A stretch of 64,000 nucleotides of DNA from Chrysoperla carnea. Its lineage: Eukaryota > Arthropoda > Insecta > Neuroptera > Chrysopidae. Made by a program: the position numbers and the translations under genes. A model generated the notes under the pieces. The model was not told the origin of the DNA, did no database searches, and saw nothing but the letters and a program-made list of their open reading frames with translations. Of the stretch, positions 1 through 64,000 are shown in pieces. Position 1 is the stretch's first letter. Each line of letters opens with the position of its first letter. Where the stretch lies: positions 30,342,983 through 30,406,982 of the forward strand of contig NC_058337.1 of the NCBI RefSeq assembly GCF_905475395.1, in the 5' to 3' direction.

Positions 1-232
1 AACATCAATAATATAATACTTAAATACTAAATGAATTTCCACGGATTGATTGAAGAAAAGATTTTAAAATAAACGCTTTAAATTAAAGTGTCAATCTAAA
101 TAAAATTTTTGTCCTACTTGGGGATTTATTATTAAGAGCTTCTAAACATAAGTTACATTGAAACGTATTGTATAATTACTATTGGCAATTGTAAGCTGAA
201 ATCTTGCGTTCTTAATTTACTATCTATAGCTA

Positions 233-446
233 GCTTCAGGCAGTGGCGAAGTCATGTAGGAGGAATAGCAAATGCTACAGCCCTCCAAAAGAGACCCCCG
301 GTGGGCGCCTCAGATAGATTTACGAAGGCTAAAAAAATAAACACAACAAATAGAAAAAAGTGGAAAAAGCAGGCAAGTTTTTGGGCAAGGTGTCTCCCCG
401 TTGTGGCCCCAGGTAGATTTACTACAGGCGCCACGCTGGCTACAGG
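233..446. mobile_element. hAT-like MITE with 8-bp target duplication
   Basis: The element runs from 241 to 438. It begins CAGTGGCG and ends CGCCACGCTG, whose reverse complement is CAGCGTGGCG, so the termini are imperfect inverted repeats of hAT type. It is flanked by GCTTCAGG (233-240) and GCTACAGG (439-446), an 8-bp target duplication with one mismatch; hAT transposases make 8-bp duplications. The 198-bp body has no coding capacity, and the 60-codon reading frame on the minus strand inside it is not a gene. Confidence 0.7.
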
Positions 447-1386
447 TAATCTACAAAAAATAATTTCATGACATCTATACTAATTAAACTAATTTGCGTT
501 TTTCGTTTTACAAGAAAATCTGACGTGATAAAAGAAAATGGCTATTATTTTGAACTTAGCAACCTATTAAACATATAATTAACCAAAATATCTCATGCAG
601 CTGAAAAAAAACAAATTTTTGCAGTCCCGTATAATTTATTAATTTCTCAAGAAATCAAACATAAATTGTTTATTTTTTTTCAATCTTGTGCGCCGTTCTG
701 TGCTGTACTTAGTAAAATTATGTATGAATACTTATTAAATAAATAAACATATATGTAATTAATAATGTATGACGAAATTTAACTGATTTATTTATTTTTT
801 TTTTTTTTTTTGTTGCTAAAATTGTAACACGTACAAGTTATAAAATGAATACATGCTATAGAAAATTGTTATCAAAAAGTTTTCTTATGAATATTTCTGA
901 GAAAAACAGTGATCTCATCTTTTCTTATATAATGTTTGAAAATGAATTAAAATTCTAAGAAAGTTTAGGTCATGAATTTGAAAATATTAAAAGTATTAAA
1001 CTACCTTACGACCCACGCTTGTTTCATTCAATATTTTTGGTCTGTAATTATGCAGGTTTACTATTTCTATCGTAATCCCCACCGTCTCAAATAATAAAAA
1101 AATAACTTTTAATCAAATCAATTAAATTATGGTAAATTTTCACATTAATTTAAGTTTACTTTCGATTAATTACAAATAATGCAAGAGTCTATGTATTAAA
1201 TAAATTTCTACTAGAGTTGATCCGAATAGTCTAGACACGAAGTTCAAATTTATGAAATATAGAAATAATTGCTTTAAAAATACGTTTGATAGCTCGTTGA
1301 ATTCGGAAAGATATCTAAAAAAAATGTGCCAGAAGCGTTTTTCGGTGCATACAAAATTTTAAAAGTTATAAACAATTCGAGATGAA
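447..1386. other. AT-rich intergenic, no gene seen
   Basis: AT-rich sequence with a poly-T run near 796-812. I see no coding frame with splice support and no repeat that recurs elsewhere in the window. Confidence 0.6.
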
Positions 1387-1941
1387 ACAAGTGAAAACAA
1401 ACAATTGACTGAGTTAATTGTTGAAATACCATGCATAGTCAGTGTTGATTTCTTTATCACATTACACATACAAACATGTGACACATACATAACTGATAAT
1501 CAAGTATAGTACATATTATAAAATTTCCGCCTAATTGGCGCCCTCACGGGTAAACAGTGATGTTTACGAAAAAATGTTTACAAAAGTTGTTTAATTTTTG
1601 ATATGAAACATTTTTTACATTTGAACTTTTGTTCTATCTCTAACGCTTTACAAGTTGGTTCCTACGGACCCAAGACCCAATTGACCGATGATGCTCATTT
1701 ACGAACTTGACCTCACTTTTTACGTCCTGAGTACGCTGTAAAAATTTCAGCTCGATATCTTTTTTTGTTTTTGAGTTATCGTGTCCACAGACGGACGGGC
1801 GGACGGACAACCGGAAATGAACTAATTAGATGATTTTATGAACACCTATGACAAAATTTTTTTCCTAGCATCATTATTTTTAAGCGTTACAAACTTGGGA
1901 CTAAACTTAATATACTATGTATATTTCATATATACATGGTA
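1387..1941 (+). mobile_element. INE-1/Helentron-like repeat, copy 1 (full length)
   Basis: Reference copy of the main repeat family. One end is ACAAGTGAAAAC followed by a hairpin (AACAATT...AATTGTT). The core carries a GACG/GACA-type run, i.e. (GTCY)n on the other strand, next to a conserved CGATAACTCAAAAACG-like block on the minus strand. The other end is a short palindrome (ATGTATAT-TTC-ATATACAT type) and GGTATA. There is no coding capacity. Hairpins near both ends plus a (GTCY)n core are the known layout of Drosophila INE-1 (DINE-1), a Helentron-derived non-autonomous rolling-circle element. The class assignment is inference; the repeat family itself is directly visible. Confidence 0.75.
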
Positions 1942-2494
1942 AAATTATTGTTATTTGATTGGATGGTGTCCAAAAACGGGGTGACAGTATATATTGAACT
2001 GTATTCCGTTTTAACCAGTAAATATTATTGATAACTGGGAGTTGCAACTCGTCAAATGGTGATAATAATTCGTACTAGTTAATATCAGAAGAAGACCCGA
2101 ATTCAGTAGTTACAATTTGTACTTGTACTTACTATTTTTTAAGGCCAATAAAAATATTCAAATTCAAATCAGATAAATCCCGCCAACTGGTAATAAAATT
2201 AATGGGCCGTTTTTTCAGTAGTTCCAATTTTAGACCACCTGATTATTTAACATTTGTCAACAGCTGGCAATAAAAGTATAATGAATAAACGCCATCTTTC
2301 ACATCAGTCGCAGTGTATATTGGAACGCACCCTTTATTATAATATAGTCATCACGATCATCAACCTTAAAATCATTCATGTTTACATAAATTGTTAAAAA
2401 TATTTTATATAATCAAAAATTTATTTAATATTTGACCTTGCAATAAAATTTACTTTAAATAATCAATTTCTGGAAGACAGTGAAACAAATTGCA
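1942..2494 (+). promoter_or_regulatory. Upstream region and 5' UTR of the zinc-finger gene
   Basis: No gene is seen here. A TCAGT, the arthropod initiator pentamer, lies at about 2303-2308 (context CACATCAGTCGCAG) and would give a 5' UTR of about 190 nt. An in-frame TAA at 2456-2458 closes the frame before the first ATG at 2495. An ACAG at about 2477-2480 could be a splice acceptor for a non-coding first exon. All are weak, unproven signals. Confidence 0.3.
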
Positions 2495-4687
2495 ATGGAC
2501 CGTGTACGCATTACAAATGAAAACCCAGGTACCAGTAGTGATATGAAATCTGAACACATTCATGAAAATTATAAAAATTCAATTACAATCAACTGTGAAA
2601 ATAATATTAAAATGGAAAAACAATTAAAGACAGAATTTATAATAAAAGAAGAAATATTAGAATACATCGATGTCAAAATAGAAAGTGGACAAATTGAAGA
2701 AAGTCTGGAAGATAGTTTTACAATGGAACATGGCGGCAGAATTAAGAATGAAGTTCTAAACGATTGTTATTCATTGGAATGTATACCAACTAAAAATGAA
2801 AAACTGGAAAATTCAACTACTTTAATTAACTACGAAAATATTAAACTTGAAAAACAATTAAATACAGAGTTCAAAATTAAAGATGAAACAAATTATGAAC
2901 CAGTACAAGATAATTATGAAAAAAAATCATTTTCATGTGATATTTGTAATAAAACATTTACTCAGCAAAGTTCTTTAGTTAGACATAAACTAATTCACAC
3001 CGGAGAAAAACCATTTTCATGTAATATTTGTAATAAAACATTTACTCAGAAAGGTTCGCTAGTTAAACATAAACGAATTCACACCGGAGAAAAATCATTT
3101 TCATGTGATATTTGTAATAAAACATTTACTCAGAAAAGTTCGCTAGTTATACATAAACAAATTCACACCGGAGAAAAACCATTTTCATGTGATATTTGTA
3201 ATAAAACATTTACTTATCAACATAATTTAGTTTCACATAAACTAATTCACAGCGGAAAAAAACCATTTTCATGTGATGTTTGTAATAAAACATTTACTCA
3301 GCATTATAAGTTAGTTTCACATAAACGTATTCACACCGGAGAAAAACTATTTTCATGTGATGTTTGTAATAAAACATTTACTCAGCATTATAACTTAGTT
3401 TCACATAAACGTATTCACACCGGAGAAAAACTATTTTCATGTGATATTTGTAATAAATCATTTACTCAGAAAGGTTCGCTAGTTTCACATATACGAATTC
3501 ACACCGGAGAAAAACCATTTTCATGTAATATTTGCAATAAAACATTTATTATTAATAGTAATTTAGTTAAACATAAACTAATTCACACCGGAGAAAAACC
3601 ATTTTCATGTAATATTTGCAATAAAACATTTATTCATAATAGTAATTTAGTTAAACATAAACTAATTCACACCGGAGAAAAATCATTTTCATGTGATATT
3701 TGTAATAAAACATTTACTCAGCAAAGTTCTTTAGTTAGACATAAACTAATTCACACTGGAGAAAAATCATTTTCATGTAATATTTGTAATAAAACATTTA
3801 CTTATCAACATCATTTAGTTTCACATAAACTAATTCACACCGGAGAAAAATCATTTTCATGTGATATTTGTAATAACACATTTACTCGGCAAAGTTCTTT
3901 AGCTAGACATAAACTAATTCACTCCGGAGAAAAATCATTTTCATGTAATATTTGTAATAAAACATTTACTTATCAACATCATTTAGTTTCACATAAACTA
4001 ATTCACAGCGGTGAAAAACCATTTTCATGTAATATTTGTAATAAAGCATTTACTACATTAAGTACTTTAACTCATCACAAACGTATTCACACCGGAGAAA
4101 AACCATTTTCATGTAATATTTGCAATAAAACATTTATTCATAGTAGTAATTTAGTTAAACATAAACTAATTCACACCGGAGAAAAACCATTTTCATGTAA
4201 TATTTGTAATAAAACATTTACTCAGCAAAGTTCTTTAGTTAAACATAGACTAATTCACACCGGAGAAAAATCATTTTCATGTAATATTTGTAATAAAACA
4301 TTTACTTATCAACATCGTTTAGTTTCACATAAACTAATTCACACCGGAGAAAAATCATTTTCATGTGATATTTGTAATAAAACATTTACTCAGCAAAGTT
4401 CTTTAGTTAAACATAAACTAATTCACACCGGAGAAAAATCATTTTCATGTAATATTTGTAATAAAACATTTACTCAGAAAGGTTCTTTAGTTAAACATAA
4501 ACTAATTCACACCGGACAAAAACCATTTTCATGTAATATTTGTAATAAAGCATTTACTACATCAAGTACTTTAGCTCAACACAAACGTATTCACACCGGA
4601 GAAAAACCATTTTCATGTAATATTTGCAATAAAACATTTCGACAAAAAATTTCTTTAATTGGTCATAAACGTATTCATACTAAATAA
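2495..4687 (+). CDS. C2H2 zinc-finger protein with 21 tandem fingers
   Basis: Probable DNA-binding nuclear protein of 730 aa in one uninterrupted exon. The frame opens at a GTG at 2480, but the first ATG, in a reasonable initiation context (GCA ATG G), is at 2495. Residues 1-145 are acidic and Lys-rich; I see no ZAD, BTB or KRAB domain, but a motif of about 27 residues around MEKQLKTEF occurs twice. From residue 146 to the end there are 21 fingers of exactly 28 residues, all C-X2-C-X12-H-X3-H. Ten of 20 linkers have Ser or Leu in place of the Pro of TGEKP. Fingers 9-14 and 15-20 are a duplicated six-finger block. Target sites are unknown. This is a lineage-type polyzinc-finger gene, so I give no symbol. 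It could be a recent family member expressed at low level; nothing suggests a pseudogene. Confidence 0.93.
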   Translation: MDRVRITNENPGTSSDMKSEHIHENYKNSITINCENNIKMEKQLKTEFIIKEEILEYIDVKIESGQIEESLEDSFTMEHGGRIKNEVLNDCYSLECIPTKNEKLENSTTLINYENIKLEKQLNTEFKIKDETNYEPVQDNYEKKSFSCDICNKTFTQQSSLVRHKLIHTGEKPFSCNICNKTFTQKGSLVKHKRIHTGEKSFSCDICNKTFTQKSSLVIHKQIHTGEKPFSCDICNKTFTYQHNLVSHKLIHSGKKPFSCDVCNKTFTQHYKLVSHKRIHTGEKLFSCDVCNKTFTQHYNLVSHKRIHTGEKLFSCDICNKSFTQKGSLVSHIRIHTGEKPFSCNICNKTFIINSNLVKHKLIHTGEKPFSCNICNKTFIHNSNLVKHKLIHTGEKSFSCDICNKTFTQQSSLVRHKLIHTGEKSFSCNICNKTFTYQHHLVSHKLIHTGEKSFSCDICNNTFTRQSSLARHKLIHSGEKSFSCNICNKTFTYQHHLVSHKLIHSGEKPFSCNICNKAFTTLSTLTHHKRIHTGEKPFSCNICNKTFIHSSNLVKHKLIHTGEKPFSCNICNKTFTQQSSLVKHRLIHTGEKSFSCNICNKTFTYQHRLVSHKLIHTGEKSFSCDICNKTFTQQSSLVKHKLIHTGEKSFSCNICNKTFTQKGSLVKHKLIHTGQKPFSCNICNKAFTTSSTLAQHKRIHTGEKPFSCNICNKTFRQKISLIGHKRIHTK

Positions 4688-4784
4688 AAATCATTTTAAT
4701 GTAATATTTAGATAATTTTTCCTTAAAATATATTTGTTTATTTTTTGTTGGTAATTTTTGTAAATAACGTTTTTTTGGTTTAAA

Positions 4785-4790
4785 AATAAA
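4785..4790 (+). promoter_or_regulatory. Polyadenylation signal AATAAA
   Basis: Canonical hexamer about 100 nt after the zinc-finger stop codon, followed directly by an A-run. A second hexamer lies near 4819. Confidence 0.5.
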
Positions 4791-4909
4791 AAAAAAAAAT
4801 CAAAAACCCGATTGTATTAAATAAAATCTGAAAAGAAAGAAACAAGTCCAGTAGTTTACGTAGCGATTTTAATCGATTATTAATCAATTAATAGATTTAG
4901 CTTGATTTC

Positions 4910-5113
4910 ATTTTTATCCGTGTTTTTAGAAAAAACTTCCCTTGCAAAATATGACTCTTCCTGACATCTATTTTCGAAGAAAAAAAGTACATTACCGGGA
5001 CATTCAAATTGGTATTTGTGTGGAGACATTTTAAGTGGTTCCTTGTATTACTGATAAAATTTTTGTGACTTTTTAACTTAAAGAATACCGAGTAAAGCTC
5101 GGCCATCCAGGTA
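4910..5113 (+). repeat. Dispersed repeat, single-unit copy
   Basis: Related, in reverse complement, to 28965-29240: both contain the stretch that translates as [10 protein letters not shown] and the CTTCCTGACATCTAT block. Its minus-strand 69-codon frame is part of the repeat, not a gene. I cannot assign a transposon class. Confidence 0.6.
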
Positions 5114-5486
5114 CCTATACTTAGTTATTAATTAATAAATTTATGAAAAAAAGCATTGACATTTTTTATATTAAATTATCTATTCTCCAGTTTATGTCTG
5201 AACTAATTTTACGATAATAACTTACAGTTTTTTGTGGCTTTTTACCTCGCGTACATTTTTTGTCACATCTCGGATCGATGAGGAGTTTTTATATTTCATC
5301 TATGATGGTCAATCCTACCAAATTTCCAAATAATAACATCAAATTTGCAGCCGTTTTGAAATGTTTGTTCAATTATTACGTCTGAACCGAGGCCGATACG
5401 AAGAAGAGTTACAAAACATTCACATACAGGCGCGGATCTAAGGGGGGGGGGGGTCACATGGGTAATATGAATATATATTGCCTCGC

Positions 5487-6057
5487 GCTCGCACCGATAG
5501 CAGACTCTCAAGGCCTCCAGCAAGATGGAAAAAACCTTGAAAACTGTCCGGCTACTGGGGTAACTTCTTTTCATAGCCCCCCAAGAAACATATATAAAAT
5601 TCAGCTTTTATACTATAATGTAAGTGTAATCACAATTTTTTAATGTTTGGGGGTGTCCGGCAGCGGGTTGAAACTATACTAAGTGTCAGGCAATGGATGA
5701 CGTCATTTTAAATATTATTCTGAAGAAAATGTAAAAAAACGAGCTTTATATCTTAATGTATTTGAGGTGCTGCTCGCACCGACGGCGGACTCTCAAGGCC
5801 TCTGGCAAGATGGAAAAAACCTTGAAAACTGTCCGGCTACTGGGGTAACTTCTTTTCATAGCCCCCCAAGAAACATATATAAAATTCAGCTTTTATATAT
5901 AATGTAAGTGTAATCACAATTTTTTAATGTTTGGGGGTGTCCGTCAGGGGGTTGAAACTATACTAAGTGTCCGGCAATGGATGACGTCATTTTAAATATT
6001 ATTCTGAAGAAAATGTAAAAAAATAGAGCTTTATATCTTAATGTACTTGAGGTGCTG
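5487..6057. repeat. Two tandem copies of a 285-bp unit
   Basis: GCTCGCACCGA starts at 5487 and again at 5772, and the two 285-bp units are nearly identical apart from a few substitutions and small indels. Each contains a GGCAATGGATGACGTCA block and a short G-run. A poly-G tract at about 5442-5453 lies just upstream. The unit encodes nothing convincing; two frames starting in it (5458 and 5296) cross the unit boundary or are short. Confidence 0.8.
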
Positions 6058-6363
6058 TTTTTTACACCTTTGTTGCCTGTTACCTGTCAAGGTAACCACT
6101 ACCTAAACTACATAGTCGCTCATCGTTCTTACCTGTGTTGGTGACGTACGCAGATAAACTTTAGGGTTTTATGAAATGATGTGCGTCTGGCCGAAGCGGG
6201 CTCTTGCTCTAATAGGCCTGTTTCATGTTGATTATGTGCACTTTAATTATAAATATCTTCACAATCGAATGAAAGATTGGAATTTTTTTAGAGTTTCACA
6301 ATTCATCATCAAAATGGGAAATATTATTATTATTAAATTTATTCATCTCGAATATTCTGAAGT

Positions 6364-6688
6364 CAGTAGTGTAGCTCGCCTTGGAGAAGCCCTGTATCAA
6401 AATAAGTTGGGGGCCCAAATGAAGACTTGGATCCCCTTCGGTTTTAAAATAAGTTATTTTACAATAGGATCATAATTAGATATACATCGCTCCAAACTGT
6501 AATTTTACTATTGATTTCACTTTGCAATTAAGTATCGATGGTATTTTCTTGTAACCAATTATTATAAGATAGGGATGCATTAATTTTCTGCTGTGAGTTT
6601 ACATGATCAAATATACTTACATTGCGTAAAATTAGCCCGGGGGCCCCATATAATTGATACGGTTGATACGGCGGTAGCTACGCCCCTG
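6364..6688. mobile_element. hAT-like MITE with 8-bp target duplication
   Basis: It starts CAGTAGTGTAGCTCGCC and ends GGCGGTAGCTACGCCCCTG, which read as imperfect inverted repeats of about 17-19 bp. The flanks are TCTGAAGT (6356-6363) and TCTGAAGC (6689-6696), an 8-bp duplication with one mismatch. It is 325 bp long and non-coding. Its termini differ from those of the element at 241-438, so it is a separate family. Confidence 0.72.
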
Positions 6689-6832
6689 TCTGAAGCATAT
6701 GGTTAATGATTTACAATTTTTACCTTTCATTCAAATTTAAACAATACAACTAATTAACGTGCTTTTTCTTTTTATTTTAGGACAATATTGCTTTCCATTT
6801 GGACAATTCGTATTATAATTAAAATAGTTTAT

Positions 6833-7360
6833 ACAAGTGAAAACAAACAATTGACTGAGTTAATTGTTGAAATATCATGCATTGACAATGTTGATTACTC
6901 TATCACATTACACATACATACATGTCACACATACTTAACTGATATTCAAATATAATAATACATACTATACAATTTACGCCTGATTTGCGCCCTCACGGGT
7001 AAACACCGATGTTTACGAAAAAATGTTTCAAGCAAAAGTTGTTTATTTTTTTATAAGGATTTTTTTTTACATTTAAACTTGTGTTCTATCTATAACGGTT
7101 TACAAGATGGATTCTACGGACCCATAGGTCAAGACCCAATTGACTAATGTTGCTCATTTACGAACTTTACGTCAATTTTTACGTCCTGAGTACGCTGTAA
7201 AAATTTCAGCTTGATATCTTTTTTCGTTTTTGAGTTGTCGTGCCCACAGACGGTTTGTGAACACCTAAACCAAAATTTTGTTCATAGCATCAATATTTTA
7301 AGCGTTACAAACTTGGGACTAAACTTAGTATACCTGCATATTACATATATGCATGGTATA
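6833..7360 (+). mobile_element. INE-1/Helentron-like repeat, copy 2
   Basis: Both ends are present. An internal deletion removes most of the (GTCY)n core and the adjacent CCGGAAATGGACTAATTAGG block, leaving a junction near 7255. Confidence 0.72.
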
Positions 7361-7868
7361 ATAAATTTACACATGGAGATGTAAGGTACCTAGAAACTGT
7401 ATTTTATCTACGCCTGTGAGATAAGAACTATTTGGCCTACTCATTTTGCGTGGATAAATAGTTTATTATCGTCAAAATCTAAACTAATAACAACTTACTA
7501 TAGTAATTTTAATGTTCTAATTTGCTCAATAACTCATGACAAAATTTAAATTATAATTACTTACCGTTAGTCTCACATTTTAGGAGACGTAGATAAAGTC
7601 AATACGTATGATAAATAAAGTTAATTATGTACGATATACGAGTGACAACGCTTTATTATGATACTTCTTCGATTACTCAACTCGTGCTACGCACTCGTTG
7701 TACAATTTCGCATACGTACGTTAATAATGCTCTCATCCTATTATGATATTAATATATATATAGCATTTAAGTAACCAGCGCTTCCACCAACTTCCAGTAT
7801 AACCTTTATGTTTTTAATCAAAGAAATGTAATTTTTTTAAATTAATGGAGTTAAAACTTAAATAATAA
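7361..7868. other. Intergenic spacer between repeats
   Basis: AT-rich, with a short inverted segment around 7645-7705 (ACGAGTGACAACG and CTACGCACTCGTTGTAC). No coding signal. Confidence 0.5.
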
Positions 7869-8280
7869 ACAAGTGAAAACAAACAATTGACTGAGTTAAT
7901 TGTTGAAATACCATGTATAGTCAGTGTTGATTTCTTTATCACATTACATATACCAACATGTGACACATACATAACTGATAATCAAGTATAGTACATATTA
8001 TAAAATTTCCGCCCTAATTGTCGCCCTCACGGGTAAACAGTGATGTTTACGAAAAAATGTTTCAAACTAAAGTTGTTTAATTTTTGATAAGGAACATTTT
8101 TTACATTTAAACTTTTGTTCTATCTCTAACGGTTTACAAGATGGGTCCTACGGACCCAAGTCCCAATTGACCTATGATGCTCATTTACGAACTTGACCTC
8201 ACTTTTTACGTCCTGAGTACGCTGTAAAAATTTCAGCTCGATATCTTTTTTCATTTTTGAGTTATCGTGTCCACAGACGG
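7869..8280 (+). mobile_element. INE-1/Helentron-like repeat, copy 3 (truncated)
   Basis: Starts at ACAAGTGAAAAC and stops abruptly in the microsatellite core at ACAGACGG; the distal third is missing. The minus-strand 69-codon frame across its end is repeat-derived. Confidence 0.7.
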
Positions 8281-8406
8281 ATACACAAACAAATAATACA
8301 ATCTTATAAGTGACGTATATGTTTGAAATAAACAATGTTGTTGCTATGCAAATAATTGATACTATGTGTTATATATATATAACATATCAATTATGTTCTG
8401 AACTAA

Positions 8407-8826
8407 TTTGCGCTGTCGCGGGTAAACAATAATCTTTACAAAAAAATGTTTCAAACAAAAGTTGTTTATTTTTTTGTAAGGAACATTTTTTACATTTAAA
8501 CTTTTATTCTATCTCTAACGGTTTACAAGATGGGTACTACGGACCCATGACCCAATTGACCCATGTTGCTCATTTACGAACTTGACCTCACTTTTTACGT
8601 CCTAAGCACGCTGTAAAAATTTCGGCTTGATATCTCTTTTCGTTTTTGAGTAATCGTGACCACAGACGGACGGCCGGACGGACGGGCGGACAGCCGGAAA
8701 TGGATTAATTAGGTGATTTTATGAACACCTATACCAATTTTTTTTTTGTAGCATCAATATTTTTAGGCGTTACAAACTTGGGACTAAACTTATAATACTA
8801 TGTATATTTCATATATACATGGTATA
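8407..8826 (+). mobile_element. INE-1/Helentron-like repeat, copy 4 (5' truncated)
   Basis: Lacks the ACAAGTG end and starts in the GGTAAACA region, but keeps the (GTCY)n core and the palindromic GGTATA end. It lies 126 bp from copy 3 in the same orientation. Confidence 0.7.
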
Positions 8827-8980
8827 AAAATGGTATTTTCTCGCTCAATGTCAACAATCTTTCCTGTAATGCTTTACAATACTAGCAACCATGAAAATAA
8901 AATTTTTTACAAGTATAAGGTGTCCAAATATATTATTATCTTAGACATTATTATTTATAAGTAAAAAAAAAGAATAGCAG

Positions 8981-9182
8981 CCCTAGTGGAAAAAATATTT
9001 GAAGAAAGAATAAGAACTTCTGAAAAAGTCTTAGGAACTTTGAATTTCTAAACGTTTTCGGACTAGTCTAATTCAGAGTTATTCAGAGTTCTTAATACTT
9101 TTTTAAAGTTTCTAAGACTTTTTCAGAGTTTCCTAAGACTTATTAAGACTTATTCTTTTTTCAAATATGTTTTCCACCAGGG
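8981..9182. mobile_element. Palindromic MITE, CCCTGGTGG family, copy 1
   Basis: About 200 bp. It starts CCCTAGTGGAAAAAATATTT and ends with the inverted sequence ...CCACCAGGG. Inner segments (GAAAAAGTCTTAGGAA and TTCCTAAGACTTTTTC type) also pair, so most of the element can fold back on itself. A second copy is at 14499-14690. I saw no clear target duplication and assign no superfamily. Confidence 0.75.
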
Positions 9183-9539
9183 AGGAATAAAATTCTAAAT
9201 CATTGATTGACAAAAGAGCGCTAGAATTTCTAAGTTTGAATGGCAAGGAAACAAGTGAAATTTTTCTCATTTAGCATACGAAATGAAAAAGTATGATGCA
9301 AAATATTTAACATGGATCTCGATGTGATGAAAATGGGCAATCTAAAAAAATATTCTAAAAATTTAAATAATTCTTAAAAATTAATTCATAATTCGAATAA
9401 ATTTTTAGCAAATTTTAAAATTGGTAACAATATAACAATTTTCCTAGTTTTAAAATATACCGCTATCAATTACTACCAGGATTTCTGAATGTAAATTATA
9501 ACCTCAATATTTAACATTGAGTGATTATAAAATAGAATT
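9183..9539 (+). promoter_or_regulatory. Upstream region of Mtfmt
   Basis: AT-rich sequence before the Mtfmt start codon. No repeat and no clear core-promoter motif seen. Confidence 0.3.
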
Positions 9540-10964
9540 ATGTTAATGAATTATAAATCGCATATAAAACATTTTTTGAAAATTACAAAATATTATAAAA
9601 AATGGATTCGCCAGCACAGTTCACAGACAAATTTAAATTTAAAACCACCTTGGAAGGTTATGTTTTTTGGAACCGATGAATTTTCAGTATGCAGTTTAGA
9701 CAAATTATACTCAACATGGTTAGTTCACTTTGTTGATAATTTAAATAGAAAAGTTTTTTTCGAGTTAAGGCTTTAATCTTAAAATTTTTATTCTAGCAGA
9801 GAAGGGAGTGTTATCAATCAGTTAGAAGTTGTAACTTCAGTTAAGAATAAAGCGAATCCGGTACAGAGGTATGCAGTTTCAAATAAAATACAATTTCATA
9901 ACTGGCCATGTGGAAATGTAGACCAGAAGTTCGATATTGGAGTTGTTGTATCATTTGGAAAATTAATTCCTAAATCTATTATTCATGAATTCCCCTTGTA
10001 GGTATACACCTTGGAAATTGAAGGCGTAATAAAAATTATGGTTTAATTAAACTGTTTATTTCAAAGGGGGATGATTAACGTTCATGCAAGTTTGTTACCA
10101 CGCTGGAGAGGTGCTGCTCCTATAATTCACGCTTTGGCATCAGGAGATGAAGTTACAGGAGTTACGATAATGCGTATTCAACCACATAAATTTGACTTAG
10201 GAGAAATTATTAAACAAAAATCAATTGAAATTACTGACAATACGACTCAAGATCAATTAACCAAGGAATTAGCGAATATAGGAGCTAGTTTACTTGTGGA
10301 TACAATTAAGGAACTACCAACTTGTATAAAAAATGCGACTCCACAACCAGAAAATGGCGTTACATATGGTAAGAATAGACTGCAAAACGATTAACGGAAA
10401 GAGTCACCCTTCCGAATTTAAATTCTCAATGCACATTATCATTAAAAAAAGGATGCGTTCTACAAAAAATCTATTTGATTGTTAATTCTTAACTTACTGA
10501 CTGGACTTTTCCGAAAATAGATGCCTTTTCAGAAAATGTACTCAAATGCCATTTTTTTGATATTATTCTTTTTATTTTTAGCACCCCGAATAAACATTCA
10601 ATCATCTCGAATTAATTGGTTGATGATGGATTCGAATACCATCTACAATTTATATCGTGCATTAAAAGGATTGTATCATTTGCATTGTACTTGGAAAGGA
10701 ATTCCTGTAAAATTTATCGATGTTGGACGTTTAAATACGGAATCAAGCTCACAATTTACAAATAATCCCAGTTCACAAATTTCGAATATTCCCGGCTACG
10801 TATATTATAGTAAAAACCACAATCATTTACGAATACAGTGCAAAGATGGAAAGTGGATTGTAGTAAATGAATTAATTGTTCATGGGCGAAAACCAATGAA
10901 AAGCAAAGATTTTTATAATGGTTTTATGTCAAAATGTCATCCAAAACTGCATATGTTTACGTAG
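9540..10964 (+). CDS. Mtfmt: Mitochondrial methionyl-tRNA formyltransferase
   Basis: Transfers a formyl group from 10-formyl-THF to Met-tRNA(Met) for mitochondrial translation initiation. Coding exons: 9540-9718, 9797-9997, 10067-10368 and 10582-10964. The introns are GT/AG and the phases join to give 1065 nt and 354 aa. The first 30 or so residues are Lys-rich with no Asp or Glu, fitting a mitochondrial presequence. PPWKVMFFGTDEF opens the formyltransferase fold. The signature NVHASLLPRWRG holds the expected catalytic N131 and H133, and D170 in HKFDLG completes the triad known from bacterial Fmt. The C-terminal domain starts at about residue 228 with APRINIQSSRINW. The frame passes only through the second-exon acceptor CTAG at 9793-9796; the nearby CAG would create a stop codon. 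Introns are 69-213 nt, much shorter than in the minus-strand genes. All key residues are intact. Confidence 0.95.
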
Positions 10965-10997
10965 TGATGTATATGAATTCGTTAAAATGTTTTTAGA

Positions 10998-11003
10998 AAT
11001 AAA
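10998..11003 (+). promoter_or_regulatory. Polyadenylation signal AATAAA
   Basis: Hexamer 34 nt after the Mtfmt stop codon, implying a short 3' UTR. Confidence 0.6.
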
Positions 11004-11077
11004 TGTTATTGTTTTACGCTTGAGTCATTTTGTTTATTATGAATATACAGTAGCCCAAATAAATAAAAGGAGTATTA

Positions 11078-11432
11078 ACAAGTGAAAACAATGGGGAACA
11101 TTTTTTACATTTAAACTTTTGTTCTATCTCTAACGGTTTACAAGATGGGTCCTATGGACCCAAGACCCAATTGACCTATGATGCTCATTTACGAACTTGA
11201 CCTCACTTCTTACGTCCTGCGTACGCTGAAAAATTTCAGCTCGATATCTTTTTTCGTTTTTGAGTTATCGTGTCCACAGACGGACGGACGGACGGACAAC
11301 CGGAAATGGACTAATTAGGTGATTTATTGAACACCTATGACAACATTTTTTTCCTATCATCATTATTTTTAAGCGTTAGAAACTTGGGACTAAACTTAAT
11401 ATACTATGTATATTTCATATATACATGGTATA
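11078..11432 (+). mobile_element. INE-1/Helentron-like repeat, copy 5 (internally deleted)
   Basis: Has both ends, but the region from the first hairpin to the GGAACATTTTTTAC block is missing, leaving 355 bp. Confidence 0.72.
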
Positions 11433-11760
11433 AAAATCACTTATCACTGGAAAATAATCTATAATTTTTTATCGCATTATCCGCCTAGTGGCGTATTTTA
11501 ATATTCAGCGCCCTGTAGAGTTTGGCGTCCCATAAATTAACAGAAAAAGAGCAACACTTTTAATCATAAAATAAAATGCCAGCAGTGTGTTGATGTGGAC
11601 TAAGAATGATGATAATAAATGCAAAAACTAAAGAAATAAACACCCTTTTTTATGGAAATATTGGTAATTAAATTCTTCAATGGTACTATCATTAAGGATT
11701 TTGTCAATTCAGCTTCTATATTAAAATTATTATTATTCGCTTAAACGGGAACGTAGATAA

Positions 11761-12348
11761 TTATACCATGTATATATGAAATATACATAGTATATTAAGT
11801 TTAGTCCCAAGTTTGTAACGCTTAAAAATATTGATGCTACGAAAAAAATTTTAGGATAGGTGTTCATAGAATCACCTAATTATTCCATTTCCGATTGTCT
11901 GTCCGTCTGTCTGTCAACACGATAACTCAAAAACGAAAAGAGATATCATGATGAAATTTTCATAGCGTACTCAGGACATAAAAAGTGAGGTCGAGTTCGT
12001 AAATGAGCAATATAGGTCAATTGGGTCTTGAGTCCAGAGGACCCATCTTGTAAACCGTTAGAGATAGAACAAAAGTTTAAATGTAGAAAATGTTCCTTAT
12101 AAAAAAATAAACCACTTTTGTTTTAAACATTTTTTTGTAAACATCACTGTTTACCCACGAGGCCGCTAATTAGGTGCAATTTTTATAGTATGTATTAATA
12201 TAGGAATATCAGTTATGTGTGTGTGGCTATTTAAAAGTGGATATCTTTTTTTATTTACGCGACGTTAAAAAAAAACGATTGCGTCATCAACACTGTCTAA
12301 ACATGGTATTTCAATAGTTAACTCAGTCAATTGTTTGTTTTCAGTTGT
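11761..12348 (-). mobile_element. INE-1/Helentron-like repeat, copy 6 (near full length)
   Basis: Opposite orientation to copy 5 and 328 bp away. It starts TATACCATGTATATATG and ends with the hairpin and TTTTCAGTTGT. A segment near 12230-12290 (GCGACGTTAAAAAAAAACGA) is shared with copy 12 and marks a subfamily. Confidence 0.72.
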
Positions 12349-13879
12349 TTTTTGTTCTTTTCAGTACGTAACAGAAATATGCGTAAGGCTATTTCAATAT
12401 ATGAAAAGCTTCCTTCAAATAAATAAGTTAATTTGCCTTCAACTCATTATATTTACATGGACGTCAAGAATTGTTTTAAAATAGCATAGTCTTCTTGTAG
12501 ATCATCTGCCAGAGCAATTTGGTATCCTATTAACACAAAATTAGCGGTTATCAAACTAACAACTAAATGAGTTTTAGTTTTTGTTCATTAGAAAATTTTT
12601 TTTAAAATTTCTTCAGGGATTAAAAATCTAAAAGAAAAGGTGCACAAAGCTAGCGTAAATAAACTTCTGTATCCGCTCTAGGTCTATTGATGATGGAAAT
12701 CAAGACTTCAACTCAAACAGAAACATTTGTTTTTCGAAAGAATTATAATCATGATAAATATTTCAAATAATTGGAAATTAAAATATTTATTAACCCTTCA
12801 AATAAATTAATTTTGGGCATTATGAATTAATAAATTATTTTCGAACAATGTTAGCTAAATATATAATTAACTTCATTAGCAAAATTTTAGCTATGGTAGT
12901 AATATTTATCATCAACTTAAGATTTTTTTATTTTATTTCTCCAAGAAAACTTATAGTTAAACGAATATGCAGAATTTCCCAAAAAAAAAGATTCTAACTA
13001 TGACAATATATAATGGCCATGTTGTAAAGCTACAAATATCGAATTTGGAGATAACACAGGCCATACTTTAATGGCCATGGTTCCCGGTAGTATTAAAGGC
13101 AATTATCAGGGACTATAATTCTATAGGCATTCAACACTCTATATATCGATATTATATGCGTTCCCGTTTAAAACTCTTTTTGGATCGTGTAACCTTGTCC
13201 ATTTTGTGGAAAAGTTCTTATTGGGATATTTTAATTTAATAAAAAATACAAACAATTGATTAAATATTTATTTACAATGCCGATACAATAATGTTATATA
13301 ACGGCAATAGATTGTCTTTTTATTATACTCTAATTTTAATATGTATCTATTTACAATTTTCTTTAATTATTCATCAGGTACATAGGGTGGTTCTCTGTAA
13401 AATGATTGAAATAAAATTAATACTTATAATTACTAGTTCCATTAATACTCTAGACCAAAATAGTTATACGTCATCACATATGTCTGTTCTTGTCTGTTAC
13501 CAGATTTCTTATTTAACACATACATCCAAATAAAAACGTTATTATAATTTGTGAGACAAGAAATTTGGCAACATACATTATACAAGGGTAAACTTACATG
13601 ATGGCGTAGTTCATTCACGGAGGGTAGATATGAGGAAAACAAACTGGATTATGCTTGCTTGGAGAGTAGAGACTGTAGTTAAACTGGATACTGCGTGTAG
13701 TCGACATATTTAGTCAGCGATAAATTAACAACGATAGTCAACGATAAATTAAGATTAAAACGATGTTTTAAGATAAAAAAATATGGACCGGTAATACTTA
13801 TTTTCTATTACACAATTACCTGTTTTATGTGAGCTACTATGTCGGCATACCCCCACATGTTGATAATGTGAATACTCAA
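12349..13879. other. Intergenic, no gene seen
   Basis: AT-rich sequence. The two overlapping frames at 13291-13533 (+) and 13442-13642 (-) show no homology I recognise and no splice support. A phrase 'AATGGCCATG' occurs twice (near 13012 and 13070). Confidence 0.5.
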
Positions 13880-14350
13880 TAACAAAACTCGTAATACAGT
13901 AGACAACCCTTTAGTAATGCCGGTTTTCCACTAAACAGATAAATAAAAACAAGCCGAAAAAACAAAACTGCAATTTTTTAAAAACTTCTTAGAGACTGAC
14001 AATGTAATGGCTATTTCAGTTTCAGTATTGTTTTTGTTATAGTTTTGTTGCAGTTTGAGTTTTGTTTGTCGTTTAGTGGAAAACCGGCATTATATAGCTC
14101 CAGAATATCTTTGAATGCTCTCCAATGAGAGTAGCATAAACCAACACTGGTAGCTAAATTCGGCAGTTGTTATGAGACTCACTGCACCCACACCTCAATA
14201 TGTTGTCTGATTACAGTCTGAAACACAGACAGACTCAGTGTGAACCGCGAGTCTCATCAATTATCGAATTTAGCATACCAGTGTCGGATTATACTTCTCT
14301 CATTCGATAGCATTCAAAGATATTTTACTATATTACGAGTTTTGTTTTTG
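13880..14350. mobile_element. Foldback element split by a nested MITE
   Basis: The outer arms pair: AACAAAACTCGTAATA (about 13880-13896) with TATTACGAGTTTTGTT (about 14333-14348), and AATATCTTTGAATGCT (about 14104-14119) with AGCATTCAAAGATATT (about 14308-14323). They continue inward for about 95 bp through AACACTGGTA...TACCAGTGTC and ATGAGACTC...GAGTCTCAT. The left arm is interrupted by a second element at 13917-14090. Non-coding. Confidence 0.75.
13917..14090. mobile_element. MITE with TA target site, nested in a foldback arm
   Basis: Perfect terminal inverted repeats: ATGCCGGTTTTCCACTAAAC at the left and its complement at the right end, with TA on both flanks as in Tc1/mariner-type insertions. 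It is 174 bp long. The inner part contains loosely inverted AAACAAAACTG and CAGTTTGAGTTTTG. Confidence 0.8.
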
Positions 14351-14498
14351 AGAGTACTTTAACCTGTTACCGAAAAAATTTTAAAAAAACATACAAAATT
14401 AACATTTGTTTGTAAAACAATGAGAACAACTTTTTATAATCTGGTGAATACACTAAAAATTTCATTTTTTGTAAGTCAAGTTTGTACAGTCTTGCCTT

Positions 14499-14690
14499 CC
14501 CTGGTGGAAAAAATATTCGAAGAAAGAATAAGAAATTCTGCAAAAGTCTTAGGAACTTTGAATTTCTCAACGTTTTCGGACTAGTCTAATTCAGAGTTAT
14601 TCAGAGTTCTTAATACTTTTTTAAAGTTTCTAAGACTTTTTCAGAGTTTCCTAAGACTTATTCTTTTTTCAAATATTTTTTCCACCAGGG
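14499..14690. mobile_element. Palindromic MITE, CCCTGGTGG family, copy 2
   Basis: Starts CCCTGGTGGAAAAAATATTC and ends ATATTTTTTCCACCAGGG. Over 90% like the copy at 8981-9182, from which it differs mainly by a 10-bp indel near the right end (an extra TTAAGACTTA in copy 1). Confidence 0.78.
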
Positions 14691-14847
14691 TTTGATTCAA
14701 ACGAATGGCAGACTGTAAAAAATTTCTTCTCTTTATTTTACAAACATATGTTAATTTTTAACTATATGCATCAATAGCTTGTATCTGTATGTATGTCCTT
14801 TATCATTATTATAGGCCAGTACCCCTATCAGTTAAAAAACGAGATTA

Positions 14848-15315
14848 GCTTTTCTGAGGTACACAACCAAGAGAAGTGGGTTCTTAATGTTATCAAAAAC
14901 AAAAATCCAAAAGATGCACAAAAATTTGTCATGGAACGATCTTTTTTGGCGTGTGAAATGAAAAATGTCCAAAACGTTAATTCTGCAATTACTGCCAGGC
15001 GAGTTAGTAAAAAAATTTATTTTTTTATCTTTTGTAGATATTTATACTATTATCATCTCCCCCATCCCCGCCGTTTTCGAGGAAAAAATTTGTCAATTTC
15101 AAAACTTCAATTGCTTATAACTAGAGAAATGGTAAAGATACAGGGTCGTGTATTGGCTCAAAACTAATTTATAATTAAAAAGTTCTGTAAACAGTTATTG
15201 GCCTGTTGCAGCCAAAAAAGATCGTTCCGGGGCAACTTTCTTGGATTTTTGTTTTTGATAATGTTAAGAACCTATCCCCCTATGGTCGCAAAGTGTGTAC
15301 CTCAAAAAAGATAGT
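14848..15315. repeat. Large inverted repeat, arms about 100 bp
   Basis: The left arm (14848-14950: TGAGGTACACA ... TTATCAAAAACAAAAATCC ... GGAACGATCTTTTTTGGC) pairs with the right arm (15206-15315) around a spacer of about 260 bp. The 124-codon plus-strand frame at 14793-15167 lies over the left arm and spacer; I do not recognise it and do not call it a gene. It may be two inverted fragments of one transposon. Confidence 0.65.
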
Positions 15316-15871
15316 CTCCAAATAAGGAGATTGGTCATTGGGATTGAATATTTTTTTCTGTCACTATCTGTCTAAAATCCAAAAAACTAAAAAATTTATA
15401 TTGTTGTGCATAGTTAGTTTTTCAAGTAAAAAATTAATTGAAAGTATGTTCATTGGATAATAAAACATGCTTTCATCGCCTCATTACCTGAAAGATTTTA
15501 TTCAAATTTGTGGGCTCGTGGGCTCTAATCATAGCTAATTATAAATTAAAAAATAAACGATTGTAAAACAATTTTGAACACCTATTATTATTAACATTTT
15601 ATAAAACATAAAAACACAATAATTATATACAAATAAAGAAACGTATAAAAAAAGTTTCAAAAGCCATTATTTTGTTTAGTAAACAAAAAAAACACATTCT
15701 TATCACAAAATGTGGTATAGATATTTACAATATTTATGAATTTCAGTAATTTGGCATCATGATTTTTATTGTACTTTTCCACACCATTTTTATTTCCAAT
15801 TACAAATAAAACAATACGAGACACACACGCACACAAAGTCCAATGCACAGCAGATGAGTTGCAAATAAATA
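15316..15871 (-). other. Probable 3' UTR of the alternative Gpdh transcript
   Basis: No gene of its own. On the minus strand AATAAA occurs at 15789-15794 and 15765-15770, about 80 and 105 nt past the alternative stop at 15872-15874, so a transcript ending here is plausible. Confidence 0.4.
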
Positions 15872-15914
15872 TTACAATTTGGAAGAAGTATGCAACAATA
15901 TATCACTCTGATGT
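15872..15914 (-). CDS. Gpdh1: Alternative last exon of Gpdh encoding a -SKL C-terminus
   Basis: On the minus strand a strong acceptor (TTTTCTTTTTTTACAG) ends at 15915. Exon 6 of Gpdh has a good donor, GTAAGA, overlapping its own stop codon, so that exon can end at 18685. Joining the two keeps the frame and replaces the stop after Val350 with HQSDILLHTSSKL and then TAA, giving 363 aa. Ser-Lys-Leu at the very end is the canonical type 1 peroxisomal targeting signal. Drosophila Gpdh is known to use alternative short C-terminal exons, so this layout fits the family. The 2770-nt intron and the use of this exon are predicted, not shown by transcripts. Confidence 0.75.
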
Positions 15915-18439
15915 CTGTAAAAAAAGAAAATGACAAATGTTGTGGTTAGCGACATGCACATGTATTGTTAAGGTATATATTAATTATTTTAGAGGATGAA
16001 ATAATGTCAATTGTTAAGATCATGAAGAAGATGAAACAAGGTAAGCGATTCGTATTTAGACGGAAAATAATTATATACTGTTTACTTTCCAGTTACAACT
16101 TTTTTACAACTCAAATTCATCAAAATCTCTAACGGTTCAATGTATTCGGAGATACGAAAAAAATGGAAACATAAATTATTTTTCAGGATCATTTTTTATG
16201 AAAAAAAAATTCCACAGCAAAAAGTTCTTACGTGAAAGATAATCTTATGAGAGATAAAAAACTTTTAAATTAGAAAGTTGTTCCATATAAAAAAAAGTTA
16301 TATTTTAGTTAGGAAAATGATTACGAAAATCGAATAGATTCAATAGAAATTGAATGCAAAATAGGCACAATGATAAACCATTAATTCTACCCATTATTAA
16401 TATTGTTTTGTTATTCGGCTTCTGCGAAATATTTAGTTTACGAAGGCCAAATTTTCAGTTAAAATTATTCCTCTATCTCTTACCACTATCAGAAATGGAA
16501 TGAAAAGCATTATTTTCCCGAATCTATTCGGTTTTCCATATTTTTATCTCTCAACAGAAGTTGACATTTAAATGATCCTGAAAGTAAAGATCAAATTTAA
16601 AGTTACTATAGGCGACCTTTAATTTAAACCAATTTTGTCTGAAATAATTTTCATCGTAAATGCGAACTCGGAAAGTTATTTTTGTTTCAGTTTTTCACAC
16701 CCAATAGGTATAATAAAAATTATGTACAATGTTAAATTTGAATTTTTCAAAATAATACTGCAAGCTTATTTTGTTTCATCTTAATTTCTTTGTACAATAT
16801 AAATCCAAAATTTATCTTAATTAGGAGTATTAATCATAAATTAAATTTCAATAAATAAAATAATCCGTTTTTAGGTTTATACAGTTTGCAAAGCAATAAC
16901 TAAATTTGGTGTAATATTCATATCAATATCTCGCAAATCTGTATGAGCATAAAAACGAAAAAATCATATTATGGAACTTTTCCAGACGTAGAATAAGTCC
17001 CAGGCACAATGATATACCATTCATTGTAAATGGAAATCATAAATAATGCATATATGATAAAACCGAAATTATTGAGTTAATTATATTATATGGCTATTCA
17101 AGATAAATGGAATGTCGAAATCATATTAGACCTGAAATTAATCTAATAATAGTTAATAGGCGATTTTATGATATTATTAATAATACAGAAAAACAACATA
17201 CATTTGGGAATGAAAGAATGATTGGATATAGGAGTGCGTATTGAATATTAGAGAAGTATTATTAATAAATTCCAATATTTTTGGGAGCAAAAATCCTAAA
17301 AACAAAATTAATGAAAATAATTAAATTATGATTATAGCAGTATTTGCGTAAATAGGTCACAAGTAACAAAAACACACAGTTTTTCAAAATTTAGAATTTG
17401 ATTTTGATCAATTTTTTATTAACAATTGTCCATTTTGTATATATGGCAGAAAACTGTACATGCTATAAAAAGTTTATTCATCTAATTAACAGTTAATAAA
17501 ATTCTTTTAAAAAAATAATACACTTTTTTGTTTAATATTTACAATAGTTTGTACTGTGATTAATTTACTAGTCTTTTTTTGGTAACAATTTGTTTCATTT
17601 AAAAATTTGCGTATATATTAACATTCCAATGTTGGAAATTTTACTAAGGATCGGTTATATCACTTTGAAATTAAAAAAAAATTAAACATTTTATTCGTTT
17701 TAATATGTAATTGATGACTTGACAATTAATACGATGCTTTAATTCACTGCCCCTCTCTTTTGTTTTTCAGTAATTTGAGGTTGTCGGGATATAAAATGAA
17801 GCGTGCAAATGAAAAAACTAAATCAAAATTTTGCTCTGGAATTTTAAAAGATTTTTGTAGCGATTTAATCAATAGTAGTGATCCCCGCGTGCGCATTTAA
17901 CGCAACCTGGTTGTACACAAACTCTGAAATTTTTTTATTCAAAAATTAAAACCAGAATTGACTTTACCAGATTTTTGTTTGTTGATAAATAGAGTATAGT
18001 TATAATTACGTTATTGAGCGCACTTAATGCGCATTGGAAAAAGAAAATGAAACTAGCAAATCTGACCAAGTTGACCCAGATCAAGTAAAGCTGACCTACT
18101 CCATTCTCCTATGAGGAGTCTTAAAGCAGAAATTTTATCTTTAAACGTAATAGAGTAGTATTTGCACAACGCCGAAAGATGGACTAGATACCTACGCTTC
18201 ATGGACTAGATAACCATTAAAATATTAAAGTTTAAAAAGGTTTGGTTTTCAATTTAACAATCTCATTTACAATACAAATTACGGATTTTTTTTATACCTA
18301 TTTTTAGATAAGGAAATTAAAATTTTAAGATAACTTTAAATAATAAATGAAGAGCAATCTCAATATTCACTTCAAAGTGATGTAACCTAATTTTGTGATT
18401 AAACCTAATCACTATTAATTTAATAATTAAACTGTACAA

Positions 18440-18445
18440 TTTATT
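18440..18445 (-). promoter_or_regulatory. Candidate polyadenylation signal for the short Gpdh form
   Basis: AATAAA on the minus strand about 235 nt past the exon 6 stop codon, inside the intron used by the -SKL form. Confidence 0.3.
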
Positions 18446-18680
18446 AAACTCGATTGAACTTCAAAAATTTAAATTGATAGAAGCCATGTGAGAGGAATTT
18501 AACTTTTCTATATTTGCTAAATTCAAATATAAGTTAAATTTTGACGTCAGTAATTCACAACTACTACATAGTTATTAAAAACGTATTTAAAAAAAATAAT
18601 TTGGTTATTAAAATGCAACTAGAAAATGGTTAAAGAACAAAATAAGAAAGTCATAGAAAACAAATTAAGAGGGGATTATC

Positions 18681-21600
18681 TTACACAGTATCTGGGTTAC
18701 AGCGAATTTGATCAATAAAAACATTTACTGGAATCTGTCCTGTACAAATTTTATGTATAGCAGTAAACAATGGAAAACTGAAAATTAAGAATAAAAATTA
18801 GATTATAATTTATTTAATAACACAATAAACGAAACCGATATAAATGCCTGACTGTTTTAAGATCAATAAAAATATAACTTTTTTGGTTTGTTACAAGATC
18901 TGTTAAACATCGGGTATTTGTAAAAACAATCGTGCAATTTAAAAATATTATGATGAATCATTTTATAAATGTATGGATTGTTTACGAGTACAAAGTGATC
19001 ATTCGTGTTTTGGTCCATTAAGTAAATATTTTTTCCAGGATAGAAGTCAATAAAGAATACTATTTGATCGTTTTGAAAATTATGCGTTAAACAATATGTC
19101 AAAAAAGTCAGAATTGGAGAATCATGTAAATGTGATTGTATAAAAGTCAGACATTTATAAACACACGATATAATCGAGATACTAACGAGGCTTCCATATT
19201 TTTATTTTTCAACATATAATTGACTTCTTCGGCAGTGAATGGTCCCTGTAATTTTTGTCCGTTAAGCATTTCTTCCTCAAGTTCACGAATTGATTTGCCA
19301 GTTTTGGCAAAAGCTTCTGAAACACGACGATTACGTCCACCATAACAAGTTGTAATTAAATCAGCTACACCACAACTTTCAAAAAACGTAGCCAATTTAC
19401 AACCAGGGTAAAACACATCAACGAATTTAATCATTTCCATTAATCCTATACGAATTACAGCTGCTTTTGTATTATCACCCAATCCCAATCCATCGACAAA
19501 ACCAGCACCGCATGCTACAATATTCTATAGAAAATTTGAAAAACAAACCATTGTTACACTATATATGTAATAATTTATTATGTAAAGGATCTCTCAAAAT
19601 TATTATGACAAATGCCTCTCGGTTAAATTTTCTGGGAAATATTAGTTCTTGAAGAAAATAAAATCAAAACTCAAAAGACCTTAGTTTTCAAGATATTTTA
19701 CCTGAAAGTTGAAAAAAAACAAAAATGTTTGTGCACAAGCTAGTGCACTACTAGCTTTTGTATATTCACCACACATATAATTTTGAGTTTTGGATTTATT
19801 AAAAGGCCTTTTGACTTATTATACTTTTTTTCAAGAACTTGCATTTCCTAATTCCAACAAGAGCCATTTTCTATAAGGATTCTGTAGGGTTCTTTTAGAA
19901 ACAACTAACCTTTAAAGCACCACAAACTTCAACAGCATCGGTGTCATCAACAACAGTTACCCGGAAATTGTCTGTTTGAATAAGATCTCGTAAAAGAGGT
20001 GAGAGTTTTTTATCACGGCAACCAATAGTTGTTTCACAGAATTTTTCTTCAGCAACTTCATTAGCTAAATTTGCACCCATTAATACAGCACATGCAATTT
20101 TCAATTGTCTTGTAATAATGCTTGAAATTAAGTCAATTCCACCGCCTTCGGCTTTGTCGAATCCCTATGAATAATAAAGAAAATTTTATTTAAGATGCAC
20201 AAATCAAAATTTTTCCATAACTTATTTAATAACTCTTAAATAAACGAAAAATTAACTTAATGCAGTGTTTCTGGCTTCGTGAAATTAGGATTTTTTTTTA
20301 GGATTGTTGACTAAGTCGTTTCAAATATAATCCTTTTGGGATAATTTTATCTGCTAAGATTTCGTGTTGAGTATGCCTAAGGAAAAAGTATAAAGCCGTC
20401 CGTTCTCGGTGATGATTTCTCACAAATTTTTTACTTTCTAATGATTCTAATATGGGGCAAGGTAGGAGAACATTGAAAGCTGGCAGATTTAGATATTAGA
20501 ACATGGTTTTTCTCGAGTCGTTCACCTTAAGCTGAAGTAAACATCTACAATGATGTTAATCTCAGGCTTGCTCGGCTGACCAAACAATTTTGGGCAGCAC
20601 GTAAGTCTACATAAGTTTAGTTTATAATTTATGCAACTGAAAAAAATATGTTTTTTGCGACCTGTGTCATTTGTTAAATTTAAAAAGAACTTCTTGATAA
20701 TAGACAACTCGTTAAAATATTAAAATAATTTTTTTCGAGTTAATTTTCAAGTCTTTAATAAAAGGTAGCCATAAAATTATTATGAAATTAATTAAAGATA
20801 ATTGAAACCAGTAAGTTTATTCAGGCACCCAATATTATATTACACAAAATATATTAGCATTAAATCAGTTTACCGTAAGTGCATAACATGATGTATGTGA
20901 TAATAAAAATGAAGTATTAGTTCAGTCAGAATTTACTCAATACCAATTACACCAACAATATCAGTTACAAATTGTTATCACAAAAGTAAAAGAAGCTACA
21001 AATCATTAGTCAAAGGAAAGCAACTGTGACCTTCGGAATTGATAATATAAAACTACACATATGTAAAAATTAAAATAATAATAAAAAATACAAACCTTGA
21101 TAAGAGATAATCCAATTGCGGTTGGTTTAATTTTACCTAATAAAGATGAACACAATGGTCGAATAAATTGATGTGGCACAACAAATATTAAAATATCGGC
21201 AACTTTTGCTGCTTCAACGACATCTGGTACAGCAACCTTTAAAATTGTTCATATATTATTCTAAAATTTCTTTAATTGATTAAGATTTTAATTAAAATCT
21301 TAGATTTATAAGCATAGAGGGAAGAGTTATGCTAGATCATCAATTCATTATTAGTAGCCTACCAAAGGTAAGATGAAGTAGCAAAGATAGGGTGAAGTGA
21401 GTATGTTTTTATACCATGTATATATGTAATATATATCAAGGTATACTAAGTTTAGTCCCGAGTTTGTAACGTTTAAAAATATTGATACTATGAACAAAAT
21501 TTAGTATTCATAAAATCATCTTATTAGTCCATTTTCGGTTGTCTGTCTGTCTGTCCGTCTGTCATCACGATAACTCAAAAACGAAAAGAGATATCAAGTT

Positions 21601-23984
21601 GAAATTCGAGTCGAAGGTCGAGTTCGTAAATGAGCAACATAGGTCAATTATATCTTGGATTCGTAAGGCTTATCTTGTAAATCGTTAGAGATAGAACAAA
21701 AGATTAAATGTAAAAAATGTGCCTTATAAAAAAATAAGCAACTTTTGTTTGAAACATGTTTTCGTAAACATCACAGTTTACCCGTGAGGGCGCAAATTGT
21801 ATAGTTTGTATTATATTGGAATATTAGTTATGTATGTGTAATGCGACAGTGTAATCAACACTGTCTATACATGGTATTTCAACAATTAACTCAGTTGATT
21901 GTTGGTTTTCATTTGTTATTTTATAAGAGTATTAATAATTTTTTGGGTCTATAGTAGAGCAAAGTTGTTTCTAGTATGCTGGAAAGGTTCAACTTGTTCC
22001 TAAATACTAAAAGATCGTATTCGATCATCTGACGCCAGAAGTTAGTTCATTCGCGTAAATTGAATAAGTATAAAACAAGTTTTTGAGTCGATAAATCGAA
22101 AATAGTTGTATCCTTCCTGACACATCGATAAAATGTGTTACTTCTTGATGTGTAAGAACGTACTTTGTACTGCAGGCAAGTTCAATAAACAACAGTCAGC
22201 TCCGTCTCTTGTTTTGTTTACAAAATAGTCAATTAACATATCAACGAGTTTACAAATACTCTTTGGTTTAAAATTATTCATTATCTTATCACTTAGAGAA
22301 ATCCAAAGTTGAATAACAAAATATATTTATTCAAATAAAACTATGAGCCATTTTTGACTATGGACTTTATATCATTACAATTAATATTCATATAATACAT
22401 TTTTTAAATAAAGAAAACCTAGCGGGTCTATTATTTCAATTTTATCAATGACTTAAATTTTTTGTAGCTTTTTTATTTTATTTTTTTCGATTGCCCTATT
22501 ATTTTGAAAAGTATATTTGCCAAATTTTTAAGAAAACAATACACAAAACATCAAACCGAAATTATTAAATTTTATTTTCAAAATTAACGCGTAAAAATAA
22601 TTTTATTTGGATTCTGAATTTATTGAATTCAATCGCTCCCGCTATTTGTTATTTGAACAAGAAACTGACCTCTTTCTATACTGGTCAGTAAGAGCGAATT
22701 ATTACGTCATGTCAAATTTTCAATCTAAATGGCCTGTTTTTCAGAAATGAGAATTTTGTCTTCAAAATATATTTTTTATTATATTTAGATTACCTACATT
22801 AAAATGGACTCTTACGATTTTATTTATTTATTGGAAATCGAACCAGAAAACAAAAAAATTAGTGAAATCTTATATAGAAAGATCACGAATGTGCAATAAA
22901 GAATTAAATCATATTTAACAAAATTAAGGCTCATATTATATTTAACAACAACAAAAAATTCCTTACTAATATACTATCTTAAGACATAGTAATTATAATT
23001 AAAAATAGAAAAGTTATAAAGGTTTTAAATGGCAACGTTTATTTAGCGGCACGTTGTATTACATTGTTAATTTGTTAATTCATATTTTATATATACTTTT
23101 GAAACACCTGTATGTATAATACCCAAAAGTAAAAAAAAGGTCTTTTCAAAAACAAGCTCAAGGTACTTTACCAGTATAAGTATATTGTTAGAAAGTTGAT
23201 CAAAACTAGTAATTATTTTGCTTAACGACTATAGCTTAAGGACAATATTAAAAATGCATTATTAAAAATTAATAATAATAACAGTCAATAAAATTACAGA
23301 AATCTGTAATGAATTCAAATTTTAAAGTATTTAAAAAAAACTGTAGGTTTTCATTGATAAAAAAGAACATGATTATAGATTAAAATATATTTTGCTAAAC
23401 TATTAATTCATTAAATTAAATCAAGGTTAAAACAAGGATAAGAGCGTAGCGGCAAGATATCTTTCCGCTATCAATTAGCATATTTATTTGAATTGTGCGG
23501 TTCAATACTGTACTCTTATCGATAAAGTAAAAATATGTACGTACGACATTTTCAGGGAGTTTGTGTCCTGGAAGATATTTTACATTTTCGTGTGTAGTAT
23601 TGATAATTTCAGTTAATTTTTTTCCATCAATCATTTCTTCATATACATACATTGTAACACGATCTTCAAAATAATCGAGACGCTTGCAATTCACTCCAAC
23701 AATTTTTGCAATTGCGGAGCCCCTAAAATATTTAAAATATTTTTTCCCTTAAAAAATAAAAGTAAATAAATACATCTAACTAACCTCTAAATCATATAAA
23801 TATAATTTTATAAACATATTTAATTTAATGTAAATTTATTTAATTTAATGAACTTAATTTGAATTAATTAAATCAGAGTACACTAAATATATATTTATTT
23901 ATAATTAAATAATTACGTAAGAAAAATAGCGCCTACTTACCAATTTCCGGACCCAATAATACATACACTTTTTTTATTTGGCAT
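18681..23984 (-). CDS. Gpdh1: Cytosolic NAD+ glycerol-3-phosphate dehydrogenase
   Basis: Interconverts dihydroxyacetone phosphate and glycerol 3-phosphate with NADH; with the mitochondrial FAD enzyme it forms the shuttle that feeds insect flight muscle. Coding exons on the minus strand: 23941-23984, 23545-23722, 21096-21236, 19910-20164, 19187-19524 and 18681-18777, total 1053 nt, 350 aa, all GT/AG with matching phases. Exon 1 is only 44 nt and carries the Rossmann motif; G11, G13 and G16 form GxGxxG, with GSGNWGS split by intron 1. Active-site lysines are K121 (SLIKG) and K206 (GALKN). Family signatures [32 protein letters not shown] and [18 protein letters not shown] are intact, and [13 protein letters not shown] is insect-like. 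The 350-aa form ends IRCNPDTV, and its stop codon overlaps a splice donor that leads to the alternative exon at 15872-15914. Intron 2 holds a transposon at 21410-21917. Confidence 0.96.
21410..21917 (-). mobile_element. INE-1/Helentron-like repeat, copy 7 (in Gpdh intron 2)
   Basis: Starts ATACCATGTATATATG and ends with the hairpin followed by TTTTCATTTGTT. A small deletion lies near 21610 beside the CGATAACTC block. Same strand as the host gene. Confidence 0.7.
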
Positions 23985-25138
23985 TTTGAAGCCCGTGTGT
24001 TTGTTACCGAATAAAGTAAAATTAACAATAAAGGAAAAAGAAAATTTAAAACAACGTGAGAATATCGTCTCTAAATATTTATCTCTCAACCCCCCATAAA
24101 AAAACCTTTAAACTATCTACGGAATACACGAATGTTTTGCTTCGTATAAAATCGGTTTTAAAAAATGATCAGTTTGTCTAATTTTTTTATGAATCAACCA
24201 ATCAAATAAACGCAAAATTAACCTTGCGTTGAAATGTCTAATGTTACGCTTATTCAACAAATAGTTATTAGTTAACATTTTCCGTGTGTTGATTTTTTTC
24301 TTTTAAAGCTTAATGTGCGTTACTGCTTTTTTTATAGATAAGCTGACGCGGTCACGTGAATTAAATTTTTAAAGTTCAAATGTAATGTATGTACATGCTT
24401 GTCGTTTGGTTCAATTGTCGTCTTTTGATTACATGCATTCCATTATTGCGCGTTGAAAATAATTAAACGCGGTTTAATTGTTTTTTTGCCACTATTGAAA
24501 CAATTTAAGGGGTTTCTTCGTTATAAATGATTTTTCAACATTTTGTGTTACTCATAATTTGTTTCTGTAAAGAACTAGGTGGTAATAAAAATTGTTACCT
24601 AGTTTTAAATAAGTCGAATATGGCAAGGATAGTCGTACACAATCGAGTATCCAGCGTGCCTTAGGTTTAACCAGTTGAATCGAATTCATCAGAGTTTGCA
24701 GTTTTATTTTGTTTGTTACACTCTTTTCAATTTATATGCTCAAGCTAGAGACCCGATTGTATATGGAGATGAAACTAATTCATTCTCCAAAAAATTTTGA
24801 AGTTGACCTTCAAATCTTTTTGTAATGCTTATTTCCTTTAGCGTTTTATTACAAATGTTAGACACACAGATACCGTTAGCGAGTGCATACTGTACGCTAC
24901 AATTTTTGAATAGAATTTTCTTAAAAACCGTTAGTCTTACGAAAAAAGTGTTTTTTGTATTTCCTAATCTTCAAATTTGATAAATACTATTTTTTCGATA
25001 ACAGTGACCGTTAGCGAAATATTCCAGCTTTCCGTGAAATTTTCCGAAGTGAAATGTGTCTATTCCTTGTATTTTTTAAGGATATTTGAATCATTCTCTT
25101 TCTAGAGACCATAACATCTGAAATTAAACACTTGTAAA
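23985..25138 (-). promoter_or_regulatory. Gpdh upstream region
   Basis: Between the Gpdh start and the next repeat. AT-rich with a somewhat more mixed stretch at 24300-24700; no conserved core-promoter element that I can defend and no coding frame. Confidence 0.3.
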
Positions 25139-25700
25139 ACAAGTGAAAACAATTGACTGAGTTAATTGTTGAAATACCATGTACAGACAGTGTTGATTAC
25201 TCTATCACATTACACATACATACATTTCACACATATATAACTGATAATCCCATTTAATATATAATATACAATTTGCGCATAACTTGCGCTCTCATGGGTG
25301 AACAGTGATGTTTACGAAAAAATGTTTCAAACACAACAGTTGTTTATTTTCTTATAAGGAACATTTTTTAAATTTAAATTTTTGTTTTATCTCTAACGGT
25401 TTACAAGATGGGTCCTATGGACCCAAGACCCAATTGACCTATGCTGCTCATTTACGTACACGACCTCACTTTTAACGTCCTAAGTACGCTATAAAAATTT
25501 CAGCATTATTTCACTTTTCGTTTTTGAGTAATCGTGATGACAGACGGACAGACGACACAGACAGACAAGCGGAAATGGACTAATTAGGTGATTTTATGAA
25601 CACCTATACCAAAATTTTGTTCATAGCATCAATATTTTTAAGCGTTACAAACTTGGAACTAAACTTAGTATACCTTTGTATATTTCATATACATGATATA
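25139..25700 (+). mobile_element. INE-1/Helentron-like repeat, copy 8
   Basis: Near full length, with both ends. The microsatellite core reads GACGGACAGACGACACAGACAGAC, a diverged (GTCY)n. It lies in the Gpdh-V-ATPase intergenic space. Confidence 0.72.
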
Positions 25701-27086
25701 AAAAGTGCTTTTCTGAATTTAAGGTATTATAGTGTATTATATTATAATTAAAATATTGTATGTATGTAATAATCTCCGGATTTAGATAAAGCTATAGTAA
25801 AAAACTTCGAATTTCTTATAAATTGTACCTACTGAATTCAATTTTCTATTTCAAATTATAAATCGAACAAATGGGATTAAAATTAAAAAAGTAATAATTT
25901 AATTTCCTATTTCTTTCAATTTAAACCTATTCAAAATTTAGAATCCGATTAATTTAAAATGAAATCGGAATGGGTTTTCTGAATTCATTTGAGTAAGGAA
26001 ATCAATCCGATCTTTTTTACAAGCAAAGGGTCATTGCTTGACTCAAGTTATTGTAAAATTTGTTTTTATTAGTGTACGCCACCCCGTGGATGTGATTTTC
26101 TTTCTAGATTTTATAGAAGTAATTGCATATTTTCGATCACATTTAACGTTGAAATATTTGATTATTTATATAATAAAATGTTTATTATTCAGTAGTTTTT
26201 AAAAGCATATTATCAGAAAATTCATATTTTATAACATATTTTTACGAGTCTGTCATAAAAATGTTTGGTATATAAAATGGTCAATTTAAAAATTATCAAT
26301 TCGATAAACTAATTTATACATAATAATTAATCGCATAAATAAGAATGAGATAAGTAAAGCATTACCAGAACGTAATTATACGACTTTTTTCATAATTTGA
26401 TTATTATTATCGGTCCTATAGTTTAAAACTTCAAAAACAACGTAATCATCAATATAATATAATTATTAACAATAATCCGTTCATGTAAATGTAGTAGACC
26501 TTATGTTTACAGTACCAGTTGTGTAATTTTCGACAATATTTATTATAACATATTCCATACTGTCACTATCGACCAAACGAAGCAAAAACAATTTTATCAG
26601 CAAATCAATTAGCAATGAGAAATTGGATAAGTTTTTTTATCTCTAACCCCTTCGGTGTACACCGCTTAAGATACGACGTCCGGGTGATCATCAAAAATTT
26701 CGGATCGAGGAGGGGTGTGATTACTGCAATAACAATCGCCCCTTCCCCACCCTGACAAATTAAAAAAAAAAAAGTGTTTTATCGGCAAATCAATTTGAAA
26801 AACAACTTGGATTAATTTTTTTTTATTTCTGGAAAATCATAGTGGACTTTTTGAACACATTTTAAATTGCAGTTTATATCCACCACTTTTGAATTTTTTC
26901 AGTGATGTTATTACGCTTCGATCAGTTAAATGTTCTTATATTAATCCAAATTAATAATGACAAATTATAGCAATTAATTGAATTGCTTTACCATTTGAAG
27001 GGAATTTTGTATTTTCATAGAAAAACAATAATGTTATTGCATGCATTTCTAAATTTTATTAATGATTTTTTTCTACAACAACAACA
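25701..27086. other. Intergenic, no gene seen
   Basis: AT-rich. A more mixed patch at about 26640-26760 (ACACCGCTTAAGATACGACG ... CGCCCCTTCCCCACC) is non-coding as far as I can tell and may be a transposon fragment. Confidence 0.4.
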
Positions 27087-27092
27087 TTTATT
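27087..27092 (-). promoter_or_regulatory. Polyadenylation signal AATAAA for V-ATPase a copy A
   Basis: Minus-strand hexamer 67 nt past the stop codon at 27160-27162. Confidence 0.55.
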
Positions 27093-27159
27093 AGTTGGCA
27101 AAAAAAAGTTTTCCATTTAGTATATTTTTTAAGGGTAACATAATACAATTTTTGTTAAA

Positions 27160-30100
27160 TTATGGAGCTTCATCTCCAGTTGTTGAAGTTGTCTCTACAA
27201 GTTTATTAAAATCAAACGGTTGGAAAAGTACACCTGCACCTGTGTAAAATTTACTTTGGAACTCAACCCTAAAACAATAAAAAGCAATTAAAAAAATGTT
27301 ATTATCATAATAAATTATTCATATAATTACCAGTGCAAACGTAATGTATGCAAAAATGCAGATAAACCTTCCATCAAAACTAGAATGGCAATGGTAAGAA
27401 CCGCCCACATTCCAAATATAACCCATAACGCAACACCACCCAACCATCCTTGGAATCCTAGACCATTTTTCATAACCATAATCCATAATACTTCCGATAA
27501 TTCTATGAAATAAACATTATATATTAATTTAAAACAGCATTAGTTACTCATTTAATTTCAACTTACGAGCATGAGCTAACGACAAGGCCCATAAACGGAG
27601 GTATGAAGCAGTATGAGAAACTGACCCAAGAACGTATTCAATTGTATGGATACCTTGATGAATAAACATTTCACCGACGTCATGCTCTTCACCATGAGTT
27701 GGGGCTACTTGTGAATTTTGATCTTCGGCATTTATATCTACTTCGTTATTTATCTAAAACAATTTCCGTACAAAACATAATTAGATAATAATGATAGAAT
27801 GAACAAGTATATATTTATTATCTGTATTGGGAAATCTATCGGAAGTAGGTTTTGGATTGGTGAAAGAAGAGGTAGTATTTTAAGATTATCTTTGCGTTAA
27901 GGACACTCGTTTACTAACCTGTTTTGCTATGTGCGTTAATTAGGAAACAGTAAATTTTAAATAATTTTAAATGAATAGAAAATTGAAAATTTTTTGTCAT
28001 ACTGTTAAGTTTAAATAATTAATAATTGGTAAAAATTTCAAGTATGGTTGTTTTCGATTAATCTCATAGTAACCTTGCTTTATGTCACTTTTTAAACTTA
28101 AAATATTAATTCGTCAACAGTACATTTTTTGTCTTGAATCATTCAAATTTTTATATTAAAACAATTTTTTTATTTCTCTATTAACAAGTCTCATGAACCA
28201 ACGTCCTTAAATAGTGTTATAAACAGAAACACTTTGAATGAAACATTGATCTTGGTACCTCTTTATAATGCAATTTCCTTTTAAAATTTACAAACAGAAA
28301 TATGGTTCAGCAGGGTATTTATTAGCTCAATTTAACATTTCATGCATTTTATCGAACAAAAACCATACATACCGATTGATGTTTATTTTGATGTTTGACT
28401 ATATACCATGGTTTTGCGAATAACATGACTGGAATACAGCAAAACGCGATAACGACAAGTAATTTTTGTATACCACTTTGACCTGGATAGATTGGGTCAC
28501 TACAAGCTTTTTCTGGAGTATCGGGTTTAAACAATACCATATTGATGAATGTAATTAAAATAGATGGAGCGCATCGAGGGCTAACCGGAAGATAGGTTGC
28601 TAAAATATAAATAAAATTCAATCAATTTTGGAACTTTTTCAGTAAATATTTATTTTTCTCCTACTTACGATCGTTTGTTGGATAGTATTTAATCCATTTA
28701 ATGAACATTAATAAGACCATATAAACGAATAAAAAGCATAAAAATATAATTTGGGGAATGAATTCGAAATAAATACTGATTGTGTTCTTGAAATATCTAA
28801 AAAATAACAGTTTAGTTTAAAAAAGAGGGGACAAAGACTGCAAAAATAGTTAACTTCGATGTTTAAAAACACAATATCACCCTTGCCTAAAATCATTCAA
28901 CTATTGGCAAATATAAAAAAACATTTACTTTTTAGTGTTAAAATAATAAATATCTGGATACCTTTGCTCGGTATTCTTAAAAAGACACAAATTTTATCAC
29001 TAATAGAAGACCGTTTTAAATGTCTCCACACAAATACCAATTTGAATGTCACGGTAATGTATTTTATTTCATTAACTACGATATACACCAATAGATGTCA
29101 GGAAGAGTTATAATTTGCATTGTATTTCATTAACTACGATATACACCAATAGATGCCAGGGAGAGTTATAATTTGCATTGTATTTCATTAACTACGATAT
29201 ACACCAATAGATGTCAGGAAGAGTCATATTTTGCGATGTATGTTTCAGTTTACATGAAAAAACGAATAAAACGACGTTTTTTTAAAATGAAACCTTGTTA
29301 GATCGACTTATCGCCCCAAAACACCCCTACATACTCATTTTCATGAAAATCGTTGGAGCCATTTCCAAGATCGTTGATATATATATATATATATATATAC
29401 AAAAATTGCTCGTTTAAATATACAAGATTTAAAAAAGTTTCTAATGCCATACTGGTGATTCAAAATTTTTTTCTAGATCTTAGAAGCAAGTGTCAAATGC
29501 TGATCTATTTGAAGAGCAAAAAAGACGTACGTGTATACCACGGTGCGTTGAAAGCTTTTAGGTTCCTTACCAAATAACGCCGTTTGACAAAAAGAAGATA
29601 TTTGGTATTTCTTTATTATATTAGTTTTTTGACATTTATTATTATATTATTTATTCTAAACTCTGTATTTCTTAAAAAGAATAACCAAAATGCAGTGTCT
29701 GTGAATCCTCATCAGATGAACTAACAAAATATATTTCGGATAACCGGGATAAGTTATTGTTATGTTAGTGAAATGGACTTTTTAATCGACGAGTCAGCTA
29801 TTTTTAAGTCACCACTTAAACTATAAATTAGTATTATGCTTTACTTTACCTGAAATTCACTAAACTTAAAAATACACCGAACAACATTTGGGAGACACCA
29901 AATATAATTGAAATTTTCATTTTGTATGCATTTTGAAAGATAATCTTGTTTGACGCCAATTGCCATACTGGATCCATTCCAAATGGATATGGATATTGTA
30001 GATAATCAGTAACTGGATCCAACTGTAGATCTTTGTTTTCGAGAATTGTTGATACGTTATATGAGGCTCTCCAATTACTTCCAAATACATTTAATGATTT

Positions 30101-33100
30101 AGAAAATACGTCATTATAAATTAAGCCAGTATAACAACTGAATATTCCCATCAAGAAAATAATATAACGTCCTCCGAAGAATATGTTCCATATCTTAAAA
30201 AATATTAAGTTAATCAGAAGAAATCTAAAGACAAAATTACACAACCTTTATGTATGTACATACTATACTACAATGCACTTTAAGTTTTATATAAAATCGA
30301 ATGGAACACATGCGTGCGTTTTATTTTCAACGTTGTTTCCAACTTTTCCTAGTTACTCAACACACGTTGAGTAATTAGGAAAAGTGAGCCGGATACGTTT
30401 TCCCGCCAGCTAGTATAAAAACTATTTTATAAACAGCTATTGTCATTTTTATTATTAGACGGTTTATTTTTTCATAAAATAGTCAAAATGAAACTTGGGT
30501 CTTTGAGCTATTGAAAGCTTGAAGATCCGGCATAAGTTTAATATCGATTTACGTAGCAACAAAAAAATTATCATTACACACTGTCTACAAAAATATGAAA
30601 TTTATTTATAATCTTACTTCGCTTGTTGATTTTTGGGCAGCTAAGGGTTTTTCTTTAAGAACCATCCAAGCAGCAAACAGCAACATAATTAAGCCATGGC
30701 CAAGATCACCAAACATAACAGCAAATAAAAATGGAAAACTGATGATTGTATATGGAGTTGGATTCATTTCCCGGTATGAAGCAACACCGTACGCGTCAAT
30801 TAATGCTTGGAAACCTGACGTGAATTTATTAGTACGGTTATACGTTGGTGGATCTTCGTATGTGCCCATTCGATTTAAAATCGGCGGTACAGAACTTCCA
30901 CTCCGTTCCTGAATAATTAAATGTATATTAAATATTATTTAGAATAGATATTAAATTTCAGATACGAACAGTTCCTCGTCGTAAAGCCAATTGAATTGTT
31001 TCTAAATCCAGTAATGGGACCCAGCATTCAGCAATTAAACATTTTTGAGTTACATCCAAATTAAAGAAATTTAGTGTATGATAAATCGCTTTGATTTTGC
31101 GAACTTTAATGAACCAATTTTTAATGTTTTTAGCAGCAGCTACTAATACACGATGACGATGGTCTTGAGTTTGTCCCAAAACCTAAAAGACAAAAAAAAT
31201 AAATATCGAAAATTTTTACTTAAAACTACGTATTTTAATACCAACCGTATTTAAATCTTCAATACGTGTCATGACACCCATAGCCATTTCACGGCGATCA
31301 GCTGGTGCTTCTGGGCATGGATATAAAGTTGCCCGAAATCCTTCACATATTTTTTTAACACGAGATTTCAACTGATCTCCTTGGAAGAAAATAATAAATA
31401 CGGACTTGAATACGTTGTCACCCTAAAATAGGTATTTTTATAAGACATCTTAATCTGAATATTAATTTATAATTGGTGTTATTAGTTGTTAGGTTGACAC
31501 AGACCCAGGCTTACGCGCGTGAACTTTACTGTCCTAGACTTAACAGAGTTGGCACTATAAGTAGTTTTAGCAACTTCAAACTATACCATTTTTTAAAGTA
31601 ATGTGTATTATATGATTTTATAAAACAGAAAAATATAACATTTATATAATATGAGGTAAACGTTAATCTCTATCCTCCCAGTGAACATTTTTCTACCAGT
31701 TTCCACTTTTTTACGTAAAAAATAATATAAATATGATGTATATGTTACTTTGCAAGATAGCACTTCCTTCATATTCACATCATGTCATTACGTAAAGTAG
31801 TGGGAACTTGTAACATTTGTATGAGTGACTCATTCAAAAATTCCTGATGCTTACCTATTTTCCAGTATAATTTTTACTTTTCCCTGACTTTTTTGAGTAC
31901 CCCAAAATCACAAACAAATTTTTGTTTTGGAATTTGATAAAATTCGATATATAAAGTAATTCTGACCCAAAAAATACCAGAAGTTATCACTTGACTTTAC
32001 GTTCTCCATCAATTTCCGATCAATCATATTCCCTGATAGTTTCATATTTTTCCGTTTTGTGGACACTATTGTATTGCATAAACTATTTTAAAAAATCATA
32101 TTGTATGAAGTTACTAAATTTTCTACCAATAGCGCTAGTTCTGTGCTGCACTTCGATCGCAGCAGAAATATCATTGATTTGATCATTATTTATTGCATAC
32201 TGTACAATTGTCCGATACATTATTCTATGAAATTGTGTATTTGAGATATTGTACAGATTAATTATCAGTTACAAGTTCACTGATGAGAGTGAAAGTGGCG
32301 TACCGTGAACTCAAGGAGTATCAACAGAGATCGTGAAACTACGAGCCGGGTCAATCTAGCACTAATATTTAGAGAACTTACTGAAGATGGATCTTCAAGG
32401 GGAGTTTCAATTTCAGCTTGACGTAAGAATACATTTCCACGGCAGGCACGCCATAACATACGTTCAAAGGCTGGTAAGCGCTCCCGTAAAATAACTCCAG
32501 CAACAAAACTAATTACGCGTAAACATTAAAATTATTAGCTTACATTTAAATAGTAATCATTTTCTAATATTCATATCAAACGCCATTTACAGTATTAAGG
32601 CCAAGAAAATGATCAAATGAATTAAAATAAGTTGAAAATAAAAGAAACGTTTTGATATGAAAGAGTTTTTTAATGATATTCATGAAAAATTTATAAGGCG
32701 AATATCAATATTAAATATTTTACATATTTTGATATTCATCTTACGAATTGATGATGTTACATTATGAAACTTTCAGTTAGAAGGGTCAAACAGTCCTGCT
32801 TGTTGTGACTCTCTTACAAACACGTTAGTACCACGCAGTAAAAATACGTAGATTAAAATAACAATGAATGTTTTTTTAAAAGGCCAATAATTTTTATTTC
32901 TTGATAAGGAATTCAAATAATATAAAAAAACATAATTTCCAATTGATTGATATGAAAATGAAAAACATATTTTTCTTCTAACTGGAAATTTACATCAGCT
33001 AGAGTAGGCAGAAAACATCGCCGCTGCAAAAAGCTATTTTAATGGATAAATGGAAAAAATTAAAATATTTGATACTTCTTAACAGCTGCAAAAATATTTT

Positions 33101-36100
33101 ATGATTTAAATACTATCATGCTTCAAAGGCGTCAAATTTATTTTAAAGGTTACCTGATTTTTGAGTACTTTTCATCTTATTAATTTTATACAAATGTACT
33201 TACAAGGAAGCAATTTTTTTTTGCATAAAGCTTAATCTACTAATATTTTAAAAAAAATAGACACCAGACCGTATTAATGCTTGGAAAAATTTTGTAAACT
33301 AACTAAAATACGCCATTGATAAATGCTTTAATTTATAACATTGAAAACAGACAAATCAATAATTATGCAAGATGTAAAAATAATAAAAGAAATGATTCGT
33401 TTCCGTTTCATTATTTTAAATAGCTTTCTTTTCAGCACTGAATTTTGCAATTAAGAGACTCTATTATCAGCGTTTAAGCAAAGAAACAATACTAATAAAA
33501 ATATAATGCCATTGTTGAAATAGGCTTTTGCCCACTAATCGGTTGGATAAAAGTTTATAATGATTAATCATGTCAACGCTATGCAATCAATATTACATTT
33601 TAATAGAACGAATCAGGATACTTGATTACAACTGCTTAAACTTGCAAACACATAAATGATTGTATGCCAAGTAGTGATGTCATTCAAGACCGCAACGCTA
33701 TATATTTTTCGAAATAAAATTTTAATTGGTTTTTGAAAATGCAAAATAAATAACGCAAATATATATTTGTTTTTAATAAGACTCTTTTGGTGTAAATCGG
33801 ATACTAATGTAACGTATAAACCAATTTTTCAAATCTAGGACAAAAGCCTGATATTTTGACAATAAATCCAAATATAGTGTTTTCTCTACCAATACCGGTT
33901 TCTTTTTTGGCCACAGTGGCGCTAGAATCTTGAAATTGCAATCCAATAATGAATTCCAAATACCAAACTGATTTTAATTTTATATTATTTGCTGTCAATT
34001 TGCTATGCTTTATTCTGATTTATGCAGCAAAATATATATTCTACAAAATAAACCATTGAATCACTTCTTAGATTATCGATACGTTTTTGAATATACATTG
34101 TGTGTATAATAAACATTCTCGAAAAACATATTCCAATTTTCAGGTGTGTAAGATAGAAATGAACATTAAAATCACGGCTTAAGAGAAAATATTTTTTAGT
34201 ATCGATTTAAAAATTTTGTTCGACGTTTAACCAGTAAAATTTAAATCCAGATTTAATAAGGCTCTAAAATACTGAAATTGAACTTTTCAGCTCTTTGTGA
34301 GTGTTTATTAAGTAAGATGCGTATATACTAAGCAGCCTGACCACAACAGAAAATCAGCCACTAGTTGGTTTTGAATCGAACGAGATTTTATCGTTTTAAA
34401 ACGCAAAATACGCCTGACTGTTCCGATAAGTGAGAAGCTATTGAAAGGAACCATTTATAAATATTATCCTACTTCGACTGCAGCCATCTATGAATGCCTT
34501 GCAATCATACGTATTCTGTTAGTTGCTGCAGAATTCAGAAATTTTTTGCGAGTCAGTATGCGCTTTCCAATGAATTGTTTTATGTTGGATTAGCTGCTGA
34601 AACTGGAGTATTAGTGTATTCCTTGAACCTCTTTTATTCACTATTTGCTCGATAGCGATCAAAAAAATTGAACCAAACTACTACACTTTTTGGAAACTGT
34701 CATAATACCTAAATTAACAAATGGTATTTCAATAGAAAAACTAACTGAATATATTTTTTTTTTTTTGAATTTATACTTCTTTTGGATTGATGTGAAAAAA
34801 TGACTGCATTAAACAAATAGATATATCAGTTCACTGAAAGTGGTTAGTTATGTTTTATTATACCATGGATATATGTAATATGCAAGGTATACTAAGTTTA
34901 GTCCCAAGTTTGTAACGCTTGAAAATATTGATGCTATCAACAAAATTTTGGTATATGTGTTCATAAAATCACCTAATTAGTCCATTTCCAATTGTCCGTC
35001 CGTCCGTCTGTGGACAGGCACGATAACTCAAACACGAAAAAAGATATCAAGTTGAAATTTTTACAGCGTACTCAGGACGTAAAAAGTGAGGTCGAGTTCA
35101 TAAATGAGCAACATAGATCAATTGGGTCTAGACCTATGGGTCCGTAGGACCCATATTGTAAACCGTTAGAGATAGAACAAAAGTTTAAATGTAAAAAATG
35201 TTTCTTATCAAACAATACACAACTTTTGTTAGAAACATTTTTTCGTAAACATCACAGTTTGTCCGTGAGTGCAAATTAGGCGTAACTTGTATAGTAATTA
35301 TTATATGAATTGTATATGTCTGTGCAATGTGATAGAGTAATCAACACTATTCATGCATGGTATTTCAACAATTAACTCAGTCAATTGTTTGTTTTCACTT
35401 GTTACTTCTTATAGTGAGAAAATATTGAGTAAAAAGTATTAAGTATATCGGTATATGATTAGATAGCTGGGGAAAACAGCTTCACTTTACGTAAAACAAA
35501 ACAAGTTAATAGTATGTCAAACCAAATATAAATTTTAAATTAATTGAATAATAATTATTATTGACATTTAACAATGATTGATTAATGAAATAAGGTTATT
35601 TTGAATGCAACCAATAAGGAGAGAGAATTTTAACGATGCATTTTTATATTAAGTTGGTGAAATAGTTTGGAACAATATTTTGATGTTGAGCATATTTTGC
35701 CGTTTATTTATCGATCAATTTTAATAACTGTACTGACGAATTCACATCGCAGGCAACGGATGACGAACGACAATTGAATATTGACAAATTGCCCACTGAA
35801 GTCTATAAATTCAATATAATATATTCTAATCTTTTGCCGTTCTTCCAACAACATCATTTTATCCTGATAAACTAACGGATCATCTTAATCCGAATATAAC
35901 AACACACACCTGAAAATTATCAAATAAACTGTATACATTTTATATATATTCAACAAGCGTGCTAAAAAATAGAGATTACATTAAACTTGAGTTCCAAAAT
36001 GCATATCAGTGTACTGGTAAGTATAAATAGGTAGCAGTTGATTGGAGAATACTTTTTTTAACTCTTTATTTATTATCCTATCAACTGTTATCTTTCTGTA

Positions 36101-39100
36101 CTAATATGTGTTTTGAAAGGCAAGCTAAAAGTATTTTAAGAATTACATAACTAATCGATTAAAGCATTCACCCAACAGCTTTATAAATATTATTTCTGCA
36201 TACTCTAAAAATAAACAGCTGATAACAACAGGAAAAAATCAAATAACAAAACAACAAAAGAGAAAAAGCAAAAAAAAAAATGACACGAGACAAATGAAAG
36301 AAAATTAAAAAATCTAAAACTCGAAATGACAAGACAATATAGCTAATAATGCAATAATGTTTGGTGAATAAGTGTGTACTTTGTATAATAAATAAAAATA
36401 ATTTAGTGCAAAGCTCTACAATTGCATTACTGACCATGGTAAGTAGTCCTCTGGATCATCTGACTTTTCCGGAAAACTGTTCAATGAAAAGTGTACAAAT
36501 ATATATATTGTGTGGAAAAATATAATTCTAAACACTAAATTTTTTTTAATTGAACAAATCCAATGGTTTTTCATCGACACCAGAAAAGATTCTAAGATGA
36601 TTACAGGAAGTTAGAGACTCACTTTTATCACAAGAATTTTCAACAAAACAAAATTTCAAAAGCTATTAAGTGTAAAAAAATTTTTGGAAAAATTAAGTTG
36701 TTATCAATTTTCTATTAAAATGTTTTTTCTTTAACAAAAATAAAATATTAGTTACTGAGCAAAAATCTGTAAAATTATTTTGTATTAAAAAATTAAAATT
36801 AAAAAAATTAAAATAGTAATAAAGTATGGGGTTCATACATACCCCAACTGCACGGGGCCCAAAGTTGTCTGACGGGCAATTGCGTCGTCACTAATGAGTG
36901 CTCTGGTCATAGACTCAGTGGGGTTCACACCCCCATCGTGCTGCACGCAAGATAACACAAACACACAATTAGCATCAAGTTTGTTTTTTTTTTATTATAC
37001 AAACTTTTGCTAATTTTTAAAAAAATTTTATTTGGTTTTAAATTCAAAATTTCCCCTTTAATAAGAATATTATTCTAGAAAAAATATATCTTAGTCTTTC
37101 ATTTTTATCTTTTACAGAAATTGATTCACAATTGTTTCTTTATTTCGACTTCAACAGTTGAAAACAATGTTGTATGAAGTATTATTACTGAAGCTTTTTG
37201 AATAAACGACCATAGCTTACAGAGGTGGTGGGATATTTCGATACAAGAATTTTCACATCTAAGTTGATGATGTTTAATGTTACAGTTGGTTAGAGGTACA
37301 TTCAGTTTTGCTCTAACTACAACAATTTGTTACAGAGAACAAATGCTTCGAAAAATGTTAGCGATAGAAAAAACTTGAAATTACAGAAACGTTTGTCATA
37401 AAAAATCTTCACTTATTTGAATTTTTTTCAAACACCCATCAGATTCGGTACAAATTCGGAACACTGCGGGTAATTTTTGTCGCGTGTATCTCTGAAGAGA
37501 GACGTTCCCAAAAGCATGTTCTTTATTGTAAAGTATTTGTTTTAACGTACCACCTCTTAAGTTTTATCAAATTTTACAAATTGTGAATTCTTGATAATTG
37601 ATGAATATATTTATGGAATTAATCTTTGATTTACAAAATGAAATATTGTTTTTGATGAGGTAACGAATTTTTGATGCCTCTCAATGATAACAGTTTGGGG
37701 TAATACAAATTTTGAATTTAAAATTTAAATAAGCAATGATAAATACAGATATAAGAAAACAAAAAAGGCAAATTATGAATTGTTTAATATTTTAATACAG
37801 CTGAAAACTTTCAAAATTAAAAGTTCAAATTTTTAAGAAAATAATTAATGAAAAACAAAAATTTCATTTATTTTTAAAAGTTTTCAACTGTTTATAAATA
37901 ATGATTTCAAAGGGGGATCAAAATAAAAATACTATAATTGGTTCTAATTGAATGATTGAAAATTGTCATTTTGAATCTACAATTATTAAATCAGACATAG
38001 AAATTTCGATATTCAATTAATGCCATCTATTTTTAAAATATTAAAAAAGCAAAATAAATAAATGTATTGGTGAAAAAATGTGTATTTGAGTGTAGTGCAA
38101 GAAATATGATATAAAAATATATTGGACGCTTCACATACGAAGCGATAATATCGCCGATAACTCATGTAAATTAGCAATCTGCCGGTTTTTATGTTAAGTA
38201 ATGTAGAACAATACACTAATTATCACATGTAACCAGCGAGGGTTCGTGTCTATATTGCTTAAAATAAGACGGGACACATCGTTTATTTACACGATATCGT
38301 CGACATCGCTTCATTTGTGGAGCAGCCTTAGGTGAAGAGAATTTATATCACTGCTGAGATGATAAGATATATTATAATAAATAATTCGCAATTTTACATT
38401 GTGTCAACATTGATTTCAATTTAAAATCTCCGGGTAGACAATTCTATATTTGAATAAAAATTGGCATTATATGTCTCTTCCAATAAATAATATCTTATCT
38501 CCTCATCTAGTATTTTGTTTAACAACACAAAATTCACTTTTTAAGCACAAAATGATTCATCTAATTTAAAAACGGCTTGCAACGTAAAGGAAGTGTTTCA
38601 CAGTGATATGAAGCTTGTAAGTAAAGCATAGAAGTGTTTGTAACACCACAAATTTTCGAAAAAAAAATTTATGGATTTTGATAAATGAAAGAACTAAGTG
38701 AAAAGCAAACAAAATTTTCAAAATATTTAATTAGGCCATGCAACAATCTAAATCAGTATTGCCAATCATGCAACTGTCATTACATAATATAATTAAACTT
38801 ATGTATTTTATATACAATAAAAGTAATATACAAATGTATCAAAATATTATTCTTAACTTCCAGTAATGGTTATTTGTATCAACTATATTGATTTTGAAAT
38901 AAATTTCAATGAAACTCGGAACGTAATACATCAACATTAGGAAATGAGCAATGCAAGATAAACTCATGACAATAAAATGAAATTATTGTGAATTTCATAT
39001 AAAATGAAATTCTTTGAATTTCAAATGCCAAGAATTAGACACTTTTATGTGTAGTTAAATTACTTCTTCACAGAAGTAAATTTTTAACCACAATTATCAC

Positions 39101-42100
39101 ATGACTATAATTTTTCCAAAGTGAATCAGTTTATGTTGATTGACTTAAATAAATAAGTGATGACTAAATTTTTTGATCACAAACATCATATGAATGTTTT
39201 GTCATAAAACATCACATGTAAATTACGTTGTTGAATAAATTATCAATTTTATATTTTATTTTAATTAAATTATCACAAAAATAATATACAAAATTGAAAA
39301 TAAATTTTTTTTAAACTATTTGCAGTTCAATTATTAATTTATTAGAGTGAATAAATTTTAAATTAAAAATTTACAGATTTCAAACGTTTAATTGGCACAG
39401 CGTGCCATGTTCGTGACGTAATAGGTTTAATATACCCAAGACTTTGTAAAATATAAACTTTTCACATCAATTTTCTTCTATTCATTATTATAATTATTAT
39501 CATTTACTGTACCTACTGTTGCTAGATATCCGAATTTACACGTTATGCCTTGGCTTTAAAGGGTTCTTGTGAATACCTCGATTGACCCACGATAAGGATA
39601 CTAAATGTCCTGATTTTGAAATAAGTGGTAACATAAATTTTTTAAACCGTAAAATATCGCAGTTTGTTAACATAATTAAACTTAACTAGTTAATTAATTT
39701 GGAAATAAAAGAATTTTAGCAAAACCACAGAGCGATTTTTAGTACAAGATAGAAAAACCTTCCAATTAACTCTTTCAAATAGCAAAATGTTGCTACGTCG
39801 TTTAAATTTACGCGCAGTGGAGATTCTATACAAAAATACAAAATTTTCTGGCTTATAACTGGCCCGAGGCTGACTAAGATTATTCCTTTTGGCAGGTAAA
39901 TTTCGAAAGTGACCTTTAACGATATAAAAAGTTCTTTATGTATTAATATGATATGATATATACATATGAATATATTTTTGCTTCATTACTGCCCTCGCAC
40001 TAAGATTTCGGAGAGGCAGTAAAATCTCTAAAACAATTATGCAAATTCTTACGTTACCCAGTTTTGATAACTTTTATTATAATACGTACACTCACTGTCA
40101 GAAAAAGTGCCACAGTTAAAACATTCTAAGCGTACGCATCATATGTTATGTTATAATAGTAACACTTAGAATGTTTTAAAACGAGCATTTTTTGTGACAT
40201 TGAGTATACGTACATATTATATAAAAAAAAAATTTCCAATGAATGAATTGTATGCAATCTATGGGTCAAAAATTTTCATGTTTGGTCTAAGGATTCTCTA
40301 AATTATGTCATATTTATTTATTGATGAAATTCCAAAAATTCAATTAACGAGTTGAATTAGAAGAAGAATTTAATCGTTTCTAAGATTAAAATAATGTAAA
40401 AAAGTCCGCGCATAGTATATAATTAATTATCTATTTAACGTTAAAATTTATTTCAAAAAATCTATTGATACAAAATTTAAGTAATACAGACTCTTCCTCG
40501 TTCCTGAAAGTTAAATATAATTATTCGAATACATTCGTTATAAAATAATATTCCAAGTAAAATTTTTTGCTGTAAGAAAACGCTGTAAAAAATATATACA
40601 ATATCATTTGAAAAAGATAAAGAATAGATTATGATATAAAGAACTTATTCTTCGGCCATTTAACATACATTGTTATTAATATTTCATGGGTTAAAAACGA
40701 AAGAAAAAAAAAAACAAAAACAAAAAACATAAAAACGTTGACACATAAGTAAATAGAAAATAAAATTCATTTAAATCAAATTTTCTTTTGTTTTTCTTTT
40801 AAATTTCTTTTTAGTTGGACATTTTTTTTAAATCACAAAGTTTATTCAAATTTTACCTTTTCAATAGGTCATAATTATTAGTGATATTATTAAAGTTTTC
40901 ATTTACACTCAATGTAGTTATTTAAAAACAAATTTTTTTTAATAAATCATTTAGGAAGAAACAAAACTCAAAATTTATTTGAAAAAAAAAAAAAATTAAA
41001 AAGGGTTTGAATGTCCGCAGTTTCTTGCCTTAGGGGATTCCTGTATGCTTCTGTGTCGATATGAGAGTCGTATAAGTGCTGTAAGAAAAGTCACATCAAT
41101 TTACAACAACAAACTATTTTGACCTAATGTTTGATGTCAATGGAATTTTGAAGAGAAAACCAAATGTAATTTTCCAAAAAAAAATTACATTTGCTTTATT
41201 AAATAAAATGTATAATAGGTACTAAGTATAAATAAAAACATCCTAAGGAAATTTACCCTAATTTAAGAGCTTGTCCGCCGGCCCTTAGGCCCTCTTCGCC
41301 CAATAATGTGACTTGCTCCTCCTCGCGTGACGGATCCGCCATCTGCGGGCGTCGTACATATTTTTGCCTTGGTTTAAATCCTTCAGCCTGGCAAATACCT
41401 CAAGAAATTTAAAATCCCACCCACATAATTATAGTAATATATACCCACCCACTTATAAATTCCAAACCCTGATCCATTTATGAATATTTTTTTGCGCCGT
41501 ACGTTTGGTTGTGTGAAGGAATTTTTTAGGTATTTAAAAATTAATAATACTCGTAATACAGGTTAGGTAAATTTAAAATTAATAAAAATTTAAGTGCAGG
41601 ATAGAAGAAAATAATTTTAAGGATCAGGGTGTGAAAAATAATAATAAACAAATAATAAAAATTAAAATCAGTTACAAAACCAACAAAACTCTACTAGTTA
41701 AATGAATTTAAAATTAGTATCTTCAAATTCGATTCTACAATTGAAGTCGTATGTCAGAAGCATACGCAATATATGTCAAAAAATGGCTTATACTGTGCAT
41801 GCGTTTATCATGCGACATACGACTTACAATAGTAATAGTAATTTTTTAAATATTTTAAATTCATTTATAAATATTTTTTATAAAAATTTTTTTAAATAAT
41901 ATTAGTAAAATTAGATAAAAACTGAAAAACAAAGTGCTTAGTTTAATAGTTAACACTTCCGGAAACAAAACTCTATGGTAATCGTGCAATATCCTAGCAT
42001 AGACTTGATGAAAAATATTTGATACATTCTAAAAAAATTTCATTACACGTTTCGGGTATCGATCCCCGGATCCCTCGCATGTTTAGCGAATGCCCTATTA

Positions 42101-45100
42101 TTTAACCTTTGGAGTGAACCTGTGTTACGCCTAATTTTCACTCTCACGGACAAACTGTGATGTTTACGAAAAAATGTTTCTAACAAAAGTTGTTTATTTT
42201 TTGATAAGAAATATTATTAACATTTAAACTTTTGTTCTATCTCTAACGGTTTACAATATGGGTCCTACGGACCCATAGGTCTAGACCCAATTGATCTATG
42301 TTGCTCATTTACGAACTCGATCTCACTTTTTACGTCCTGAGTACGCTATAAAAATTTCAGCTTGATATCTCTTATCGTTTTTGAGTTATCGTGTTGACAG
42401 ACAGACGGACAGACAACCGGAAATAGGCTAATTAGGTGATTCTATGAACACCAAATACCAAAATTTTGTTGGTAGCATCAATATTTTTAAGCGTTACAAA
42501 CTTGGGACTAAACTTAATATGCTATGTATATTTCATATATACATGGTATAAAAATTGACAATAGTTAATGCGTGTTTCGCACACCAGAATCGAGTTACGT
42601 TTTTCTACGTATAACCTTATGACCAAAGATTATTGAAGTGATAACTTTTAAAATAAACATTTTTGTAAAGCATGCAATACTTAAAAAATAAAAATAAAAC
42701 ACAAATACCAACACCATAACGCTGAAAAAAAAATTAGTACAAATTAAAAAATAAACAATAATTAAAATTAATGACTTAACGCAAAAAAAAAAACCAAAAT
42801 TAATTTAATTAGTATAAAAAAAATGTCAAAAATTTTAGCTGAATAAAATTAGTTAAAGAGGTAAAAATTAACACCTTTAGACACAACACAAAACCACTAC
42901 CTTCTTACTTGAGAATCAAGGAAATTGGGATGCATAAATAGGATTTGATTTATGGGAATTTGATGATGACGGCAAACAAAAAAAACATAAACATGAAGCT
43001 TGCTTTCATTGTATTAAAATCCAGATTTTTTTAAAAATATATAGTTTCGCACAGTTAATTAATATGAAGAGAGGTGATTGATGCCAGGCTGTAGTTTTTA
43101 TTTATGGTTCTATACATTTGATTAATATTATTAAAAAAATTTTATAACTAAAGATATTATTATTCAACAAAAAAAAAATGTTTCGTTCCAACTGTCTTAC
43201 GACTGTTAATTTCTATTATTAGTTGAAAAATTAGATTAGTTAAAAAAATATATACTACAAAACACAAAAAGAGGAATTGTTCATATTGCAATTTTGACCT
43301 TGTGAAAATAAATGATTCTATTATACTCCGAGGTGATTATTTTTTATTGTTAGTTATATTTGGATACTCAATTACATTATGAACAATTTAACATAGTAGA
43401 CCTTTGATAGCTATAGAATTTATTCGATATGGAACAATACATTTAAGGTTTCTGAGAGAAAGTACAATTATACCTTTTACCTTAGTTTCTTCATCGTAAT
43501 AATTTTCCAAAATCTTTCGAGAAGGTAGATGTGATACATCAGCAACAGTACACGCAATTTTCGGCATTAAAAATATAGAATCTGCCTGAGTCGAAATTTA
43601 AACTTTATAAAATTTGTGACACTCAAAATTACAGTACAGAGAAATACTATTTGCGCAGGAATAATCTCTTGCAAGCCAAGTATTCGCTACAAGATTTTTG
43701 CTAAAAATTGGTGGATGTAAATTGTGATTTATGAAGGACATATTGTTTTTAAACAAAAATTATACAAGGGTATAATTAAACTAGAATTATTTTGATGTTT
43801 CTTTAACACCAGTTGGGTATAAGTTTTACCTCATTTAAATTTTGCTTCGGAACTAGAAGTTATGGTTTTACTCAGTAGATTGCCGTACAAGGTAGTCACC
43901 GACACTTTATTTATGCCTATTTTAACATTTTATCATATCGACAAAAGTATAATCTTTCGTAGCTTTTTCCGACATTAGAAGCGTTGCTATACGAACTGAG
44001 GAATTTTTATTTCAGAGAAAAGTATAATTTTTTTAGCTAATATGATGGCTTAACAGATTGAGAAGAAATTGAAACAATAATTTATCAATCTTCAAAGTCA
44101 GATTACATCATATTATACAAAATTTATTTAAATTAACTGATAACAGATTATAAGAAAAAGGCAAAAATTCCGTACTATGAAAGCTCTACTACAAATAAAT
44201 AATATATCTTCCAAGTTGATTTGACCCTTTGTGTTAAGTCAAATTTAAAAAAAAAAAATTAAAAAACCCTAAATTTACAATTTTTTTACAGTTTCTTTTA
44301 ATTTAATTGTAAAATTATTATTCTTAACCATAAATCAAATAAGTGAAATATAATAAAAACGTGATACTTAGTAGTCCGTGTTTACTTTATTTAATTAATT
44401 ACGTCATAATCATTTATTTTAAGTATTCATCTCATTGTTACTTTTATTTAAGTTTGTAGAGTTGCGGAAAAATTATATTTCAATGTTATTTGATTTAGGT
44501 AACTTTGTAATTTATTTTAATAACACGAATTCATAGATTTACTAATATACAATACTAGAGAGTTGTTAAAATATTATAACTATATAATACTAGACAACGA
44601 CGAGGGTATTCGCAATCAAGATCGTACATTATATAAATAGAGAAGTGATACGACCGAAGTTACAAAATTATAAAATTATATAAATAATACCGATTCTTAA
44701 AACACAAACGCCGCATTTTACGTTAAAGATAATTTTTTGTTTTCTAATAGGGTAACCCTACAAGTTTAAGCATCCGGGAGTACTTGTACAAGATAGGTAT
44801 GGTCAAGGTATAATGGGAGACGTTCTGAAGATATTTTCGCAATTTCAAGGGCTTTAATAAGCAATTTTGTTGCAGATATCACTGGGCACTGGTTTGGGCC
44901 TTCCAACGCATCACGACTACTACAGAAACAGACAAGACGAAAAGGAGGGGACAATAACTCTCTTGAATCACCTATTCTTTAAGGAACTTTCCGATATGAA
45001 GCCTGTTGACGACAAAACAATCTTGCTGTTCTTAAACAACTTCAAATGGTTCATGGGATTAAGACTGGTAAAGACCCAGGCTTGCATCTTGGATATCACA

Positions 45101-48100
45101 GCGGATCTTATTGTCTAATTATATCTGTCTAAGAAAGCCATTATAACTAAAATTAATCTAATCTTACAAATTCTAAAAGCTTCTCGTTAAAAATGTCTTG
45201 GTAATTTAATTACTCAATCTCAGATTATTTACCAATTCTTTATGTCAATCGAATTTATTGTTTTATTAGCCTGAAGAAATCGAATATCGAGTCTACATAA
45301 GAGTCAGGCAGTAAAAAGACAGTTCGCTTAAGAATTATCGTGCCCATTTGGTTAACGATGAAATTACGATAGGAAGATAAAACAAAGGTTGCAATCACCA
45401 TCAATAATACTAGAAAAAGTTATCAAATAGCACTATACATATGTGGAATTAAGAGTAAAGATACAGTTTGTGAGAATTTCGAAAGAAAATGCTTGTCATA
45501 TATTGAAGTAAGATTTGGATAAAAAAACCTAATAACCACACGTTGGGTATAATCCTTGCTCATTATCAGTTTAAGCGAAAATAAGTCAAAATACCTGTGG
45601 ACTGTCTTGAAAAATCAAAAACAATAAAGGAAGCATAGTACAAACCATTTCATTGAATGAGATGGGCGCATCACGTTAGAAATGAATTTTATCGAAAATG
45701 AAATCAAATTTGACAAAATACTTATTTCTAAGTTGGGTTAACTTTTCAAAGTAGCCTCATATAAAAAATTTATTAAATTAAAAAAAATACTAAACTTCAA
45801 TAGAATTCCGCCCACTATTTTCGTATGTTCAAACAAATTATCTAAGCTTGCCAAAAAATTAAATTTCAACAAAAAAAAAAAAAATTATATGAATACCCCT
45901 CTTTTTTCAAATAAGTGAGTGATTGTCTAGTATCAATATGTTAAATCTATGATAGCCAAAAATAATTCTAGAAAAAAATATTGATGCTGTATTTACGTAA
46001 AAGCAACACGATTATTATTATTTAGGTTATATATTTTATACTCGGCGGAATACGGCATATGCACAATTTACAACGTGCAATAATAATGTTTAAACGAGCC
46101 ACAGCCAACAGAGCGAGTGTTATTTTCACCACCACTGTTTTGATACACCCACTCTGTGGTACTTACAAAAATGTGATCAAAGATAATGAATTCTGTATAG
46201 AATCAGTACATCGTGTGAACATGATGTTGCCCAATGATGGATCCTTTATTAATCAAAATTTTTAAAACATTCAAGGAATGTATAAGTACAGCATGTATAA
46301 AAATATGTGTCCATAACTTAAGGGGATTTACTCTTGACATTAAAACATTATAAAAAGTTCTTGTGAACATGGGCCCTAAAATTTTCATTTAAAATTTTGT
46401 TATATCTTTTTTTTGGAACATTTTTATAAATAGAGTAAAGCTTTATTTATAAACAAATGTTTCTTTTAACAATATAAAAAGTATTAATGTGAATTATTTC
46501 TATAAAAAAATCCACGGATTCACATTTGTTACGGCCATGAAACCGAAGGAGGCTGTTTTTGGGCTAATGTTCACACTATTTTTTTTAAATGTTTTGATGT
46601 CAATAAGAAATTCATAAGGTTATGGGCATAGGTTTTTATATGTCCTGTATAATAAGAAATATTTTAGAAGCAAGTTTTCATACTTATTCGATGTAACTGG
46701 TTTATAGTTATAAAAATCAAATTGGGAACATTTCTTGCTTTTAAAATATCTACTATTAAATTGGTGTCTTTAAAAATAATCTATAATTACTAACAACATG
46801 CAAATTGTCAGAGTGAACCAATCATAAGATAAAGGCGTCCATTCCTTTCTCTTTTAACTAAAATGCGACTTTATATAAAAATAAAATGTAGCCTCTTTTT
46901 TGAAATTAACTTTTTTGATCTAAATTTTCAAAATAATTGTTTTAAGATTTGATCACCTTTGAAATTCATGTCTAGTAAAAATGAAACTAGTTCGATTTTT
47001 ACTCTAATTTCAACGATTTAATTTTCTCCAGTAGAATTTTTAAACAATCAAAAGTTTTGATCTTAAAATGGTAAAGCTTATCAGAGGGTTAAAAAGTCAA
47101 TCAATAAATAAATCTCTACCATACTTTCACATACTATCACTACGCATATATTCGTTGCGTCCCAGTAACACTTGCTATAGGGGTATAAAGTAGCTAAATC
47201 ATAGATTTTAAATGATTTTGGAAATTTCAAAGACGAATCTGTTAGAATTGTATTACCTACACTTTCAAAAATATTTTTTTAAATCAGTGTTTTGGTTCAC
47301 CCTGTATTTAACATTTATAAGTAAATAGTAAAGTAAAATTTGATTTATATTACTAAAATTAAGATTATAAAAACATTACGTAAATACATCATCAGATACG
47401 AGCTTTGAAACCAATTGTTTATAGTTTATTTCATATATTTATGAAACCATGCATTCACCCGTAGTTAAAAAGTAGACTGCCAGTGCAAATAATTTTATTA
47501 AGTATTAATTATAACATTATTTTATTCGTTTTTTTATTGAAAAATGGAATCAATTGCCATGCTTAGTGTAAAAAATAAAAAACACCACCATTTTCCATCA
47601 TTAAAAATAATTTACGTCTAGTTTCCAAGTCTGAATTATTAAATTATTCTCTTTTACTATTTTTTTTCTCAAAATTTAAATCGGTAACACTAAATTCAGT
47701 GCTGCCATCATGCGTTTATTTTTTCAATCATTCATAGTATGAAGAGAATAATAGATTTTTTATTATAATAAATAAAATTATATATTTTCAAAAACTTACC
47801 TCGTCGAAAAATACTTGAGTTTTACGTAAAATATGTTTTAGTTCTGTCAGTTCCAGATAATTCCGCTTCAAAGCCTCTGCATTTTGATTTACTTCACGTA
47901 ATTCATTTTCTAATTTTTCAAAAGTCGCCTTGCAAGGAAAAAAATAGAATAATGGAAAATTTAGTATATTTAAATTAGTGAGCACATTTAATTATACAAT
48001 GGAAACTTACTTCAAGATCAATCATCTCTCTTGGTTGAGGCGCCTCAGGATTTTCGCCGGTATCCAACATTGGAATACCATCTTTTTTAATTTCTCGTTC

Positions 48101-48462
48101 CAAGTAACGTAATTTCCTTTCCATTTCATCACAGCGACGAACTTCGTTAACAAATTTTCTTTGAAATGCATTGACATCAGGATTTAACTAAAGAAAATAA
48201 ATGCTTTTAGTTTTTCAATTCAATTTAAGGTCATTATGGATTACAACAACAGCGACAGATATTGAACTTAAACAAGATTCTTGGGTAATTAAAGATTTAT
48301 TAAATACATTAAATTATGTTTGAAGAATTGAAAATTTTTACTTACATCACGAAATTGTACTAGACCTAATTCTCCCAATTCAGACACGCAAGCATATGCA
48401 GCCTCACTTTGCAAAAACAACTGACATAATGCCATTTCTTCACTACGGAATAAGGACCCCAT
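27160..48462 (-). CDS. Vha100: V-type proton ATPase V0 subunit a, copy A
   Basis: Membrane subunit that forms the proton half-channels of the V-ATPase. Minus-strand coding exons: 48346-48462, 48011-48187, 47800-47928, 41257-41387, 32382-32508, 31246-31422, 30970-31182, 30618-30908, 29850-30193, 28669-28796, 28373-28599, 27567-27753, 27331-27502 and 27160-27268. They total 2529 nt, 842 aa, in phase throughout. The N-terminal cytosolic half starts [18 protein letters not shown]; membrane segments begin near residue 413 ([15 protein letters not shown]). The essential arginine of the proton path is R740 in [14 protein letters not shown]; the second conserved one is R804 in [15 protein letters not shown]. 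Introns 3 and 4 are 6.4 and 8.7 kb, host transposons and carry alternative exons (36843-36940, perhaps 43481-43585). Exon 7 uses the weak donor GTTCGT. Paralogue B starts 2.0 kb upstream of this start codon. Confidence 0.95.
28965..29400 (-). repeat. Dispersed repeat with an internal 58-bp array and (TA)n end
   Basis: In intron 9 of copy A. The first 90 bp match 4910-5113 in reverse complement. A 58-bp unit (ATTTCATTAACTACGATATA ... AATAGATG) is then repeated about three times from 29066 to 29237 (starts at 29066, 29124 and 29182). The 3' part contains CATGAAAATCGTTGGAGCCA and a (TA)n run at about 29378-29399, a tail style seen in insect LINE or SINE remnants. Confidence 0.65.
30344..30383. 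other. 18-bp hairpin in V-ATPase a copy A intron 8
   Basis: TTTTCCTAGTTACTCAAC, loop ACAC, then GTTGAGTAATTAGGAAAA: 17 of 18 pairs match. No T-run or partner sequence marks it as a known element. Confidence 0.6.
34859..35403 (-). mobile_element. INE-1/Helentron-like repeat, copy 9 (in V-ATPase intron)
   Basis: Near full length: starts TATACCATGGATATATG and ends with the clear hairpin AACAATT-AACTCAGTC-AATTGTT, then TGTTTTCACTTGT. It lies between the alternative exon at 36843 and exon 5 of copy A, on the host strand. Confidence 0.75.
36843..36940 (-). CDS. Vha100: Mutually exclusive alternative exon of V-ATPase a copy A
   Basis: A 98-nt exon inside intron 4. Its acceptor is TTGCGTGCAG and its donor GTATGT. 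It starts in phase 0 and ends in phase 2, exactly like the 131-nt exon at 41257-41387 that it would replace. It encodes [17 protein letters not shown] ... LGPVQLG, which then joins [15 protein letters not shown] recall that fly Vha100 isoforms carry a [19 protein letters not shown] segment at this point, and C. elegans unc-32 has alternative exon 4 versions in the same region. The more GC-rich composition against the AT-rich intron supports coding. The resulting isoform would be 831 aa. Including both exons would break the frame, so use should be exclusive. This stretch is easy to mistake for intergenic sequence. Confidence 0.88.
40083..40212. mobile_element. Short palindromic MITE (in V-ATPase intron 4)
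   Basis: The arms TACGTACACTCACTGTCA ... TTAAAACATTCTAAG pair with CTTAGAATGTTTTAA ... TGACATTGAGTATACGTA. About 130 bp, nearly all of it stem, with a loop around 40140. The termini resemble Tc1/mariner-type MITEs, but I do not assign a family. Confidence 0.65.
41162..41192. other. 12-bp hairpin
   Basis: AAATGTAATTTT and AAAATTACATTT are perfect complements separated by a short spacer, 65 nt from the donor of copy A exon 4 on the 3' (intron) side. It could affect splicing or be chance in AT-rich DNA. Confidence 0.4.
42049..42108 (-). pseudogene. tRNA-derived fragment (tRNA pseudogene or SINE head)
   Basis: The minus strand reads ATTCGC-TAAACAT-GCGAG followed by a CCGGGGATCGATACCCG T-arm, resembling the anticodon arm to T-arm of a tRNA-Ala or tRNA-Val. 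The anticodon position reads AAC. The D-arm is degenerate and no acceptor stem can be formed, so it is not a working tRNA. It abuts the truncated end of the repeat at 42124. Confidence 0.55.
42124..42550 (+). mobile_element. INE-1/Helentron-like repeat, copy 10 (5' truncated)
   Basis: Begins at GTTACGCCTAATTTTCAC, lacks the ACAAGTG hairpin end and keeps the palindromic GGTATA end. In intron 3 of V-ATPase copy A, antisense to the gene. Confidence 0.72.
43481..43585 (-). CDS. Candidate cassette exon of V-ATPase a copy A
   Basis: A 105-nt open segment in intron 3: acceptor CTCAG at the 43585 side, donor AAG|GTAAAA at 43481, phase 0 at both ends, so it could be included between exons 3 and 4 without breaking the frame. 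It would add 35 residues, including [21 protein letters not shown] know no homologue. A 35-codon open stretch is not rare by chance, and the acceptor's pyrimidine tract is modest, so this is a hypothesis. Confidence 0.35.
44766..45118. other. GC-richer open patch, possible retroelement relic
   Basis: Base composition rises here against the flanking intron. One plus-strand frame (44867-45118, 83 codons) and fragments in another frame ([12 protein letters not shown]) look protein-like, but stops and frame changes interrupt them. I do not recognise the family, and no splice sites link it to the host gene. Confidence 0.3.
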
Positions 48463-50487
48463 TTTGATGGGATTTCTTAACTAATTACTTCTAAATTAAA
48501 CCTATTATTTTTTGTTGAAAGAGAGCCTTTTATCAAACTAAAATAAATTTGAACACATCAAATTATAACATTTCACCATACAAATATATGTCACTGGCAC
48601 TACTACCTACTTTGTAATAAATGTATTGACTAGACAATCTTGTTGAGTTTGCGTGAAATCCAACTCTATAATATAGTCCGGTGGTTTAAGGTGCTTTGTT
48701 TTACCAGTTTTACCAGACCTATTTCGTCGACAGACTACTGACGTATCTACTAATAATACATCTGAGTATTACTAATTTCAAGATTTTAAAATGTAATTTA
48801 AAGTTCCACCCCGATACTTTTTGGATTAAATTTCCAAAAATAATTATTAAGTTCAGTTTTGATGCTAAATGCATTATTTTTATGGCAAGCGTACGTAATC
48901 TGATTTTACCATTGCTTCAAACATGTTTAGTAAACACAGTTTTTAGTTTCAAATTAAAAATTTAAATAAATAATTCCTTTTTAATTAAGGAACAATCTTT
49001 CAAAATGGACAAAAATGTAAATTGGAAGTACCTTTTTTCCTGAAAATGAATCAAAAAACGAGATAGTCAACTATGTTTGGCTAGTGGTAGAAGCTTGAAA
49101 CCTCAAGTAAGGTATTTTTTATTTAAAGTTTGTTTATTATTTAATATGTAATAATAAAAATAATCATTGGCTTAATTTAAAAATCTTTCTGTGGTCCGCT
49201 CAAAATAATGTTTTTGCGTAAACTTATTCAAAGACAAAAAAAGTAAAAAAAAGAAATATTTCGGCATCTAATAATTAACGCTATATATACATTAAAAAAC
49301 GATTTTTAGCCAATATCTCGGAAACCATTTACTTAATGAAAAATAGGTACAAACAAAAATTGTTGGAATTTTTTTTCATAAAACAAATGTGGATTAAACA
49401 ATTTCGATATCTATAGCCGTTTTCAAAACGAATTTATATATATTTTTTGTTAATTATTCAATCATTATCTTCGAATTATGTGTAAAAAGTCTTGAATTTG
49501 GTTACTCGGGAATTGTTAATTAGCATTTAAATAAATATATATATTTGGCAAAAAACAGGGCCTAAACCCAATCGAACATTAACCAGACATAAGCAACCGG
49601 ACGAATAATTTTTTAATTCTCCGGACTAGAAAATGTGTATTGATCAGTCATGTGATTTGATTAAACAAGGTTGCAATATGTTACTGTATGAATATAAAAA
49701 AGAGAAATAAATACACAACTTTTGGAATCAATATTACCAAACAATTAAAAAAAAAACTCAGAAGCAGCAGAGCTCCATCACTAGGGGCATATTTTCTCCT
49801 CAATAGATACTTCTTCCTAACTAGATGCTTTTTGATTAGACCTTTTCAGTTCAATTACGATTCATTATTGTTTCGGACAGACAGTAAAGTTGGATAAAGA
49901 TACAATATATTTGTTATTCATTTTATCACATTAGTTTTTTAACAAACTGTCCGAAACAAAAGATAATCACTTTTAAAATGAAAAGGTCTCAACTTTTTAT
50001 CACGTGAAATACTTACCTAAAATAGTACGAATGGTGATTGAGGAGTTGACACGACGAAAAGTATTTCATTTCCTTATCATCAGCTAAAATCACAAACTAA
50101 TTTTTTACCGGAACAGCAGAATAATTCTTTCCAATTTCATCTTCCCTTAATTCTTATCAGAAAAAAGTTGCGTTCACTTTTCAGTGACCTTTAAAAGTTG
50201 CGTTCACTTTTCAGTGACCTTTAAAAGTCAAGGTCACCCTTGAGAACTTACACAAATCCTTTAGCTGTATCTTTTGAATTTAACTTGTCTTTCTAAAATC
50301 ATTAGTTTCTTAAATGGATTTAAAATACAGCTCTCCCCCCTGTTTACCTTCGATACATTGCATAAGTCTATATTTTCGGAAAAAATATGATTAAAAATTA
50401 TATAATATTACATTTACGATTTAATTGGTAGTAAAACTTCTGTTTCGACGCTTAAAAAAATAAAAAAATAATATTTTAACAAAATAA
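48463..50487 (-). promoter_or_regulatory. Intergenic region between the V-ATPase a paralogues
   Basis: Holds the promoter of copy A and the 3' end of copy B. AT-rich. The only repeat is a 30-bp tandem duplication at 50163-50228. No gene seen; the plus-strand frames at 48696 and 49688 have no support. Confidence 0.4.
50163..50228. repeat. 30-bp tandem duplication
   Basis: AAAAGTTGCGTTCACTTTTC followed by AGTGACCTTT is present twice in perfect succession, with a partial third (TTAAAAGTCAAGGTCACC). Confidence 0.8.
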
Positions 50488-50493
50488 TTTATT
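50488..50493 (-). promoter_or_regulatory. Polyadenylation signal next to the copy B stop codon
   Basis: Minus-strand AATAAA starts 2 nt after the TAA, and another overlaps the stop (50494-50499). If used, the 3' UTR is only some 15-30 nt; no better hexamer follows closely. Confidence 0.4.
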
Positions 50494-50494
50494 T

Positions 50495-53400
50495 TTATTT
50501 ATCAAGTACTTTTTTAGGTTCCTTTCGCTTTACATCCGAGTCTGAAGATTCTTCAATAAGTTTCTTAAAATCCAGTGGACGAAAAAGAACTCCTCCACCG
50601 ATGTAAAATTTGCTCTGGAATTCAACCCTGAAATAACAACTAATGTTATTATGATTTATTTTATTTGTGTAGGATTGCCAGCAATAACCGCATTAAGATG
50701 AAGCAGTGAGGAATATATCCCAAGAAAAAAAATCCTTGGGAGTTTTCATTTCGTTCTGAAAAACCCATTTTAATAATAACACCTCACACATGCGTATTAA
50801 TCTCCATGTGTTTCATATAGGTTACATGTATTACTATGTCTATGGTATGGAGTGTAGAGTAAAAGGAGAATCATCTCTTATGAGACTGTTTGACTAAAAA
50901 GGTGTCCACAAAATAGCATTAAATAAAGTGGCTATAATGGCGCTTGTGTAGCAAAAGGGTGTTTGATGTAAGTTTCTCTATCCTACTCTAATAACTTGTT
51001 TAGTTCTCTATCCTACTCTTATTACTTTGAGCACATGTTTTAAAATGTACACTTTTGATACAACAGCGCTATCCTTATTTAATGCTTTACGACGGACACC
51101 GGGACACTTTTTATGTACAGAGATGGTTCTCCTTTTACTCTACACTCCATAGTCTATGGGTTACATAGTGTTAAATAGGCAAAATGTTCTCAAATACTAT
51201 TATTAGGTTTAAGGTATGTAATTTTTTTTATTAATAATTTAGTTATAATTTAAACGATACACGAAAATACGCATCATTTTTGTGGCAGATCGATAAATTG
51301 ACCTGATTTTCTTTAGAAAATTGGTACTTATGAAATGAACATGTTTTTTTTGTCTATTTTTCCGCTTATAAAATACACCGAAAAATGTATAGGTCTGGAC
51401 TCTGGAGTACTGTTGTAATTACGATATGATTAGGTTGAATTTATCGACTATAAAAAAGTTGGTTAGGTTCTGAAGTGCTTATCCTTTGCGTTCAAAAACG
51501 GGACTCTATTACAGTTTGACTATATCTTACAATTTTCGATAGAATTTCTAATTTTATCTATTCGCGACTGATCTTTTAAGTATGAAATGGCAAAGCGGGT
51601 GTAAACATCTTAAAACAAGGTTCTCTTTTTAAAATTTTTCGTCAACAACCCACTTCGAGAATCAATTATTTTTCAGTGCCCCCAAAGCGTTTTAATATGA
51701 GTCTTATTACCTATACATTTATCCTATGTAAATTTACCTTACCTCCCCCTGTGGGCCTACACCAACCACAAGGGGGTAATAACGTTATCGCCGAATTTGA
51801 GAAATACTGGCTTAAGACATATCATTAAATGACATTAAAAAGGAATTTCTACTAATTGACTTCCGAACTAGAGTTGGAAATCATATAAAATAGATTATAA
51901 GTACATCGTCTTCAATCGCCATTAAAGTGTCAGTATAGATAGTTTCTTGGGATTTGCGAGTCCGCCAGTCGTCATTGCAAATTATTTTTATAAAAATTCT
52001 CATAATGGGCTAAATCAATGAATTCTCAATCGGAGAGCGTGCAAGGCCTTCTAAAAATCGAAACAACTCGGGCATCTGGCAACTATTTGCATAGTTGTAT
52101 TTTATATGATAATCCATTGAAATTATATTTACCAGTGCAAACGTAAAGTATGTAAAAAAGCAGATAAACCTTCCATCACAACTAATATAGAAATTGTCAA
52201 CAATGCCCATGCTCCAAAAATAAAAAAGAATGCATATCCCATTGTGCGTATTGTTTTTGATATTACCATAGTCCATAGCACTTCAGATAATTCTGAAAGA
52301 AATGATTTACATATTCTTAATCTTGCAACGTATTTATAGAAAAAGTGGTTAGTAGTTGGGCACAAAATGCATTTTTTTTCGAGTCATTTAGAGTAGGCCA
52401 GTTACAAGCCGCGGGTAGGATCTGGTGCGTCCCTCGAGGTCCAAACGAATAACTTCCCAGTATAATAGAGTTATAAAAAAATCGACCGACTCGAAACGAC
52501 TCGACTGAATATTATGATATTGTTTTCGAGTCATATTGCTTTTAATACGCTTCGATCGACACCTCAACTAAGATATTATCATTACTTATTCGCTAATCAT
52601 TTTTTGCTCGCGCGATATCAATTAGGAAAAAAATGACCACGTACATTCTTCGTCATAAAATCTGCACAGCGCAAATGTAACAAAGGTGTCATACTTTTTT
52701 CTCTACAATATATTTGGTGATATATTGAAGGACTTGTTAAAATAAATTCTGCCTTGCAAATTTTTCATATTTAATTTCTCCCCATATCTGCTTTATTACT
52801 TACGAGCATGAGCTAATGACAAGGCCCATAGACGAAGATACGAAGCTGTATGAGATATTGTTCCAAGAATGAACTCAATTGTATGGATAGTTTGATGAAT
52901 AAATAATTCTCCTATAGGAAGATGTTCAGGATCGTAATTTTTTTCTTCGTCCTCAACGCCATCTTCATGTCCATTAACTGCATTTTCTACCTAAAATTTT
53001 TAATTTGAATGGATTTTATCTTTGAAAAGCTAATATAAAAATATTGCTAAAAGCAAATAATTTTATGCCGCTAATTCCTAAAGTGACGGGGTTTTGGTTT
53101 TTTAGTTCGATATAATGTCTAGAAGAGTCTTTATATATCAAGAAAATTTCGTACTATTCTGAAAAATCTTCCAAAAAATCTGAGCTCTGGTTTTTGTTTT
53201 TGATGGATATTGGTTGTCCTTAGCAGATAATATTTGAAATCGATCTTTATCAATTTAGCACCCTGATACACTGATAGCTTATTATTTTCTTACAGAATAA
53301 GAGCACAGCGAGTGCTTTATATACAAAGAGAATAGCCTCATTGATAGCTCTTATCTGCCCTTTTAAAAAGTATTTTTGTGTGTGGATTATTTTAATTCTA

Positions 53401-56400
53401 ACAAATAACTATTAAATAAAACGTACATTATTAATATCATTATCATTTAGTTGTTTAGCTTTTAGTTTTTTTAATTTTCTTAGTTGTATAGTTTTATAAA
53501 TCGGTATGCCCAATAACAAAATCGGAATACAGCAAACAGATATAGCGATAAATACAATTTGTATTGAGTATTGGCCTTTATAAAAGGATTCGGTGCATTC
53601 CACTGCTTTTACTCTGCCATCATCTTTGAACAACATCATATTAATGAATGTTATTAAAATATACGGAGCACATCGAGGGCTAACTGCAACTTCGTTCGCT
53701 AAAATTTTAAACAAATTAATACGTTTTTTGTAATTAGAAATTACTTTAGAGAGACACATAAGACAGCAAATGCTGGGTAAAAGTTTCTGTTTCGATTTCT
53801 TTCCGTATTCGATTCAGAATACTACTCTGAATAACGATCAAGAGTTTGTTGGGTAAAAATCTGATCCCAATTTATTATATTAATTTTTTCTGCTAAAAGA
53901 AAGCCCTGCGAAAAAATCAAAGTGACGCGATTATTTTTATATCATGTTTATATGAAATATATATATATATCAAGGTATACTAATTTTAGTTCCAAGTTTT
54001 TAACACTTAAAAATTTTGATGCTACAAATTTTGGTATAGGAAAATCACCTAATTAGTCCAATTCTGGTCTGTCCACTGTTTTAGGACGTGAAAAGTGAGG
54101 TCGAGTTCGTAAATGAACAACATAGGTCAATTGGAATCTTGTAGAGCAGAAGTTGAAATGTAAAAAGGGCAAAAATTAGGTTAGATACTTTTTTTAGTAT
54201 GTTTATATAGTTTGTATACAAATTAGTTTGTATAGTTTGTTTTGGTTTACTTACTGTGCCCATTTAATGCCAAACTTTGTCAAATTTAATGATAGTTCAT
54301 TGTTTTCCTTGAAAATTGCTGATTTGAGTTTTCCAAACATTACAGTAAACTATAAAATCTCCAATCAAATTAAAAAAATGTAATTTAGCATACTCTTTTA
54401 CTTTATTCAGGTTCATCTATCGGATGTTTATATAGAAATAAATCGAATCCGAAAAATTTTATCGAATCCTAGTTTTGCGAGCTTAATTGTGCTCACCGAT
54501 TTATACGTACCATCGTCGGTTGCTTTATATTTAATCCATTTAATAAACATTAATACAACCATATAGAGAAACAAAACACAGAAAAATAGAATTTGGGGAA
54601 TAAATTCAAAAATAATGTTGATTTTCTTCTTAAAAAATCTATAAAAAAATGTTAAAAATTTAGTGCCCATCTATAGCCAAAAGTCAGCTAAAGAGTACAC
54701 ACAAACCTTATGGAATTTGGGTCCTGATTAAATTGTCAGAATTTATGATATGCGGTAGTTCTGAGTATTCTCAATAAATTTAATAAAATGTTTTAATGGG
54801 CATAATGGAAAAGAATGAACAGCAACCACAATAATAAATAAAAGCGAGTTTTAAGGTTTCATTACCAGGTAACCATTTTAAATACCACAAAAACAGATTT
54901 TCTTGCGTCAAAACGCTATTTGAAAGTCGCTATTGTTTGACATTACAGAAAAATAATCTTTGGATATACAAAATTTATAGGCCTGGTTGACGCTTTCACT
55001 GGCATTTTATTTATATCATTTTCTTTTCATAATTTCGTTATCGTATTCGATATTTAAGATAAAATTATCAACATTCTAAAAAAATTCAGCCGGATTTAAA
55101 TAATAAGTTTAAAAATTATTGCCAGGTGCTGTGAGATTGCGCATACCAAAAATCCTTCAAAAAAATAAAATCTACATTTTACGTTAAGAGACTGTTCGTT
55201 TCAGAAGCTTGGACTATTTCACAAACCTCCGGAAACTGCAAACAAGAAAAACTTTATGGAAACAAATATAAAAAAGTTTTCACCTAGAAAGGGTGCGAAA
55301 CACAAATTGGATTTTTTTTGTTTGTTTGTTTTTTTTTTTTTTGAAAAATTTGGATTACAAACATCTCCGAAAATATCTAAGCTCCAAAAGAAGTTACGGA
55401 GGAAATGTACCATTATTTATCTTTGTGGCACTTGAGATTAATTGAGAATGCTCAGAAGTCCGAGCTACAATATACCAAAAATAAAATGCATGCAATTTAT
55501 CCGAGTCCCACTTTCCTTTGGTTTGTACGTGGTCATTTTTTACCTGAAATTTATAAAACTTAACGATAAGCCAAATAACATATGAGCAACTCCAAAAATA
55601 ATTGAAAGTTTCATTTTGAATGAATTGTGAACATAAATTTTATTTCTTGACACTTGCCAAATTGGATCTATTCCAAATGGATAAGGATATTGCCAAAAAT
55701 AAGCCGTGCTTGGATTTAATTGTATTTCTTTGTTGTTACGAAGTAAAGTCGATATTTCCGATGCAGTATAATTAGGTTTCCAATAGGATCCAAATATGTT
55801 TATCGATTTGGAAAATATATCGTTGTAAATAAGGCCAGCATGGCAACTGAATAATCCCATTAGTAATATCACGTAACGTCCACCAAAAAATATTTTAGCT
55901 ATCTAGAAAAATGAAAATACATTATGCAAATATCAGAGAGAATAAAGTGAAAACAAAAATCTATAATATTATTTAAAATTTTATTGTGGACTTAACAAAA
56001 TTTAATTAATAACTTACGCCAGTAAAATCTTACAAAAAAAAAAAAACTAAAATCGCAAAACACGACCTAGGGGAGTGTGAAACTACATTTTGTTAGCAAA
56101 AACAGTTGTGCTATCTGCGCAATCCTTTAAAAATTGCAAAATTTTCTGACTTTTTCTGTTTTTGCAGTTTAATTAAAAAAGCATGAGATTTTGACATTCG
56201 TTGCTACTATCATTTTGAACTTATATTTAATTGGAAACAATTGTCGCCAACCCACAGTTTTTTCCACAGTGTGTCCAATAATTTTTGAGATATGATGCTT
56301 GAAAAATGTAAATGGTTTTCAGAAATGTTAAAATTTTGAGTTTTGCTTATGTTAAACCGTTAGAGTTAGAACAAAAGTTACTTCTTGGGTACATAGGACC

Positions 56401-59400
56401 AATCTTCTAAACCGTAATAGCCCAGAGAAATAAGACAATAAAAAAGCCGATCTCTTAAAAAAATTCAAGTGAAGTTTTTTCACCGGGATTATCTTTATTA
56501 GGATGCAAGAAATGACCTATGAAAAGTCCATTGCAAAATCATGTGCGCAAAAAAAAATTCAAGGTCATAGATCGCGAAAATAGGTTTTTTTCAAATATCT
56601 CGTAAACTATTAAGTTTATCGCAGTTTTAGTAATTATAAAATTTGTTTGTTAGTTAATTTTATATAAAAAAGGTTCTTTATAAAATATCTGCAGGAGCAA
56701 TAGTTCTCAAAAGAATATTAAAAAAATTAATTTTTTTTTAAATATTTTTTTTATATAAAATATTTTTGATATTTTTCGTGTAGCAAAGTATGCGACTTAC
56801 TCTGACTTTTTCTCAGTTAAATAGTTCGAAAACTATTGCTTCTACGGAAATTTTGTACAGAACTTTTTTTTGTGTAAAATTAACTAACATAGTTTAACAA
56901 ATAACAAATTTTATAACTGCTAAAACTGCAATAAACTACTTACATAGTTTACGAGATATCTGAAAAAAAACCTATTTTCGCGACCTTTGACCTTGAGTAC
57001 CTATTTTTTTGCGCACATGAAAAGATTTTAAGCAGAAAAACTTTTAATTTTATTTACTTGGGTTTGTAAGAGATAGAATAAAAGTTTAGATATAAAAGTT
57101 AAAATATAAAAAAAATGATCCTTATAAAAAATAATCTTTTGTTGGAAACAATTTTTCATAAAAATCATTATTTTCTCGTGAAGGGGAAAATTAGAACAAA
57201 ACTTTGGAGTCGATTTTCTCCAAAAATGTGTAGGTAGCTTCAACTACTGAACCTTATGAAAAATTTATGAAAAAAAAAATTTTATCTACAAAAAAAGAAA
57301 TACTGAGAAAAATTTTCGAAATCTAATAACAATGGGGGTCGGAAGGCGATGCAAAGCTGTTTTTTTTTTTGTTATGTTATTTGGACGTATGAGGGGAGTG
57401 TGAAACTACGTTTTGCAAGCCAAAAATAATTGTACTACTTACGTATTACGTTAAAAACTGAAAAAAGTCCGAAAATTTGAAGCACTACTTATTTTGCTTG
57501 CAAAACGTAGCTACGGATAGTGTGAAACTAGTTTCACACTCTTCTAAGGGATACAAATAATATACCAAAAACGCATCTTTGCTTCGAGTTTTGGAGACTC
57601 ATACTGATGTAAATTTTAATCGAGGCTTTGACTGGCGTAAATTTACAATTGAAAAACTTAAACTCGACTACAGAGAAGATGGAAATAAAATATAAATTTA
57701 AATCGAAAAACTACCAGTAAAAACGACTGCTTAATAAGTATAAATTATAGCAGAATATCAAAATCCACATTCCATTTGAAATGTTTTGAATTAATAATAG
57801 TCGTAATAATAATATTATTACATATTATGCAGTCAGAGGCCAAAAAAATTTAGTGAGAAAGAAGAAAATTTTCAGTGTTATAAATATAGCAAATAAAATA
57901 TTATTTTTACATTTCAATGTAATAAAAACAAAACAGTCTGAGAATACTCCTTATAGTGATAAATAGAACAAAGTCATTAGCCATACTTGCTCACCTCGCC
58001 AAGTGATTTCCTTTTAGCAATTTTTTTTTCATATATAACCATCCAACTAGCAAACAAGACCATAATTAAACCATGACCAATATCACCAAACATAACACCA
58101 AATAGAAATGGAAAAGTTATAATTGTATAAGGATTTGGATTTATTTCTCGATATAAAGCTACACCGTATGAATCAATTAAAACTTGGAAACCGTGTGTAA
58201 ATTTATTTGTCGGATTGTATGTCGGCGGTTTTTCCTGTGTCTCAATTTGATTCAATATCCCCGGTACATTACTTCCACTTTGATCCTTCAAAATTACAAT
58301 TATATTAAACTTATTACTTATTATCGTGAGTCCATAATGAAGTGAAAATTCAATGATAGTAAAGATAAGTTTGATCATGAAGAAAGGTTTTGCCTGCAAC
58401 CGGAGTGTCGCAAAAAAAAAAAAAAACAAACAAATAGAACGTTTATCGTTCTTTTAAGTGTGTTTTTGACAATTTTTACGAAAAATAAATTGGCAGGAAA
58501 TTTACAAGTTCATGTAAAAAGAAGCCATCCCTACCGACAGTTGCAAATTTGCCTTCATTTTTCAAAATGGTCTAAAACACAAAAATTAAAAAACTGAATT
58601 TCTATAATTTTGCATTGAAACCAGGATATTAAATCCTGAATTTTTTTTAAATTATGAAACCTTTGTTTATAAATCTTCCCAAAGAAGTTTTTACTCCATT
58701 ATGTGCTTCACGGTCTATTATTCTTCTGAATACGAACAGTGGTTTGTTTTAAAGTCGATTGGATTTCTTCTAAATCTCCCACTGGAACCCAACATTCGCC
58801 TATTAAACATTTTTGAGTAACATCTAAATTAAAGAAATTCAATGTATGATAAATTGCCTTTATTTTGCGAACTTTGATAGACCAATTTTTGATATTTTTA
58901 GCAACAGCAACTAGTACACGATGACGATGGTTTTGAGTTTGTTTCATTACTGTATTCAGGTCTTCTATACGTGTTATGACACCCATAGCCATTTCTCGGC
59001 GATCAGTTGGCGACTCGGGGCATGGATATAAAGTGGCGTGAAAACCTTCGCATATTTTTTTAACGCGAGACTTTAACCGATCTCCTTGGAAGAACAGAAT
59101 AAACACATTCTTGAAAACTTTGTCACCCTAAAATAGACAAAAATATGGAACTTTTGAATAAAGAATAGATTCTGTAGTGATTTAAGTTTGCAAAATACAA
59201 GGTAAAAGATCTGTTGATTCTGATTAAATCGCATACCTGAGACTCCAAGGAATTAAAAAATTAATATATCCACTTTGAAGATTCGTGCATTTGCATTCAA
59301 AAATTTTTGTCATAACAAAGATAAGTAGATTACATATTAAATTTAAAGTTGTATAAGATAGAAGATATGATCCTGTCCTCCCAAAAGGTTTTTGGGTTCC

Positions 59401-61784
59401 TAAGGATCTCAGGTATACAAATCAGTCAGTAGATTTTGTTTATCATATTTAACCCGGTCCCATGTAAGTACAGGTCGTAATAATAATTTTTATATTTCAA
59501 AGTCTTACAGAAGAAGGATCTTGAAGAGGATTAACAATTTCAGCTTGCCTTAATAAAACATTACCATGACATACACGCCATAGCATTCGTTCAAAACCTG
59601 ATAGACGCTCTCGTAATACAACTCCAGCAACGAACCTAGATTATAACATTTCATATTATAAACCGATAATAAACCCGAAAAGGGATTAGGACTTATCTAT
59701 TGTTTGCCTTCTCCTGTATCCATGTTACATATATTGTATAAAAAATATAACTGAAATTTACCCTAATTTAATTGCTTGTCCTTCAGTCTTAAAGGCTTCG
59801 TCACCCAATAACGTTACATTTTCGTCGCCACGTGAGGTCAATGTTTGCTTGTCTCGTTTTGCAATTTTCTGTCTTGGTTTAAATCCTTCAGCCTAGGTAA
59901 TTATTTAAAATTAAAATCTCTTTCACATAATAAGAAGGATTATTTTTACGATTAAGATAATTGGATGGAAATTTGTTGTTTTGAAACAATTAAATTTTGA
60001 AACCAATAAAAATTACAATTTTGAAGGTTTGATTCAGCTGGATTTATTTTGGTAAAATTATAACAAGTTGCAGTATTCAGGTGCTTTTAGGTTTTAACTT
60101 TGGAAAACTTATACCAAAAAATTAAAACCTTTCAAATGCGCTCTTGTCTATCTGCGAAATATGGGAGAAAAAAAGAGAGGAAATTTTTAAACAATTTTTG
60201 AACCCCTGAGCTATAAAGAAGTTTTTCAAGCAAAAAAATTCAGTAAACTTTTTTTGTAAAATCCATAGTTTTGAAGATACAACAATAATTGAAGTTAATC
60301 AAAATTTAGTTAAGTTAATCAAATATGCCATTTCCGATGTTAGAACACCTTAGAAACACCCCTAGAAAATTTCCTTTTTTTTTGTTTCTTCTCTAGTATG
60401 AAGAAGGACATTGGCGATTATATTATTAAGTTGTGTTTTTAACTTCACTGATTTACTATCCTGTATCGGCATCCTATAGTGTCCTATAGTTTCCTCTATT
60501 AAGAAACTCTTAAAAATTGGGGTTTTCCTATTGATATATGATAAATATTGAAAACTTACCTCATCAAAAAATATTTGAGTTTTATGCAAAATATGTTTTA
60601 TTTCTGTTAATTCAAGAAAACTGCGTTCTAAAGCTTCTGCATTCTTATTAACTTCCCGTAATTCATTTTCCAATTTTTCAAAAGTGGCCTGCATAATATT
60701 ATAAGTAGTAATAATTTTACACAAATTTTATCGTGACTTTTAAAAGACAATTCAAAACATTATAAGATTTCATGTTGCAGAAAGCACCATCACGCATAAC
60801 TGCTATAGGCAGATACAGGTCTAGGTACATTAAGATCTTGTACTATGGATCACAAATTTTGTACTGTATAAATCACAAGATTTTATCGATAAGTATTTTC
60901 TGTTTAACGATTAAATTATCAAAAAATACATAGCGTGTTTTGTTTGCTTTGTTATAATTTAAAGTAAATTTATTGGCAAACTTTGTATTATGATCGTAAT
61001 TTATTCAATAATATTTTATCATTTTGTACAAATACTTAACGCGTTAAATTTTATAAGGTAAAAATACAAATTCGTCACTGTCGAAACTAGTTTCAACTTT
61101 GCTAGACATTGAAACGAACATAATAACATATTGTAACTATAAGTAGGTAAATCAATCATGGTTTATGATTTTTGTGACTAATTGGCTAAACTATTTAACG
61201 TACTTCAAGATCAACCATTTGTCTTGGAAGAGGTGCTTTAGGGTTTTCATCCTTATCATATATTGGGATTGAATCCTTTTTTATTTCTTTTTCCAAGTAA
61301 TTTAGTTTGCGCTCCATTTCTTCACAGCGGCGAATTTCATCCACAAACTTTCGTTGAAATGCATTGATCTCGGAGTTTAACTATTTAAAAAAAATGAAGT
61401 TAATTTTTCAGATATAGATGTCCCATAAGTTTTTTTACTAATTTTAGATACATTTTCCCAGATATATTTCCACTACTCTCCCCCCAAATAAAGAAGTCTT
61501 TTTTATTACGTAAAAAATTACTTGTTTAATAGTCTAATGAAATCGACCCGTCAAAAGAATTGTTGCCTCTGCTTTATTCCTAATTTATTCATATCCGTTC
61601 CATTGCATGGGGCGTCCAATGAATTAGATGGGATTAAAGGAAATGGATGAATTTTACTTACATCTCGAAATTGAACGAGGCCTATTTCGCCTAATGCTGC
61701 AACGCAAGAATAAGCTGTATCACTTTGTAAAAATAACTGGCATAATGCCATTTCTTCACTACGAAATACAGATTTTTTCCTCAT
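50495..61784 (-). CDS. Vha100: V-type proton ATPase V0 subunit a, copy B
   Basis: Tandem paralogue of copy A. Minus-strand coding exons: 61662-61784, 61204-61380, 60560-60688, 59762-59892, 59509-59635, 58738-59127, 57995-58285, 55544-55902, 54511-54638, 53427-53698, 52804-52990, 52133-52292 and 50495-50627. They total 2607 nt, 868 aa, fully in phase. The start chosen is the ATG giving [20 protein letters not shown]; an upstream in-frame ATG would add 25 residues unlike the family. Exon 6 is the exact fusion of exons 6 and 7 of copy A (130 = 59 + 71 codons); all other introns match in place and phase. R762 ([14 protein letters not shown]) and R822 (HTLRLHW) are kept, so it should be functional. 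It differs in a Lys-rich loop near residue 690 ([11 protein letters not shown]), an acidic linker before LFIHQ and a basic C-terminus ([12 protein letters not shown]). Introns 3 and 4 are short (667 and 126 nt), with no alternative exon seen. Confidence 0.94.
50828..51158. mobile_element. Foldback MITE with GGTTACAT target duplication
   Basis: Long imperfect arms: TATGGAGTGTAGAGTAAAAG at the left pairs with CTTTTACTCTACACTCCATA at the right, continuing inward through CTATCCTACTCT repeats. GGTTACAT stands on both sides (about 50820-50827 and 51159-51166), an 8-bp duplication. In the last intron of copy B. Part of the same family recurs at about 62420-62545. Confidence 0.65.
53939..54180 (-). 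mobile_element. INE-1/Helentron-like repeat, copy 11 (decayed)
   Basis: Recognisable through CTAATTTTAGTTCCAAG, GAAAATCACCTAATTAGTCC and GTGAGGTCGAGTTCGTAAATG, but the (GTCY)n core and hairpin end are lost. In intron 9 of V-ATPase copy B. Confidence 0.6.
56543..57018. repeat. Large imperfect inverted repeat (in copy B intron 7)
   Basis: The left arm (56543-56715: TGTGCGCAAAAAAAAATTCA, CGCGAAAATAGGTTTTTTTC, ATATCTCGTAAACTAT, AGCAATAGTTCTC) pairs with the right arm (56833-57018) in reverse complement over about 170 bp. The spacer is A/T-rich. Foldback transposon or two inverted copies of one repeat. Confidence 0.7.
57050..57195 (-). repeat. Decayed fragment of the INE-1-like family
   Basis: AGAGATAGAATAAAAGTTTA, then ATCCTTATAAAAAATAA and TTGGAAACAATTTTTCATAA match the middle of the family on the minus strand, without ends. 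Confidence 0.5.
57393..57545. repeat. Inverted repeat ending in a perfect 22-bp palindrome
   Basis: CTACGTTTTGCAAGC (about 57405-57419) is inverted at about 57499-57513, and a perfect palindrome with half-site AGTGTGAAACT occupies 57520-57541. The opening GGGGAGTGTGAAACTAC also occurs at about 56072, so this is part of a repeat family. Confidence 0.6.
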
Positions 61785-62130
61785 ATCGATTTTTCGATAG
61801 TTGAAAATACAATAATGTAATTGTTGACAAATATATCTAATTGTAATTGTAAGTATCACTAACTTTTATTCTTATTTATCATTCAATTCAATAACAATTT
61901 TTGTTTAATTAATGTTAATGGAAACCTTGGTAGAATTAGACATGGAAAACCATTTATTTAAATGACTAGATTGAAATATACATATCTACTAAAAAAGGCA
62001 GGCGGGGAATTTGATTATGTGGTCCATATCAGAGACTATATCAATGAATCCATATTTTGAATCCTATAGTTCTAGTAAAATATCACAATTACACCGGAAG
62101 ATATTGAGAAGACCTGCAATGTTTAAGGTG
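61785..62130 (-). promoter_or_regulatory. Upstream region of V-ATPase a copy B
   Basis: AT-rich 5' flank. It contains a short frame continuing upstream of the chosen start, without family similarity. No clear core-promoter motif. Confidence 0.3.
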
Positions 62131-62472
62131 TCGTTAATGGATTTAAGGATTTAAGATAGAGTTGTAGAGAAGTGAAGTAGAATAAGTGTAGAAGGTTAGG
62201 AATTGGCATACCTACCTGATTTTTTTTTGAGAACCGAGATTTTGTAGGTTAGAGATAAGGAGAATCATCTCTGTATATAAAAAATTAATGGTTAATGGAA
62301 TTCGTTAATGGGTTTAAGGATTTAAGATAGAGTTGTAGAGAAGTGAAGTAGAATAAGTGTAGAAGGTTAGGAATTGGCATACCCACCCGAATTTTTTTTT
62401 GAGAACCGAGATTTTGTAGGTTAGAGATAAGAAGAATCATCTCTGTATATAAAAAGTCTCCACGAAAAGCCG
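62131..62472. repeat. Two tandem copies of a 171-bp unit
   Basis: TCGTTAATGG starts at 62131 and TCGTTAATGGG at 62302; the units are nearly identical and each ends GAATCATCTCTGTATATAAA. The following segment to about 62545 (CACATCAAACACG, TTGCTACACAAGCGC) matches, inverted, the foldback MITE at 50828-51158. Confidence 0.75.
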
Positions 62473-62566
62473 AAAACAAGTATAGAGAAGTTCACATCAA
62501 ACACGTTTTGCTACACAAGCGCACAAGCTTTTTTAGTCAATTTTAGAACTTTTTTTTTTGACCATA

Positions 62567-63104
62567 TTATACCGTGTATATATGAAATATATCATAGTAT
62601 ATTAAGTTTAGTCCCAAGTTTGTAACGCTTAAAAATATTGATGCTACGAACAAAATTTTGGTATAGATGTCCATAAAATCACTTAATTAGTCCATTTCCG
62701 ATTGTCCGTTCGTCTGTCTGTCTGTCTGTCTGTCTGTGGACACGATAACTCAACAAGGAAATGAGATATCAAGCTGAAAATTTTATAGCGTGCGTAGCAC
62801 GTAAAAAGTGAGGCTTATTTCGTAAATGAGCAACATAGGTCTATTAGGTCTTGGGTCCGTAGGACCCAATTTGTAAACCGTTAGAGATAGAACAAAAGTA
62901 AATGTAAAAAATTTTCCTTATAAAAAATAAACAACTTTTAGTTGAAACATTTTTTTGTAAAAATCACTGTTTATCCACGAAGACATTACATGGGAATATC
63001 AGTTATGAATGTGTGGCTATCTAAGACGGGATATCTTTACTTACATGTCGTCAAAAAACAAACGATTGCGTCATCAAAGCTGTCTATATATGGTATTACA
63101 CTTG
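62567..63104 (-). mobile_element. INE-1/Helentron-like repeat, copy 12
   Basis: Clear (GTCY)n core GTCTGTCTGTCTGTCTGTCT at about 62713-62734. It starts TATACCGTGTATATATG. The far end is shortened: the hairpin is lost and it stops at TGGTATTACACTTGT. It shares the CGATTGCGTCATCAA segment with copy 6. Confidence 0.73.
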
Positions 63105-63489
63105 TTTTTTAAATAAAATTATTACTTATATTTTGCGAATGCTCCGAAAAAGAACATAAAATTTTGTTAAATTGTATTTTTCAACTAAAAGTTTCATAAA
63201 CAATAAAATTTTCGGCACACTTTGTATTTTAATTGTCAAATATTTTTTTTCTACCAGAACTAGTTTGTTATTAAAAATATGTCAAAATTTATTAGTTAAT
63301 AATAACAGTAGTATATATAAATAAAAAAAAATAAATAAAAACAATAAATAATAAAATTACATAAGAAATTAAAAATAATAAAATGAGTCTGAATTAAAAA
63401 ACAAGTAAAAAATCTTCGAATGAAATAGATATTCTCAGAAAAAATTTTAGTATTAATTAGAAATTATTTGAAGCAATAGTCTGTTATCA
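63105..63489 (+). promoter_or_regulatory. Upstream region of the partial gene at the window end
   Basis: Very AT-rich with low-complexity A/TAAA runs at about 63310-63400. No repeat shared with the rest of the window and no defined promoter motif. Confidence 0.25.
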
Positions 63490-64000
63490 ATGATCACTTC
63501 CGAGCAATTTTTAAAATTATATCCAGCTGCAAATACTATTGCTCATGTTGGCCTTGACTCCCACGGTGTGGAGATAGAAGACAAACAACGGAAAAAAAAT
63601 GCAAATAGTTTATTATACCAATGGGAAGATAAAAAAGATGGTTATATTTGTGGATTAAAGGCAGAATGTCTCGAAGAAAATTCAGCTGATCCAATTGCAG
63701 CGGAAGAGGATTGTGAATGGAAGCAGCTTGTTGAGTCATGTACATCTTGCCAAATTCGTAGTTCAAACTCTGATTTTACGGAATGCGGTTGCACCCATAC
63801 TCAATGCGTCTGCAACCAAGTAAAACCACCAAAAACAAGAAAATATAATTCACTGTATAAACGTGTTGTATTTCCTAGTTACGAAGATTTTTATAGAAAA
63901 ACCTGGTGGGGACAAAAAATACCTGATTCACAAACAGAAGTTCAACGACAATGTCCTAAACCATTCCTAAATATGTATTTAAAAGCAAAACCATCTGAAT
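63490..64000 (+). CDS. Unrecognised Cys-containing protein, N-terminal part
   Basis: An open frame of 170 codons from an ATG (context ATCAATGATC) to the window edge with no stop, which is unlikely by chance in such AT-rich DNA. It begins MITSEQFLKLYPAANTIAHV. Around residues 80-110 there is a Cys cluster: CTSCQIRSS then ECGCTHTQCVCNQV, with spacings C-X2-C and C-X-C-X4-C-X-C that could bind metal. Then comes an aromatic and basic part, KRVVFPSYEDFYRKTWWGQK. Composition and codon use are more mixed than the flanks. I know no family for it. The C-terminus, and possibly more exons, lie outside the window. The 76-codon minus-strand frame at 63536-63766 is its shadow. Confidence 0.65.
   Translation, partial: MITSEQFLKLYPAANTIAHVGLDSHGVEIEDKQRKKNANSLLYQWEDKKDGYICGLKAECLEENSADPIAAEEDCEWKQLVESCTSCQIRSSNSDFTECGCTHTQCVCNQVKPPKTRKYNSLYKRVVFPSYEDFYRKTWWGQKIPDSQTEVQRQCPKPFLNMYLKAKPSE

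Follow-up and report, generated by a model that had tools for sequence, protein, structure and literature searches.

The single Gpdh locus detected in the green lacewing Chrysoperla carnea supports two possible C-termini, one of them a canonical PTS1, and we consider it likely that its last intron is optional: the unspliced transcript would give a cytosolic 350-aa GPDH and the spliced one a 363-aa peroxisomal form with a metabolic role. Use of the 18685/15914 junction, import of the long form and its metabolic role are what we infer from the sequence. The gene lies on the minus strand of the window, the whole 64-kb stretch of NC_058337.1 (chromosome 1) that was analysed, with six constitutive coding exons assembled from sequence into a 350-aa product, in the following arrangement:

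23941..23984, minus strand: Gpdh coding exon 1, starting with ATG and ending at a phase-2 GTAAGT donor
23545..23722, minus strand: Gpdh coding exon 2
21096..21236, minus strand: Gpdh coding exon 3
19910..20164, minus strand: Gpdh coding exon 4
19187..19524, minus strand: Gpdh coding exon 5
18685..18777, minus strand: Gpdh coding exon 6, the last constitutive one, ending ...NPDTV at the human GPD1 end
18679..18684, minus strand: intron-6 donor GTAAGA, which reads GTG TAA when unspliced and so gives the 350-aa form
15915..18684, minus strand: putative optional intron 6, 2770 bp, whose retention, or polyadenylation within it, would give the short form
18440..18445, minus strand: first AATAAA past the short-form stop, a candidate intronic polyadenylation signal (motif only)
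15945..15949, minus strand: CTAAC branch-point match, 35 bases ahead of exon 7 (motif only)
15915..15934, minus strand: exon-7 acceptor, a pyrimidine tract plus CAG, ranked second of the 335 AGs in the gene region
15872..15914, minus strand: coding part of the alternative terminal exon 7, (V)HQSDILLHTSSKL and a stop, with PTS1 -SKL
15765..15794, minus strand: a pair of AATAAA signals lying 78 and 102 bases past the -SKL stop (motif only)

By domain content and colinearity, the product is a cytosolic NAD-dependent GPDH of the GPD1 type: it scores 161 bits for NAD_Gly3P_dh_N (cut-off 23.1) and 154.4 bits for NAD_Gly3P_dh_C (cut-off 25), and its best PDB match, human GPD1 (1x0v), is colinear with it over residues 4-348 at 490 bits. 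Because that alignment runs through residue 348, the 350-aa form ends at the human GPD1 end, and the -SKL tail is positioned past it. A search of the 559-Mb assembly with the GPDH N-domain detected this one locus and no second GPDH gene; Gpdh is one gene with two frames, of 350 and 363 aa, and a PTS1 on only one of them. Rfam returned nothing at gathering score over the window.

Exon 6 terminates in ...CCA GAT ACT GT and intron 6 opens with GTAAGATA at 18684, such that the unspliced reading is ACT GTG TAA, with its stop codon at 18683-18681. The earlier note had described an exon ending ACT GTG TAA GA with the stop inside the GTAAGA donor, and the bases match one for one; as a selling point, however, the overlap is weaker than it was made to appear, since exon 1 of Gpdh likewise yields an in-donor stop when unspliced. 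Every phase-2 GTAAG donor reads NNG TAA if unspliced, so the overlap is automatic from intron phase and the GTAAG consensus and is not independent evidence. The claim that one gene makes a cytosolic and a peroxisomal form consequently keeps the two C-termini and the canonical PTS1 in its favour but loses the stop/donor overlap. With a U1 pairing energy of −4.3 kcal/mol, equalled or bettered at 54 of 427 GT sites, the intron-6 donor falls in the background range, and such middling predicted pairing suits optional use. Readthrough of the 350-aa stop, as a route other than splicing, was rejected: the first extension, DNPLLICFL, is without a PTS1.

Carried into exon 7 (15914-15872), the exon-6 frame reads (V)HQSDILLHTSSKL and then stops, adding 13 residues, and the long form ends in SSKL and a stop, in agreement with the PTS1 consensus of a C-terminal [SAC][KRH][LM], of which -SKL is the best; -SKL is named as a PTS1 in a review (PMC7477296). 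Both lengths previously claimed, 350 aa unspliced and 363 aa spliced, could be assembled from the sequence, and the predicted acceptor about 2.8 kb downstream, with an -SKL exon in the donor-compatible frame, is where it was expected, across an intron of 2770 bp. Directly before 15914 stands TTTTCTTTTTTTACAG, an acceptor that a hand-set score, ranking the 335 AGs of the Gpdh gene region, places above all five constitutive Gpdh acceptors, although that score is a poor classifier here because its top site, 19701, is no Gpdh exon border and two constitutive acceptors rank only 133rd and 190th. A candidate donor, acceptor, branch point and poly(A) signal are all present as sequence motifs. A retrocopy was also looked for as a possible trace of past splicing: a whole-assembly search with the joined exons 6 and 7 brought back both genomic exons and no processed copy.

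An -SKL tail behind the exon-7 acceptor is improbable by chance. In the 9 kb past the donor, with the first 60 bases left out, strong acceptors (defined as [CT]AG behind an AG-free tract with 12 or more pyrimidines in 15) make up 7 of 357 AGs, and a PTS1 tail lies behind one of these seven; the other six are followed by VCILITKLFFLNTFLITM, VII, VYKQLKF, VGKPALLKGCLLYYEFCY, VFLIPEEILKKIF and VIKILRLKP, none of them PTS1-like. We further simulated 4000 sequences of 4.5 kb under a second-order Markov model trained on the same stretch, allowing tails of up to 40 aa and using thresholds chosen after the site was seen: an SKL tail followed an acceptor in 0.8% at 10 of 15 pyrimidines, in 0.125% at 12 of 15, and in 0/4000 once CAG was required together with either 13 of 15, or 12 of 15 plus CTAAY, while [SAC][KRH][LM] ends fell, from loose to strict, through 2.7% and 0.5% to 1/4000 and 0/4000. 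The window has 6705 stop-to-stop segments between 3 and 40 aa long, of which 18 end in [SAC][KRH][LM] and four in SKL, exon 7's frame being one of the four.

These figures bear most directly on the strongest competing view, to which we give a small share of the probability: that -SKL is a chance frame behind a pyrimidine-rich CAG, that the last intron is no intron and that the 350-aa form alone is made. The rates of the loosest simulation (0.8% for SKL, 2.7% for PTS1-like ends) leave it some room, as do the three further short segments of the window that end in SKL, the ordinary U1 pairing of the donor and the automatic nature of its in-donor stop. It is harder to reconcile with Drosophila, where alternative splicing of one gene yields three GPDH isozymes (PMC4708006). 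Moreover, the acceptor, the branch-point match and AATAAA coincide at one site, and under the stricter simulations the SKL rate drops from 0.125% to 0/4000.

In the fly, alternative terminal exons follow the last common exon of Gpdh1, whose isoforms have 350, 353 (QNL) and 363 aa, the 363-aa one ending in -PKL; lacewing exon 7 would fit this layout. The likeness to Drosophila Gpdh1 (GPDH-1, -2 and -3) lies in a cytosolic NAD-GPDH with isozymes made by splicing and credited with a variant PTS1: the review that places this signal at the Gpdh1 C-terminus credits Wojtas et al. 1997 and states that trafficking to peroxisomes is unconfirmed (PMC7477296). The lacewing tail differs in ending in canonical -SKL. 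Given that credit, the novelty implied by the earlier note is lower, and because a similar variant signal is recorded for the fly gene, lacewing Gpdh is best seen as a further, clear case of an established trick and not as a new kind of system.

The fly also offers the model for a second alternative, which we hold to be unlikely and somewhat less probable than a chance frame, namely that exon 7 is real but its tail serves a role other than import, in the manner of QNL at the myofibril, or that hardly any import takes place in vivo. For the flight-muscle isozyme GPDH-1, the QNL tripeptide is described as indispensable for myofibril localisation, and the same source reports none outside Drosophila (PMC9604208); the unconfirmed function of the fly's variant PTS1 (PMC7477296) likewise leans this way, whereas the lacewing end is the exact prototype PTS1 in a genome that also has -SKL on acyl-CoA oxidase and on an MDH1 extension. 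A QNL-type pattern, AG-N-CAR-AAY-YTN-stop, is absent from the 12 kb past the lacewing donor. Least probable of all is that the last intron is spliced in nearly all transcripts, with -SKL at the end of almost all lacewing GPDH and a 350-aa form that exists only on paper, as a reading of unspliced RNA: an in-donor stop expected of any phase-2 GTAAG donor and a strong-looking exon-7 acceptor would suit it, yet the glycerophosphate shuttle and lipid synthesis both depend on cytosolic GPDH and a single locus was found, the short form ends at the human GPD1 end, and AATAAA signals lie inside intron 6.

With an optional last intron, as we favour, keeping intron 6 or polyadenylating inside it would place the stop one codon past exon 6 and yield the ancestral 350-aa cytosolic enzyme, while its removal would let exon 7 contribute the 13 residues ending in -SKL. 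The PTS1 receptor would then bind the 363-aa form and bring it into peroxisomes, possibly together with short GPDH subunits in mixed dimers, and there it would convert DHAP and NADH to glycerol-3-phosphate and NAD+, reoxidising the NADH of beta-oxidation; MDH1 would reach the same peroxisomes via stop-codon readthrough. We know of no settled account of NAD+ recovery in insect peroxisomes. In the lacewing, the presence of both a Gpdh exon with canonical -SKL and an MDH1 readthrough -SKL makes the question of peroxisomal GPDH testable. As a guess only, the variant fly Gpdh1 signal may be related to a stronger insect PTS1.

PTS1 signals made by splicing or readthrough have been reported in fungi and animals, and Freitag et al. 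in 2012 reportedly described cryptic PTS1 on fungal GAPDH and PGK. These two enzymes are directed to peroxisomes via alternative splicing or readthrough (PMC3798809, PMC9549241) and resemble the lacewing case as enzymes of central metabolism given a PTS1 by such means; they are nevertheless other enzymes from another kingdom, whereas in the lacewing the PTS1 would come from an entire optional terminal exon lying 2.8 kb away. An insect instance of a predicted C-terminal PTS1 made by alternative splicing is Nurf-38, the inorganic pyrophosphatase of D. melanogaster (PMC4207609), a different enzyme again. A 9.9-kb scan beside the lacewing pyrophosphatase exon, considered as a second lacewing splicing case, gave it no support, with no convincing PTS1 exon nearby. 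Saccharomyces cerevisiae Gpd1 is an NAD-GPDH of both cytosol and peroxisomes acting in an NADH shuttle (PMC9549241), but by PTS2 and with a phosphorylation-controlled distribution. Lacewing GPDH or an -SKL GPDH is not reported among the matches listed from the open-licence literature, and a literature text search with the tail letters gave an unrelated match only.

The cytosolic MDH1 of C. carnea, most similar within the PDB to cytoplasmic malate dehydrogenases, has the stop context TGA CTA GGA and an in-frame extension LGNGSKL before the next stop. Judged by these letters, TGA CTA with LGNGSKL is the conserved readthrough PTS1 arrangement, the cryptic PTS1 of MDH1 being described as highly conserved among animals, Hydra included (PMC4207609). 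Gpdh resembles MDH1x, a peroxisomal redox-shuttle enzyme from a single gene with a hidden PTS1, to which lacewing MDH1 is arranged alike, and differs from it in that the candidate route is splicing and not stop-codon readthrough. Taken with the -SKL acyl-CoA oxidase and the Pex14 N-domain present in the same genome, the MDH1 extension points to GPDH as a probable second enzyme of NADH shuttling that reaches peroxisomes, in its case via splicing. A bolder and rather doubtful extension is that insects keep both dehydrogenases for peroxisomal NADH shuttling, MDH1 by a fixed leaky stop and GPDH by optional splicing; as splicing can respond to tissue or feeding state, GPDH would then form the arm open to adjustment, reoxidising NADH in peroxisomes and setting the level of DHAP there for ether-lipid synthesis.

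An acyl-CoA oxidase gene of this genome has a last exon ending in SQPLPSKL and a stop; with this exon joined to its neighbour, the ACOX match rises from 86.1 bits to 109.8. The joined exons find human peroxisomal ACOX1 as best PDB match, in an alignment that stops at residue 109 of 141, some 13 residues beyond the exon join; the tail alone matched no oxidase in PDB. Two acyl-CoA oxidase ends were readable, one of them -SNL, which falls outside the standard PTS1 signals.

The window (C1:30342983-30406982 of the 559-Mb, 337-contig Chrysoperla carnea assembly) encodes, in six minus-strand exons with GT-AG boundaries, an NAD-dependent GPDH of 350 residues. The predicted protein scores well over the cut-offs for both GPDH Pfam domains, and the top of its 12 matched PDB sequences, aligned over residues 4-348, is a cytoplasmic GPDH chain, which we take to be human cytosolic GPD1. 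Searching all six frames of the assembly for the GPDH N-terminal domain, with scores given to just the top preliminary candidates, yielded three matches, namely exons 2, 3 and 4 of this same gene; with a single GPDH locus matched, any peroxisomal GPDH would have to derive from it. No retrocopy of the spliced form was found in the lacewing assembly. The elements at the 3' end of the gene are as follows.

18777-18685, minus strand: exon 6, the last constitutive Gpdh exon
18445, minus strand: first AATAAA in intron 6, candidate intronic polyadenylation signal
35 bases upstream of exon 7, minus strand: CTAAC, a branch-point-type motif
15914-15872, minus strand: coding part of exon 7, candidate alternative terminal exon ending -SKL
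15794 and 15770, minus strand: AATAAA, downstream of the -SKL stop

Intron 6 begins GTAAGA directly after ACT GT. Left unspliced, the transcript reads ACT GTG TAA and closes at 350 residues, a C-terminus that coincides with the end of human GPD1, while splicing to 15914 gives ACT GTA CAT CAG ... TCC AAA TTG TAA and 363 residues, ending HQSDILLHTSSKL. The donor, acceptor and -SKL exon had been placed correctly in the earlier note, and we reproduced both reading frames. The stop codon that it located within the exon-6 donor is likewise present, but carries no weight as evidence for a switch, since any phase-2 intron with a GTAAG donor reads NNG TAA whenever unspliced, as do two of the three phase-2 donors of Gpdh (exons 1 and 6; the third is GTTAG). 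The overlap thus tells only what unspliced Gpdh RNA would encode.

By a simple hand-set score the exon-7 acceptor ranks second among the 335 AGs of the 9-kb gene region, behind 19701, which is not an exon border of Gpdh; the gene's five constitutive acceptors come 8th, 9th, 24th, 133rd and 190th, and the score discriminates poorly, though exon 7 falls on its good side. U1 pairing of the exon-6 donor amounts to -4.3 kcal/mol (-10.7 to -2.9 for the other five Gpdh donors), a value equalled or bettered by 54 of 427 GT sites. Further acceptor-like sites lie within intron 6 at 16577, 16938 and 17295 (minus strand; ranks 7, 6 and 11 of 335) and may, judging from sequence, provide additional short alternative tails.

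In 4000 simulated 4.5-kb sequences of matched trinucleotide make-up, evaluated by criteria picked after the site was known, an SKL-ended tail arose behind an acceptor in 0.8% at 10 of 15 pyrimidines and in 0.125% at 12 of 15. None of the 4000 carried one behind CAG with 13 of 15 pyrimidines, nor behind CAG when 12 of 15 were combined with a CTAAY branch point. Across the window, SKL closes 4 of the 6705 short segments between stops, exon 7's own frame included.

We propose that intron 6 is most likely optional: its retention, or polyadenylation within it, would yield cytosolic GPDH, and its removal -SKL GPDH. GPDH is a dimer, so mixed dimers could bring short subunits into peroxisomes as well. 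In the peroxisomal matrix the enzyme would reoxidise NADH using DHAP; yeast Gpd1 is described as a shuttle alongside Mdh3 (PMC9549241). Alternatively, -SKL GPDH might tune DHAP for the making of ether lipids; a review treats Drosophila Gpdh1 in this connection (PMC7477296). Every step beyond the gene structure is one that we infer.

Published accounts describe three Drosophila GPDH isozymes made by alternative splicing (PMC4708006), a QNL tail that directs GPDH-1 to myofibrils and was reportedly not found outside Drosophila (PMC9604208), a PTS1 created by splicing in fungal GAPDH (PMC3798809, PMC9549241) and one predicted for fly Nurf-38 (PMC4207609). A review ascribes a variant PTS1 to the C-terminus of Drosophila Gpdh1 and calls its traffic to peroxisomes unconfirmed (PMC7477296). 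A splicing-made PTS1 is therefore already known in itself; the candidate lacewing GPDH exon is a new case, and a cleaner example in that its signal is the canonical -SKL. We looked for a splicing-made PTS1 on lacewing pyrophosphatase and found no convincing case in the 9.9 kb beside its exon. The long fly GPDH isoform has 363 residues and the C-terminus -PKL; if this holds, the exon may be ancient among insects.

Elsewhere, the lacewing genome contains a Pex14 N-domain and six acyl-CoA-oxidase exon matches, with the C-terminus readable at two of the six loci. At locus L014 a frame ending SQPLPSKL* directly follows the matched exon, and we read it as the last oxidase exon because, with the two joined, the ACOX match scores 109.8 bits instead of 86.1 and reaches profile position 176 of 181 instead of 149; searched alone against the PDB, this tail matched no oxidase. 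The oxidase at L011 ends FLKSNL*, not a standard PTS1, and a 10-residue frame ending SKL at L010 looks like chance and gives an idea of the background. Of the six Ldh_1_C matches, five could be read to the post-domain stop, and a PTS1 extension follows in one (L017), with none beyond the stop at L016, L018, L019 and L020. L017 (also L026; C3:27372503 region), whose entire coding sequence is a single open frame, best matches cytoplasmic malate dehydrogenases in the PDB (450 bits) and is cytosolic MDH1; its stop context, TGA CTA GGA, is followed in frame by LGNGSKL*, seen again on reading the gene. TGA CT is a leaky stop context, and the cryptic PTS1 of MDH1 is described as highly conserved across animals and found in Hydra (PMC4207609). 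By prediction, the lacewing extension is this conserved PTS1, of MDH1x type, an independent sign that NADH-shuttle enzymes would go to peroxisomes.

Further genes were observed in the window and, of bacterial type, close to the end of chromosome 1.

30606-30938 and 53412-59127, minus strand: V-ATPase 116-kDa subunit exons (PF01496), two adjacent copies
10047-10964, plus strand: gene downstream of Gpdh with the formyltransferase domains PF00551 and PF02911, probably methionyl-tRNA formyltransferase
2459-4687, plus strand: 742-aa open frame, a tandem C2H2 zinc-finger array as judged by eye
C1:138884626-138888966 (L006): unbroken 532-aa cytochrome oxidase subunit I, bacterial-type; a repeat-rich stretch adjoins its genes
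C1:139.249 Mb (L018/L027): bacterial-type malate dehydrogenase, 317 aa
C1:138.540 Mb (L022): bacterial-type pyrophosphatase match

By eye the L006 oxidase looks Rickettsia-like, and our reading of the bacterial-type genes is that they may be symbiont DNA, either inserted into the end of chromosome 1 or joined to it in assembly.
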